Assembly: GCA_025363755.1 (NCBI GenBank) | Contig: JANYLQ010000047.1 | Span: forward strand, 1 to 64,000 | DNA: 64,000 nt | Direction of reading: 5' to 3' | From: Hyphomicrobiales bacterium | Lineage (GTDB): Bacteria; Pseudomonadota; Alphaproteobacteria; Rhizobiales; Aestuariivirgaceae | Shown here: in pieces, positions 1-64,000 of the stretch | Position numbering within the stretch: position 1 is the stretch's first letter | How the letters are laid out: each line of letters begins with the position of its first letter | Notes under the pieces: model-generated | Databases searched by the model: none | What the model was told of the DNA's origin: nothing | Seen by the model: only the letters and a program-made list of their open reading frames with translations | Position numbers and translations under genes: made by a program

Positions 1-2
1 CA

Positions 3-521
3 CTTCTCGTTGATGCCGACTTCAGTAATCCGTATTTATCCCGGAGCTTGGCGCTGGGCGGCGAGCGCGGTTTAATAGCAGCACTTACGACGAACGAACC
101 TGCAGCCAATAGTATATTGATTGACAAAACATCAGGCCTACATTTGGTTCCAGCGGGTAAGCCTTCATCTCTTAGGCAAAGATTATTGGCGCTGGCAGGC
201 CCTAATGTATCTAAAATCATGGCAGAATGGCGTAATGACTATGACGTTACGATTATAGATTTTCCTCCACTCCGAGAATCCAACGACACGTTGGCTTTCA
301 CGGATTTTGTCGATCACTATATTTATATGATTGAGGCAGGTGCAACGTCTTCGACAGAGATTTTGGCGGCGTTGGAAAAGGTCGACCAAGTATCCTCGCG
401 GATAAAGGGATTTGTTCTTACCAAAGTTAAGATAAATTTCTTGGGGAAGTCATTAGTCAACAAACCTGACTCTCCAAAACATAAAAAATCGCCACCTCTT
501 GAAACCAATCTTGCGACATAA
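3..521 (+). CDS. C-terminal part of polysaccharide-biosynthesis tyrosine autokinase (BY-kinase, CpsD/Wzc-type), 5' end outside window
   Basis: Frame 3 is open from the window edge: LLVDADFSNPYLSRSLALGGERGL (Walker A'-type motif) ... DVTIIDFPPLRESNDTLAFTDFVD ... GATSSTEILAALE ... GFVLTKV, typical of BY-kinases. Confidence 0.75.
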   Translation, partial: LLVDADFSNPYLSRSLALGGERGLIAALTTNEPAANSILIDKTSGLHLVPAGKPSSLRQRLLALAGPNVSKIMAEWRNDYDVTIIDFPPLRESNDTLAFTDFVDHYIYMIEAGATSSTEILAALEKVDQVSSRIKGFVLTKVKINFLGKSLVNKPDSPKHKKSPPLETNLAT

Positions 522-527
522 ACCCAG

Positions 528-1652
528 ATGCCGAAAGTCATAATTTTGCAGCGCGTTGTTCCCAATTATCGTATGGCCTTGTTTCAACGCATCTGGGATG
601 AGTTGGGATGGCCCGTCGCCTTTGGCCAAAACTTGACGACGGAAGGCATGAGTCTAAAATCTTCTGCGCCTTTTTTGCACGGCTTCGAGTTTTCGACCTC
701 CAAGCTTGGGATGACCGGGGTCCCATTGGAAGAAATCCTAACAAAATTGAAGCCCGATGCCGTGATTGCTGAAGGCGCGCTTAGATTGTCATCGACTTGG
801 CAACTATTGGCCCGACGTAAATTTTCGAATGGGCCAAAAGTGTATTTCTGGAGTACAGGCTACAATACTCTCAAAGGACTGGAAAGCCGAACGGCAGTTC
901 GAAGTCAATGGATCTACCCTGCAACTTTTCGACATGCGGATGGTTGTCTGACTTACGGAGACGATGGCTTCAACTTTTTGCAACCGCGCATAGGGAGAAA
1001 GCCTGTTTTTATAGCACATAACTCGATAGACATGGATGAGATCTCTCGCAGTCGAAAAGGCGTCCAGGCATTACCGCGCCGAGGCTTTCCAGAACTTGTT
1101 TCCGTAAGTCGCCTCACAGAAGTCAAAGAGTTTGTGAAGTTGGTCCAAGCCCATCTTTTGTTACTTAAATCTTTTCCCAATGCAAAACTTACAATCATCG
1201 GTGAAGGTCCGACACGCACTTCAATTGAAGACGCCTCAGGCCAAGAACTTGATCGCAGTGTTTTCCTGACGGGTTCAATCTATGACGAACGCGAAACAGC
1301 CAAACATATGAACAGGGCCGATGCCTTTGTTATGACAGGACGCGTGGGTTTAGCGATCAACCACGCATTAGGATACGGACTACCAGTGATATGCTTTCGC
1401 CGTACCAATACCGGCCCCTTTCATGGCAGCGAAATAACTCACTTAAAGAACGGCATCACTGGATATTTCGTGGAAGATTACGATGTGATAAAATTTGCGG
1501 GTAAATTGAAATCGCTGTTTCAATCCGATCCAAATTTGAAATCATCCATGCAACCAAATTTGGATGCTTATGTGGCAACCCACATGTCAATTAATCGCAT
1601 GATGCAAGGATTTCTGAATATCAAAAACCACTTACAAGCAGCTTCAATGTAA
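528..1652 (+). CDS. Glycosyltransferase family 1/4-like protein
   Basis: 374 aa; FPELVSVSRLTEVKEFVKLVQAHLLLLKSFPNAKLTIIGEGPTR ... VFLTGSIYDERETAKHMNRADAFVMTG, GT-B C-terminal domain signature. Confidence 0.8.
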   Translation: MPKVIILQRVVPNYRMALFQRIWDELGWPVAFGQNLTTEGMSLKSSAPFLHGFEFSTSKLGMTGVPLEEILTKLKPDAVIAEGALRLSSTWQLLARRKFSNGPKVYFWSTGYNTLKGLESRTAVRSQWIYPATFRHADGCLTYGDDGFNFLQPRIGRKPVFIAHNSIDMDEISRSRKGVQALPRRGFPELVSVSRLTEVKEFVKLVQAHLLLLKSFPNAKLTIIGEGPTRTSIEDASGQELDRSVFLTGSIYDERETAKHMNRADAFVMTGRVGLAINHALGYGLPVICFRRTNTGPFHGSEITHLKNGITGYFVEDYDVIKFAGKLKSLFQSDPNLKSSMQPNLDAYVATHMSINRMMQGFLNIKNHLQAASM

Positions 1653-1666
1653 AAGTAAAGCGAAGG

Positions 1667-3130
1667 ATGCAACTTGGTACTTCATTTATCGCCGTAGCGC
1701 TGCTGCAATTTCTGCTCAGTAACACTTGCCATGCCCTTTCCAATGCTGAAGTCGAAAGCGCCGTAGAAGAAATATTCGATACTCGCACATCACCAAAATT
1801 ACTTCTTGGCTGGGAACGTTTAACACTAGATGCAAGTGACAGCGGATTATGTAAGGGCATCTTTGATGTGGTAGTGGAGGATATTGAGGGTAGAAGCCTG
1901 ACCGCGCCTTGCCACAACGGCAAATGGAAATTGCACGACACACGTGAGCGAATAATTTCGAAGATTAGTCAGATCACTAACACTGCTTCTATTTCAGTTA
2001 AAGATTTTTCGAATTCAGAAAGTGCCTCAACGAATCATATGATTAGCGTTACACCAAAAGATCTGGTGAGGATTATTCCAACACTGAAGCCCGGAGATCA
2101 TGTAGTTCTCAGCTCTGGAACGTTAAGTGACACAGATGTGCTATTTCCGGCCAATATTGGCACTGCTGAAGGGCCGCCTATAGTAATCGATGCCAGCATT
2201 CGTGTTGTCATCAGTGGAAATACCCGTTTTAAAGTCTCAGGAGAAAATATCTCTTTCACAAATTTCAATTTTGCCGATGTTAGCGATCAGGCAATCACTG
2301 TAACTGGCAGAGGATTTTCACTGACTCATTCGCAGTTTGATAAGTGCGGAGATCCACTAAAGCCTGAGTCTCAATGTATTATGTTGACGGGTGATGCATC
2401 GAACGCCGATATTTCATTCAATGAATTTGTTGGATCGCAGTCTATGACGATTAAAGTCAGGGAGAATACTGGCGGCAGCAGACAACCTTTAAACGCTCGC
2501 ATCCGGTATAACGTTTTTCGTGATATCGAAAAACTCTCCAAAAATGGTCAAGAACCAATTCAAATTGCCGGTCAGAATGGCGGACAAAGCGGGGTTGATT
2601 TTGCCACACACATTGAACACAATATTTTCTACAAAACGAATGGAGACAGAGAAACAATCTCACTGAAAGGTGTGGGCATATTCACGCGCTGGAACGTCTT
2701 TTATGACATGGATGCAGCTCCTAATTTTCGCGGAACAGGCAGCAATGAGTTTTCGGGAAATGTTATGATACAAACGAGACCGCTACGTGTTGCAGGAAAC
2801 GGGAACCGCGTTGAACGAAATTTTATTGCCTGCCCGCTTCAATCGTTTGCTATTTTGGTTTCACATGGCTCCAAGGGTTATCCCGCTGCAACCAATAGCA
2901 CAATCTCCAACAACATTCTCATAGCACGCTCTGCCATGCGCTTTGCCGGGCAAGAGCAGCCTGTGACACAACTCGCTACAGGCAACCTAATAGAAAACAA
3001 CAGTTTTTTTACCGAACTTAACAACCCAGCAATTTTAGATTCACCTCAGGGCCAGTTGGCAAATAGCGGAAACACCGATAACATGTTAAAATCAGCGCTG
3101 TGCAAAAGGAAGTTCAAGAACACAGATTAG
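1667..3130 (+). CDS. Secreted PL6-like (poly-beta-mannuronate lyase/chondroitinase-B family) beta-helix protein
   Basis: 487 aa with N-terminal signal peptide; IIPTLKPGDHVVLSSGTLSD...PIVIDASIRVVISGNTRFKVSGENISFTNFNF and repeated N-rich beta-helix strands. Confidence 0.65.
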   Translation: MQLGTSFIAVALLQFLLSNTCHALSNAEVESAVEEIFDTRTSPKLLLGWERLTLDASDSGLCKGIFDVVVEDIEGRSLTAPCHNGKWKLHDTRERIISKISQITNTASISVKDFSNSESASTNHMISVTPKDLVRIIPTLKPGDHVVLSSGTLSDTDVLFPANIGTAEGPPIVIDASIRVVISGNTRFKVSGENISFTNFNFADVSDQAITVTGRGFSLTHSQFDKCGDPLKPESQCIMLTGDASNADISFNEFVGSQSMTIKVRENTGGSRQPLNARIRYNVFRDIEKLSKNGQEPIQIAGQNGGQSGVDFATHIEHNIFYKTNGDRETISLKGVGIFTRWNVFYDMDAAPNFRGTGSNEFSGNVMIQTRPLRVAGNGNRVERNFIACPLQSFAILVSHGSKGYPAATNSTISNNILIARSAMRFAGQEQPVTQLATGNLIENNSFFTELNNPAILDSPQGQLANSGNTDNMLKSALCKRKFKNTD

Positions 3131-3215
3131 CTTGGGAGATCGATTGAGCTTTCACTCCCACTTGATGACTTTGCCCCAAACTTCTATCCAGCTTCGGGTT
3201 CGCTCTAGCGGTTAA

Positions 3216-3476
3216 TTATGCCCTGTTGGGGCTAAGATCATAGGCCTTGGCGCGGTCGCCGTCGAACAGGTTGTTCCCCACGTTGCGGTCAAGCTTCGAG
3301 GAAATAACGAAACCCTTCGGCAACCCGCCGCGTTCACGAAGGGCTGCGCCGATACGCAGCTCGTCAACACCATAACCATAAGTGTCAGGCATATCGCGCA
3401 GAGCCGATGTGCCAAAACAAATAGGAAGAATGGCGAGTGTGGTTTTGGCAACTGTGGTGCGGACTTTCTGGGGCAT
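3216..3476 (-). pseudogene. Remnant of aldo/keto reductase (D-threo-aldose 1-dehydrogenase/L-fucose dehydrogenase type), internally deleted and C-truncated
   Basis: ICFGTSALRDMPDTYGYGVDE joined directly to LRIGAALRERGGLPKGFVISSKLDRN; about 30 residues normally between these motifs and the whole C-terminal barrel are missing. Confidence 0.65.
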
Positions 3477-3670
3477 GGAGTTCTTCCGGTTGAAGAACGA
3501 GTGATAGCCGAAAACCGCAGCATCGTCATCCGTTGATGGTGTGCCAGTTTGCGCGATTAAAAATCTCGAACGAGGGCCAATCCTTTACTTGCCTGCGCCT
3601 GAAAAAAGCGCCAAAAAATAAAAATGATAGGTTTGCGTTTGACTGCCAATCAACGGGCTTAGTATTGATC

Positions 3671-4942
3671 ATGGATAGTTACAAAGATTTTTTGGCTCTG
3701 AATGTTGCTACGCTGGCCGGGCGCCTAAAAAATCTGGCCATTCTTCAAGAACAAATCGGCATTGATCACAAAGCTTGGCAAGTGCGCGAGGTGGGCGATG
3801 GCAATCTCAATTTGGTATTCATTGTCGAAGGCCCTAAGGGGGCCGCCGTTGTGAAACAAGCCTTGCCCTATGTGCGGCTGGTGGGCGATTCTTGGCCGTT
3901 GCCGCTGAAACGCTCTTTCTTTGAACATCACGCGCTGACGCGCCAGTCGCAACGTGATCTCGGCATGACGCCGAAAATATTCAGTTTTGATGAAGAACAA
4001 GCCATCATCATTATGGAATATCTCACCCCGCACGTGATCTTGCGCCGCGCCTTGATCGAGGGGCGTAAAATTCCGGATTTGCCCAACAAGCTCGGCTGCT
4101 TTCTTGCGCGGACACTTTTTCGTGGCTCTGATTTGTGTATGGAGACCAAACTGCGTAAAGCCGATCTCGCACTCTTTTCGGATAATGTGGCGCTGTGTGA
4201 TATTACCGAAACTCTGGTGTTCAGCGATCCCTATTATGACGCCAAACTCAACCGCCACACAGCGCCACAGCTTGATGGGATTGTCGGCCAACTTCGCACC
4301 GACCGAGATTTGAAAGTGGCAGCACAGCGCCTCAAACATATTTTTGCAAATATGCCCGAAACATTGATTCACGGTGACCTTCACACCGGCTCAGTGATGG
4401 TGACTGATCATGACGTGCGGGTGATTGATCCGGAATTTGCTTTTTATGGGCCGATGGCTTTTGATGTGGGAATGTTGCTTGCGAATTTCTGGATGAGCTA
4501 TTTTTCGCAACGCGGCCATGAGGGGCCAACGCCCCGCGACAGCATGCGACGCTATCTGCTCAAAACGATTGTCCAGATTTGGAACATTTTCCGCGCTGAA
4601 TTTTCGAGACTATGGCACAGCGAGAGAACGGGAATATTGTATCAGCGCCAATTGTTTGAAGATCAAAATGATGCGCTGGGATCTGCTCAGGCACTTGATC
4701 AATTTTTACATGGCATCTGGGTTGATATGCTTGGCTTTGCAGGCGTTGAGATGCACCGGCGCATTTTGGGGCTTGCACATAATGCGGATTTTGAATTGAT
4801 TACCGATCCCGATATGCGCGCTGCATGCGAGACAAAGGCGTTAAAGCTCGGCCGTCATCTCGCCGTGAACCGCGCGCAAATTCATAGCATGGCAGAAATC
4901 AACGCACTCGCAGAGCGGCTTGAAACGGAGATCGTGAGATGA
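3671..4942 (+). CDS. mtnK: S-methyl-5-thioribose kinase
   Basis: 423 aa from ATG at 3671; [36 protein letters not shown]...[13 protein letters not shown]...[22 protein letters not shown]; overlaps mtnA by 4 nt. The listed ORF from 3533 is probably over-extended. Confidence 0.93.
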
Positions 4943-6033
4943 AAGTGGGTGAGCGTCACACGCGTACAATTTGGCAGGGGGCTGATCAGCATTCAGTTGA
5001 AATTATAGATCAGCGCTGGTTACCCCATGAATTTCGCATTGCATCGCTTACGTCAGTGGATAATGTGGCAGTCGCAATCAAGGATATGTGGGTACGCGGT
5101 GCGCCGCTCATTGGTGTAACTGCCGCCTATGGCGTGGCAATGGCCATGAGCGTTGATGCCAGTGATGTAAATCTGGATTCGACGTGGCATAAGTTGCATG
5201 AAACAAGGCCCACTGCAATCAATCTGAAATGGGCGTTGGATGAAATGCGCCGCACATTGCTGCCTGTACCCCACGCTCAGCGCCAATCTGCTGCTTACGC
5301 GCGCGCGGCCGAACTTGCCGATGAAGATGTTGAACTCAATCGTTCGATGGGGCGGCACGGCCTTGCCCTCATTCGCGAAATCGCCGCGGGCAAAAAGCCA
5401 GGCGAAGTGGTAAATATTCTCACCCATTGCAATGCAGGCTGGTTGGCCACTGTCGATTATGGAACGGCCACAGCACCGATCTATTCTGCATATGAGGCAG
5501 GAATTCCAATTCATGTTTATGTGGATGAAACTCGTCCGCGCAATCAAGGCGCGCAGCTTACCGCTTGGGAGATGGTCAATCATGGTGTGCCGCACACATT
5601 GATTGTTGACAATGCCGGTGGTCATTTAATGCAACATGGACAAGTTGATATGGTGATTGTCGGCACAGACCGCACCACAGCCAATGGCGATGTATGCAAT
5701 AAGATCGGCACGTATTTGAAGGCGCTCGCGGCACACGATAATGGAGTTCCATTTTATGTGGCATTGCCGTCGCCCACCATTGATTGGACAGTGCGGGACG
5801 GCATTAGAGAAATCCCCATCGAAGAGCGCAGTGCCGAAGAGGTGACTTATGTGCAGGGTCGCAGTATCGATGGCGGCATCACAAAGGTACGGATTTCGCC
5901 GGAAGGCACGCTTGCTGCCAACCCAGCTTTCGATGTGACACCAGCAAGGTTGATCACCGGTTTGATCACGGAGCGCGGGGTTGCCATTGCTTCGCCTGAA
6001 GGATTGCTCGGATTGTTTCCAGAGCGGAAGTAG
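4939..6033 (+). CDS. mtnA: S-methyl-5-thioribose-1-phosphate isomerase
   Basis: 364 aa; [19 protein letters not shown]...[23 protein letters not shown]...[19 protein letters not shown]...[19 protein letters not shown]. Confidence 0.95.
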
Positions 6034-6041
6034 GCTGAACC

Positions 6042-7064
6042 TTACTCCGACTCTTTCAGCTTCTGCGCATAGACGTTGATGATCAGCGCCGTGAGCAAAA
6101 TGATGCCGCGGATCAGGATTTTGAGGAAACTGTCGATCTGAATATGATCGAGCCCATTATTGAGAACACCCAACACAAGGAGGCCAATGATTGTATTACC
6201 TATGCCACCTCGCCCGCCAAAGAGACTGGTTCCACCCACCACGACTGCGGCAATTGCATCCAATAAATAGCTATCAAATTGATTCTGCTGTGCTGAGCCG
6301 AAATATGCCACGGCCAACATGCCAGCAATGCCTGAACACATCGCGGAAATCACCATCACTGAGCCAATGATGAATTTGACGTTCACGCCCGAATATTCTG
6401 CGGCCTCACGATTGCCACCGGTCATGTAGATATAGCGGCCAAAGCGCGTGTAACGCAAAATGAGATGCCCGATAAGCAAAAACAATATGGCGACGATGAT
6501 GGTCCATCTGATGCCGAAAATCGAACCCGACCCCAACATGGTGATTAGACTGGGATAGGAATATGCAATTTGTCCGCGCACTAATAATGCCGAGACACCA
6601 TTGGCAATCTGCATGATGGCGAGCGTCATAATAAAAGACGGAATGCCGATCCACGTCACACCAAATGCGGTGACGAGGCCAAAGGCAAGCGCACTCAACA
6701 GCGTGAGAATAATGGCAATCACCCCCGGCATGGGCAGATTGGCGATATTCACATAATCGGGCTGGAGTGTGAAATAGGCCACCGTAATTCCCACCGCATT
6801 GGCGACCGCCGCAACCGACAGATCAATCTCGGATGTGAGAATGACATAGGTCAGACCTACAGCAATAATCGCCGTGATCGAAATCTGGGATAAGATATTC
6901 ATGAAATTGACCATGGTAAAAAACGATGAGCTGGCGACGGAGAAAAAAAACACCAGTGCCAGCAGCGTGAACACGGGAGCGATATTACGTAATTGATTTC
7001 GAAGAAAACTTTGGAGCACGCTGGATTTTGGAAGGTTTGAAATTTGGTCCGTCGGAGCGCTCAT
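6042..7064 (-). CDS. Ribose/simple-sugar-type ABC transporter permease (RbsC-like)
   Basis: 340 aa multi-pass; VILTSEIDLSVAAVANAVG, RYIYMTGGNREAAEYSGVNV, AVVVGGTSLFGGRGGIGNTIIGLLVLGVLNNGL. Confidence 0.88.
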   Translation of the reverse strand: MSAPTDQISNLPKSSVLQSFLRNQLRNIAPVFTLLALVFFFSVASSSFFTMVNFMNILSQISITAIIAVGLTYVILTSEIDLSVAAVANAVGITVAYFTLQPDYVNIANLPMPGVIAIILTLLSALAFGLVTAFGVTWIGIPSFIMTLAIMQIANGVSALLVRGQIAYSYPSLITMLGSGSIFGIRWTIIVAILFLLIGHLILRYTRFGRYIYMTGGNREAAEYSGVNVKFIIGSVMVISAMCSGIAGMLAVAYFGSAQQNQFDSYLLDAIAAVVVGGTSLFGGRGGIGNTIIGLLVLGVLNNGLDHIQIDSFLKILIRGIILLTALIINVYAQKLKESE

Positions 7065-7073
7065 GTTTTATCC

Positions 7074-8588
7074 CTATGCCGCAGCCAAAAGATCGGCTTT
7101 GAATAAAGTTCCACTGTTGAATTCCTTGGCGACCATACCTTTACGCAACACGGTGACGCGGTTGGCCAATGTCAGAATGGTTTCGGGCTCCGTTGAAAGT
7201 ACAAGGATAGCAACGCCCCTATCGCGCAAGTCCTTGACGATGCGGATCACATCTTCTTTTGCTCCCACATCCATGCCGCGCGTGGGTTCTGACAGGATAA
7301 GCACTTTGGGAAGATGCGTGAGCCATTTTGCCAATGCCACTTTTTGTTGGTTGCCACCCGAAAGCGAGCCAAGCGGCATGTTGGGGCTAGGAGGCCGGAT
7401 TTGTAAATCAACAGCCCTTGTCGCAGCGATCTTGCGTTCTTGACCGGGTTTTAAAAACAGCCGGTGGATGCGGCCGAGTATGGCGATGGACACATTTTTA
7501 TAAACGGGCTCAGTGCGAAATAACATCATGCGGCGATTTTCGGGAACAAAGGCAATGCCGCCCTTGCGGGCTGCCGAGGTTGATTTAAAATCCCGTTGCA
7601 CGCCATTCAGAACGAGATGCCCGCGCTTCAGTCGGATCTTGCCAAACAATGCGCGCGCCAGCTCAACTTGTCCGCAGCCCATGAAACCATACACACCGGT
7701 AATTTCACCAGCGCGCAATTTGAGGGAAATATTGTGCAAAGTTTTCCCGTCACCAATTGCGTCTGCAGCAAGCACAATTGGTCTGGTGTCCTCGCTGATA
7801 AGTTCAGCACTCTCACCCATGTGCATGCCAATGGAACCACGTCCGATCATATGAGAAATCACAGCGTCTTTGGTGAGCGACGCTGCTGGTTCAGTTGCCA
7901 CTTTTTTGCCGTTGCGAAAAATCGTGACGGTGTCTGAAATTTCCAACACATCATCAAGAAAATGTGAAATGAAAACAATGCCGCGCCCTTCGGCTTTGAT
8001 TTTGCGTAACACATCAAACAGCCGCTTTACTTCTGGTGGCGATAAAGCTGAAGTCGGTTCATCGAGAATAACTGTTTTGGCACCCGAAAATAAAACTCGC
8101 GAAAGTTCCACAAGCTGTTGCAGGCCAACAGGCAATGATCCCATCGTTGTTTTGGGATCAATATCGAGGCCCAGACTTGAAATCAGTCGAGCCGCCTCAC
8201 GGTTGATCTGCGCCCAATCTATAGTGCCAAATCTAGTGAGCGGTTGGTGGCCAAGGAACACATTTTCTGCCACTGTCAAATCTGGAATGGTTGACAATTC
8301 CTGATGCACCATGCCGATGCCAGCCGCCAGAGCATCACGCGCTGAACGGAAATGAACGAGCTTACCGTCAACACGCATTTCACCTTCATAATCCGAATAG
8401 ACGCCAGCGATAATTTTCATTGTGGTGGATTTGCCAGCGCCATTCTCGCCAACTAGACCATGGATTTCTCCAGAATGTAGCGTGAAATCAACGTCCTTCA
8501 GCGCAACTATACCGCCGAAAGATTTTGAAACTTTTGTGAGTTGAAGCAGGGGCGGCTTGCCGCCCCCACCAATGGTTTGATACATCAT
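7074..8588 (-). CDS. Sugar ABC transporter ATP-binding protein (RbsA-like, two nucleotide-binding domains)
   Basis: 504 aa; [49 protein letters not shown]. Confidence 0.92.
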   Translation of the reverse strand: MMYQTIGGGGKPPLLQLTKVSKSFGGIVALKDVDFTLHSGEIHGLVGENGAGKSTTMKIIAGVYSDYEGEMRVDGKLVHFRSARDALAAGIGMVHQELSTIPDLTVAENVFLGHQPLTRFGTIDWAQINREAARLISSLGLDIDPKTTMGSLPVGLQQLVELSRVLFSGAKTVILDEPTSALSPPEVKRLFDVLRKIKAEGRGIVFISHFLDDVLEISDTVTIFRNGKKVATEPAASLTKDAVISHMIGRGSIGMHMGESAELISEDTRPIVLAADAIGDGKTLHNISLKLRAGEITGVYGFMGCGQVELARALFGKIRLKRGHLVLNGVQRDFKSTSAARKGGIAFVPENRRMMLFRTEPVYKNVSIAILGRIHRLFLKPGQERKIAATRAVDLQIRPPSPNMPLGSLSGGNQQKVALAKWLTHLPKVLILSEPTRGMDVGAKEDVIRIVKDLRDRGVAILVLSTEPETILTLANRVTVLRKGMVAKEFNSGTLFKADLLAAA

Positions 8589-8594
8589 GAAAAA

Positions 8595-9638
8595 TCAGAT
8601 CAAGAAGTTTTTTTGCAGCCATAAATGACCGGGTGCCGTTTCCTTGGTGATAACCGGACCATCAGCGAGGATGAAGTTTGGAATATCCTTGCCTGCCTTT
8701 TCACCACCTTGAACCGCAGCTACACCCGCAGCCACAGCCCAGCCGTGAATACGGCAAGATGGATTACGCACGGTTGCCAGCATAGTGCCATCGAGCACGG
8801 CCTGAACGGCTGGTGGCATCGCATCAACACCTGCAATCACAATGTCTGTACGGCCCTTGGCCTTCATCACATTATAAGCAGCAAGCGCCATGTCATCGTT
8901 GTGGAAGAAGGCACCAGCGATCTTGTCGTTTTGCGTCAGGATCGAATCCCAGATACGCGCAACTTTGGTCACATCCCAATCCGCTGGCTCTTCATTGATC
9001 ACTTTCACATTGGGAAATCCCGCAACAATAGCTTTAAAGCCCTTGGCGCGACCTTGAGCACCAGAGTGACCGAGTGCGCCTTGCGTCATCACCACATTGC
9101 CTTCGCCTTTAATGGCAGCCATCAATTGTGAAGTGACCGATGAGCCCATCATAATATTATCGGGCGCAATGAATGTGTGGATGGCAATCGTTCCCGGAGG
9201 AGCAACGAGTGTATCCATTGCAATCACTGGCGTGCCTGCATCGATCATCTTCTGAATAGGATCAGTCAGGGTACCGATGCCAAAAGTTTGAATGGCGACA
9301 AAATCCCATTTCTGCGTTGCCATATTGTCAATCGCAGCGCGTTGCTTGGTGGCAGCCAGCTCACCATCAAACCAAGTGATTTCAACATTCATCAATTTGC
9401 CCCATGCCTCGGCAGCTGTCTTGCCTTGGGCGCACCACGAAGCTTGTAAACCTGCGTTTGAGAAAGCAGCTTTCATTGGTTTTCCGGCGGGTTTTAGAGC
9501 TTGGGCCATGGCTGGATCAAAACCAGCATCTGCCATCATTACTGCACCCAAAGCTGCTGCACCACCAAGTACTTTGAACACGTCACGGCGGTTTTTTGCT
9601 AAATAAATAAGGTCGTCGTTCATAAGATCGTCTCCCAT
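8595..9638 (-). CDS. Sugar ABC transporter substrate-binding protein (ribose-binding type)
   Basis: 347 aa; N-terminal RRDVFKVLGGAAALGAV (Tat-like), periplasmic-binding protein type 1 fold signatures; first gene of operon with the RbsA/RbsC-like genes. Confidence 0.85.
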   Translation of the reverse strand: MGDDLMNDDLIYLAKNRRDVFKVLGGAAALGAVMMADAGFDPAMAQALKPAGKPMKAAFSNAGLQASWCAQGKTAAEAWGKLMNVEITWFDGELAATKQRAAIDNMATQKWDFVAIQTFGIGTLTDPIQKMIDAGTPVIAMDTLVAPPGTIAIHTFIAPDNIMMGSSVTSQLMAAIKGEGNVVMTQGALGHSGAQGRAKGFKAIVAGFPNVKVINEEPADWDVTKVARIWDSILTQNDKIAGAFFHNDDMALAAYNVMKAKGRTDIVIAGVDAMPPAVQAVLDGTMLATVRNPSCRIHGWAVAAGVAAVQGGEKAGKDIPNFILADGPVITKETAPGHLWLQKNFLI

Positions 9639-9982
9639 AAATAGCTATTTTTTGATTTTTATAGAGGTCTGGCCTAGAGCTCACCTACACAATTAAAACT
9701 ATAGAGTTGAATTGTACGAATGTGTTTTGGCATCCTCCACTTACAATCCTGCATCTGAACTCCAGACCTGTCAATATCCGGGAAGTTTAATCGTCGTGTC
9801 AAATTGCAGGTTGAATAGCCTCTAGATCAGTAGCCCTGCAGCTCTTCAAGTCTCGATTGGAACATTCTAGAAAATGAGAGAGAGATAAATAACGAAGAAA
9901 TTTGATCTGCTTGAGCAATCGCGCAAAAACAGTCATACTTCAATATACACAAACTTAATTCGATGTATTTAGGGCAAAACTC

Positions 9983-10903
9983 TTGGAATTAAAATGGCTT
10001 GAGGATTTTGTGTCTGTTGCGAGCACGGGAAATTTTTCGAGGGCTGCCGAAATACGCAATGTCACACAGCCAGCGTTCAGCAGACGGTTGAAGGCACTTG
10101 AAATGTGGATTGGGGTTCCATTGCTCGACCGCAGCTCCTATCCGATCACTCTCACTCCTGCTGGCGTGAAATTTCTTCCTGTCGCCGAAAGCACAATCCG
10201 AGGCTTGATAGCGAGTCGAGATGATGTTCGAACGTTATTGACTGCTGGTGAAACGACAATTCGTTTTGCTATGCCGCATTCGCTCGCAGTCGGTTTTTTT
10301 CCTTTTTGGTGGCAAGCAGTTGGGAGCACTGGAAAGCAGTTCAATGCAAAAGTTGTTGCAGACAATTATCATGATTGTATCGAGATGTTGCTGAATGGCG
10401 CTTGCCATATTTTAATGTGCTATCGCAATGACGCAGTGCCAGATCCATTGAGCGCAAGCGGAAGCGAAGGCTTGGCGATTGACCACGACCGCCTTATTTT
10501 GGTGTCAGTGCCAAACAGCAAAGGTCTGCCGCTGCACGATGTCACCTCGGTACAGCATCTGCGAGTTCCTTTTTTGAATTATGCTCCTGATGCATTTCTT
10601 GGAAAGGTCACTGCGAGCCTGATAAATTCGGCCAAGCCAAATCTAAATTTAGAGTTGCGTTACGAGAGTGCCTTTGCAGAGGCGGTGCGAGCGCAAACGT
10701 TGACAGGTGCTGGTGTCTCTTGGCTACCAAGTAGTCTAATTTTAAACGACATAAGAGACGGGCGATTGGTTGCCGCTGGTCATAACCTGCCGGAAGCGGC
10801 CTTGGAAATTTGGGTTTATAAATCGGCGAAAGATCGCTCTTCACTTGTTGAGAAACTATGGGCTGATATCAAAACAAAGCGGAGCAATGCTGGACCCGCA
10901 TAG
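9983..10903 (+). CDS. LysR-family transcriptional regulator (TTG start as listed)
   Basis: MELKWLEDFVSVASTGNFSRAAEIRNVTQPAFSRRLKALEMWIGVPLLDRS, canonical LysR HTH. Confidence 0.93.
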   Translation: MELKWLEDFVSVASTGNFSRAAEIRNVTQPAFSRRLKALEMWIGVPLLDRSSYPITLTPAGVKFLPVAESTIRGLIASRDDVRTLLTAGETTIRFAMPHSLAVGFFPFWWQAVGSTGKQFNAKVVADNYHDCIEMLLNGACHILMCYRNDAVPDPLSASGSEGLAIDHDRLILVSVPNSKGLPLHDVTSVQHLRVPFLNYAPDAFLGKVTASLINSAKPNLNLELRYESAFAEAVRAQTLTGAGVSWLPSSLILNDIRDGRLVAAGHNLPEAALEIWVYKSAKDRSSLVEKLWADIKTKRSNAGPA

Positions 10904-10954
10904 TTTAATTCATTCTCTGCATTGGCAGTGGTGCCGAGTGGGCTCTAACTTGTT

Positions 10955-14222
<3,268 letters not shown>

Positions 14223-14327
14223 TGGTTATGCCAGAGCGGCATGAGTTAGTTCATTCTTAGCATTGGCCACGCTAACGCAGCTCTCTTAGTCTCAAAAAAT
14301 AAGATTGCCGAGGGGAGTTTTTTTGAG

Positions 14328-15338
14328 ATGCATCTTGCGCGGTTTCCACGTGTGCGGCTTGGACATTTGCCTACCCCTTTAGAAGCCATGCCCAACCTCA
14401 CAAAATTGCTGGGCGGGCCAAAACTTTACATCAAGCGCGATGACTGCACCGGGCTATCTTCCGGCGGCAACAAAACCCGCAAACTTGAATTTCTCATGGC
14501 TGACGCGCTGCAAAAAGGTGCCGACACAGTGATCACTCAAGGGGCCATTCAATCCAACCACGCCCGTCAAACAGCCGCGGCAGCAGCCAAACTCGGCATG
14601 AAATGCCGTATCCTCCTTGAGAACCGCACAGGAAGCTCCAGCCTCGATTACTGTGGTTCGGGCAATGTTTTGCTCGATCATATTCATGGCTCGCCAACAC
14701 AGTCTTTCCCAGGTGGCACCGACATGAATGCGGCGATGGAAACTGTCGCCGAAGACGTTCGTTCGCATGGCGGGAAGCCCTATATAATCGTTGGTGGTGG
14801 CTCCAATGCAATCGGCGCGTTGGGCTATGTCAATTGTGCACTCGAATTGGTTGCCCAAGCCAATGATATGAGCCTACACATCAACCATCTTGTGCACGCC
14901 ACAGGCAGCGCTGGAACGCAAGCGGGCCTTGTTGCGGGCCTTGAGGGTCTGCGAAGCCACATTCCAGTATTAGGTATTGGTGTGCGCGCCCCTCGCCCCT
15001 TGCAGGAAGAAAATGTTTATAAACTGGCCTGCGCGACAGCAGATTTAATGGGAATGTCTGGCGCAGTTGCGCGTGAAAGCGTTGTGGCGAATACGGACTA
15101 TGTAGGACCGGGTTATGGCAAACCAACCGATGCTATGATCGAGGCCATTAACATACTGGCCCGTACCGAGGGTATTTTGCTTGACCCGGTTTATTCCGGC
15201 AAAGGCATGGCAGGCCTCATTGATCTCATCCGCAAAGGACATTTCAAGCCGACCGAAAACGTTGTCTTTCTTCACACTGGCGGTAGCGTCGGATTGTTCG
15301 GATATAATGATTTGTTTGATGCAACTAGACCAAACTAA
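14328..15338 (+). CDS. cuyA: PLP-dependent D-cysteine desulfhydrase family enzyme, probable cysteate sulfo-lyase CuyA
   Basis: [49 protein letters not shown]...[18 protein letters not shown]...[18 protein letters not shown]; sits with TauABC-like and YeiH/CuyZ-like genes. Confidence 0.8.
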
Positions 15339-15418
15339 AATTCAAAAGAGCGATTTAAGATCGCCGATGCAGAATGGGAATTGAAATAACCAAGTCAACC
15401 TAAAAGGGAGTTAGAATT

Positions 15419-16411
15419 ATGATTACAAGACGCAGAGTAATGGCAACCATGGCTGCAATGCTTTTGGCTGGCGCCACAGCAACCGCTGCTATGGCAGAAA
15501 AAATAATAATCGGAACCTTTGGCACACCCACTCCCATGCAAGCAGCAATTGCTGCAGGAGATGTAGACAAGGCCACTGGCATGGAAATCGAATGGCGCAA
15601 ATTTGCCTCAGGCGCAGAAGTCATTGCAGCAATGGCCTCGGGTGATCTCAAGATTTCAGAAATCGGCTCTTCGCCATTAGCGATCGGTGCTTCACAAGGC
15701 GTGGACTATCAGCTGTTCGGCATATCAGATGTCATTGGTGCAGCAGAAGCATTGATCGCTCGTGATGGTGCAGGCATCACCAAAGTTGAGGAACTCAAAG
15801 GAAAAAAAGTAGCAGTTCCACTGGGTTCTACTGCTCATTATTCGCTCATGGGTGCCATTAAGAACGCTGGACTAACACCAGGTGACGTTGAAGTCATTGG
15901 CATGAAGCCAGATCAGATTACCGCTGCCTGGGATCAAGGCCAAATCGATGCTACATTCATCTGGGAACCTGCCAGAGGCAAGGCCATGAAAACCGGCAAG
16001 ATGATCATCGCCGCCAATCAAGTTGCCGGTGCGCCAACATTTGATGGTTGGGTTGTGAACACTGAGTTTGCTAAGTCAAATCCAGAATTCATGACGAAGT
16101 TCTTGAAAGCGATTGAAGCAGCCAACGCTGCTTATAATTCAAATCCCGACGCTTGGACTGCTGACTCACCACAAGTCAAAGCAATCGCCGAACGCACAGG
16201 TTCGCCTGCCGCGGAAGTGCCGGCCGCACTGAAAGATTACAAGTTCCCATCGCTGGCAACCATGGCTTCGGCAGAATGGTTAGGCGGTGGAAATCAAGCC
16301 AATATGCTCGCAACGGCCAAGTTCCTTTTAGAGAACAAGCGTGTTGATGCAGTTCTTGATGACTATTCCAAATATGTAAATGCCAGCTATCTTGCTGCGG
16401 CGATGAAGTAA
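15419..16411 (+). CDS. Taurine/sulfonate-type ABC transporter substrate-binding protein (TauA-like)
   Basis: IIIGTFGTPTPMQAAIAAGDVDKATGMEIEWRKFASGAEVIAAMASGDLKISEIGSSPLAIGASQGVDYQLF, TauA-type. Confidence 0.87.
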   Translation: MITRRRVMATMAAMLLAGATATAAMAEKIIIGTFGTPTPMQAAIAAGDVDKATGMEIEWRKFASGAEVIAAMASGDLKISEIGSSPLAIGASQGVDYQLFGISDVIGAAEALIARDGAGITKVEELKGKKVAVPLGSTAHYSLMGAIKNAGLTPGDVEVIGMKPDQITAAWDQGQIDATFIWEPARGKAMKTGKMIIAANQVAGAPTFDGWVVNTEFAKSNPEFMTKFLKAIEAANAAYNSNPDAWTADSPQVKAIAERTGSPAAEVPAALKDYKFPSLATMASAEWLGGGNQANMLATAKFLLENKRVDAVLDDYSKYVNASYLAAAMK

Positions 16412-16444
16412 TACATCCAGTCAGTTTGATGCATCCGTAAACTG

Positions 16445-16470
16445 CCACTCCGCCATTTTCGGTGGAGTGG
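16445..16470 (+). promoter_or_regulatory. Intercistronic hairpin between TauA-like and TauB-like genes
   Basis: CCACTCCGCC-ATTTTC-GGTGGAGTGG: 10-bp stem (one G-T pair) with 6-nt loop. Confidence 0.6.
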
Positions 16471-16496
16471 AACTTTACATTTTGAGAGGGCACCGC

Positions 16497-17300
16497 ATGG
16501 GAAGTCTTCATGTTGATCATGTCACAGTAGAGTTTCCGCTTGGCCCTAATACGCCACCTGTCAAAGCGTTGTCGAATGTCGATCTTGAAATTCAGTCCGG
16601 TGAATTTGTAGTTGCATTGGGTGCTTCAGGTTGCGGAAAATCAACACTTCTCAATTTGCTTGCTGGTTTTCTTTCACCTTCAGTTGGGCAAATCAATCTG
16701 AACGGAAGCATTGTTGTGGGGCCTGGTGCAGACCGGGCTGTTGTGTTTCAAAAACACGCGTTGCTCCCTTGGCTAAATGTAATTGATAATGTCGCTTTCG
16801 GTTTGAAACTTCGCGGCATTGCTAAAGCAGAGCGCCATGAGATAGCCCGCAAACATCTCAAGCAATTGGGATTGGAAGCTTTCGAGACTCACCCCGTATA
16901 CCAGCTTTCAGGTGGTATGCAGCAGCGCGTGGGTATCGCCCGTGCCTTGGCCAGCGACCCAGAAATTCTATTGATGGACGAGCCTCTGGGAGCGCTTGAC
17001 GCGTTAACCCGAGAAAAGGCACAAGAGCTCATCATCCGTATCTGGAAAGAAACATCAAAAATGGTGTTTTTTATAACACACAGCGTGGAAGAAGCATTGT
17101 TTATGGGCACGCGATTAATCGTCATGTCGCCCCGCCCTGGCAGGATTACCCACACATTTGATCTTGATTTCAGCAAAAAATTTCTGGCAGGTGCTGATGC
17201 ACGTACAGTGAAAGCATCTCCAGAATTTATAAAAATGCGCGAACAGATTTTAAAAATAATTTTTGGTGATGAAGAAGCAATAGGGAGTGATCATGTCTAA
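16497..17300 (+). CDS. Taurine/sulfonate-type ABC transporter ATP-binding protein (TauB-like)
   Basis: GASGCGKSTLLNLLAGF, LSGGMQQRVGIARALASDPEILLMDEPLGALD; ATG at 16497 preferred over the listed 16467 start. Confidence 0.9.
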   Translation: MGSLHVDHVTVEFPLGPNTPPVKALSNVDLEIQSGEFVVALGASGCGKSTLLNLLAGFLSPSVGQINLNGSIVVGPGADRAVVFQKHALLPWLNVIDNVAFGLKLRGIAKAERHEIARKHLKQLGLEAFETHPVYQLSGGMQQRVGIARALASDPEILLMDEPLGALDALTREKAQELIIRIWKETSKMVFFITHSVEEALFMGTRLIVMSPRPGRITHTFDLDFSKKFLAGADARTVKASPEFIKMREQILKIIFGDEEAIGSDHV

Positions 17301-18153
17301 AGACAAGAAGCCAACATCATCGTCATTTTTTAGTTCGCTCTTCAAGATCAAGCCAACCAAACCCGGTGAAGTCTATGGCGTTCCCGGCCAAGGCGACAGC
17401 TTGTTAATCAGTTCTATTTCAGCGCTTTGTCTCATTGGCTTTTGGTCATTGGCAACTTGGGCAGGGTGGATCAAGCCTCTGTTTCTGCCTTCTCCTCTGG
17501 CAATTTTCAATAAGTTCGTTCAGGTGGCGACTGAAGGTTTTGCTGATAAGTCACTGTTTGAGCATACAAAGATAAGCGTACTACGTGTCTTTGGTGCGTT
17601 GCTTTTAGCTTGCGCCACGGCAATTCCGGTGGGGCTAGCCATGGGCATGAGCCGCGTCATGCGCGGAATATTTGATCCGCCAATTGAGTTCTATCGCCCA
17701 GTGCCACCTTTGGCCTATTTGCCACTGATGATCGTGTGGTTTGGCATCGGCGAATTGGCCAAGGTCTTGCTGATTTTTCTTTCAATTTTTGCTCCCGTTG
17801 CCATTGGTACGCGCTCTGGCGTCAGATCTGCTGCCATCGAACAAGTGCACGCCGCCTATTCATTAGGTGCCACACCATGGCAGGTTCTAACGCAAGTCAT
17901 TTTGCCTGCTGCACTTCCTGAAATCATTACGGCTGTGCGCATAGGCATGGGCGTGGGTTGGACAACGCTTGTTGCAGCTGAAATGGTGGCAGCCACCAGT
18001 GGCATCGGCTTTATGGTCTTGTCAGCTTCGCAATTCCTACAGACTTCGACGGTTATCATGGGCATTTTTATCATCGCCGCAATTGCCTATGCCTTCGACA
18101 TGCTTATGCGCTTCCTCGAACGAAAACTCGTTCCTTGGAAAGGCCGCGCCTGA
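17293..18153 (+). CDS. Taurine/sulfonate-type ABC transporter permease (TauC-like)
   Basis: FYRPVPPLAYLPLMIVWFGIGELAKVLLIFLSIFAPVAIGTRSGVRS...GATPWQVLTQVILPAALPEIITAVRIGMGVGWTTLVAAEMV. Confidence 0.92.
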   Translation: MSKDKKPTSSSFFSSLFKIKPTKPGEVYGVPGQGDSLLISSISALCLIGFWSLATWAGWIKPLFLPSPLAIFNKFVQVATEGFADKSLFEHTKISVLRVFGALLLACATAIPVGLAMGMSRVMRGIFDPPIEFYRPVPPLAYLPLMIVWFGIGELAKVLLIFLSIFAPVAIGTRSGVRSAAIEQVHAAYSLGATPWQVLTQVILPAALPEIITAVRIGMGVGWTTLVAAEMVAATSGIGFMVLSASQFLQTSTVIMGIFIIAAIAYAFDMLMRFLERKLVPWKGRA

Positions 18154-18157
18154 TTTA

Positions 18158-19153
18158 ATGTTGAGCAATATATATCGGCAATCGCTAATCGCCTATCCTG
18201 GCATTTTAGCCAGTATTAGCGTTGCAGTCGTCGCAGTGTTTCTGAATGAGCACTATGGCGCACCAGCCATGCTGTTTGCCCTACTTCTCGGTCTGAGTTT
18301 CAAATTCCTTTCGGAAGAAGGTCCTTGTGTATCAGGCATTACACTGTCTTCAACCACAATACTCCGCTTTGGAGTGGCACTTCTTGGCTTCAGAATTACT
18401 GGCGCGCAGATTGTTGCTCTTGGACCATCAGCTATATTATTCGTGATTGCCTGTGTGACGATCATTCTTATGCTGGGTTTAATGCTCGCTCGGTTTTTCG
18501 ATCTCGACTGGCGTTTGGGACTGATCACGGGCGGCGCTGTTGGCATTTGTGGCGCTGCTGCCGCTATGACTATTTCGGCTTTGCTCCCTAAAAACGAAGA
18601 AACCACACGCTGGACCCTGTTTACCGTTGTTGGTGTAACCTCTCTCAGCACTTTAGCCATGATCATCTATCCGATCCTGACCAAATTCTTAAGCCTCAAC
18701 CCACAAGAAACCGGATTTTTCCTTGGCGCCACTATTCACGATGTGGCTCAGGTGATGGGTGCCGGCTATGCTGTTTCGGATATTGTAGGAAATACCGCCG
18801 CCTTAACAAAAATGATGCGGGTCGCAATGTTAGCGCCCGCATCGTTTGCAATAGCACTTGCGTTAACACGGCACGCGGGCGCAGCGGTCAGCTTGAAAAA
18901 ATCACTGCCATGGTTTGTTGTGCTATTTGCAATCTTTGCCGCGTTCAATAGCTTTGGGTTTGTTTCAATTCAGTTAGGTGAATTCCTATCCGCTGCTTCG
19001 CGTTGGTGCCTGATCATTGGAGTTGCGGCCATGGGTATGCGCACCAGTTTCAAAGAAGTCCTCAGCATAGGGCCGAGGGCAATAGCTTTGCTTTGCATAG
19101 AGACGGTGGTGTTGGGTTTGATTGTTTTGCTTTGCATTCAGTTCTCGCGCTGA
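18158..19153 (+). CDS. cuyZ: YeiH family (PF03601-type) putative sulfate/sulfite exporter, CuyZ/SuyZ/TauZ-like
   Basis: 331 aa from ATG at 18158; TILRFGVALLGFRITGAQI, GGAVGICGAAAAMTISALL, GFFLGATIHDVAQVMGAGY; end of the CuyA operon. Confidence 0.8.
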   Translation: MLSNIYRQSLIAYPGILASISVAVVAVFLNEHYGAPAMLFALLLGLSFKFLSEEGPCVSGITLSSTTILRFGVALLGFRITGAQIVALGPSAILFVIACVTIILMLGLMLARFFDLDWRLGLITGGAVGICGAAAAMTISALLPKNEETTRWTLFTVVGVTSLSTLAMIIYPILTKFLSLNPQETGFFLGATIHDVAQVMGAGYAVSDIVGNTAALTKMMRVAMLAPASFAIALALTRHAGAAVSLKKSLPWFVVLFAIFAAFNSFGFVSIQLGEFLSAASRWCLIIGVAAMGMRTSFKEVLSIGPRAIALLCIETVVLGLIVLLCIQFSR

Positions 19154-20011
19154 AATTGCATAAAGAAAAATGGTTTTGAGTTGGGGAAATATATCACCCC
19201 AAAATACAATGTTTTTTATCCGAAGCGCTGTCTCGTGCTGCACACATCGCGCGAACGGCTGGACTAAAGCGCCGAAACTGTGATCGATCAATTGCTTCCG
19301 CTGATCTCGCTGTTTTTAAAGAGCAGATGATTCCCCTTCTGCCACCATCTTCCGAGCCGCTGCACAGCGTTCGCTTGCAATTGACAGCGTCATCCATCAT
19401 CGCCATAACGACCGATAGTAAGCGTTTCCCCGCGACCATTGAGACGGTAGGCATAACAAAACGTAGCCTGACCTGTGTTCGTAACAAAGGCATACATACT
19501 GTCGCGATCCGCGATCTTGTAGGACTTGTACTTTAACTTCAATTTTTAAAATGCCGAATCTGTTAGCATCGGCAGCGATTTATCGACCGAAAAATTTACA
19601 ATTCGCGACTCAAATTTACCATCAAAAAATCTCGCCTGCGGTGATAAAAGCGAATAGGTTTAACAAGATAAATCTACTATCAACATGGTAATCTGGCATT
19701 CAAATAGGTTGTAACTGAACTCAAACGCCATTTAATTACTGCCACTCAATCATCAATCGGACGTCTTCCGCGTTGAAACTCAACAGGTTTTTTTGGGTCT
19801 GCTTTACCAATACCGTCAACTATACGGTCAGAAGTCGCCACTTAGAATTCCGGAAAAGTCCGTAGGCCTGCGCAACAACACGCTCATGGCGATGGCCTAT
19901 CGAAGGACAGTTTCACATTTTGCTGCAACGCATAATGTTTAATCGTGAGTTTTGAATAGTCAAAAAAATGTAGTGAGTGCAGGAGCCTTATCCTGCACCC
20001 AGTTCAAACGA

Positions 20012-21115
20012 TTAGGTGAGAGAACCGACAATGCCTTCCAGCAGATAATCCGTACCCCAAAGCGAACCATCATAAAGACCTAAAGTGCCGGGTATGACAA
20101 CTTTGCCTTTGTTGTCTTTCAGCGGCCCCACAAAAATCGGCGATCCCTTCTTGAGTTCGGCAATAGCACCGGTTGCGGCATTGCGGGCTTCTTCACTTGC
20201 TCCTGCCCCAAATGGCGAAGACAGAACCATGTTACGATCATAGCCACCTTCATTGACATTGGGGATTTTCTCGCCCTTGGCGATCAGGCCGGCATATTCT
20301 TTGTATACAGTGCCCCAATTCAATTCAGCACCCGTGATGAAACCTTTTGGTGCCAGAGGTGACTGATCAGCGTTATGGCCACAAGTCTTGATGCCGCGTG
20401 CCTCAGCAGCCTCAATAATCACCTTAGGACTATCCACATGGCACGCCATCACATCGCAACCAGCGTCAATCAACGCGTTTGTCGCTTCGGCCTCGCGCAC
20501 TGGCAGCGACCATTCGCCTGTAATAACCAACCGTACCTCTGCCTTTGGGTTGACCTTCCTCACACCAACCATGAATGCATTGATGTTGCGCAACACCAGT
20601 GCAATAGGCTTGGCCGCGATAAAGCCGATCTTGTTGGACTTTGTTGATAGTCCTGCAGCAACGCCGTTCACATAGTGGCCTTGATCCAGATAACAGAAAT
20701 ATCCGCCAAGGTTCATCGGGTGCTTGTCCTTGTTCCAAAGGCCTGTCGGGTGACGAAACTCGACATCGGGATATTTTTTGGCAGCAGCAATCATGAAGGG
20801 ATCAAAATAACCAAACGATGTTGGAAACAGAAGTTTTGCACCATCAAGATTGATCATCGACTCCATTGATTTTTCAACAGCCACAGTTTCTGGCACGTTC
20901 TCTTCTTCAATCAGTTTGATGCCCGACATTTCCCGCAAGGCCTTAGCACCAACGGCATGGGCCTGATTCCAACCAAAATCATCTTTCGGGCCAACATAGA
21001 TCATTCCAATTGTCATGTCGGCGGCTTGTGCCGATTTTACCCCGGTCAGCAAAGCAGCGCCTGCGGCCACGGAAGTTCCAAGCAATTGCCTTCTATTCAT
21101 TTTTATCGACGTCAT
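20012..21115 (-). CDS. BMP family (PnrA/Med-like) ABC transporter substrate-binding protein
   Basis: MTIGMIYVGPKDDFGWNQAHAVGAKAL...KIGFIAAKPIALVLRNINAFMVGVRKVNP; Tat-like N-terminus MNRRQLLGTSVAAGAALL. Confidence 0.9.
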   Translation of the reverse strand: MTSIKMNRRQLLGTSVAAGAALLTGVKSAQAADMTIGMIYVGPKDDFGWNQAHAVGAKALREMSGIKLIEEENVPETVAVEKSMESMINLDGAKLLFPTSFGYFDPFMIAAAKKYPDVEFRHPTGLWNKDKHPMNLGGYFCYLDQGHYVNGVAAGLSTKSNKIGFIAAKPIALVLRNINAFMVGVRKVNPKAEVRLVITGEWSLPVREAEATNALIDAGCDVMACHVDSPKVIIEAAEARGIKTCGHNADQSPLAPKGFITGAELNWGTVYKEYAGLIAKGEKIPNVNEGGYDRNMVLSSPFGAGASEEARNAATGAIAELKKGSPIFVGPLKDNKGKVVIPGTLGLYDGSLWGTDYLLEGIVGSLT

Positions 21116-21150
21116 GTTCAGTCTCCTGTTTGTTTGTTTTAAATTTTTGC

Positions 21151-21834
21151 CTAAGGTTCCCATTCAGTCGCCATGTTTTTGTTTTTAAGTTTTGTTATCC
21201 AGTCTTCCAGCGAGATAGTTGGAAGCGTGAATTGGTCTTTAGTGCTTGCATAGTCATGGCCGCCCAAGCGGCCCACGGCCTGCATGCGGGCCTGGTCAAC
21301 GTGTTTGTTCGTGGGATCGACGCTGTCTGAACGAATAAACGCGCCCACGACCTCACCAAGTATAATCTCTCTCGATTTACCCACTGCCAATGTCAGATAA
21401 CGTTTGCATTCCAGTGATGCGGGCGATTGCAGAATGCGCGGACATCCCACATGAACGCCAGGTACAGCAGTCAAGCCCGCCATTTCAAGTTCGTCCACGT
21501 CTGGCGGAAATGGCACTGCGCAGATATTCATGGCCTCAACCATGGCGTCATCAACAATATTGACGGTGAATTGTTCAGTCACACGGATGTTGCGGCCTGT
21601 GTCCTTGAAATCAACATTAGCCTTGTTCTCCACGCCGATGGCCACGATTGCCGGATCGCCTGACAAAGCATTGAAGAAGCTAAACGGTGCAGCATTGACG
21701 ATCCCATTCTCGTCAACTGTAGTTACAAGTGCGATGGGGCGCGGAATAACAGTGCCAATGATCAGCTTATATTTGTCGCGGCCCGACAGGTGTGCAAAAT
21801 CAAAATGAGTGTGGCCCACATCAGCAGAACTCAT
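21151..21834 (-). CDS. Flavin reductase family protein (flavoredoxin-like)
   Basis: YKLIIGTVIPRPIALVTTVDENGIVNAAPFSFFNALSGDPAIVAIGV...FTVNIVDDAM. Confidence 0.88.
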   Translation of the reverse strand: MSSADVGHTHFDFAHLSGRDKYKLIIGTVIPRPIALVTTVDENGIVNAAPFSFFNALSGDPAIVAIGVENKANVDFKDTGRNIRVTEQFTVNIVDDAMVEAMNICAVPFPPDVDELEMAGLTAVPGVHVGCPRILQSPASLECKRYLTLAVGKSREIILGEVVGAFIRSDSVDPTNKHVDQARMQAVGRLGGHDYASTKDQFTLPTISLEDWITKLKNKNMATEWEP

Positions 21835-22586
21835 GTTCCAGACCCTACTATGCGCAAACCACCCTTCGAATTTTTTGTCGTTTTGGAACCGCCCTCTTCC
21901 ACGTTGGTATATAGTTCAAGCTTTTTCGCCAATGTGGGCTGTTCTGACTGGACAGAACTTATGAGTGCCCGGTTCTCCACTTCACCGATGTGATGGTCCA
22001 TCAGCCTACTTGCAGCAGCAACATCCCCGGCCTCGAGGGCATGAATAATCTCCGTATGTTCCAGCACACCACATTCTGCAGAATGTGGCCTGCCGAATAC
22101 CGCAAGTACCAGAGAGCAACGCGTGACGATTTCCGAAACATAGCGAAACAAAATTGCGTTGCCGCTGAGTTCAGCAAGCAGAATGTGAAACTCGCCCGCC
22201 AGTCGAATTGATTTGGTTTGCTCGCCCTCGCCTGCCGCTGCCACTTCCTTGGTTAAATGGTTGGCAAGTACCGACTTGAATTGCGGGTTCCAACGACCGG
22301 CTACAAGACGTATGACTTCTCTCTCGAGTGCGCGCCGCACTTGAAAGGTCGCAACGGCATCATCAAGACTCGGAGTAACGACTGTTGCTGGCCGCTTGCC
22401 ACCAATTTTGATTAGTCCATCACTGCTCAATTTACCAAAAACTTGGCGCACCAAAGTACGACTCATGGAGAACAAGGCACCTACCTCATCTTCAGGCAAC
22501 TTCTCTCCGGGTTTCAACGCCTGGTCGATAATCGCACGCTTCAACGCGACATAGGCTTGATCGGCACGATTGGGAGATTTTGCCAT
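21831..22586 (-). CDS. GntR-family (FCD-type) transcriptional regulator
   Basis: AYVALKRAIIDQALKPGEKLPEDEVGALFSMSRTLVRQVFGKLSSDGLI...EHTEIIHALEAGDVAAASRLMDHHIGEVE. Confidence 0.93.
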   Translation of the reverse strand: MAKSPNRADQAYVALKRAIIDQALKPGEKLPEDEVGALFSMSRTLVRQVFGKLSSDGLIKIGGKRPATVVTPSLDDAVATFQVRRALEREVIRLVAGRWNPQFKSVLANHLTKEVAAAGEGEQTKSIRLAGEFHILLAELSGNAILFRYVSEIVTRCSLVLAVFGRPHSAECGVLEHTEIIHALEAGDVAAASRLMDHHIGEVENRALISSVQSEQPTLAKKLELYTNVEEGGSKTTKNSKGGLRIVGSGT

Positions 22587-22619
22587 GGACTCCTCTTAAA
22601 CTTTAGTTTGATAACTATC

Positions 22620-22627
22620 GTATACAT
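22620..22627. promoter_or_regulatory. Candidate GntR operator, site 1 (GTATACAT)
   Basis: GTATACAT in the divergent intergenic region, upstream of the GntR start. Confidence 0.4.
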
Positions 22628-22784
22628 CAACGTGTAACGCAAGTATTCATTATGCCCATTTTTTATACAGTAACGCCTATTATTTAAACGCATTCTGCCT
22701 TCTAAAAAGCACGTTTTCTCTTTTAATATAGGCTAAAATAGGGATAGAGTGCGAAATAGACGTCACGAATAAATCCGCGAATTC

Positions 22785-22792
22785 ATGTATAC
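22785..22792. promoter_or_regulatory. Candidate GntR operator, site 2 (ATGTATAC)
   Basis: Exact reverse complement of site 1, just upstream of the ribosome-binding region of the 22807 ORF. Confidence 0.4.
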
Positions 22793-22806
22793 AAAGGACT
22801 TTCTCA

Positions 22807-22989
22807 ATGGTGCACCAAGGAGACCAAACCCTCGATAAGCAGTCTGTATCTATTGAACTGCGCTTGAACTCACAGCAGCGGGAATTGCTGCAGCGCGCCG
22901 CTGTAACAGAAGCACTGCCGACTATCGAAGCCTTGGTGCGACTGGCCATTTCTGAAACCGCCGCCGCAGCGGAGAAATCGAATGTCTGA
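22807..22989 (+). CDS. Small (60 aa) protein resembling the C-terminal extension of the adjacent DUF1989 protein
   Basis: Preceded by AAGGA; overlaps next CDS by 8 nt; VSIELRLNSQQRELLQRAA resembles ITIELSPEEYAVFERSA of the 22982-23932 product. Confidence 0.6.
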   Translation: MVHQGDQTLDKQSVSIELRLNSQQRELLQRAAVTEALPTIEALVRLAISETAAAAEKSNV

Positions 22990-23932
22990 TCGAAAAGCAG
23001 TTTTTGAATGGATCATGCAGCCGGGCACAGGCAAGGCACTGGAGTTACGCAAAGGCCAAATTTTGCGCGTCGAGCAAATTGAAGGCGCACAATGTGTCGA
23101 CTTCAACTGTTTCAATTTGCACGACTACAAAGAATTCATGCATTGTGGCCGCACACGAACAGTCCACGGTTTCAACCCTAGCAAGGGCACATTTCTCTGG
23201 TCTGCGCCGCCGCGCGAGCAGGCGATGATGTATATTCTTGAAGATACCTATGGCCGGAACGACGTGTTGTTCCCGCGCTGCAGCGCTTATCTGTATGAGA
23301 GCGCCTATGGCTTTCACCAGCACACAAATTGTCATGATATCCAAACAGAGGCTCAGCGCGAATACGGATTAACCCCCGATGATGTGCACGACAGTTTCAA
23401 CATGTTCATGTGCACAGAAGTAACGCTTGATGGTCGGGCCAGCATCACACGACAAGTGTCAAAAAAGGGAGACTACATAGAGTTGTTGGCGCTGATGGAC
23501 GTTCTTGCCGTGCCCAATGTGTGCGGCGCAGACGTTATGCGCACCAGCAATTTTGGGCTGAAGCCAATAAAACTAGAAATTTTCGAAGCGAGCGAAAAAG
23601 AACTTGCATCCGTTCCTAAGTTGCCCGTGTTAAAAAGCCAGCGCACCCCAGCGGATTTCAGGAACGCTCAGATTAAGTCAACCCGAGCCTTGGTGGCGGA
23701 CCGCAGCTATAGCGCCAGCTTTCAGAATACACCGCTTGTTGAAGAGGCGATTACCATTGAACTTTCGCCAGAGGAATACGCCGTGTTTGAACGCAGTGCG
23801 CGCGCTGATATTTATGGCGACGACATGCCGTCCGCGTTGCGTGACTTCGTTTTCACCTGGTGGGAAAATAAATACCTGAGGGCTGCAAGCGGTGCCCCCC
23901 GAATAGAGACAGTTGGCGTAGATCAGAAATGA
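22982..23932 (+). CDS. DUF1989 (urea carboxylase-associated) family protein with C-terminal extension
   Basis: ELRKGQILRVEQIEGAQCVDFNCFNLHDYKEFM...KKGDYIELLALMDVLAVPNVCG...; about 110 extra residues at the C-terminus. Confidence 0.82.
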   Translation: MSDRKAVFEWIMQPGTGKALELRKGQILRVEQIEGAQCVDFNCFNLHDYKEFMHCGRTRTVHGFNPSKGTFLWSAPPREQAMMYILEDTYGRNDVLFPRCSAYLYESAYGFHQHTNCHDIQTEAQREYGLTPDDVHDSFNMFMCTEVTLDGRASITRQVSKKGDYIELLALMDVLAVPNVCGADVMRTSNFGLKPIKLEIFEASEKELASVPKLPVLKSQRTPADFRNAQIKSTRALVADRSYSASFQNTPLVEEAITIELSPEEYAVFERSARADIYGDDMPSALRDFVFTWWENKYLRAASGAPRIETVGVDQK

Positions 23933-24897
23933 TGAGCGAGCTTAATATTCCCATCATTGATATTAGCTCGCTCTTTATTGGTGATGTTGCGGGCACAGAA
24001 AGTGTGGCACAGCAAATCGGCGCTGCATGTCGCGGCATCGGATTTTTCTATATTGTCGGACATGGCATTTCAAAAGTGTTGCTGGAAAATGTTTTTGCAG
24101 CAAGTGCCGCCTTCTTTGCTCAACCATCGGATGAAAAGCAAAAAGTGCTTTATTCCGCTCAGTCAGGAAATCGCGGTTATGTGCCCATGAAGGGTGAGGC
24201 GCTGGATCCCTCAAAACCCTCAGACCTCAAAGAAGCGTTTAATATTGGTTTCGACATTCCTGCCGATGATGACGAAATTCATGCTGGCGTAAAATTTCGC
24301 GCGCCGAACCTCTGGCCAAAGCAACATGAGTTTCGTCAAGCGATGTTGGAATACTATACAGCGGCTTGGGGAATCGGTCGTGCATTGCACAAAGCGTTTG
24401 CAATGAATCTTGCATTGCCACCAACTTATTTTGAAGACAAGCTTGACAGGCCCATGGCGGTCTTGCGGTTGCTGCATTATCCACCACGGCCAGAGCACGT
24501 CGAAACAGGGCAACTCGGTGCTGGGGCACATACGGACTATGGCTGCGTAACCTTGCTCGCAACTGATAACGTTGGAGGCTTAGAAGTTCAGACCCGAGAT
24601 GGCACGTGGCTTAAGGCACCGCCAATGCCCGAAGCACTGGTGTGCAACATAGGTGATTGCTTGATGAGGTGGACGAATGACATTTATGTGTCCACACCCC
24701 ACCGCGTCGTCAATCCGAAAGGCCGCGAGCGCTATTCTGTGGCATTTTTTCTCGATCCAAATCCAGACGCCGTCGTCGCATGTTTGCCAACATGTTGTGG
24801 CCCGGATAATCCACCACGCTATCCATCCATTCGCGGCGACGACTATTTGCAAAGCAGGCTTGACGCCACCTATGCAAAGGGGGGGCTAATAGGATGA
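23929..24897 (+). CDS. Isopenicillin N synthase family 2OG-Fe(II)/nonheme iron dioxygenase
   Basis: GIGFFYIVGHGI, GAHTDYGCVTLL, STPHRVVNPKGRERYSVAFFLDPN (HxD...H and RxS motifs). Confidence 0.9.
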   Translation: MMSELNIPIIDISSLFIGDVAGTESVAQQIGAACRGIGFFYIVGHGISKVLLENVFAASAAFFAQPSDEKQKVLYSAQSGNRGYVPMKGEALDPSKPSDLKEAFNIGFDIPADDDEIHAGVKFRAPNLWPKQHEFRQAMLEYYTAAWGIGRALHKAFAMNLALPPTYFEDKLDRPMAVLRLLHYPPRPEHVETGQLGAGAHTDYGCVTLLATDNVGGLEVQTRDGTWLKAPPMPEALVCNIGDCLMRWTNDIYVSTPHRVVNPKGRERYSVAFFLDPNPDAVVACLPTCCGPDNPPRYPSIRGDDYLQSRLDATYAKGGLIG

Positions 24898-25049
24898 AAG
24901 TGTCTGCACATTTTTTGATCTTCACAATTAAAACTGCAATTATTTTACGCAAAGCTTCTGGTCACGCTCCGAGACCTTCACAAGGAAAACAGGCCTAACC
25001 CTCTAAATCAATTGATTTTTCTGATATCAAAACAATCAGCGAGATATAA

Positions 25050-25065
25050 TGGCACAGCCCTTGCT
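25050..25065 (+). promoter_or_regulatory. Sigma54 (-24/-12) promoter
   Basis: TGGCACAGCCCTTGCT; GG and GC doublets separated by exactly 10 nt; upstream of ATG 25093. Confidence 0.75.
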
Positions 25066-25092
25066 GGAATGAGTTCGGGAGCGGACACAGGG

Positions 25093-26223
25093 ATGAAAAC
25101 AATCGATAGTTACACTGCCGCGTTGCCGCCGAGACATCGCAGGAGCAGCGTTACTTTTACGTCAGATCGCTGGCGCACAACTTCGGAAGGCGTAATCATT
25201 GCTTTCGTGGCTCTGCTCACATCAGGACTGTTATTTTCATTATTCCTGCTATTGCTCGGCAAAAATCCGATGCAATTTTTTGCACTAATTTGGCAAGGCG
25301 GATTCGGAAGTTCCTTCTCCTTGCAAAACTCATTACAGCGCGCTGCACCCCTGATCCTAACAGGACTTGCCTTTGCCATTCCGGCGAAGATCGGGATGAC
25401 GATGATTGGCGCTGAGGGCGCTCTTGTGCTTGGCGGGTTTTCATCAGCGGCAGTTGCAATACCCCTCGTGTCGACCCATCAACCCGTTGTTCCTACGATG
25501 ATGATAATGGCACTCACTGGTATTTTGACAGGCGCTCTGTGGACTGGATTTGCGGGTTGGCTGAAATACAAGCGCGGCGTCAACGAAACCATTTCAACGC
25601 TTTTGCTAACCTATATTGCCATCGCCATTATGAATTTCTTCGTCGAAGGACTGCTTCGTGATCCCGCGTCGAAAAACAAAGCGTCCACAATGCCTATAGG
25701 CCAAGACTATATGGTAGGTCTGATGCCGGGCATGGATGTGCATTGGGGCCTTGTCGTGGGTGTGGTTTTTGCTGTTGCTTTGCATGTTTTGATGACGCGC
25801 ACCACGTTTGGATTTGCCGTTCGCATCAGTGGCGGCAACGTACGCGCGGCACTGGCACAAGGCCTGCCAGTTGGAAAATTGATTTTAACCTGTTCGGCCA
25901 TCGCCGGCATGTGCGCGGGTCTTGCAGGCTACTTTGAGGTTGCCGCAATTCAAGGACAGGCTAACGCATCGCTTGCGGCTCGTTATGGCTTTACCGGAAT
26001 ACTAGTTTCCTTTTTGGCCCGTCACAACGCGCTTGCCGTTATCCCTGTTGCGATCATGTTTGGTGCGATCAGTGCAGCGGGCGGCCTCATTCAACGCCGT
26101 ATGGATATGCCCGATGCCACGGCGCTGGTCTTGCAGGGCATCATTTTTGTGGTGCTGCTGGCCAGTGAAACAGTTTATGGGCGCTTTGCGATGTTCCAGC
26201 CCAAACTTGAAACCGCGCGCTGA
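25093..26223 (+). CDS. BMP-type ABC transporter permease (YufP-like)
   Basis: ALIWQGGFGSSFSLQNSLQRAAPLILTGLAFAIPAKIGMTMIGAEGALVLGG; start moved to ATG 25093 because the sigma54 promoter lies inside the listed upstream extension. Confidence 0.87.
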   Translation: MKTIDSYTAALPPRHRRSSVTFTSDRWRTTSEGVIIAFVALLTSGLLFSLFLLLLGKNPMQFFALIWQGGFGSSFSLQNSLQRAAPLILTGLAFAIPAKIGMTMIGAEGALVLGGFSSAAVAIPLVSTHQPVVPTMMIMALTGILTGALWTGFAGWLKYKRGVNETISTLLLTYIAIAIMNFFVEGLLRDPASKNKASTMPIGQDYMVGLMPGMDVHWGLVVGVVFAVALHVLMTRTTFGFAVRISGGNVRAALAQGLPVGKLILTCSAIAGMCAGLAGYFEVAAIQGQANASLAARYGFTGILVSFLARHNALAVIPVAIMFGAISAAGGLIQRRMDMPDATALVLQGIIFVVLLASETVYGRFAMFQPKLETAR

Positions 26224-27143
26224 TGACCGCAGCTGACATTGCATTAATTCTCACCGCAATGCTTGGCGGGGCAATGCGAGTGTCAACCCCTTTCATCTTT
26301 GTAGCACTGGGCGAAACGCTCACCGAAAAATCGGGCCGGATCAATTTGGGCCTCGAAGGCACTCTCGTGCTCGGCGCTATGATTGGTTATGCGATTTCCT
26401 ATCAAACGGGATCACCGTGGCTTGGTGTTCTTGCCGCTGGGTGTTCAGGTATGTTACTCGGTTTGATCCATGGCGTGATATGCAGCCTGCCCCGTGTAAA
26501 CGATATTGCCGTTGGCATTTCCATGATGTCGCTGGGAACCGGCCTCGCGTTCTTTTTTGGCAAGCCCTATATCCAGCCTTCAGCACCACGGCTTCAATCT
26601 TTAGAGTTCGGTGGCTGGGCCAGCAATCCTGCGATAAAATCGGCTCTTGAAATCAACCCGCTCTTTATCGTGGGCATCGTGACTGCATTTATTATGTGGT
26701 GGGGGTTGGCCAATACCAAGCTGGGGCTCATCCTCCGCATGACAGGTGATTCAGAACCCGCAGCGAGGGCCATGGGCATTAACCCCATAAAGGTTCGTGT
26801 TGTAGCAACGGTATTGGGCGGCTTTCTAGCGGGTGTCGGTGGGGCATTCCTTTCCTTGTCTTATCCCGGCAGCTGGAACGAAGGCCTCTCATCCGGCCAA
26901 GGCCTGATGGCGGTGGCACTGGTAATATTCGCACGGTGGAACCCTCTGCGCTGCATTGTTGCGGCCCTGCTGTTTGGTGCTGCTGGTGCAATTGGCCCTG
27001 CCCTGCAATCGGTGGGTATAAGCCAAGGTTACTATTTCTTCAACGCGGCACCTTACATTCTCACACTCATCATTATGATATCGACGGCACGCTCTACCAC
27101 GGCGGCACGCGAAGCGCCGGGCGAGCTTTCGATCATCAAATAG
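26223..27143 (+). CDS. BMP-type ABC transporter permease (YufQ-like)
   Basis: MRVSTPFIFVALGETLTEKSGRINLGLEGTLVLGAM...RMTGDSEPAARAMGINPIKVRV. Confidence 0.92.
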   Translation: MTAADIALILTAMLGGAMRVSTPFIFVALGETLTEKSGRINLGLEGTLVLGAMIGYAISYQTGSPWLGVLAAGCSGMLLGLIHGVICSLPRVNDIAVGISMMSLGTGLAFFFGKPYIQPSAPRLQSLEFGGWASNPAIKSALEINPLFIVGIVTAFIMWWGLANTKLGLILRMTGDSEPAARAMGINPIKVRVVATVLGGFLAGVGGAFLSLSYPGSWNEGLSSGQGLMAVALVIFARWNPLRCIVAALLFGAAGAIGPALQSVGISQGYYFFNAAPYILTLIIMISTARSTTAAREAPGELSIIK

Positions 27144-27152
27144 GAGGAAGAT

Positions 27153-27836
27153 ATGAGTGCCGAAACCCACATCGCCTCCACACCCTATGCGTGGCCTTAT
27201 GACGGCGATTTGCGCAGCGACACTTCGGCACTGCTCATCATCGACATGCAAACAGATTTCTGCGGGTCGGGTGGCTATGTTGATGTTATGGGCTATGACC
27301 TTTCGCTCACGCGCGCACCGATTGAACCTATTCGTTGCGTTTTGAAACTGGCTCGGGAAAAAGGTTGGACAGTCATCCACACCCGCGAGGGCCATCGCGC
27401 AGACCTTTCTGATTTGCCGGCAAACAAGCGCTGGCGCTCGCAACAAATTGGTGATGAAGGCCCGTGTGGCCGAATTCTTGTTAGAGGTGAGCCGGGATGG
27501 GAGATCATCGCCGAGCTGGCACCGCTGCCCGGCGAACTTGTAATCGACAAACCGGGCAAAGGTTCATTCTATGCCACTGATCTTGAGTTGCTTTTGCGCA
27601 CCCGCAGCATTCGCAATTTGATCCTGACTGGGATAACGACTGATGTCTGCGTTCACACCACCATGCGTGAAGCCAACGATCGCGGATTTGAATGCCTTCT
27701 TCTCGAAGACTGCTGTGGTGCAACCAAATATGAAAATCACCTGGCGGCAATCGATATGGTCAAAATGCAAGGCGGGGTGTTTGGCGCCGTTGCCGACAGC
27801 AAGGCTGTCTGTACTACTTTGGAGACTTTATCATGA
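27153..27836 (+). CDS. Isochorismatase-family cysteine hydrolase, biuret hydrolase (BiuH)-like
   Basis: [42 protein letters not shown]...[17 protein letters not shown]...[34 protein letters not shown]...[13 protein letters not shown] catalytic residues present. Confidence 0.85.
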
Positions 27837-29353
27837 ACACCGGTGCACGCGCCTTTTCTCTTGAAACTGTGGGCATGAGCAAAACCTTCGGCCAGCTGGT
27901 GGCCCTCGAAGATGTATCCATCAGTGTTAAGCCCGGCGAATTTCATGCTTTGCTGGGTGAAAATGGTGCAGGCAAGTCCACCTTAGTTAAATGCATCATG
28001 GGGTTTTATCAGCCAACGCGAGGCCATCTGATTGTTGACGGGCAGGAAAAGCAGATCAAATCCCCCGCTGACGCAAGGGACAGCGGCATTGGCATGGTTT
28101 ACCAGCACTTCACACTGGTTCCCTGCTTAACGGCGGCTGAAAACATGGTTATCTCACGCGGTGATGCGCCGTCGATTATTGATTGGACCAAAGAGAAAAA
28201 AGCCTTGGCAACCTTCATGGACCGAATGCCGTTTCAAGTGCCGTTGAATATACCTGTATCTGGGCTTGCAGCTGGCGAAAAACAGAAGCTGGAAATCCTC
28301 AAGCAACTTTACCTTGATCAGCGTTTCCTTATTTTGGACGAGCCAACGTCTGTTCTGACACCAGGCGAAGCTGATGAAATTCTGGGGCTTGTGCACACCA
28401 TGGCCCAAAAGGGAGAAATCAGTGTACTGATGATCACCCACAAATTCCGCGAGGTAAAGGCCTTCGCAGATAGCGTAACGGTTCTGCGGAGGGGGAAGTT
28501 GACAGGAACCGGGAAGGTTTCGGACCTATCCACCGATCAGATGTCACACATGATGATTGGTGAAACACAACTGCGTAAAAGCGATAGCCGCAAAGGCGAT
28601 GTAAAGCCCAAAAGTCGCATCGAACTCATTGGATTGTTTGTTGACGACAATCAGGGCCTGCCCGCCGTGGAAGCAGTCGACCTCAAAATCAATGGCGGTG
28701 AAGTTCTCGGCATCGCAGGTGTTTCCGGCAACGGACAAACTGAACTGCTTGAGGCACTGGCCGGGCAACGTCCTCTGAAAGACGGCCGCATTTTTGTGAA
28801 TGGCAAACCCTTTGAAGCGTCACGCAAGGATTATGACGCTTTCAAAGTGTTCGGGCTGCCCGAAGAACCGTTGAAAAATGCCGCCGTAAAGCGCATGAGC
28901 GTTGCGGAAAATCTGGCCTTTCGTACCTTTGACAAGCCACCAGTGACCAGTATTGGCTGGTGGTTGAAACCACCGAAAATGAGAGAAAAGGCCATTGACC
29001 TGATTGCGCAGTTCCGCGTGAAAACACCTTCGCCTGAAACGCCGATTGAAAATCTTTCCGGCGGCAATGTGCAGCGAACGATATTGGCGCGCGAGCTTTC
29101 AGGCGATGTTGAAGTTCTCATCGTCGCCAACCCCTGTTTCGGCCTCGACTTTGCCTCAGTTGCAGAAATCCGCGCCCAGATCATTCACCAGCGCAACAGT
29201 GGTGCAGCCATTTTGTTGATCTCCGAAGACCTCGACGAAATCCTTGAACTGTCGGACCGCGTCGCGGTGATGTCGGAAGGGCAGATTAATTATGTCGTTG
29301 CATCCGCTGAGGCAGATCGCAACACAATTGGCAAACACATGGCAGGGCATTGA
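27833..29353 (+). CDS. BMP-type ABC transporter ATP-binding protein (YufO-like, two NBDs)
   Basis: [25 protein letters not shown]...[21 protein letters not shown]...[18 protein letters not shown]. Confidence 0.92.
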
Positions 29354-30024
29354 TGATCAAAGTTGCGGCTGCTCCCTACCCCTATATTTTCCCGCCGGGC
29401 AAGACAGCGCTTGTCGTGATCGACATGCAGCGCGACTTCATTGAACCGGGCGGATTTGGCGCTGCCCTTGGCAACGATGTGTCGCGGCTGTCAGCGATTA
29501 TTCCAACAGTCGCCAAATTACTTTCAGTGTTCCGCAACAATGGCTGGCCGGTCATCCACACGCGCGAAGCTCATAAACCCGATCTCTCCGATTGCCCCCC
29601 GGCAAAGATTGCGCGGGGGTCTGCCAGCTTGCGCATCGGTCAGACGGGAGCCATGGGGCGGTTGTTGGTGCGCGGCGAAGCAGGCAACCAGATTGTTGAC
29701 GCGCTCGCGCCTTATAATGGTGAAATCACAATCGACAAACCTGGGAAAGGCATGTTTTGGGCTACTGGCTTACACGAAACGCTGCAAGACCAAGGGATAA
29801 CGCATCTGGTTTTTGCCGGGGTCACGACGGAAGTCTGTGTACAAACTTCCATGCGTGAGGCCAATGATCGTGGCTATGAATGCTTGCTTATCACAGATGC
29901 CACAGAAAGTTATTTTGCCGAATTCAAGGCCGTGACGATTGCAATGATCACCGCGCAAGGTGGAATTGTGGGTTGGGCAACACCACTGGCTGAACTCGAA
30001 AACGCGGTGGCATCAAAGTCATGA
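29350..30024 (+). CDS. Second isochorismatase-family cysteine hydrolase
   Basis: [19 protein letters not shown]...[17 protein letters not shown]...[33 protein letters not shown]. Confidence 0.88.
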
Positions 30025-30209
30025 GCGAAACACCATTTGACGCCGATCTAATGATTACTGTGATGAGTGCGTTCTTGGATTTGCCAATCCAACCTGAATA
30101 TCGCCAAGGCGTGGCGTCACATCTTCTGGCAAGCCATCGCATTGCGAAGAGCTTTCTTGATTTGGCACTCGACGACGAAGCTGAGCCTGCTCCGGTATTT
30201 ACCCCATGA
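30021..30209 (+). CDS. atzG: DUF4089 small protein, AtzG/HpxX-like
   Basis: 62 aa, [60 protein letters not shown]; overlaps the AtzE homologue by 4 nt. Confidence 0.78.
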
Positions 30210-31600
30210 GCAAGACAGCCTCTGAGATCGCATCTGCTGTGCGGTCTGGAAAAACCACCGCACGCGCCCAAGTACAAGAGGCTTTACAGCGAATTGAAGA
30301 GCTCAATCCTGCGCTCAACGCCTTCACGGACGTGCTGACAACCCGCGCCCTGCAACGGGCCGATAATATTGACCTCTGTATTGCTGCAGACTCGGATCCC
30401 GGCCCCCTTGCCGGTGTCCCCTTTGCCGTCAAAAACCTGTTCGACATCGAAGGCTTTCCCACGCTTGCCGGTTCCAAGATCAACAACGCGCATACGCCTG
30501 CAACAAAAGATGCAACCCTGATTGCGCGACTGGAAGCCACCGGCGCCATCCTCATAGGTGGGTTGAATATGGGCGAATACGCCTATGATTTTACAGGTGA
30601 AAACCGTCACTATGGACCATCGCGAAATCCCCACGCACCCAATCATATGTCGGGCGGTTCTTCAGGTGGCTCGGGTACGGCTGTGGCCTCTGGAATGGTG
30701 CCCTTGTCGCTTGGTTCAGACACCAATGGCTCAATCCGCGTGCCGTCCTCGCTTTGCGGACTGTTCGGCCTGAAGCCAACCTATGGCAGGCTTTCACGAA
30801 ACGGCACCTTCCCATTCGTGGCAAGCCTCGATCATTTGGGCCCCATGGCGCGTTCAACGCTTGATCTGGCCTTGGCCTACGATGCTATGCGCGGCCACGA
30901 TGTAGAAGATCCAGCTGCATCGGCGAAGGAGGCTCCAGCCACCTTGCCTCTTCTTAACAAAGGTCTTGATGGTTTGCGCATTAAGCGCGCAGGCGGATAC
31001 TTCAGCAGTGGCGGCCATGCGGAAGCTTTTGCCGCAGTTGATCATGTTGCAAAACACTTGAATGCCCTCGCAACAATAGAAATTTCCGGGGCCAAGGAAG
31101 CGCGCTCTGCGGCCTATATCATTACCATGGCGGAAGGTGCAGCACTCCATCTTGATCGCCTGCGCATTCATCACGCAGACTTTGATCCGGATGTGCGGGA
31201 TCGTTTGATTGCTGGCGCTATGATCCCTGGAGCTTGGGTCGCCAAGGCCCAAAAATGTCGGCGTGTATTTCACACAGAGATGATGAAGGTTTTCGATTCC
31301 TGTGATGTCATTCTTGCACCAGCAACACCATGCTTTGCCCCCAAAATTGGGCAAACCACCATTGTTATTGATGGTCAGGAACTGCCACTAAGGCCCAACA
31401 TGGGGCTGTTCACCCAGCCGATTTCATTCATCGGCCTGCCCGTCGTGTCTGTGCCAGTCTGGCTGCCGGGGGAGAAGCTGCCCATTGGCGTGCAAATCAT
31501 CTCTGCGCCTTGGCGTGAGGATATTGCTTTACGGGTATCAGCTTGGTTGGAAAATGCAGGCGCCGTATCTGCCCCGATAGCTAAAGTGGAAAGCGCATGA
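30206..31600 (+). CDS. atzE: AtzE family amidohydrolase (amidase signature; 1-carboxybiuret hydrolase/HpxY-like)
   Basis: GVPFAVKNLFDIEGFPTLAGSKI...MSGGSSGGSGTAVASGMVPLSLGSDTNGSIRVPSSLCGLFGLKPTYGRLSRNG. Confidence 0.88.
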   Translation: MSKTASEIASAVRSGKTTARAQVQEALQRIEELNPALNAFTDVLTTRALQRADNIDLCIAADSDPGPLAGVPFAVKNLFDIEGFPTLAGSKINNAHTPATKDATLIARLEATGAILIGGLNMGEYAYDFTGENRHYGPSRNPHAPNHMSGGSSGGSGTAVASGMVPLSLGSDTNGSIRVPSSLCGLFGLKPTYGRLSRNGTFPFVASLDHLGPMARSTLDLALAYDAMRGHDVEDPAASAKEAPATLPLLNKGLDGLRIKRAGGYFSSGGHAEAFAAVDHVAKHLNALATIEISGAKEARSAAYIITMAEGAALHLDRLRIHHADFDPDVRDRLIAGAMIPGAWVAKAQKCRRVFHTEMMKVFDSCDVILAPATPCFAPKIGQTTIVIDGQELPLRPNMGLFTQPISFIGLPVVSVPVWLPGEKLPIGVQIISAPWREDIALRVSAWLENAGAVSAPIAKVESA

Positions 31601-31983
31601 TGATCATCAATGACCCCGCCGTCCATGCTGAAATGTCGGCGTTGTTTGAGCGGTATGAAGAAGCGCTTGTATCAAACAATATAGCGTTGCTTGATGAATT
31701 TTTCTGGAATGATGAACGCACCATTCGCTATGGCGGTGCAGAAAATCTTTATGGCAACGCCGAAATCCTGTCCTTCCGCAAAGCTCGGTCTGCGCAAGGA
31801 CTCTCCCGTCATCTATCACGCACCGTCATCACAACCTTTGGAACAGACATGGCAACTTGCTCCACCTTGTTTCACCGCAACAACGCACCGGACAAGGTTG
31901 GACGGCAAATGCAAACATGGATACGCTTGCCCACAGGCTGGCGCATTGTTGCGGCTCACGTGAGCTTGATCCCTGTAGAATAA
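31597..31983 (+). CDS. atzH: AtzH/HpxZ-like (DUF3225) protein
   Basis: VHAEMSALFERYEEALVSNNIALLDEFFWNDERTIRYGGAENLYGNAEILSFRKAR; follows AtzG-AtzE with 4-nt overlap. Confidence 0.83.
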   Translation: MMIINDPAVHAEMSALFERYEEALVSNNIALLDEFFWNDERTIRYGGAENLYGNAEILSFRKARSAQGLSRHLSRTVITTFGTDMATCSTLFHRNNAPDKVGRQMQTWIRLPTGWRIVAAHVSLIPVE

Positions 31984-32026
31984 TCCACAAAATTGGATAA
32001 TTATTAGGCAGCTTGCCCAATATTCA

Positions 32027-32038
32027 CACTTTAAAGTG
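32027..32038. repeat. Perfect 12-bp palindrome CACTTTAAAGTG (candidate activator site)
   Basis: CACTTTAAAGTG equals its own reverse complement; about 43 nt upstream of the sigma54 element at 32081. Confidence 0.4.
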
Positions 32039-32080
32039 CTGACCACTAATAAAACACCAACCATTTCAATAGATTGATGA

Positions 32081-32096
32081 TGGCACACCCTTTGCA
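32081..32096 (+). promoter_or_regulatory. Sigma54 (-24/-12) promoter of the guanidine operon
   Basis: TGGCACACCCTTTGCA; GG-N10-GC spacing; predicted TSS near 32107, directly before the riboswitch. Confidence 0.78.
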
Positions 32097-32107
32097 AAGC
32101 TCGTTGT

Positions 32108-32220
32108 GAGTTGGTGGCTAGGGTTCCGACGCTGGTTCAAGCGTGCTGGTCCGAGAGCTGCCACCAGTGGGGAAACATCCAACTGGGCGCACGGCGGGAT
32201 AAAAACCCGGGAGACCTCGT
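32108..32220 (+). ncRNA. Guanidine-I (ykkC) riboswitch
   Basis: GGTGGCTAGGGTTCCGACGC...GCTGGTCCGAGAGCTGCCACC...GCGCACGGCGGGATAAAAACCCGGGAGACCTCG: conserved GGGTTCCG, GGTCCGAGAG and ACGGCGGGATAAAA..CCCGGGAGA blocks. Confidence 0.92.
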
Positions 32221-32284
32221 AAACCAAGGGATTGGTGGTGCGAAGGTTTTTGCCCTGCTTGTCCTTTCAAAAAGGGAATCGAAT

Positions 32285-33358
32285 ATGCAGGGCTTATCTA
32301 AATTCTTCTCCGTGGCAACTTTGGCAGCCACTTTGGTTTTCGGCGTTTCATCGCAAGCGCTGGCAGCGCCAAAAACCGAATTCAAAGTCGCATGGTCAAT
32401 CTATGTAGGCTGGATGCCTTGGGGCTATGCCGCCGATCATGGCATTGTTAAAAAATGGGCCGACAAATACGGTATCAAAATAGATGTAACGCAATTCAAC
32501 GACTACGTTGAATCGATGAACCAATATACGGCGGGCACTTTCGACGCAGTAACGCTGACCAACATGGACGGCCTTTCCATTCCTGCCGCCGGTGGCGTTG
32601 ACACAACAGCTGTGATCGTAGGCGACTTTTCCAACGGAAATGACGCGGTGATTTTGAAAGACAAAACCACACTGGCAGACATTAAAGGCCAGAATGTCAA
32701 TCTGGTACAATTCTCCGTGTCGCATTATTTGCTGGCGCGCGCACTTGATACCGTGAAACTGACTGAGCCTGATGTGAAAGTTGTGAACACATCTGATGCT
32801 GATATGGCCGCGGCCTATAAAACGCCGGCAGTGACTGCTGTTGTAACGTGGAAGCCCATAGTCTCCACAATTCTTGAAGATCCATCGGCCAAAAAAGTTT
32901 TTGACAGTTCACAAGTGCCCGGTGAAATTATCGATTTAATGGTGGCAAATTCCGCCGTGTTGAAAGACAATCCCAATTTCGGCAAAGCCTTGACAGGCAT
33001 TTGGTATGAAACTGCCGCCCTGTTGAAAGCAGACACTGCAGATGGCAAAGCTGCCCGCGAAGCCATGGGCAAAGCATCAGGCACTGATCTTGCCGGCTTC
33101 CAATCGCAAATCGATACTACAAAATTGTTCGACAAACCCGTTGACGCCTTGGCCTTCACGGATTCGCCTGCCTTGCCAACAACAATGGATTTGGTGAGAA
33201 AGTTCCTGTTCGAAAAGGCACTGTTGGGCAACGGCGCAAAATCAGCCGATGCGATTGGTATAGAAATGCCTGACGGCAAAATTCTGGGCGACGCAGCAAA
33301 TGTCAAATTGCGCTTTACAGATACCTTTATGAAAGAAGCGGCAGACGGCAAACTTTAA
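32285..33358 (+). CDS. ABC transporter substrate-binding protein (NMT1/TauA-like; guanidine/urea carboxylase-associated)
   Basis: Signal peptide MQGLSKFFSVATLAATLVFGVSSQALA; EFKVAWSIYVGWMPWGYAADHGIVKKWADKYGIKIDVTQFNDYVESMNQYTAG; ATG at 32285. Confidence 0.87.
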   Translation: MQGLSKFFSVATLAATLVFGVSSQALAAPKTEFKVAWSIYVGWMPWGYAADHGIVKKWADKYGIKIDVTQFNDYVESMNQYTAGTFDAVTLTNMDGLSIPAAGGVDTTAVIVGDFSNGNDAVILKDKTTLADIKGQNVNLVQFSVSHYLLARALDTVKLTEPDVKVVNTSDADMAAAYKTPAVTAVVTWKPIVSTILEDPSAKKVFDSSQVPGEIIDLMVANSAVLKDNPNFGKALTGIWYETAALLKADTADGKAAREAMGKASGTDLAGFQSQIDTTKLFDKPVDALAFTDSPALPTTMDLVRKFLFEKALLGNGAKSADAIGIEMPDGKILGDAANVKLRFTDTFMKEAADGKL

Positions 33359-33369
33359 GTACAAGCGCC

Positions 33370-34188
33370 ATGCGTTGGATAAATTCAAAACCCAACCGGG
33401 GGGTAAAGCTTTTTCTTATGCTTTTGCCTTTCATGGTTCTGGTTGTCGCTTACAGCATTGGATCGACAATACGTCTTGCCGATAATCCCAATGACAAGCT
33501 GCTGCCTGGCCTGTTGGGCTTTGGTGAAGCCATTCAACGCATGGCCTTCACGGCCGATCCTCACACCGGTGAGATTTTGCTGTGGTCTGACACCAAGGCA
33601 AGCCTGTTTCGAATTTTCTGTGGGCTTGGAATTTCAACTGTTTTGGCATTGGCAGTGGGAATGGTGATTGGAATGCTGCCCCATGTGCGGGCGTTGCTGG
33701 CACCCTTTGTTGCGGCCATCGCCATGGTGCCGCCATTAGCACTTCTGCCAATCCTGTTCATTGTTTTGGGTCTGGGTGAAACGTCGAAAATCGCGCTGAT
33801 TGTTATTGGCATTGCACCAACCATGATGCGCGAATTGGCCATGCGTGCGCAGGAATTGCCGCGCGAACAAATCATTAAGGCAGAAACTTTGAGCGGCAAT
33901 TCTTGGCAGATTGCATTGCGGGTTTTCCTTCCGCAAATTCTGCCGCGCCTCATCACCAGCATGCGCCTTCAGCTCGGGCCAGCATGGTTGTTTTTGATTG
34001 CGGCCGAAGCAATTTCATCTGACTCCGGCCTTGGCTATCGCATTTTTTTAGTGCGGCGGTATTTGGCCATGGATGTCATTTTTCCCTATGTGGGCTGGAT
34101 AACGCTTCTCGCAGTGTTGACAAGCCTGTTGCTGGACCAGTTCCGCAAATGGATTTTCCCATGGTCTGAATTAGAGGCCGCACCATGA
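33370..34188 (+). CDS. ABC transporter permease (SsuC/TauC-like, guanidine/urea carboxylase-associated)
   Basis: MVPPLALLPILFIVLGLGETSKIALIVIGIAPTMMRELAMRAQ...GNSWQIALRVFLPQILPRLITSMRLQLGPAWLFLIAAEAI. Confidence 0.9.
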   Translation: MRWINSKPNRGVKLFLMLLPFMVLVVAYSIGSTIRLADNPNDKLLPGLLGFGEAIQRMAFTADPHTGEILLWSDTKASLFRIFCGLGISTVLALAVGMVIGMLPHVRALLAPFVAAIAMVPPLALLPILFIVLGLGETSKIALIVIGIAPTMMRELAMRAQELPREQIIKAETLSGNSWQIALRVFLPQILPRLITSMRLQLGPAWLFLIAAEAISSDSGLGYRIFLVRRYLAMDVIFPYVGWITLLAVLTSLLLDQFRKWIFPWSELEAAP

Positions 34189-34955
34189 GCGAACTGGTGA
34201 TTGAAAACCTGTGGAAAGAATATGATTCTCAAATCGTTTTAGAGCGGATCTCGCTCACCATCGCGTCCCGCAGTTTTGTGGCCCTTGTTGGTCCATCAGG
34301 CTGTGGCAAGTCTACCTTTTTGCGCATTCTGCTTGGACAAGAACAAGCAACGCGCGGCAAAATATTAGTTGATGGGCAACCGCTTCCCGCTGAACCCGGC
34401 GCAGAACGTGGTGTGGTTTTCCAACAATATTCAGTTTTCCCCCATCTCACAGTTCTTGGAAATGTGCTTTTGGGAAAGGAATTTTCTGACGCCGGCATTA
34501 AAGCCAAATTGTTTGGCGCGGCCAAGCGCAATGCAATTTCTGAAGCAAAAGCCATGATCGAAGATGTTGGCCTTGGCGGTGCTGAAGATAAATATCCGTC
34601 ACAACTTTCTGGCGGCATGCGCCAAAGGCTGGCCTTAGCCCAAGCCCTGATGATGAAACCCAAAGTGCTTTTGCTTGATGAACCTTTCGGCGCGCTTGAC
34701 CCCGGAATCCGGGCCGACATTCACACGTTGATGAAACGCCTGTGGAACCAAACGCAAATGACTATTGTGATGGTAACTCACGATCTGCGCGAAGCGTTTA
34801 CGCTTGCTTCGCGCGTCATTGCCTTTGAGCGCCCGCGCGATAGGCCAGAAGAACGGGAAGGTTATGGCGCAACAATCACAAAAGACCATGAAATCTGGCC
34901 ACCACGTGTGGCCGGGGTGGCTTCAAACTATCGTCCTCCTGGAGAAGGCAAATGA
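34185..34955 (+). CDS. ABC transporter ATP-binding protein (SsuB/TauB-like)
   Basis: LVGPSGCGKSTFLRILLGQ, LSGGMRQRLALAQALMMKPKVLLLDEPFGALDP. Confidence 0.92.
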   Translation: MSELVIENLWKEYDSQIVLERISLTIASRSFVALVGPSGCGKSTFLRILLGQEQATRGKILVDGQPLPAEPGAERGVVFQQYSVFPHLTVLGNVLLGKEFSDAGIKAKLFGAAKRNAISEAKAMIEDVGLGGAEDKYPSQLSGGMRQRLALAQALMMKPKVLLLDEPFGALDPGIRADIHTLMKRLWNQTQMTIVMVTHDLREAFTLASRVIAFERPRDRPEEREGYGATITKDHEIWPPRVAGVASNYRPPGEGK

Positions 34956-35773
34956 CCCATATTGCAGCTTCAACCGCAGAACTGGCAGCGCGCCGCGCAC
35001 ACTATGAAGATCATCAGCGCAAAGGTCTTGAATTTGCGCCAAAGGCGTTTCCTCCTGCCAGTGCGCTTCCTGCAGAGGCGATTGATCCAGATTCAATCAT
35101 TCATCGCGAAATCATTCCGGGTGGTTGGTATTGGTCTACGAAAGTGCTTCGCGGTGAGGCACTGCGCGTGGAACAGGGTGAAGGCAATTCATCTGTTGCA
35201 ATCGTCGCATGGAACGCGAATGACACAACCGAACGGATAAATTTGGTTGATACTGCGAAGGTTCAATGGTCGACGATACTCAGCAAGGGCCGCGTGATTT
35301 TCTCAGATATGGGCCGCGTGATGTTTTCGTTAATCGAAGACAGTTTGGGCGCGCATGATTGTTTGATGGGTGGTTCAACCGCCGCATCAAACGCCGCAAA
35401 ATATCCCAACCAGAAAACGCGAAACACACGCGATAATCTGGTTCTGGTTGCTGGCAAGCTTGGTCTCGAGCGGCGAGATATTTCTGCGGTGCTCACACTG
35501 TTTTCGCCAACCAGTCTTTCAGAAGCCGGGGACTTTCAATGGCGAACGAACCTTTCAAACAGCGCCCATTACTGCGATCTCCGCGCCGAAATGGATATGT
35601 TTGTAGGTTTCTCAAACTGCCCGCATCCGCTCGATCCAGATCCAATCTACGCGCCGACGCCCGTCACGATCACGCGCTTTTGCGCGAGCGCGCCGAAAGC
35701 TGATGATCTGGCGCACACAGCTACCGCTGAGGCCGTTCGCGGCTTTCAAAACAACGCCTTGAAGTTGAAGTAA
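34952..35773 (+). CDS. DUF1989 urea carboxylase-associated protein, carboxyguanidine deiminase subunit-like (CgdA/B)
   Basis: EIIPGGWYWSTKVLRGEALRVEQGEGNSSVAIVAWNANDTTERINLVDTAKVQW; paired with a second DUF1989 gene and the carboxylase. Confidence 0.85.
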   Translation: MTHIAASTAELAARRAHYEDHQRKGLEFAPKAFPPASALPAEAIDPDSIIHREIIPGGWYWSTKVLRGEALRVEQGEGNSSVAIVAWNANDTTERINLVDTAKVQWSTILSKGRVIFSDMGRVMFSLIEDSLGAHDCLMGGSTAASNAAKYPNQKTRNTRDNLVLVAGKLGLERRDISAVLTLFSPTSLSEAGDFQWRTNLSNSAHYCDLRAEMDMFVGFSNCPHPLDPDPIYAPTPVTITRFCASAPKADDLAHTATAEAVRGFQNNALKLK

Positions 35774-35776
35774 GAA

Positions 35777-36397
35777 TTGAAAATGGTTGAATACCTCATT
35801 CCAGCTGAAGCGCCATGGTCTGGCATTGTTCGCAAAGGCCAAACTATCCGAATTGAAGACAGCTACGGACAGCAGGCAATTGACACGTTGTTCTACTGTC
35901 TCGACAACTTTGCTGAACGCTATTCCAACCAAGACACCATGCGCGAGCAAGGGGCAGCCTATGTTGGTGTTGGCACAAAAATATTTTCAAACGAAGGGCG
36001 CGTGATGTTGGCAGTGACAGCAGACAGTTGCGGCAGACATGACACGTCCGCGGGTGCGTGTTCATGTGAAAGCAACACGGTGCGCTTTGGGCACGGCACG
36101 AAATATCTTCATGCCTGCCGCGATAATTTCATTCTCGAAGTTTCAAAACACGGCATGAGCAAGCGCGATATTGTTCCCAACATTAATTTTTTCATGAATG
36201 TGCCGATCAAACCCACCGGCGAAATGACGATTGTTGATGGCATTTCAAAACCTGGAGACTATATAGAACTTGTGGCTGAAATGGATGTGCTCTGCGTCAT
36301 TTCAAATTGCCCACAAATCAACAACCCTTGCAACGGCTTTGATCCTACCCCCATTAAAGTAATTATTTATGATGGTGAAGGCAAAGCCAGTGTTTAA
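35777..36397 (+). CDS. DUF1989 urea carboxylase-associated protein, carboxyguanidine deiminase subunit-like (CgdA/B)
   Basis: YLIPAEAPWSGIVRKGQTIRIEDSYGQQAIDTLFYCLDNFAERYSNQDTMREQGAAYVGVGTKIFSNEGRVMLAVTADSCGRHDT. Confidence 0.87.
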   Translation: MKMVEYLIPAEAPWSGIVRKGQTIRIEDSYGQQAIDTLFYCLDNFAERYSNQDTMREQGAAYVGVGTKIFSNEGRVMLAVTADSCGRHDTSAGACSCESNTVRFGHGTKYLHACRDNFILEVSKHGMSKRDIVPNINFFMNVPIKPTGEMTIVDGISKPGDYIELVAEMDVLCVISNCPQINNPCNGFDPTPIKVIIYDGEGKASV

Positions 36398-39300
36398 AAA
36401 AGTCTTGATTGCCAACCGCGGTGAAATTGCGGTTCGTATTATTCGTACATTGAATAATATGGGCATCGCATCAGTCGCGGTCTATTCTGATGCCGATCGC
36501 TTCTCTATGGCGACATTGATGGCCGATGAGGCTGTGCGCCTCGGCCCAGCCCCCGCCAGTGAAAGCTATTTGAATATCGAAGCTGTGATTGCAGCGTGTA
36601 AAGTGACCGGAGCCGAAGCTGTGCATCCGGGCTATGGCTTTTTATCAGAGAACAAAGGCTTTGCAGAACGGCTGATCGCTGAAGGCATTGCGTTTATTGG
36701 CCCCCAGCCAAAGCATCTTTCTGCCTTTGGTTTAAAGCACACGGCGCGTGAATTGGCCAAGGCCAGCGGTATTCCGTTGTTGCCCGGCACTGATCTTTTA
36801 AAAAATATTGATGAAGCATTAAACGCCGCAGAAAAAATAACTTACCCCGTAATGCTTAAAAGCACCGCAGGCGGCGGCGGCATCGGCATGCAGCTTTGCG
36901 CAGACAGCAAACAACTTATCGCAAGTTTTGAAGCGGTGCAGCGAACGGCGAACACAAGCTTCGGCGATGCACGCGTGTATATCGAGCGTTTCGTATCAGA
37001 TGCACGCCACGTTGAAGTTCAAATCTTTGGTGATGGCAAAGGCAACGTTATTGCGCTGGGTGAAAGAGATTGTTCCCTGCAGCGCCGCAACCAGAAAGTT
37101 CTGGAAGAGACCCCCGCCCCTGATCTTACCCATGAAACACGCACGCGCTTGCATAAAGCCGCGGTTGATCTTGGAAAGGCGGTTTCCTATGAATCGGCGG
37201 GAACAGTTGAATCTATTTATGATCCACAGCGCGCTGAGTTTTATTTCCTGGAAGTCAACACGCGCCTGCAAGTGGAACATCCTGTCACCGAAGCAGTTTT
37301 CGGAATTGATCTGGTTGAATGGATGATCAGGCAAGCCGCTGGCGAAAATGTGCTGGGTGGTGCAGCAAATCTCAAGCCCAAAGGTGCTGCCATCGAAGTG
37401 CGTATCTACGCTGAAATGCCTCATGCCGATTTCAGGCCAAGTGCTGGCCTGCTGACCGAAGTGAAGTTTTCTGCCAACGCGCGCAATGATGGTTGGATTG
37501 AAACCGGCACAGAGGTGACACCGTTTTATGACCCCATGTTGGCCAAAGTGATTGTGGCGGCGCATGATCGGCCCAGCGCCATTGCCAAACTGCAACAGGC
37601 GCTTGCTGCAACATCAATATCAGGCATTGAAACAAATCTGGGCTATCTTCGTGCCATCGCAAATTCAGAATTGCTGGCAAGCGGCAAAGTGGCAACAACA
37701 GCGCTGCGCAATTTTTCTTTCACCCCAGACATCATTGAGGTGCTGGCACCGGGTGCGCAATCAAGCATTCAAGAATTGCCGGGGCGATTGGGCCTCTGGC
37801 ACGTTGGTGTTCCGCCCAGCGGGCCTATGGATGAACGGTCTTTCAAACATGCCAACCGGCTTGTGGGCAACGCCGATACTGTGGCAGCCCTAGAGCTTAC
37901 GGTTTCTGGCCCAACGCTCAAATTTTTCGCAGACGTTGCGGTGGCGTTAGCTGGTGCCGCGATGCCCATGCTCTGTGATGGAAAAGCGCTGCCACATGGC
38001 GAAGCCATCACCATCAAGGCTGGCCAAACCTTGCGCATTGGCACAATCAAAGGTGCAGGCCAGCGTGCCTATCTGGCCGTGGCAGGCGGCTTTGCTGCGG
38101 TGGAAGTTCTTGGCTCTCGCGCCACCTTTGGGCTTGGTCAATTTGGTGGCAATGCCACAGGGCCGCTGAAAGCTGGTCATGTATTACATCTGGCCCGCGC
38201 CGCTCATTCAATGCCTGCGAACCCCGCAACCCAAGCCGCGGAATTGAAGCATCATTGGAACGTGGGCGTACTTTACGGCCCCCACGGCGCGCCCGACTTT
38301 TTTCTGGAAAGCGATATCGAAACACTTTTCGCAACTGATTACGAAGTGCATTTCAACAGCGCGCGAACCGGCGTCCGACTGATCGGCCCTGCCCCAAAAT
38401 GGGCGCGCCGTGATGGCGGCGAAGCAGGGCTTCATCCTTCCAATCTGCATGACAATGCCTATGCCGTTGGTGCCATTGATTTCACCGGAGACATGCCTAT
38501 TATTTTAGGCCCCGATGGCCCAAGCCTTGGCGGCTTTGTTTGCCCCGCAGTGATCGCGCGCGATGAACAATGGAAAATGGGCCAGTTCAAACCCGGAGAT
38601 AAAATTTGCTTTCACAGCGTTGCAAGGCCAGATGATCCGATCGCTGCCCCTGCGGTTCATCGCCCGCGCGCCAACATGGGCTCACCGCTCTTGGCCACCT
38701 ATGATCAAGGGCCTGTTCCTGTGGTTTACCGCCGGCAGGGTGATGATAATCTTCTGGTTGAATATGGCGCGATGACGCTTGATATCGCTTTGCGATTGCG
38801 GGTTCATCTTTTGATGCAAGCCGTGGCCCAAGCGCGTGTGCCGGGTGTCATTGATTTAACCCCCGGCATCAGATCTCTGCAAATCCACTATGACGGAACC
38901 ATGCTAACCAGAAAGCGCCTGCTGGGCTTGCTTTTGGAAATCGAAAAATCGCTGGCCTCTGCCCATGATGTAAAAGTGCCCAGCCGCATTGTGCATTTGC
39001 CACTGTCTTGGAATGATCCTGATGCCGAATTGGCCATGCGCAAATACCAAGAACTCGTGCGCCCCAATGCGCCGTGGTGCCCTTCTAATATTGAGTTCAT
39101 CCGCCGCATCAATGGCCTGCCCGACGAAAAGGCCGTGAAGCAAATTGTTTTTGATGCAAGCTATCTGGTTTTAGGTTTGGGTGATGTTTATCTTGGCGCA
39201 CCGGTGGCAACACCCGTTGATCCACGCCACCGGCTGGTAACCACAAAATACAATCCTGCCCGTACGTGGACACCTGAAAATGCCGTGGGCATTGGCGGCG

Positions 39301-39926
39301 CATATATGTGCATCTATGGGATGGAGGGGCCAGGCGGTTATCAATTGTTTGGCCGCACCATTCAGGTGTGGAACACTTGGCGACAAACCCAGGTGTTCAC
39401 CAAGAACAAGCCCTGGCTATTGGATTTCTTTGATCAGATTCGGTTCTTTCCCGTTAGCCACCAAGAGCTTTCTGAAGCCCGCGCCGCGTTTCCGCATGGC
39501 GGCTATCCAATTAAAATTGAAGAGACCACTTTTTCTTACGCAGCCTATGAAAAACAATTGGCCAGCGATGCTACGTCCATCAGCACATTCAAGAACAAGC
39601 AACAAACCGCGTTCGAGGCCGAGCGCCAACGTTGGAAAGACGAAGGGCTGGATAGCTTTGTAAGCGATGACGGCAATGGCCCAACCATCGATGGCGATAT
39701 TCCTCAAGGATGCTTTGGCGTGGCAAGTTCAGTGCCCGGCAACATCTGGAAAGTGTTGGTGGAGCCCGGCTCCCGCGTTGCAGAAGGTGACACGCTTGCG
39801 ATTATTGAATCAATGAAAATGGAAATTGCTGTAACGGCCCATGATGCTGGCACTGTGCGGGAATTGCGCGCTGGCCCGGGCCGCACTGTTAAATCTGGCG
39901 ATATTATTGTTATATTGGAGAATTAA
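36369..39926 (+). CDS. Urea carboxylase family, probable guanidine carboxylase (biotin-dependent)
   Basis: 1185 aa; KVLIANRGEIAVRIIRT (biotin carboxylase), KipA/KipI-type domains (LGLWHVGVPPSGPMDERSFKHANRLVGN), IIESMKMEIAV (biotinyl-Lys); guanidine assignment from the riboswitch and CgdAB context. True start may be internal (e.g. GTG near 36390). Confidence 0.88.
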   Translation: MMVKAKPVFKKVLIANRGEIAVRIIRTLNNMGIASVAVYSDADRFSMATLMADEAVRLGPAPASESYLNIEAVIAACKVTGAEAVHPGYGFLSENKGFAERLIAEGIAFIGPQPKHLSAFGLKHTARELAKASGIPLLPGTDLLKNIDEALNAAEKITYPVMLKSTAGGGGIGMQLCADSKQLIASFEAVQRTANTSFGDARVYIERFVSDARHVEVQIFGDGKGNVIALGERDCSLQRRNQKVLEETPAPDLTHETRTRLHKAAVDLGKAVSYESAGTVESIYDPQRAEFYFLEVNTRLQVEHPVTEAVFGIDLVEWMIRQAAGENVLGGAANLKPKGAAIEVRIYAEMPHADFRPSAGLLTEVKFSANARNDGWIETGTEVTPFYDPMLAKVIVAAHDRPSAIAKLQQALAATSISGIETNLGYLRAIANSELLASGKVATTALRNFSFTPDIIEVLAPGAQSSIQELPGRLGLWHVGVPPSGPMDERSFKHANRLVGNADTVAALELTVSGPTLKFFADVAVALAGAAMPMLCDGKALPHGEAITIKAGQTLRIGTIKGAGQRAYLAVAGGFAAVEVLGSRATFGLGQFGGNATGPLKAGHVLHLARAAHSMPANPATQAAELKHHWNVGVLYGPHGAPDFFLESDIETLFATDYEVHFNSARTGVRLIGPAPKWARRDGGEAGLHPSNLHDNAYAVGAIDFTGDMPIILGPDGPSLGGFVCPAVIARDEQWKMGQFKPGDKICFHSVARPDDPIAAPAVHRPRANMGSPLLATYDQGPVPVVYRRQGDDNLLVEYGAMTLDIALRLRVHLLMQAVAQARVPGVIDLTPGIRSLQIHYDGTMLTRKRLLGLLLEIEKSLASAHDVKVPSRIVHLPLSWNDPDAELAMRKYQELVRPNAPWCPSNIEFIRRINGLPDEKAVKQIVFDASYLVLGLGDVYLGAPVATPVDPRHRLVTTKYNPARTWTPENAVGIGGAYMCIYGMEGPGGYQLFGRTIQVWNTWRQTQVFTKNKPWLLDFFDQIRFFPVSHQELSEARAAFPHGGYPIKIEETTFSYAAYEKQLASDATSISTFKNKQQTAFEAERQRWKDEGLDSFVSDDGNGPTIDGDIPQGCFGVASSVPGNIWKVLVEPGSRVAEGDTLAIIESMKMEIAVTAHDAGTVRELRAGPGRTVKSGDIIVILEN

Positions 39927-39929
39927 GAC

Positions 39930-41738
39930 ATGCTGCCAAAAGTTCTTGATCTGGTAAACCTGCGCAAGGCTTACGCTGCGGGCACAACACCTTTGGATGT
40001 GGTGGAGGAAGTGATCAAGCGCCGCAATGCGGCAACAGACAAAGCGATTTTCATTTCAGTGACATCCGATGATGCGCTTCGCACCGCTGCCAAAGAACTG
40101 ATGGCCCGCGCACCTGCTCCCAATAGTTTGCCGCTGTGGGGCGTTCCATTCGCGGCCAAGGATAATATCGACGCAGCAGGGCTTTCCACCACAGCAGGCT
40201 GCCCAGCCTATGCTTATGACCCGAAGGTTGATGCCACGGTGGTTGGGCGTTTGAAAATCGCTGGCGCGATGATCATCGGGAAAACCAATCTTGATCAATT
40301 TGCCACAGGGTTAAACGGCACGCGCTCACCTTATGGCGCGCCGCGTTCGGTGTTTCATGCAGACTATATTTCAGGTGGTTCAAGCTCAGGTTCATCCGTT
40401 GCAGTGGCCTCTGGCCTATGCACCTTTGCGCTGGGCACGGATACGGCAGGGTCTGGCCGTGTGCCGGCCGCCTTTAACAATTTGGTTGGCATTAAACCAA
40501 CGCCTGGCCTTTTGCCTAACACGGGCGCTGTGCCCGCTTGCAAAAGCGTTGATTGCATCACAATCTTCGGGGTGACCGTTGGTGACGGTGTTGCTATTCG
40601 CAAAGTGGCAGAAGGCTTTGACAGCGGCGATCCGTTCTCGCGCGTTGCCAAACCTGTGTCCCTTCCAGCATCAGGATTGCGGATCGGCGTATTAGCGGGG
40701 GCTGAACGTGAATTTTTTGGTGATGCAAATTTTGAGAAACTTTATGATCATGCCATCGCACAAGCAGCAAGCTTGGGGGCTGAAATCATTCCATTTGATT
40801 ATGCGCCGTTTCGGGAGGCAGCGTCCCTTCTTTATGAAGGGCCATGGGTGGCAGAACGCCTTGCCGCAATCGAGAAATTTTTATCCACCAACGCGAATGA
40901 CTTTGACCCCACGGTGCGCAAGATTATTGAAGGGGCAAAGCCGTTGACAGCTGTTGATGCCTTCAACGGCCTTTATAAGCTTGAAACCCTGCGTCATAAA
41001 ACAGATGCAGAATGGGCCAAGGTTGATGTGTTGCTTTTGCCAACAGCGCCCACCACGTTTACCGTGGCCGCGATGGTGGCAGACCCCATCGTGCTGAACG
41101 GCAGGCTTGGCCGCTATACCAATTTCGCCAACCTTCTGGGATGTGCCGCCATTGCCATCCCTGCCGGATTTGGCGACAACGGCCTGCCCGCTGGCGTTAC
41201 CCTGATTGGCCCCGCATTCACTGATGATGCAATGGCGCCATTTGCCGATGCCCTACACCGCAAAATGAATTGCGGCATGGGGATGGACCGCACAGCAGTT
41301 TTACCAAAGGAAAATATCATGGCCTCAGTTGAAGATAATTTTGTTCAAATCGTTGTGGTGGGTGCTCACCTCACGGGCATGCCGCTCAACCATGAACTCA
41401 CCACACCGGGTGGGCGCTTGTTCAAAACCTGCCGCACGGCCAAAGATTACAGGCTTTATGTTTTGCCCAACACCACACCGCAAAAACCCGGCTTAATCAA
41501 AGAGCCAGGCTTTGAAGGCGAAGGGTTGGAAGTTGAAGTGTGGGCCCTGCCCGCAGATGCATTTGGAAAATTCGTGCAAAGAATTCCAGCACCCTTGGGC
41601 ATCGGCAAATTGACACTTGATGATGGCAGTTCGGTTTCAGGTTTTCTCTGCGAAGCACACGCTGTTAAAGGCGCACAGGAAATTACCAGCCTTGGCGGTT
41701 GGCGCGCGTATATCCAGAGCAAAGCGAAGCAGAATTAA
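39930..41738 (+). CDS. atzF: Allophanate hydrolase
   Basis: 602 aa amidase plus C-terminal domain; GVPFAAKDNIDAAGLSTTAGCPAYAY, ISGGSSSGSSVAVASGLCTFALGTDTAGSGRVPAAFNNLVGIKPTPG. Confidence 0.93.
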   Translation: MLPKVLDLVNLRKAYAAGTTPLDVVEEVIKRRNAATDKAIFISVTSDDALRTAAKELMARAPAPNSLPLWGVPFAAKDNIDAAGLSTTAGCPAYAYDPKVDATVVGRLKIAGAMIIGKTNLDQFATGLNGTRSPYGAPRSVFHADYISGGSSSGSSVAVASGLCTFALGTDTAGSGRVPAAFNNLVGIKPTPGLLPNTGAVPACKSVDCITIFGVTVGDGVAIRKVAEGFDSGDPFSRVAKPVSLPASGLRIGVLAGAEREFFGDANFEKLYDHAIAQAASLGAEIIPFDYAPFREAASLLYEGPWVAERLAAIEKFLSTNANDFDPTVRKIIEGAKPLTAVDAFNGLYKLETLRHKTDAEWAKVDVLLLPTAPTTFTVAAMVADPIVLNGRLGRYTNFANLLGCAAIAIPAGFGDNGLPAGVTLIGPAFTDDAMAPFADALHRKMNCGMGMDRTAVLPKENIMASVEDNFVQIVVVGAHLTGMPLNHELTTPGGRLFKTCRTAKDYRLYVLPNTTPQKPGLIKEPGFEGEGLEVEVWALPADAFGKFVQRIPAPLGIGKLTLDDGSSVSGFLCEAHAVKGAQEITSLGGWRAYIQSKAKQN

Positions 41739-41770
41739 AATGCAGCGTTAATATGGCGTGGCGACACCCC

Positions 41771-43318
41771 TCACTCCCACTCAATCGTCCCCGGTGGCTT
41801 GCTCGTCACATCATAAACCACGCGGCTCACACCCTTTACTTCATTGATAATACGCGTGGCTGTGCGGCCTAAAAAATTCATATCAAACTGATAGAAGTCC
41901 GCCGTCATCCCATCAACGCTCGTCACGGCGCGCAAAGCCAACACGCGGTCATAGGTGCGGCCATCGCCCATCACGCCGACTGAGCGCACAGGCAGCAACA
42001 CCGAAAAGGCCTGCCAAATTTTATCATACAAACCAGCTTTGCGAATTTCATCAATGTAAATCGCATCCGCTTTTTGTAAAATCTCAAGCTTCTCGCGTGT
42101 CACTCCACCAGGCAATCGGATCGCAAGGCCAGGCCCGGGGAATGGGTGGCGGCCAATAAAATGCGCGGGTAAACCAAGCTCTTGTCCCAGTTTCCTCACT
42201 TCATCTTTGAAGAGTTCGCGCAAGGGCTCAACCAGCTTCATGTTCATCCGATCAGGCAATCCTCCCACATTGTGATGTGACTTGATGGTGACTGATGGCC
42301 CACCGGTGAATGACACGCTCTCGATCACATCGGGATACAAAGTGCCCTGCGCCAGAAAATCAGCGCCGCCAATTTTCTTGGCCTCACGCTCAAACACTTC
42401 AATAAAAAGCCGGCCAATCGTTTTACGTTTTTTCTCAGGGTCTTCTTCACCTTCAAGCGCTGTAATGAATTCGTCTGATGCATCCACATGCACAAGTTTC
42501 AAATTATAGTGCTCGCGGAACATTTGCACCACATCAGCAGCCTCGTTTAGCCGCATCAAACCATGATCAACCAAAACACAAGTCAGCTGATCACCCACCG
42601 CTTCATGGAGCAGCAAGGCCGCCACAGATGAATCAACGCCGCCCGAAAGCCCACACAACACTCGGCCTGTTCCAACCTGCGCACGGATTTTTGCAATCGC
42701 ATCCTCGCGGAAAGCCTTCATTGTCCAATTTGGTTTTAAACCAGCCACTTTGAATAAAAAGTTTTTGATCAACGCCGCTCCATCGGGCGTGTGCACAACT
42801 TCGGGATGGAACATGGTGGTGAAGATTTTACGCTCCTCGTCCGAAGCAATGGCGTAGGGCGCATTTTCAGAAGTGGCCTTCACGGTAAAGCCATCGGGCA
42901 GCTTTGTCACACGGTCGCCATGGCTCATCCAAACGGGATAGCGTTTGCCCACATCCCACAGCCCATCAAACAATGCGCTTTTCTCAAGCACTTCAATTTC
43001 GGCGCGACCAAATTCAGCCGCATGGCCTCCCTCTACTTCGCCACCCAATTGTACCGCCGTTGTCTGTTGGCCATAGCAAATCGAAAGTACAGGAAGCTTC
43101 GAGTCGAAAATAACTTGCGGCGCGCGCGGTGAGCCTTCGCGCGTCACCGAGTCTGGCCCGCCCGAAAAGATAACGGCTTTGGGTTTTAAACGATGAAACG
43201 CGGCTTCGGCACTCTGAAACGGGATAACCTCAGAATAGACCCCGGCCTCGCGCACGCGGCGCGCGATGAGCTGCGTAACTTGGGAACCAAAATCGATGAT
43301 TAAAATGTTTTCTTGCAT
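41771..43318 (-). CDS. guaA: GMP synthase (glutamine-hydrolysing)
   Basis: [30 protein letters not shown]...[36 protein letters not shown]...[15 protein letters not shown]. Confidence 0.98.
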
Positions 43319-43355
43319 GGCGGGCGATTAAGGCATTGGGGCAGAGTCTGCAAGA

Positions 43356-44693
43356 TTAGATCAAAATATCCCACAAAAGCTTAAAATTGAGCCCGATGAT
43401 CAATAATGCAATTGCCGCAGCTACTGCAGTCAACCAGGGCGGAGAAACCATTTCGCCCATCTTTGCTTTGCTGGCCGTAAACATCACCAATGGCACCACC
43501 GCAAAGGGCAGTTGGAATGCCAACACCACCTGACTGAAGATGAGCAGGAAGCCCGTGCCGCTTGCGCCATAATAAATCGTAACCGCCGCTGCCGGAACAA
43601 TGGCCACTGCTCGCGTGATCAGACGGCGCATCCATGCTGGCAAGCGGATATTGAGAAACCCTTCCATCACAATCTGCCCAGCAAGTGTGGCGGTAACGGT
43701 CGAATTCAAACCGCAGCATAAAAGCGCAATGGCAAAAAGTTTCGGCGCCAGCAACGAACCAACCAACGGGGCGAGCATCTTATGAGCGTCGCCAATTTCC
43801 GCCACGTCGAAGTTGCCGGCTCTGTGAAATGTGGCCGCCGCCAATATCAAAATAGAAGCATTCACAATCAACGCAAAACACAATGCAAAGGTAGAATCGA
43901 ATGTGGCAAAACGTAAAGCCGATTTCTTCTCTGCCAAACTATCTCCGTAAGCCCGTGTTTGAACTATGCCGGAATGCAAGTATAAATTATGCGGCATCAC
44001 CGTTGCGCCAATAATGCCAAGCGCCAAATAGAGCATCGCAGGATCGCGCAAAAGATTCGTGGTGGGTGCAAAACCACGCAGCACGCCGCCCCAGTCAGGA
44101 TCAGCAAGCGCAATCTGGAACATAAAGCAGGCAAAAATTACAGCGAGTAGCGAGATGACAAAAGCTTCGACCCATCGGAACCCTAAACGTTGTAACAGCA
44201 AGATTACAAACACATCTAGCGCTGTGATAATCACACCGATTTCGAGGGGAATGCCAAACAGCAAATTCAGACCAATCGCAGTGCCCACTACTTCCGCAAC
44301 ATCAGTGGCAATGATGGCGATTTCGGCAAACATCCAAAGCATAAAAGCCACAGGTTTTGGAAATGCGTCACGGCACGCCTGCGCGAGATCGCGGCGTGAT
44401 GCAATGGCCAAACGCGCGCACAGCGATTGCAAGATAATCGCCATGATGTTCGACAATAGCGCGACAAAAAGCAGCGCATAACCATAACGCGCGCCTCCGG
44501 CAATCGCGGTGGCCCAATTGCCCGGGTCCATGTAACCCACAGAAACCAAAAAACCTGGGCCGACGAAGGCCAATGCCCGCTTGAAGAAACTGGCGTTTGG
44601 TAAAACCGGTACCGAGCGAAACACATCCATAAGCGAGGCCTCTCCCGCTGAGCGTCGCCATTTTCCAGTGGTGGTTAATTCATCCATTTCCAA
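43356..44693 (-). CDS. mntH: Nramp-family divalent metal (Mn2+) transporter
   Basis: [45 protein letters not shown]...[22 protein letters not shown]; start TTG 44693 or ATG 44687. Confidence 0.95.
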
Positions 44694-44695
44694 TG

Positions 44696-44730
44696 TTTAG
44701 CATAGACTAAACTTTATGCAATAGGCTAAA
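44696..44730. promoter_or_regulatory. Two DtxR/MntR-like operator candidates in the mntH-mntR divergent promoter
   Basis: TTTAGCATAGACTAAA (44696-44711) and TATGCAATAGGCTAAA (44715-44730; reverse complement TTTAGCCTATTGCATA). Confidence 0.55.
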
Positions 44731-44738
44731 TCATCCAT

Positions 44739-45176
44739 ATGAAAGTCAAGCGCCTCCAATCTGCCAAGCTCCGGTCTGTTGCATTCAAACGCACAAGGGC
44801 GGATCATCAGGCCGAGATTTCGGAAGATTATGTTGAGTTAATTGCTGAACTCATTGACGAAAAAGGTGAAGCGCGAGGCACTGATATTGCATTGAGACTA
44901 GGGGTTGCCAATGCGACAGTGGTGAACACACTTAAGCGATTGCAGAACCAAGGCTTGGTCACACAAGAGCCCTACCGTGCGATCTTTCTGACGATCGATG
45001 GCTGGAAAATGGCTGAAGATGGCAAGCGCAAACATGACATTGTCGAAAAATTTCTTCTTGCTATTGGTGTTCCCGAAGCAACTGCCCGCATCGACAGTGA
45101 GGGTATCGAGCATCACGTGAGTGTTGAGACGTTAAAAGCGATGGCAAGGTTTTTAATTCGCAAGCCGATCAACTAG
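44739..45176 (+). CDS. mntR: Manganese-responsive DtxR-family regulator
   Basis: EISEDYVELIAELIDEKGEARGTDIALRLGVANATVVNTLKRLQNQGLVTQEPYRAIFLT. Confidence 0.93.
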   Translation: MKVKRLQSAKLRSVAFKRTRADHQAEISEDYVELIAELIDEKGEARGTDIALRLGVANATVVNTLKRLQNQGLVTQEPYRAIFLTIDGWKMAEDGKRKHDIVEKFLLAIGVPEATARIDSEGIEHHVSVETLKAMARFLIRKPIN

Positions 45177-46462
45177 ACAACCTTCTGCATCACCGCAACA
45201 AAAAATCCGTCCGTGCCATGCTGCGCAGGCGTCAGCAACAATGTGTTGGATGAACCATCAGCAGATTTCGGAACTTCGCCACCAATTGCGTGTTTCCATT
45301 GCTCAGCATACGGAACAATTTTGAAATTCTTGTTTGAGGCCAGAAAAGTCTTCACTTGATCAGTATTTTCCTCAGCCAAAACTGAACAGGTAATATAAAT
45401 CATACGGCCACCCGCTTTCACCAAAGCAGCACCTTGCGCCAATACATCGCGCTGATCCTTCTGGCGTTGTTCGAGTTGCTTGGGTTGCAAGCGCCACTTG
45501 GCGTCAGGCTTGCGCCGCCACGCACCAGACCCAGAACAAGGCGCATCTATCAACACACAATCAAATCCACCCATTTCTCCCAGTTTGGCACACTCATCAG
45601 CGGCCACGATTTCGATGTTGGTGGCACCAGATCGATTGACACGTTCAAATATCGGGCGGAGCCGATGCTTGTCCTGATCATGGGCCACAAGGCGGCCTTT
45701 GTTTTTCATGATCGCCGCCAGCGCCAATGTCTTGCCGCCAGCACCGGCGCAAATATCAATCACCGATTCACCGGGCTGAACACCAGACAGCAAAGCCGCA
45801 ATTTGCGATGCTTCGTCCTGCACCTCAAACCAGCCAAGACCGTGGGCTGGCTCAACTTCAACATTCACGTTGCGTGTCTCATGGGTCGGTGATTCAATGC
45901 GCACGCACAAAGGTGAAAGCGATCCTGCAGTTGCATTGTGTTTGGCAAATGCTTCGAGCAGCTGCTCTCGGCTGGCTTTCAGTGTATTCGCCCGCATATC
46001 AATTGGTGCGCGCATCGAAAGGGCAGCACCCTCTTCTGCAGCACGATCACCAAACACTGCTTGTAAAGAAGGCTCCAGCCATTCTGGGAAATCCCCCCGA
46101 ATATGAGCTGGCAAATCATCGCGCATTTCGCGTTCAAGCGCAGTCTTTTCTTTGGCGGTCAAAACACCAGGACCAAATTGCTCCGTACACAGAGTTTCAA
46201 TTTCAGCTGACGACATATTCCAAACATCGCGCAGCACACCCAGCGCCAAAGCGCGCGGGCGCCCATCACCCATGCGTGACGAAGCCGTATTACGCCTGCG
46301 CAATACATCATAAACTAATGTGCCAATCGCATGTCGATCAGTTGACCCAGCAAAGCGGTGCGATTTGCCCCAGTCTTTCAGCGCCTCAGAAGCGGGTCGA
46401 TGTTGAGTAAAAATATCATTCAAAATTTCGATCGCCGCGGCAACCCGTCCAGCAAGTCTCAT
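45173..46462 (-). CDS. RsmB/NOP-family rRNA cytosine-C5 methyltransferase
   Basis: GESVIDICAGAGGKTLALAAIM...FDCVLIDAPCSGSGAWRRKPDAKWRL...RMIYITCSVLAEENTDQV. Confidence 0.93.
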   Translation of the reverse strand: MRLAGRVAAAIEILNDIFTQHRPASEALKDWGKSHRFAGSTDRHAIGTLVYDVLRRRNTASSRMGDGRPRALALGVLRDVWNMSSAEIETLCTEQFGPGVLTAKEKTALEREMRDDLPAHIRGDFPEWLEPSLQAVFGDRAAEEGAALSMRAPIDMRANTLKASREQLLEAFAKHNATAGSLSPLCVRIESPTHETRNVNVEVEPAHGLGWFEVQDEASQIAALLSGVQPGESVIDICAGAGGKTLALAAIMKNKGRLVAHDQDKHRLRPIFERVNRSGATNIEIVAADECAKLGEMGGFDCVLIDAPCSGSGAWRRKPDAKWRLQPKQLEQRQKDQRDVLAQGAALVKAGGRMIYITCSVLAEENTDQVKTFLASNKNFKIVPYAEQWKHAIGGEVPKSADGSSNTLLLTPAQHGTDGFFVAVMQKVV

Positions 46463-46465
46463 AAC

Positions 46466-48710
<2,245 letters not shown>

Positions 48711-48714
<4 letters not shown>

Positions 48715-49805
48715 GTTTTCACTTCCTTCAAACGGTCAGCCGCAATCATCTGCATTAAAATTCCTTCGCGTAGTCCACGATCAGCCACGCGAATGCGCGG
48801 GGCTGGAAAAGCGCATCGTATTTCTTCTAAAATTGCACATCCGGCCAAAACCAAATCCGCGCGCTCGCGGCCAATGCAACCATTGCCCATGCGCTCTTCA
48901 TAAGTCATCGCCAAAAGCCTGGCCGTCACTTGCCCCGCACCCTCGCTATCAAGCCAACAGCCATCAACCTTTGAGCGATCATAATGACGCAAGCCTAAAT
49001 GCACCCCCGCAATTGTCGTCACCGTGCCAGACGTGCCAAGCAAATGTGTGGGCACAGGCCCCTGCCCATATAGCTCCGAGACTTTCTGAACAAATGGTGA
49101 AAGCAACTCTTTTACATGCGCACGCATATTCGCAAATGTTTCAATTGAAACCTCGCGGCCCCCGTCATGTCGCTCCGAAAGTGTAACAACACCAGCAGCC
49201 AGCGAAATCCAAGCTTTCAACTCAAACTTGCCGCCCTCCAGCTGCATCCACATCACTTCCGTTGAGCCGCCACCAATATCAAAGATCACAGCGCTTGATG
49301 CTTCGGCATCAATCAATGGCTCGGCCCCAGAGGCCGCAAGGCGCGCCTCCGTCTCGCGGTCAATGACTTCAAGCTTCAATCCTGTTTCGAGTTCGACACG
49401 CTCAATAAATTCAGCACCATTGGCCGCCAATCTGCAAGCTTCTGTTGCAATCAAACGGCGCTGCCCCACTTTGTGCCAGATCAGCTTATTCGAACACACG
49501 CGCAAAGCTTCAATCGTGCGGCGCATGGCATCTTCAGACAAATGCCCCGAACGGCTGACACCTTCGCCGAGGCGCACAATTCTGGAAAACGCATCAATAA
49601 CAGAAAGGCCCGAAGCCGAAGGATGGGCAATCAGCAACCGACAATTATTTGTCCCTAGGTCGAGCGCACCAAAAGGCAAAGCCGCCTCGGGACTACTCGG
49701 CCCTCGGCGAGGCTTAAAAGCACCCCTTTTAGCGCGTCCCGCAGGAGAATTTCTCCCATGATTGGTCGCGTCCACTCTAAATTCCTTTGAACGCGCTTTC
49801 GTCAA
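48711..49805 (-). CDS. ppx: Ppx/GppA phosphatase family protein
   Basis: FGALDLGTNNCRLLIAHPSASGLSVIDAFSRIVRLGEGVS...AVIFDIGGGSTEVMWM...LLGTSGTVTTIAGV. Confidence 0.93.
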
Positions 49806-49853
49806 CAGCCAAACTAGGCCGGACCAAAAGCAGCATTCCTAAACATTGCGTTG

Positions 49854-49899
49854 AACCCACAATAACAGGTTCCATCCTGAGGTAAAGGCATTGTGGGTT
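49854..49899. repeat. 10-bp perfect inverted repeat AACCCACAAT...ATTGTGGGTT
   Basis: Arms at 49854-49863 and 49890-49899 with inner CAGG...CCTG complementarity. Confidence 0.5.
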
Positions 49900-50181
49900 G
49901 GGGGTTGGGGGCGGTTTTGAGCGGGAAGTGACGTCATCGGGTTCGACTTCAGCATGCCTGAATTTGCTCCAAGAGCGGAAGAAAACTGTCCGTATCATAC
50001 TTGAAGCGATGGGCCACCAGCGGATGTCAACGCGCCAAACGATTGCTTCGATTACTTTACGAAAGACTGTAAAGTCTAAACCACTGAAACTAAGAATTAA
50101 TTTTCAAAACATTGCATTTTAATTTCAGATATTGATTTTCTGAAATAGAAATGATATCAAATACGGAAGGAGAAATGTATC

Positions 50182-50325
50182 ATGAGTAATGTTGTACCAC
50201 TCCATCCACCTCAGCCACTGTTGGCCGGTTTCAAGTTGCCCAGGAATTTTGACGTTGCGCGGCAAATAGCCGAGTTCGCGACGAAGCATTCAATAAATTC
50301 AATTAACGCTATGATGGCCGGATAA
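50182..50325 (+). CDS. Unlisted 47-aa ORF preceding the Xre-RES module
   Basis: ATG 50182 preceded by GGAGAAA; MSNVVPLHPPQPLLAGFKLPRNFDVARQIAEFATKHSINSINAMMAG*; stop 50323-50325, next ATG at 50327. Confidence 0.55.
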   Translation: MSNVVPLHPPQPLLAGFKLPRNFDVARQIAEFATKHSINSINAMMAG

Positions 50326-50326
50326 A

Positions 50327-50665
50327 ATGGCAAACGCTGTTGCAAAAATTATAAACGGGCTGCGCGAGCACGGAGGGTTAAAGGGTTCCGATGTGGCTAA
50401 TGTTGTAGATGTTTCTCCGGCTACTGTTTCACGCTGGACAAACGGTACCGCTTTTCCCCATCCCAAAACACAACTTGTCATTTCTGATTTAAGATTTGTG
50501 GTCGACAGATTGGCGGATTTTTATTCGCCGGAAGAGGCCCGGCTTTGGCTTTACTCAAAGCATCGTTTGTTGGGTGATGCGCGGGCCATTGATCTTATCC
50601 ATGAAGGCCGTACTGACGAAGTTCTAGGCGTGATTGAAAGTCTTGACGAAGGCACATTCACCTAA
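50327..50665 (+). CDS. Xre/MbcA/ParS-type antitoxin
   Basis: LKGSDVANVVDVSPATVSRWTNG (HTH) and RAIDLIHEGRTDEVLGVIESLDEGTF C-terminal domain; directly followed by RES gene. Confidence 0.88.
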   Translation: MANAVAKIINGLREHGGLKGSDVANVVDVSPATVSRWTNGTAFPHPKTQLVISDLRFVVDRLADFYSPEEARLWLYSKHRLLGDARAIDLIHEGRTDEVLGVIESLDEGTFT

Positions 50666-50667
50666 CC

Positions 50668-51198
50668 ATGACTGAGGCTCTTCGACACGACCGCGCGTTA
50701 CTTGACGCGCTAGACGTAGCAGCCATTCCGTTTAGCGGAAATGTCTGGCGCATTGCACAAGTCGGGCGTGATCCGCTGAAAGGTTCGTCGCTTTCGGGTC
50801 GTTGGAGTGGTGGAGATTATTCGGTTCTTTACACGGCTTGTGAGAGGGATGGCGCATTAGCCGAAATCGGATTCAGGCTTTCGTTGGAACCAATCTGGCC
50901 CAGCAGGCTCCAACATTTGCTACACGAAATCAAAGTCGAATGTGAGAAAGTCATAGATCTCAGTGACCTTCCTGCGCTCGAAAAATTAGGGGTAACAACT
51001 CCAAAATACAAAAGCTTAGATTATTCCGTCACCGCACGCATTTCGGCTGCAGTTGCCTTCTTGGAATATGACGCAATGTTAGTGCCCAATGCCCGCTTTG
51101 CATGCAGAAACTTGGTAATTTTCAACGAAAGGCCGAACAGTTTGGAGCTTGTCAAGTCTTCGCCCGTCGATTGGAATGCTTGGCGGTCAAAGAAATAA
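50668..51198 (+). CDS. RES-domain toxin
   Basis: VWRIAQVGRDPLKGSSLSGRWSGGDYSVLYTACERDGALAEIGFRL...RISAAVAFLEYDAMLVPNARFACRNLVIF. Confidence 0.9.
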   Translation: MTEALRHDRALLDALDVAAIPFSGNVWRIAQVGRDPLKGSSLSGRWSGGDYSVLYTACERDGALAEIGFRLSLEPIWPSRLQHLLHEIKVECEKVIDLSDLPALEKLGVTTPKYKSLDYSVTARISAAVAFLEYDAMLVPNARFACRNLVIFNERPNSLELVKSSPVDWNAWRSKK

Positions 51199-51438
51199 AT
51201 TCGTCGGCGATATCTTGGCGGTTCGCGCGATGGCTATTTGTGAATAGTGTAGATGAGCAACATCAGCTTCCTAGTCAAACGCGTCAGTTTAATAACGTGA
51301 TGCAGATGTCTGGTCTCTAGTCGAAGACAGAAGTCCAAACCACCCCCACCCTCCCCCCAAACCCTCAATATTTCTATTGAAAATTAACCAAGAATTGAGA
51401 GTCCGCGCCCTAATCTGCTCCTTCGGGGCGGGGTTTGT

Positions 51439-52302
51439 ATGCGTACATTTGGCAAAACATGGTTCAAGCAGGGCTCTTTGATCGCGGATTATGGCGAGCA
51501 TTTCGGCCAAGGTGTTCGTGCCCATAAAAGCGCAATTGCCTTGGAAGCCTCTAAAGTTGATGCTGAACTGGCGTCTAAAGCCAAATCCGAATTCATCGCC
51601 AATATGAGCCACGAGTTGCGAACGCCGCTCAACGCCATTATCGGGTTTTCTGATATGCTCGCCACCAAGACCGTCACCGGGCCAGATAAAGTTGTGCAAT
51701 ATGCCGCTTACATTCAACAAGCAGCCGAGCATTTGCTTGCACTGATTAACGGCATTCTGGATGTATCAAAAATTCAAGCTGGCAATCTAGGTGTCGATTT
51801 AGAACCCGTCAGTTTGATGCAAGTGCTCGAGCCTTGCCTGTTGATCACCGATGCCAAAGCCAAAGAGAAAAACGTTGTCATCGAAACCCATCTTTCGGAA
51901 CAGCTGCCACTTCTCTTAGCAGATCCCTTACGTCTCAAACAGATTTTGATTAACCTGCTCAGTAACGCTGTAAAATTCACACCAGAATGGGGCCGTGTTC
52001 GCGTTGAGGCAAGTGTTCGCTCTGCCGACTTTGTGACAATCTGCATAACCGACACAGGCATCGGCATGTCGCCGCAAGAGATCGACACCGCCATGCGGCC
52101 GTTTGGCCAAGTTGAATCCGGATTTAACAAACGTCACGAAGGCACCGGCCTCGGTCTGCCAATTGCGTATGCTCTTGCAAAATTGCACTGCGGCGATTTG
52201 CAAATTCAATCAACCAAAGGCACTGGCACGCGTGTGACCGTTCTCATCCCGCTGGCCGCCAGCGAAAATCAAATAACCATGCCAATCGCCACAAAGCATT
52301 GA
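51439..52302 (+). CDS. Sensor histidine kinase (HisKA plus HATPase), no obvious membrane or sensor domain
   Basis: [26 protein letters not shown]...[24 protein letters not shown]...[13 protein letters not shown]...[17 protein letters not shown]. Confidence 0.9.
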
Positions 52303-52318
52303 AGGGCCTAATTTAGCA

Positions 52319-54274
52319 ATGACAACGGCAACAGCACTTTCAGTGGATCAAAGGACAATCCCCAACCGCCTACGTTCCGACGAACGCATGGGTCGTATCG
52401 TTGCTGTAACAGGTGCACACGCCATTATTTTGCTCGATGCCACAGACGGCTTTTTTGATGAAAATGCCAAAGGCGCTGAAATCGGCACTTTGATGAAAGT
52501 TGAAACACCGACATCAATTACCCTTGCTTTGATCTCAGCATTGAGTTCGCCAACGCCATCTCACAGCTCGCAAGAACAAGAGCTACGCATCGTCGAAGTT
52601 GAATTCATCGGTGAACTTCCAAAAGATGAACTCGGCAATCCAAAATCCTTCCGCCGTGGTGTTTCGAACTATCCTTCACTCGGTGATTTGGTTTACCGCG
52701 CCAATCGCAACGAGCTTGCAATGGCTTATGCGTGTGACGCTGAAACCGCCGTACGCGTGGGCTATATTCAACAAGACCCGACTATTCCAGCGATGATCAA
52801 GGTTGATGAAATGCTGGGTAAGCATTTTGCCATTCTCGGAACCACTGGCACAGGCAAATCTTGCACCGTCGCCCTTATTTTGCGGCGTATCTTAGAAAAA
52901 AATCCGCAAGCTCATATTCTGCTGCTCGATGTTCACCGCGAATATGCCCAGAGTTTCAAGGGCATGTCGGAAATCATTACACCCGATAATATGGCGCTGC
53001 CCTTTTGGCTTTTGAACTTCGATGAAGCAGTTGAAATTTTGGTTGGCCAACAGGCCAACCGCGAAACCGATGTCGAAGTTCTGCGCGAAATCATTCCGAT
53101 CGCAAAAGCCCGCTATATGAGCAACCAACGCCGCGATAAGACTCGCACGCGCGATGTGCTGGTAGAAAATAATATTGGTGTCGATACACCCATCCCATAC
53201 CGCACTTCTGATCTCACGGGTGTTCTTGAGGAATACATTGGCAAGCTTGAACTGCGTGGTGAACTGGCCCCCTACAAGCGCATCAAAGCGCGCATTGAGG
53301 CAATCTCGCGTGATCCTCGTTATGTCTTCATGTTTGGCTCTCTCACTGTGCAAGATAACATGGCAGCCGTGTTGGCACGCCTGTTCCGTATTCCCGTCAA
53401 CGGTAAGCCGATTGCCATACTCGAACTGGGTGGTCTTCCATCTGAAATCATCAACGTGGTGGTTTCCGTTCTCGCACGTCTCGCTTTCGACTTTGGTGTG
53501 TGGAGCGCTGGCAAAGTTCCAATCACTTTCGTCTGCGAAGAGGCACATCGCTATGTGCCAAACGATAGGTCTTCAGGTTTTGAACCCACCAAGCGTGCGA
53601 TCTCTCGCATCGCCAAGGAAGGACGAAAATATGGCGTGTCACTGTGCATCGTAAGCCAACGCCCCGCTGAGCTTGACCCGACGATCCTGTCACAATGCAA
53701 TACCATCTTCTCGATGCGCCTCACCAATGAGCGCGACCAGGAAATTCTGCGCGCCGGTATTTCCGACGCCGCCGCCAGCTTGCTTGAATTCATGCCCACC
53801 ATGGGTGCGGGAGAAGCCATCACCTTCGGCGAAGGTGTGGCGCTGCCAACGCGCATCAAGTTTGATCTTTTGCCTGCGGGTGAATTGCCGCGCAGCAACA
53901 CAGCTTCGTTCACCAAGAATTGGGCCAAAGATTTGCCCGACGATAAATTCTTGCATGAAGTGGTCAGCCGTTGGCGCGCCCAAACTTATAATCCAGATAG
54001 CGCAGGCTATTCGATTGATGAGGGAGCTACCGTCGAGACTGGTCAAACAGCAGCTGCCGCAGGGGATGCCCCTGCCCAACAGCCCAGGCCATCGCTGCGC
54101 CGCGACAGTTTTATGAGCCCCCAAATTGGCGCACCTTTAATCCAGCCAGCACCCCAACCTTCGGGCTTTGGCAAAATGACGCCCGCTGCGGTTCCGCTAC
54201 AACCAGCACCCGCTCCCGCCCAGCCGGAAGCACAGCAAAGCCTGGCCAGCCTGATCAAACAGTTCCGCACGTGA
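52319..54274 (+). CDS. HerA-like (DUF87) ATPase
   Basis: MLGKHFAILGTTGTGKSCTVALILRRILEKNPQAHILLLDVHREYAQSF...RIAKEGRKYGVSLCIVSQRPAELDPTILSQCNTIFSMRLTNERDQ; Pro-rich C-terminal tail. Confidence 0.88.
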   Translation: MTTATALSVDQRTIPNRLRSDERMGRIVAVTGAHAIILLDATDGFFDENAKGAEIGTLMKVETPTSITLALISALSSPTPSHSSQEQELRIVEVEFIGELPKDELGNPKSFRRGVSNYPSLGDLVYRANRNELAMAYACDAETAVRVGYIQQDPTIPAMIKVDEMLGKHFAILGTTGTGKSCTVALILRRILEKNPQAHILLLDVHREYAQSFKGMSEIITPDNMALPFWLLNFDEAVEILVGQQANRETDVEVLREIIPIAKARYMSNQRRDKTRTRDVLVENNIGVDTPIPYRTSDLTGVLEEYIGKLELRGELAPYKRIKARIEAISRDPRYVFMFGSLTVQDNMAAVLARLFRIPVNGKPIAILELGGLPSEIINVVVSVLARLAFDFGVWSAGKVPITFVCEEAHRYVPNDRSSGFEPTKRAISRIAKEGRKYGVSLCIVSQRPAELDPTILSQCNTIFSMRLTNERDQEILRAGISDAAASLLEFMPTMGAGEAITFGEGVALPTRIKFDLLPAGELPRSNTASFTKNWAKDLPDDKFLHEVVSRWRAQTYNPDSAGYSIDEGATVETGQTAAAAGDAPAQQPRPSLRRDSFMSPQIGAPLIQPAPQPSGFGKMTPAAVPLQPAPAPAQPEAQQSLASLIKQFRT

Positions 54275-54328
54275 AGCCTTGCATAGGCTCGCAGTGGGGG
54301 CTATCACCACAACACTCAAGCGATAGCT

Positions 54329-54402
54329 TGGGGGATCGGCTAACGGTAGGCCCTCAGACTCTGACTCTGATTGTCTAGGTTCGAATCCTAGTCCCCCAGC
54401 CA
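54329..54402 (+). tRNA. tRNA-Gln (anticodon CTG), CCA encoded
   Basis: TGGGGGA...TCAGA-CTCTGAC-TCTGA...CTAGGTTCGAATCCTAG-TCCCCCA-G-CCA; all arms can be folded by eye. Confidence 0.95.
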
Positions 54403-54600
54403 ATTTTTCCTATAATTTCAATTTTTTGTAAATTTTATTCATAATTTTGAAAATAACGCTTGACACCGTACGGTGAAGGTGCTATCCCTGGTCACAATCC
54501 ACCATTGGGTTAAATCTTCTCACAGCCACCACCAACAAGTCTTGCAAGCCCACGAAGACGACGTTGGATGGGGGTATGGGAAGCTTTGACCGACGATGGA

Positions 54601-54861
54601 CTAAGCGGCGTCCAACGCCTGCAAACGTTCCATTTCAGTTTTATAGACCCGCATCATCTCTTCCTGCTCTTCGGCGGGAAGATATTGCAGATACTTGGCG
54701 AAATCGTTTTCGGCTCTTTCGCGTCGATCGTCGCTCCAAGGATATACCGCGTTCTTCAACGAATAAAGATGGCGGCCCAAAATTTTGCGAAAAATGTCCA
54801 AATTCATCGGACGTTTTTCAACAGGCTTGGGCGGCGGATCAAAAAGTGAAGGCTGGCGCAT
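54601..54861 (-). CDS. Hypothetical 86-aa protein downstream of the type IIG gene
   Basis: MRQPSLFDPPPKPVEKRPMNLDIFRKILGRHLYSLKNAVYPWSDDRRERAENDFAKYLQYLPAEEQEEMMRVYKTEM; coherent charged composition. Confidence 0.6.
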   Translation of the reverse strand: MRQPSLFDPPPKPVEKRPMNLDIFRKILGRHLYSLKNAVYPWSDDRRERAENDFAKYLQYLPAEEQEEMMRVYKTEMERLQALDAA

Positions 54862-54942
54862 GAAGCTATTTTACAGCAGTGCTTGCCGCTTGCAATCTTC
54901 TTCCACCAACCCCTCTTCCTCTGGGGATAAGTTGTAAAGCTT

Positions 54943-57900
54943 TTAAAGTGCTTGGTTCATTTCATTTTCCAGCTTGGCAATAAGCGTGGTTTCCTTGAGC
55001 AAGGTTTCAACGCGCTCCACAAATTGCTTCGCTGCCGGCAGTTCTGGTGTGAGAGGAATTTGCGCAAGCTGCTTGGCAAAGGTGTTGGCGTGTTTTGGCT
55101 TTTTCAAAATCAAAAACCGCCAATAAGTTTCGGCCACTTGGCCTTCAGCTTCATCCAAGTAAATTTGCGAGAGGATGGGCCTGCTGTCAGCAGTAAGGCG
55201 CAGTTCACCTTTTTTGAACTGAGCCTCAAGTGCCTCGCCTGATTTGAGAAAGCCCTGCAAAGCTTCGATGCGGGTTTCTTCCATGTCGATGCGCTGCGTT
55301 TTGGCCCATTCGGTTTTTTCCGAATCCAACATTTTTTTAGGCGCATTGAGTTTGAGCGCGGCAACATCTGGCATATCGGGCCAAAGAAATTCTGGCTTGT
55401 ATTTGCGCCGCGCCAACACGCCAAGCCGCGCCTCAGCCTCGGCCAACAAATCACGCCGCGCCGTCCATTTTTCTTGAAGCTGTTTGGCACGCTTGCCAAT
55501 TTCAGCCTGTTGCTTTTTATCGGCATGAGGAATGGGCAAAGGCGCAATGAATTGCTTGTTGGCCTCAAACCATCCACCTTGCTTTGGTTTGCCTATACGA
55601 CGAAAAACAAAATCAGCCACCGAGCCATTAAGCACGCCCAGAAGATATGAAAGGTCAACGCCCTTGGCAGGCAGAATGCCATTAACGCGTACGTTGTTAA
55701 GATATTTATCAGCGTCATAGTCTGCACTTACGCGCAATGAAGGGACAGTTTGTGCAACTATCAACTTTGGCAAATCGTGAAACGAAAGATTTTTAGGATA
55801 TACATAACCCCACCATCCATCGTCCAAATCCATCTTTGGACTTTCGCGTGATCTCAATTCCTTTTCAAACTTCCGTAAATACTCCCAAGCCCTTGGAAAT
55901 TTCTTCTGCAGAAAAGCAGCACGTCCCAGCTCAAAATCTCCATGCGTGTTTTCAAAATACGGAAATAGGAGATATTTATCAGCAACAGGAGTTTCGAACC
56001 GTTTAGCTTGCGGGCCTGAAATAAGAGGCTTCATAATTGCGTCTTCGATCAAAACTTCGAATCCATTGATCTGGTCATGAACGCATTTGTACTTGCCAGA
56101 ACCAATGCGCTCTAAGTGGTAGATTGAGTCAGCACTTGTAACTAACCCTTGAAAAATCGCCGTTGAAGACTTCTTACTTCCAAGTGATTCAAACTGGCCA
56201 GACAGCCTTTCAATCAATTCACGCTCTTTGCCTGTCAACATCATCCATTCATCATCTGCGCCAAAGGCTTCGGTCGGCACGGCCAGCGCCTCATCCGCCC
56301 ATTCCAAATCGCCCACCTCACCTTGCGGTGAAGCAGCAACGCGAATGACGTCATTCGCCTCCGCCGTAAAAAATTGCAGCGCTGTGTAAGTGATCGCCTC
56401 GTCAAACACTTGGAAGGATTTGAAATCTAGCCAGCGCTCTAATTGTTTGGTGCGGTGGATAAGCCCGCGCAGGCCTTGGCCATAATCGTTCACCGTCCAC
56501 TAGCTTGGCGCAATATAGGCCATGCGGCCACCTTGGCTCAAAAGCCGCAAGCCCTTTTCAATGAAGGGCAGATAAAGATCAAAATTCCCCGTCTGCGCAC
56601 TTTCATAGGTGCCAACCTCACGCTTCTTGCGCAGATAGGCCACAACGTCCGGATCAACCTTCATCAGGTTTTGCAGCTTTACGTAGGGCGGGTTGCCCAG
56701 CACGATATCGAATTTAAAATCAAATGCTGCGTCCCAATCAAAGGGGTTGATGCGGGCTTGCGCCTCCGGCGATTTTGTGATCATCGCCCAGCAATCATGC
56801 GCCACCAAACTGTTGCCGCAGCGGATGTTATCATCCAAAGTTGAAAGCGGCGATTTGGCCCGCGCCGAATGCAGCCACAAAGCCAGCTTGGCAATTTCCA
56901 CTGACGATGGATTGATATCCACGCCATAGATATTGTGTTTGAGAATATCGGCCACGAGGGCGGATTCATCATAGCCCACGCCGCTTGCATCTTTAATCGC
57001 CATGGTCTGCATTTGCTTGGCCAAGGTCATGCGTTCATCCAGCAATTTGCGGAATGCCGAAATGAGAAACGCGCCAGAGCCACAAGCCGGATCAACAATT
57101 TTTATCGCCCGCAATTTGGCCAGATAGTCATTGAGCTGTTGGCCCGTGGGTTCGTCTTTCACGCCGGATGAAGTGCGGGCGGCGGAAAACCACGGTTCCA
57201 TGGCTTCATCCACCATGTAATTCACCACCCATTCGGGCGTGTAATAAACCCCATCACGCTTGCGCTTGGAAAGCTTGGCAATTGTCTCGCGGCCTTCCAA
57301 TTCGCCCACGCGGTATTCAAGTTCGGTGATGGATTGTTCGAAGATGCGGCCCAATGTGTAAAGTGTTAGGCTTTCTTTGGCCCCACCTTTTGCGGCGTAA
57401 TCATAATAGGCTGACAGGAAGAGAAGTGTTTCTTTGTCCTTCAACAGAGATGCCTCATTGGCACCCTGCCCTGCCGCCGCAAAAATGTGGTTGGGAATGG
57501 TCAGTGAATTCATCAACGGGTCATCAGCAAACAGACCGCCGTTGATATGTGGCAAGACCGTTTGACCGAACCTGCCGCCTTCATTCATGAACTTGAAGAG
57601 GCGTTTAAACCACACCCAAATTTCTTCACCTTCAGTTTCATAAGTGGGCTTAATGGCGCGGTCTCTCAGTTCTTCGCGCACGAACTGCGGAGGAAACAAC
57701 ATGCGCTCGCCCATGTCTTCGCAGTAAAAGGCAAAGATAAAACGATCAAGCAATTTTTGTGAAATGCGCAATAAGTCAGTTTTTGTACCTACAAATTGCG
57801 GATTGTGGGTGACGAGGACGCGGAAGAGCCGCTCGCGCACGCCTTTATAGTGATCGTAAAACTCATCCTCGATTTTCTTTTCGCGCGTGCCTTGGTGCTC

Positions 57901-58614
57901 CGTCATGCGCCATAAAGCGGGGCGGCCCGATTCTGAAATCAGCATGTCGCGTTGGAAAAGCTTTACGAAAAGGAAGCGATCAAACTGTGCATCTTCATTC
58001 TCAGACAACAAATCATGTTTAGCAAATAAGTCTTTGTTCTGAAGGCTGATTGTGAACTTCAAATGTAGGGGAACACGGTCCCACCAATACAGGCGAAACT
58101 CATTCATATCTGTCACCAGTGCCCACCACGGTTGCACGGGTTCATTGCCAAACATATTGCGGCGTGCGCCACGCACATAGTTGAGGCATTGCTCAACAGG
58201 CGTGAAGTTTGCGCCCTTGCGATTCTGTTTTGAGTCTAAGTTTGATTTAATATCTTTGAACTCGCACAATACTTGGGGCACGGCATCCTCGCGCCCGCGA
58301 AACCAACCCAGAGCCAAATCAGCAATGCCCTTGCCACCAGATGCGCCCGCATTGGCAATCGTGAATTTGGCATTGATCGTGTGATCGTCTTTCGCCGTGC
58401 GGCCCGTCTGGCCGTATCCCCAAAGTTCTTCAAAGAAAGTTTGGGCAAAAGCCCCTTCGGCCTGGGTTTCAGACTGTTTGACACGCTCGCTCCAGCCTTT
58501 CAGCTTGGCCAAAACCAAAGCATCACGGCCATCCTCTAAATACGAGCGGAACTCAAAATCTAACGTTGATTGCAAAAATGAGCGGCTGATAAATGAGCGC
58601 GAATCGTCAAACAT
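54943..58614 (-). pseudogene. Type IIG (Eco57I-like) restriction-modification enzyme interrupted by an in-frame TAG
   Basis: ORFs 56500-58614 (VDPACGSGAFLISAFRKLLDER, IVLGNPPYVKLQNL, ending GGRMAYIAPS*) and 54943-56493 lie in the same reading frame and read through as GGRMAYIAPS-TAG-WTVNDYGQGLRGLIHR. Confidence 0.85.
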
Positions 58615-58712
58615 CCAAGAGTTCCTAAAGCATCCGGGTTACAGCTTTAGACTAGTCGAATTCGGGGTTCGTTCACAGCGCATTTAACGCTCACAGCATG
58701 CCACCTCACCCC

Positions 58713-59756
58713 TCACATCCCCACAAGTTCCACACGCCGATTTTTGGCTTGCCCTTCTTCCGTTTTATTGGATGCCAGTGGTGCCAACGGGCCTACTCCT
58801 TTGGCGGTTAAACGGCTCGCATCCACCCCTGCCCCAACCAGTGCAGCAACCACTGATTTGGCCCGCGCGGCAGAAAGTTGGAGATTGTAATCGAGTTCGC
58901 CCTTATTGTCGGAATGCCCCACAACATAAACATGAGACCCCGGATCAGCTTTGAGATAGGCAATCATCTGAGCCAATTGCGGCTGAGATTCGGGTTTGAT
59001 GGTTGCCTTATCAAAATCAAAATACAAACCATAAATCACCACGCGACCATCAGCGCCAATACTGTTGCCAATTTCGTCAGCCGTGAGTGTGACGATTTTT
59101 TCTTCGCGCTGGCCGGGCTCGACCACTTCAATCAACACGCCAACGCGAGAGCGCAGCGCTTTCGACACGTCGCCAAAACTACCGCCTGAATTTTGGCCAG
59201 CAAACACGGCGACATAGGTTTCGTTGCCCGGATCGCCTTTTTTCAACAATGCATAGCGCGGATCAACAATCTTGCTGAACATGCCGTTTGAAAGAAACTT
59301 ACGGCGCGTGCTTGCGTTTTCGGAAATAACGTTTTTCGACGCGTCATTTGCGCTGTATTTAAGGTCTTTGAAATTTGCACCACATGTGGCGTTGTCACAT
59401 TCAAACACGGCGGCAAAGCCCTTGGCTTTCAAGGCGTCTATGTAATTGCCGAAAACTTCAAGCGAGGAACGTTGCTCGGGTGAAACATAGAGTGTTCGCA
59501 AAACCCTGCCCTTCTGCGACACTGTTTTAGAAAACGCTTTGGCTCTAATATCGGCAGGCCCAGCGGGCAGCGTGAGTTCATCAAATTTCTTCGACGTTTG
59601 GCCAACAATGGTTGAGCCCTCATAACGCCCAGTGAACGGACTATCGGCAGCACCTTCTGCATCGGCTGCCATCTCAGACGTATAATCTGCAGGGGCCGCA
59701 TAAGCCAAATTAGCAAACAGCATTGCAATAACAAAACATAATTGACGTAAAAACAT
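58713..59756 (-). CDS. OmpA-family protein with signal peptide
   Basis: MFLRQLCFVIAMLFANLAYA; FDFDKATIKPESQPQLAQMIAYLKADPGSHVYVVGHSDNKGELDYNLQLSAARAKSVVAALVGAGVDASRLTAKGVGPLAPLASN...NRRVELV. Confidence 0.9.
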   Translation of the reverse strand: MFLRQLCFVIAMLFANLAYAAPADYTSEMAADAEGAADSPFTGRYEGSTIVGQTSKKFDELTLPAGPADIRAKAFSKTVSQKGRVLRTLYVSPEQRSSLEVFGNYIDALKAKGFAAVFECDNATCGANFKDLKYSANDASKNVISENASTRRKFLSNGMFSKIVDPRYALLKKGDPGNETYVAVFAGQNSGGSFGDVSKALRSRVGVLIEVVEPGQREEKIVTLTADEIGNSIGADGRVVIYGLYFDFDKATIKPESQPQLAQMIAYLKADPGSHVYVVGHSDNKGELDYNLQLSAARAKSVVAALVGAGVDASRLTAKGVGPLAPLASNKTEEGQAKNRRVELVGM

Positions 59757-59852
59757 GATCACTCCTTGCGGCCCCGCAAGCCACCACATGCCGATAGAAT
59801 CAATGAACCGTCAACCCCGTTGCGTTACGGTGATAGTATGCAAAATTATATT

Positions 59853-60566
59853 TTATGCGACGCTTGGCAAAGTGCATTTCAAATTGACATCTGCCACGAG
59901 TGGCAAATGGTCAGACGCCACTCTTGCGAGGGATGTGTTATGAATTGCAAAATTTGTGATGAGGCCCGGTGGCCAATCCAAAATGCGGTCCATGGGAAGC
60001 AGTGGCAGGCGCGACGGAAAGCTGGGTTGCACCGGCAGCGATCCAAACACTGGTTCAAGCACGGCTAAAGCAGAGCGCCGCACACGCCGCCACTCGTTGA
60101 AATCACCCAGCATGATTGTGGGCATGGGCGTCATGGCCTGAAAAGTGTCCAACAATGCGTTGGCTTGCATAATGCGCGATCTGCGCAGCAAACCTAAGTG
60201 AACCGCAATGACCCGAAACCGACCTTGCCCCAGATCAAGCTCTGCAAACACCGCACCGCGTGGCTCAATGCCCGGAAGATGGATGCGCGAGCGATGATAA
60301 TGCAGCGGCTCGCCGCGCACCAAAAGCGCATTGCCATGCCAACCATGACCATCAACAACATCTGATTGAACCAATAATTTCAATCCTGTCTCTTCCTCAA
60401 TATGGGCGGGGTTCAATAGGCCCGTTCGCGTACCGATGCGGTGATCAACTTCCTGGAGCGCCACCAGATCAGCACTCAGTTCTTTGATAACGGCGACAAT
60501 GCGCTCTGGCCTGACTTGCCCATCAACACCACGACATTTGTGAATATTATAAGATGCAACTCTCAT
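59853..60566 (-). CDS. Endonuclease/exonuclease/phosphatase family protein
   Basis: MRVASYNIHKCRGVDGQVRPERIVAVIKELSADLVALQEVD...IMLGDFNEWRR...ASDHLPLVADV. Confidence 0.92.
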   Translation of the reverse strand: MRVASYNIHKCRGVDGQVRPERIVAVIKELSADLVALQEVDHRIGTRTGLLNPAHIEEETGLKLLVQSDVVDGHGWHGNALLVRGEPLHYHRSRIHLPGIEPRGAVFAELDLGQGRFRVIAVHLGLLRRSRIMQANALLDTFQAMTPMPTIMLGDFNEWRRVRRSALAVLEPVFGSLPVQPSFPSRLPLLPMDRILDWPPGLITNFAIHNTSLARVASDHLPLVADVNLKCTLPSVA

Positions 60567-60587
60567 GTCGGTCTCATCTTCATTGCT

Positions 60588-61976
60588 TTAAAGATATGGC
60601 AGCAACAGCCGTGTTGCTGCATCCCGGCTTTTAACAGCAAACGACCGCGCTTCGAGTTCCTGCCGCGTGAGAGGAATTACGCTGCTATGGTCGATGATCG
60701 ATGACAGCTTTGCGGCTAGAATCGGATCATACGCTTCGATGGCCATCTCGAAATTGAGACGCATGCTGCGCGTATCCCAATTTGGACTTCCAAACAGACA
60801 CCAAGTGTCGTCGACCACCATCAATTTGGAATGATTAAATGGCAGTGGCGCTCGCAAGATTTTGCAACCAGCTTGCAGCAGAGGCCCGACATGAGCATGC
60901 ATGGCCCAATCCATCGGAGCATGATCACTGGCCGCTGGGATCACAATGCGAACATCTATGCCCCGAACCGCTGATAATTGCAGCGCTACCATTAATATTT
61001 CAGTGGGCAAAAAATAGGGCGTGGCGATTTTGATTGATTTCTGCGCGGCAGAGATAGCCGAAAGGAGAACCATCATCAGCTGTTCGGTTTCTTGATCAGG
61101 GCCAGAGACTATGATGCGAGATGGTATTTTTCCAACCGCCTGCGTATCTGGGTTCCACACGGACTGTGGCAATTCTTCGCCTGTCGTAAACAACCAATCA
61201 TCGATAAAATCAGTGGTGATTTGCTTGACCACTGCGCCGCTGATTTTGAAATGCGTATCACGAATTTTAATTTTCTTCCGCTGACGCCCGGTATTTTCGT
61301 CAGCAATATTCAAACCGCCGATAAACGCTGTTACACCATCAATGACGAGAATTTTTTTGTGTTGCCGTAAATTCAGAAACTGCATACGCCACGGCAAAAC
61401 CGAATTCATAAATCGCGCCACGGGAACATTTTGTTTGCGGAACAGATTATAAGTAATTCGCCCGCTGCCAAAACCATCAATGAGCACACGAACCATGACG
61501 CCGCGTTGGTTTGCTCTGGCCAGTGCATCGATGAACTCCTGACCAATCTTATCCGAGCGAAATATGTAAGAGGTCAGACCTACTGTCGTTTTAGCGTTAT
61601 TGATTGCAGCAAGCATCTGCGGATAAGCGTCATCGCCATCGTGCAGTGGCAGCAAAATATTCGAAGCGGCCAAAGCCCGGTTGGTCAATGCTCCCACGGT
61701 CGCCTTGAGATTGGCAAATGGATCGTCGTTTGCAGCACTGTCGGTAAATCTCGGTTGATGCGATTTGACTGGACGCCGAAGGATTTGAGCGCGCCTTTGA
61801 ACTCGGTTTATCCCAAAAGTGAAATAAAGAATGGCTCCAATGATCGGCGTAAGCCATGCCAGCCCAATCCAGCCAATCGCAGACGTGACGTTACGCTTCC
61901 TTAGTAATATATGAATGGTCATGGCCGCCGAGATAAAAAAATCCAAGACGAGAATGATGATAGTCTGAGCATTCAT
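60588..61976 (-). CDS. Cardiolipin synthase-like phospholipase D family protein
   Basis: LRQHKKILVIDGVTAFIGGLNIADENTGR and FNHSKLMVVDDTWCLFGSPNWDTRSMRLNFE (two HKD motifs). Confidence 0.93.
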   Translation of the reverse strand: MNAQTIIILVLDFFISAAMTIHILLRKRNVTSAIGWIGLAWLTPIIGAILYFTFGINRVQRRAQILRRPVKSHQPRFTDSAANDDPFANLKATVGALTNRALAASNILLPLHDGDDAYPQMLAAINNAKTTVGLTSYIFRSDKIGQEFIDALARANQRGVMVRVLIDGFGSGRITYNLFRKQNVPVARFMNSVLPWRMQFLNLRQHKKILVIDGVTAFIGGLNIADENTGRQRKKIKIRDTHFKISGAVVKQITTDFIDDWLFTTGEELPQSVWNPDTQAVGKIPSRIIVSGPDQETEQLMMVLLSAISAAQKSIKIATPYFLPTEILMVALQLSAVRGIDVRIVIPAASDHAPMDWAMHAHVGPLLQAGCKILRAPLPFNHSKLMVVDDTWCLFGSPNWDTRSMRLNFEMAIEAYDPILAAKLSSIIDHSSVIPLTRQELEARSFAVKSRDAATRLLLPYL

Positions 61977-62125
61977 GCGCGAGGTACAGCCTTATTTTAA
62001 ACGTTAAAAGCATCCCCACCATAGACTAATCCAAGTATTTTACACCACTGCCCGGTGAAGCGCGCACTGCCTCCTCGGGCCGATAAACGTCCGATCTTTG
62101 GCGCTCAAAACCTTAGGTTTTTCAA

Positions 62126-62647
62126 CTATGCTGATTTTGCGGCTTTGAAACCTGCAAACATGCCCGCACTCAAGCCGATCAAATGAAGCGCTGAGGTGGC
62201 AATAACGAATCCAGCGCCATAGCCGAAGCCAGTCGCATTAACCGGCATCTCTGAGCCATGGGCAAATCCGTGGAACACGGCGAAGAATCCGCACAAGCCC
62301 ATCGCCACGCTCAGTGAAGCGTTCCAACGCAGCAGCAGTACAGCTGATAAAACGATGACTGAAGCCCAGATGGCAGTTTCAACATACGGCAAAACAAAAC
62401 CGCTGAATGCCAGCCCAGCGCCAGCCACCATCATCACCACAAAGCTTGATGGAACCAAATAACGCGCGCGACCGCCCAGCATCGCCGCAAACAAACCTAC
62501 GGCCACCATCGCCATAATATGATCAATGCCAGTGAAGGGGTGAATAAAGCCGTTTAAAAAGCCAGAATTGTCGTGTCCGGGATGGGCCTCGGCTAATCCG
62601 GTCATGGCCATCAATGCTGCTGCGCTTAAAAATAATTTCTGTTTCAT
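62126..62647 (-). CDS. HupE/UreJ family protein
   Basis: AHPGHDNSGFLNGFIHPFTGIDHIMAMVAVGLFAAMLGGRARYLVPSSFVVMMVAGAGLAFSG. Confidence 0.92.
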   Translation of the reverse strand: MKQKLFLSAAALMAMTGLAEAHPGHDNSGFLNGFIHPFTGIDHIMAMVAVGLFAAMLGGRARYLVPSSFVVMMVAGAGLAFSGFVLPYVETAIWASVIVLSAVLLLRWNASLSVAMGLCGFFAVFHGFAHGSEMPVNATGFGYGAGFVIATSALHLIGLSAGMFAGFKAAKSA

Positions 62648-62761
62648 CTGCCGCTCCTTTGCTCTTGCCCACTTGCTGTTGCATCAGTGGTATTCAATTT
62701 GATTAGCACGGCGTGATTTTCATGCAAATCATAATCCGTCAGACAAAATCCAAATTGCGAC

Positions 62762-63235
62762 TCACTTCAAATTCTCAAGATACGGAACATAGCCTGGCGT
62801 GTTTGGATCCATAAGTGGCTTGGACGGGAGCGTATCTTCATCCACATCTGAGACAAACTGGGTCTTAATTTCGTCGAGCTTAACACCCTTTTCATCAATG
62901 GCCCAAACCGTCACATGCAACGGCACATCTTTCTTAATTCCCTTCAGCGCCCTGCTTTCAAGTTTAAAGGTGAGGGTGCTTGGGTTATTTGGAACCTCAA
63001 CCCTATCAGGGGTTAGCTCACCTGGAACTTCGAACAGCGCAACAAACTTGCCGCCTTCAGCGATCGGTGAAACACGCCGAACCACAACCACCATCGTAGC
63101 TTTTGAATAGCGATAGTTGAAAGTTAAGCCCCCGCCCATGAATTGCAGATATTTTTTCGGCTTTTGATTATCGCCGCACCCAACAAGGATAAGAGCAGAA
63201 AAAAATAAACATGCGACCAAATTGAAGAGTTTCAT
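62762..63235 (-). CDS. Hypothetical lipoprotein
   Basis: MKLFNLVACLFFSALILVGCGDNQKPK (lipobox LVGC). Confidence 0.75.
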   Translation of the reverse strand: MKLFNLVACLFFSALILVGCGDNQKPKKYLQFMGGGLTFNYRYSKATMVVVVRRVSPIAEGGKFVALFEVPGELTPDRVEVPNNPSTLTFKLESRALKGIKKDVPLHVTVWAIDEKGVKLDEIKTQFVSDVDEDTLPSKPLMDPNTPGYVPYLENLK

Positions 63236-64000
63236 TGTGCTTCACTTTCTCTTTCATGGCCGATGCCAGCCAAACCTTCAGGCCTAAGGATTAAGCACAA
63301 AACAATAATGCTGAACACGGCGACATCACGGTAAGTGGTTCCAAAAACCGTTGACCAACCAACTTCGAGAAAAGCTAGAACGCAGGCCCCGATCACCGCC
63401 CCGCGTATTGTGCCAAAACCGCCAATGACTGACGCAAACATGGCTTTAAAGCCAATCATTATCCCTATTGAGAAACTCGCGCCACCATAAGAAATGGCCG
63501 AAGCCCAACCTGTGACACCAGCCAATGCACCCGCAATTCCAAAACTCTGGTGGGCGATAACTTCTGGATTGATGCCGCAAAGTGCCGTGAGTTTGAGCGA
63601 CTGCGCGCAAGCCCGCCAATGCAATCCAAACCGCGTGAGCTTCAGCAACAGCCCAACACCGACCACGGAACCCACGCCAACAAAGATTGCCATAAATGTG
63701 ATGCCTGAAAGCTTCACCAGATATTGGCCATGCAGTTCAAAAATGGATAGCCCCGAAAACAAAGGCGGCACCCAAATATCACGCCCCGCAGATTGTATCC
63801 GCATAATCTCTTCAATAAATATTGAAAGACCAATTGAAGCAATCATGAACGCCAATGGATAGTCCAGCAGTTTCTTGCCCATGAATACTTTGGCAATCAC
63901 GGCCCCCAATGCGCCACCGCACGCAATGGCAGCTGCAAGCGACCAGAGGCCCGCAATCAAATCACTGTCACCGTTCAGCTCGGAGGCAAAGCAAACATAA
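63232..64000 (-). CDS. Branched-chain amino acid-type (LivH-like) ABC transporter permease, 5' end outside window
   Basis: Frame open to the window edge (YVCFASELNGDSDLIAGLWSLAAAIACGGALGAVIAKVF...); FASVIGGFGTIRGAVIGACVLAFLEV...LILRPEGLAGIG. Confidence 0.85.
   Translation of the reverse strand, partial: YVCFASELNGDSDLIAGLWSLAAAIACGGALGAVIAKVFMGKKLLDYPLAFMIASIGLSIFIEEIMRIQSAGRDIWVPPLFSGLSIFELHGQYLVKLSGITFMAIFVGVGSVVGVGLLLKLTRFGLHWRACAQSLKLTALCGINPEVIAHQSFGIAGALAGVTGWASAISYGGASFSIGIMIGFKAMFASVIGGFGTIRGAVIGACVLAFLEVGWSTVFGTTYRDVAVFSIIVLCLILRPEGLAGIGHERESEAQ

Follow-up and report, generated by a model that had tools for sequence, protein, structure and literature searches.

The guanidine assimilation genes in the DNA analysed here, a 64,000-nt stretch of a Hyphomicrobiales contig (the window), appear to be controlled by two gates in series: NtrC- and sigma-54-dependent initiation under nitrogen limitation, then guanidine-dependent read-through, a reading to which we assign a probability of about 0.85. 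At the first gate, sigma-54 RNA polymerase would bind at 32081–32096 and start at ~32107, and only upon a nitrogen-limitation signal from an enhancer-binding protein, most likely NtrC. At the second gate, a guanidine-I aptamer would form the beginning of the transcript. The guanidine-bound aptamer, probably lengthened by a closing helix of the very first nucleotides, would keep nucleotides 32211–32222 out of a terminator-like hairpin; when guanidine is present, transcription would run on into the genes for uptake and for guanidine carboxylase, and without it transcription would stop. With the sigma-54 start at or just 5′ of the guanidine sensor, the genes should therefore be expressed only under nitrogen shortage and in the presence of guanidine. 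Dual control of this kind had been proposed in an initial annotation of the window, and comparison of more than 200 loci supports it strongly at the level of sequence. The same two-lock arrangement is predicted for guanidine-use genes across most of Pseudomonadota, wider than the single locus of that proposal.

The element TGGCACACCCTTTGCA (32081–32096, forward strand), identified by pattern match and kept in position in relatives, is a near-perfect sigma-54 −24/−12 element with GG at −24, GC at −12 and 10 nt between them. It lies directly 5′ of the guanidine-I aptamer, within the 301 nt that separate hpxZ, which ends at 31983, from the gene for the substrate-binding protein, which begins at 32285. 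Counting 12 nt on from C−12 at 32095 places the predicted +1 at 32107 on the forward strand, the first nucleotide of the aptamer, or at the purines 32108–32109. The promoter directly 5′ of a guanidine-I riboswitch, as originally annotated, is thus recovered as a motif and an Rfam match at exact spacing, and the annotated start near 32107 holds as a prediction. The genome carries one copy of rpoN (413.9 bits), as a sigma-54 promoter requires. Ahead of the guanidine-I locus of Rhizobium etli CFN42, TGGCACTCCTCTTGCA occupies the same spacing as in the window.

We gathered guanidine-I matches with their flanking DNA from two sets of 398 genomes, one covering the order and the other the phylum, which gave 165 distinct loci, and searched for TGGC[ACG][CT]N6[TCG]GC at 15–100 nt 5′ of the CTAGGG anchor. 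The motif is present in 140 of these 165 Pseudomonadota loci, compared to a mean of 9.5 (6–15) in dinucleotide shuffles of the upstream 250 nt, 7 in downstream DNA and 17 when the upstream region is read on its reverse strand; the loci share descent, and locus counts are not independent events. The survey of other guanidine-I riboswitches that the initial annotation had proposed as a check thus came out in its favour. Counted by genus, the motif occurs in 38 of 45 in the order Hyphomicrobiales, 1 of 7 elsewhere in the class and 17 of 20 elsewhere in the phylum. An alignment of one sequence per genus on the aptamer alone, without selection for the motif, still gives modest rises in information content where the GG and GC fall. 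Among further named loci, with phyla assigned from the record titles, 59 of 75 from Pseudomonadota contain the motif and none of the 46 from Bacillota, Cyanobacteria, Actinomycetota and Campylobacterota does, and a third sample, Burkholderiaceae plus R. etli CFN42, contains it in 38 of 38. Where a substrate-binding protein is the first recognised gene, 110 of 121 loci have the motif.

The distance from C−12 to the anchor is 22–27 nt in almost all Hyphomicrobiales loci, which places +1 at the aptamer start, and mostly 46–96 nt outside the class, which places the start tens of nucleotides 5′ of the aptamer. Downstream of the sigma-54 start and before the aptamer, many beta and gamma loci (L055, L061, L063, L070, L078, L147 and others) share a conserved ACAATYTG..AATRG, which might belong to the leader RNA or act as a second promoter. 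Some Burkholderiaceae genomes carry two divergent guanidine-I riboswitches at a urea carboxylase-type locus, with a sigma-54 element before each. Such back-to-back pairs (L315, L317, L319, L321, L322, L324–L326 and L328) have their own elements at 46 and 51 nt, one riboswitch serving the substrate-binding protein and the other UAAP1.

The motif is missing from 25 of the 165 loci, some of them in genomes with a full rpoN. Within the order, motif-less loci include leaders of EamA-type exporter genes (L010 and L178); L088 and L092 lead ureohydrolase-like genes. These gene families, judged by eye from the protein, are not the carboxylase operon. In Rhodobacteraceae (f58), all five scored loci are without the motif, and a check of seven genomes for rpoN gave no match in four, traces only in two and two divergent copies in one. 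By their sequence, the exceptions would thus agree with sigma-54 control, the motif being absent in a family where RpoN is mostly absent. The one same-genus relative that has the site (G022) yields no rpoN match, but its assembly is fragmented and ~90% complete. Hyphomicrobiales also contain many weak RF00442 matches of 33–46 bits (f43 g71 and similar), which may represent another ykkC subtype; L010 and L178, before EamA-type transporter genes and without the sigma-54 element, are two such loci below the cut-off.

Refinement of a motif upstream of the sigma-54 sites converges on TGCACCAAAATGGTGCA (TGCACC-N5-GGTGCA), mostly centred 50–130 nt before −24, which we take to be the classical NtrC site. 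In the 195 nt that precede each sigma-54 site, TGC-N11-GCA occurs in 63 of 189 loci versus 22 in shuffles, and neighbouring spacings remain at background. In cross-validation over four random splits, 38–45 of 95 held-out regions clear a threshold that 5% of shuffles reach, and column-permuted matrices give ~4–7 on average. Scanning the 195 nt 5′ of the promoter in the window with the refined matrix gave no significant NtrC site; the best match upstream (31942–31958, forward strand) scores 7.1, a value equalled by 15% of shuffles. Control by nitrogen limitation, considered probable in the initial annotation, is backed by the upstream NtrC motif of related loci, by the presence of ntrC and rpoN in the genome and by published NtrC dependence of the orthologous operon in Burkholderia cenocepacia. 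We infer that NtrC is the most likely activator in the source species. Elsewhere in the same genome, a strict sigma-54 site before an ABC transporter ATPase gene (L049, G000:C24:101844) has a good NtrC-like site, TGCACTTTATTGAGGCA, 135 nt 5′ of it.

For the second gate, the aptamer at 32107–32215 (forward strand) matches RF00442 over its full length with 77.6 bits in cmscan, compared to an Rfam cut-off of 63 (E 4e-12), and as a member of this family it would bind guanidine. It is followed by a terminator-like hairpin ending in U5 (32211–32251, forward strand), the probable expression platform; folding of 32209–32250 gives −16.7 kcal/mol for GAGACCUCGUAAACCAAGGGAUUGGUGGUGCGAAGGUUUU ahead of the U5 tract, and we infer that termination is the output of the riboswitch. 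In about half of the alpha loci, the sequence at +1 pairs with the sequence just 3′ of P3. When own and swapped partners were compared over 85 loci, a score of 15 for this helix, P0, was reached by 41 own partners versus 19 (at most 28) swapped partners and 17 with the partner reversed, and among 45 loci with a score of at least 13 the helix begins no more than 1 nt from the predicted +1 in 30. The pairing itself varies (GTGCAG/CTGCAC, GTGCGG/CCGCAC, CATTGAG/CTCAGTG, TTGTGAG/CTCGTAA). In the window, TTGTGAG (32104–32110) could pair with CTCGTAA (32216–32222), both on the forward strand; if +1 is 32107, three of the seven bases of the 5′ strand precede it and only ~TGAG is transcribed. The 3′ strand shares nucleotides with the 5′ arm of the terminator-like hairpin, so that P0 and the hairpin exclude each other. 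These pairings are suggestive of a closing helix at the predicted +1 in alpha loci. Beta and gamma loci give no P0 signal (14 own versus 12.4 swapped), and among alpha loci spacing and helix start correlate weakly (rho 0.26, p 0.09). We tentatively consider, as a bolder extension that is somewhat doubtful, that the promoter and the riboswitch evolved together as a single unit: in Hyphomicrobiales, the position of the sigma-54 start would let the first nucleotides form a helix that closes the aptamer and opposes the terminator, making start choice part of sensing, and throughout Pseudomonadota the pairing of promoter and sensor would be the rule, coupling guanidine use to nitrogen starvation.

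Four other explanations of these data have to be weighed against sequential control by NtrC/sigma-54 and guanidine. The sigma-54 motif could be a chance match, since the strict pattern TGGCACNNNNNTTGCW has 6 matches in the 3.23-Mb genome, barely above the 3 obtained with the reversed pattern as a control; of the 6 matches, two (32081 and 25050) fall in the window. The comparison across loci makes chance very unlikely: with 140 of 165 loci carrying the motif before the aptamer where 9.5 are expected, and with its absence from other phyla, we rejected this explanation on the shuffle, strand and position controls. It is improbable, to a far lesser degree, that the main transcription is read-through from the biuret operon or originates at an undetected sigma-70 promoter, with the sigma-54 site playing a minor part. 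The upstream stop codon is only ~97 nt from the motif and the upstream operon has a sigma-54-like site of its own, both compatible with read-through; however, no sigma-70-like site was found in 31800–32400, and many families share the motif together with its spacing.

The two remaining explanations accept the sigma-54 site or the riboswitch and alter how either works. Sigma-54 control could be real with an activator other than NtrC, which would then answer another signal. The genome encodes, besides one ntrC above the curated cut-off, one ntrX and a third response-regulator-type activator (L040), each a candidate enhancer-binding protein for a sigma-54 promoter, and the window offers no good NtrC site; NtrX or L040 in place of NtrC is nonetheless unlikely in view of the strong enrichment of the NtrC motif upstream in relatives and the NtrC dependence reported in B. 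cenocepacia (PMC5491218). Somewhat less unlikely, though still clearly the weaker option, is a riboswitch that works on translation instead of termination. A strict terminator scan did not list the hairpin at 32211–32251, and visual inspection showed no conservation among relatives of the U-run that follows it. Termination is favoured by the stability of the hairpin in the window and the U5 that follows it, and a guanidine-I switch before such an operon has been presumed to be transcriptional (PMC12508155).

Downstream of the two predicted gates, the forward strand encodes an ABC substrate-binding protein (32285–33358; TIGR03427, 544.9 bits), an ABC permease (33370–34188) and an ABC ATP-binding protein (34185–34955), followed by UAAP1 (34952–35773; TIGR03425) and UAAP2 (35777–36397; TIGR03424), both above cut-off, a urea/guanidine carboxylase (36369–39926; TIGR02712, 1784 bits) and an allophanate hydrolase (39930–41738; TIGR02713, above cut-off), the gene order of a guanidine carboxylase operon. 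Alignment of the carboxylase to 3va7 places Asp at residue 704 (gaiDftgd), where yeast urea carboxylase has Asn (GAINFTGD). Replacement of this urea-contacting Asn by Asp presumably marks guanidine carboxylases; judged by this residue, the product of 36369–39926 is therefore probably a guanidine carboxylase. The genome contains a second guanidine-I copy (L002, G000:C52:44718-44826) with 61.9 bits, just under the cut-off; its sigma-54 element, TGGCATCGCCCTTGCA, is intact and lies as far from the aptamer as in the window. No recognisable operon was found downstream of it, the longest frames being ~100 aa, and this copy looks like an orphan or a decayed paralogue.

Published guanidine-I (ykkC class) riboswitches and guanidine carboxylase operons share the aptamer family, the downstream genes and the operon order with the locus in the window; unlike the present analysis, the descriptions consulted treat the riboswitch alone and do not discuss the promoter class. 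RNA-seq of a B. cenocepacia H111 ntrC mutant under nitrogen limitation shows the urea carboxylase gene I35_7286 at log2 −6.0, and I35_7282, 7283 and 7285 are also down, with an ABC periplasmic protein and an associated protein lost and 7282 a neighbour gene (PMC5491218). The orthologous operon is thus listed there as NtrC-dependent and named for urea carboxylase, whereas the paper makes no mention of guanidine, nor its relevant passages of a riboswitch. By analogy with Burkholderiaceae that have a similar locus, the H111 operon probably carries the riboswitch as well. A 2025 computed survey of sigma-54 regulons predicts COG3665 genes, 59% of them named urea carboxylase, as targets in the alpha, beta and gamma classes (PMC12316311); in its relevant passages these are not linked to guanidine or to the guanidine-I riboswitch. 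A 2025 review on guanidine mentions neither sigma factors nor nitrogen limitation. Within the partial coverage of our literature search, which leaves room for an earlier mention, nothing was found on guanidine or ykkC riboswitches together with RpoN or NtrC, and nothing relevant together with sigma-54. The conserved arrangement seen here, which would place guanidine assimilation in Pseudomonadota under dual control, is built from parts that are both already known.

This architecture predicts AND-gate behaviour of guanidine assimilation genes and bears on the open question why so many bacteria sense guanidine. A nitrogen-starvation promoter that precedes the sensor throughout the phylum and is absent outside it argues that the sensor serves mainly nitrogen scavenging there, not detoxification. 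It also suggests that guanidine riboswitch reporters could miss a response under nitrogen-rich conditions.

The second sigma-54-like element noted in the initial annotation is indeed present, as a strict pattern match (TGGCACAGCCCTTGCT, 25050–25065, forward strand) 44 nt 5′ of a plausible ATG. It precedes an operon of two ABC permeases, biuret hydrolase, ABC ATPase, a second BiuH-like protein, AtzE and HpxZ (25094–31983), and a weak NtrC-like dyad, TGCAATTATTTTACGCA, with TGC-N11-GCA spacing lies upstream of it (24935–24951, forward strand). No comparable element was found before the orthologous permease in 29 relatives (1 of 30 loci versus 1.4 expected), whose operons may begin with a gene other than the permease. 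A regulon shared by the 25050 and 32081 elements is plausible from the motif they have in common. Before the biuret operon, at 22982–24897, a DUF1989 protein is encoded beside a 2-oxoglutarate/Fe(II) dioxygenase whose best solved relative is annotated as an ethylene/succinate-forming enzyme; by analogy, and in comparison with MgdH/MgdL (PMC12508155), the two could possibly form a pair for demethylation or release of guanidino compounds.
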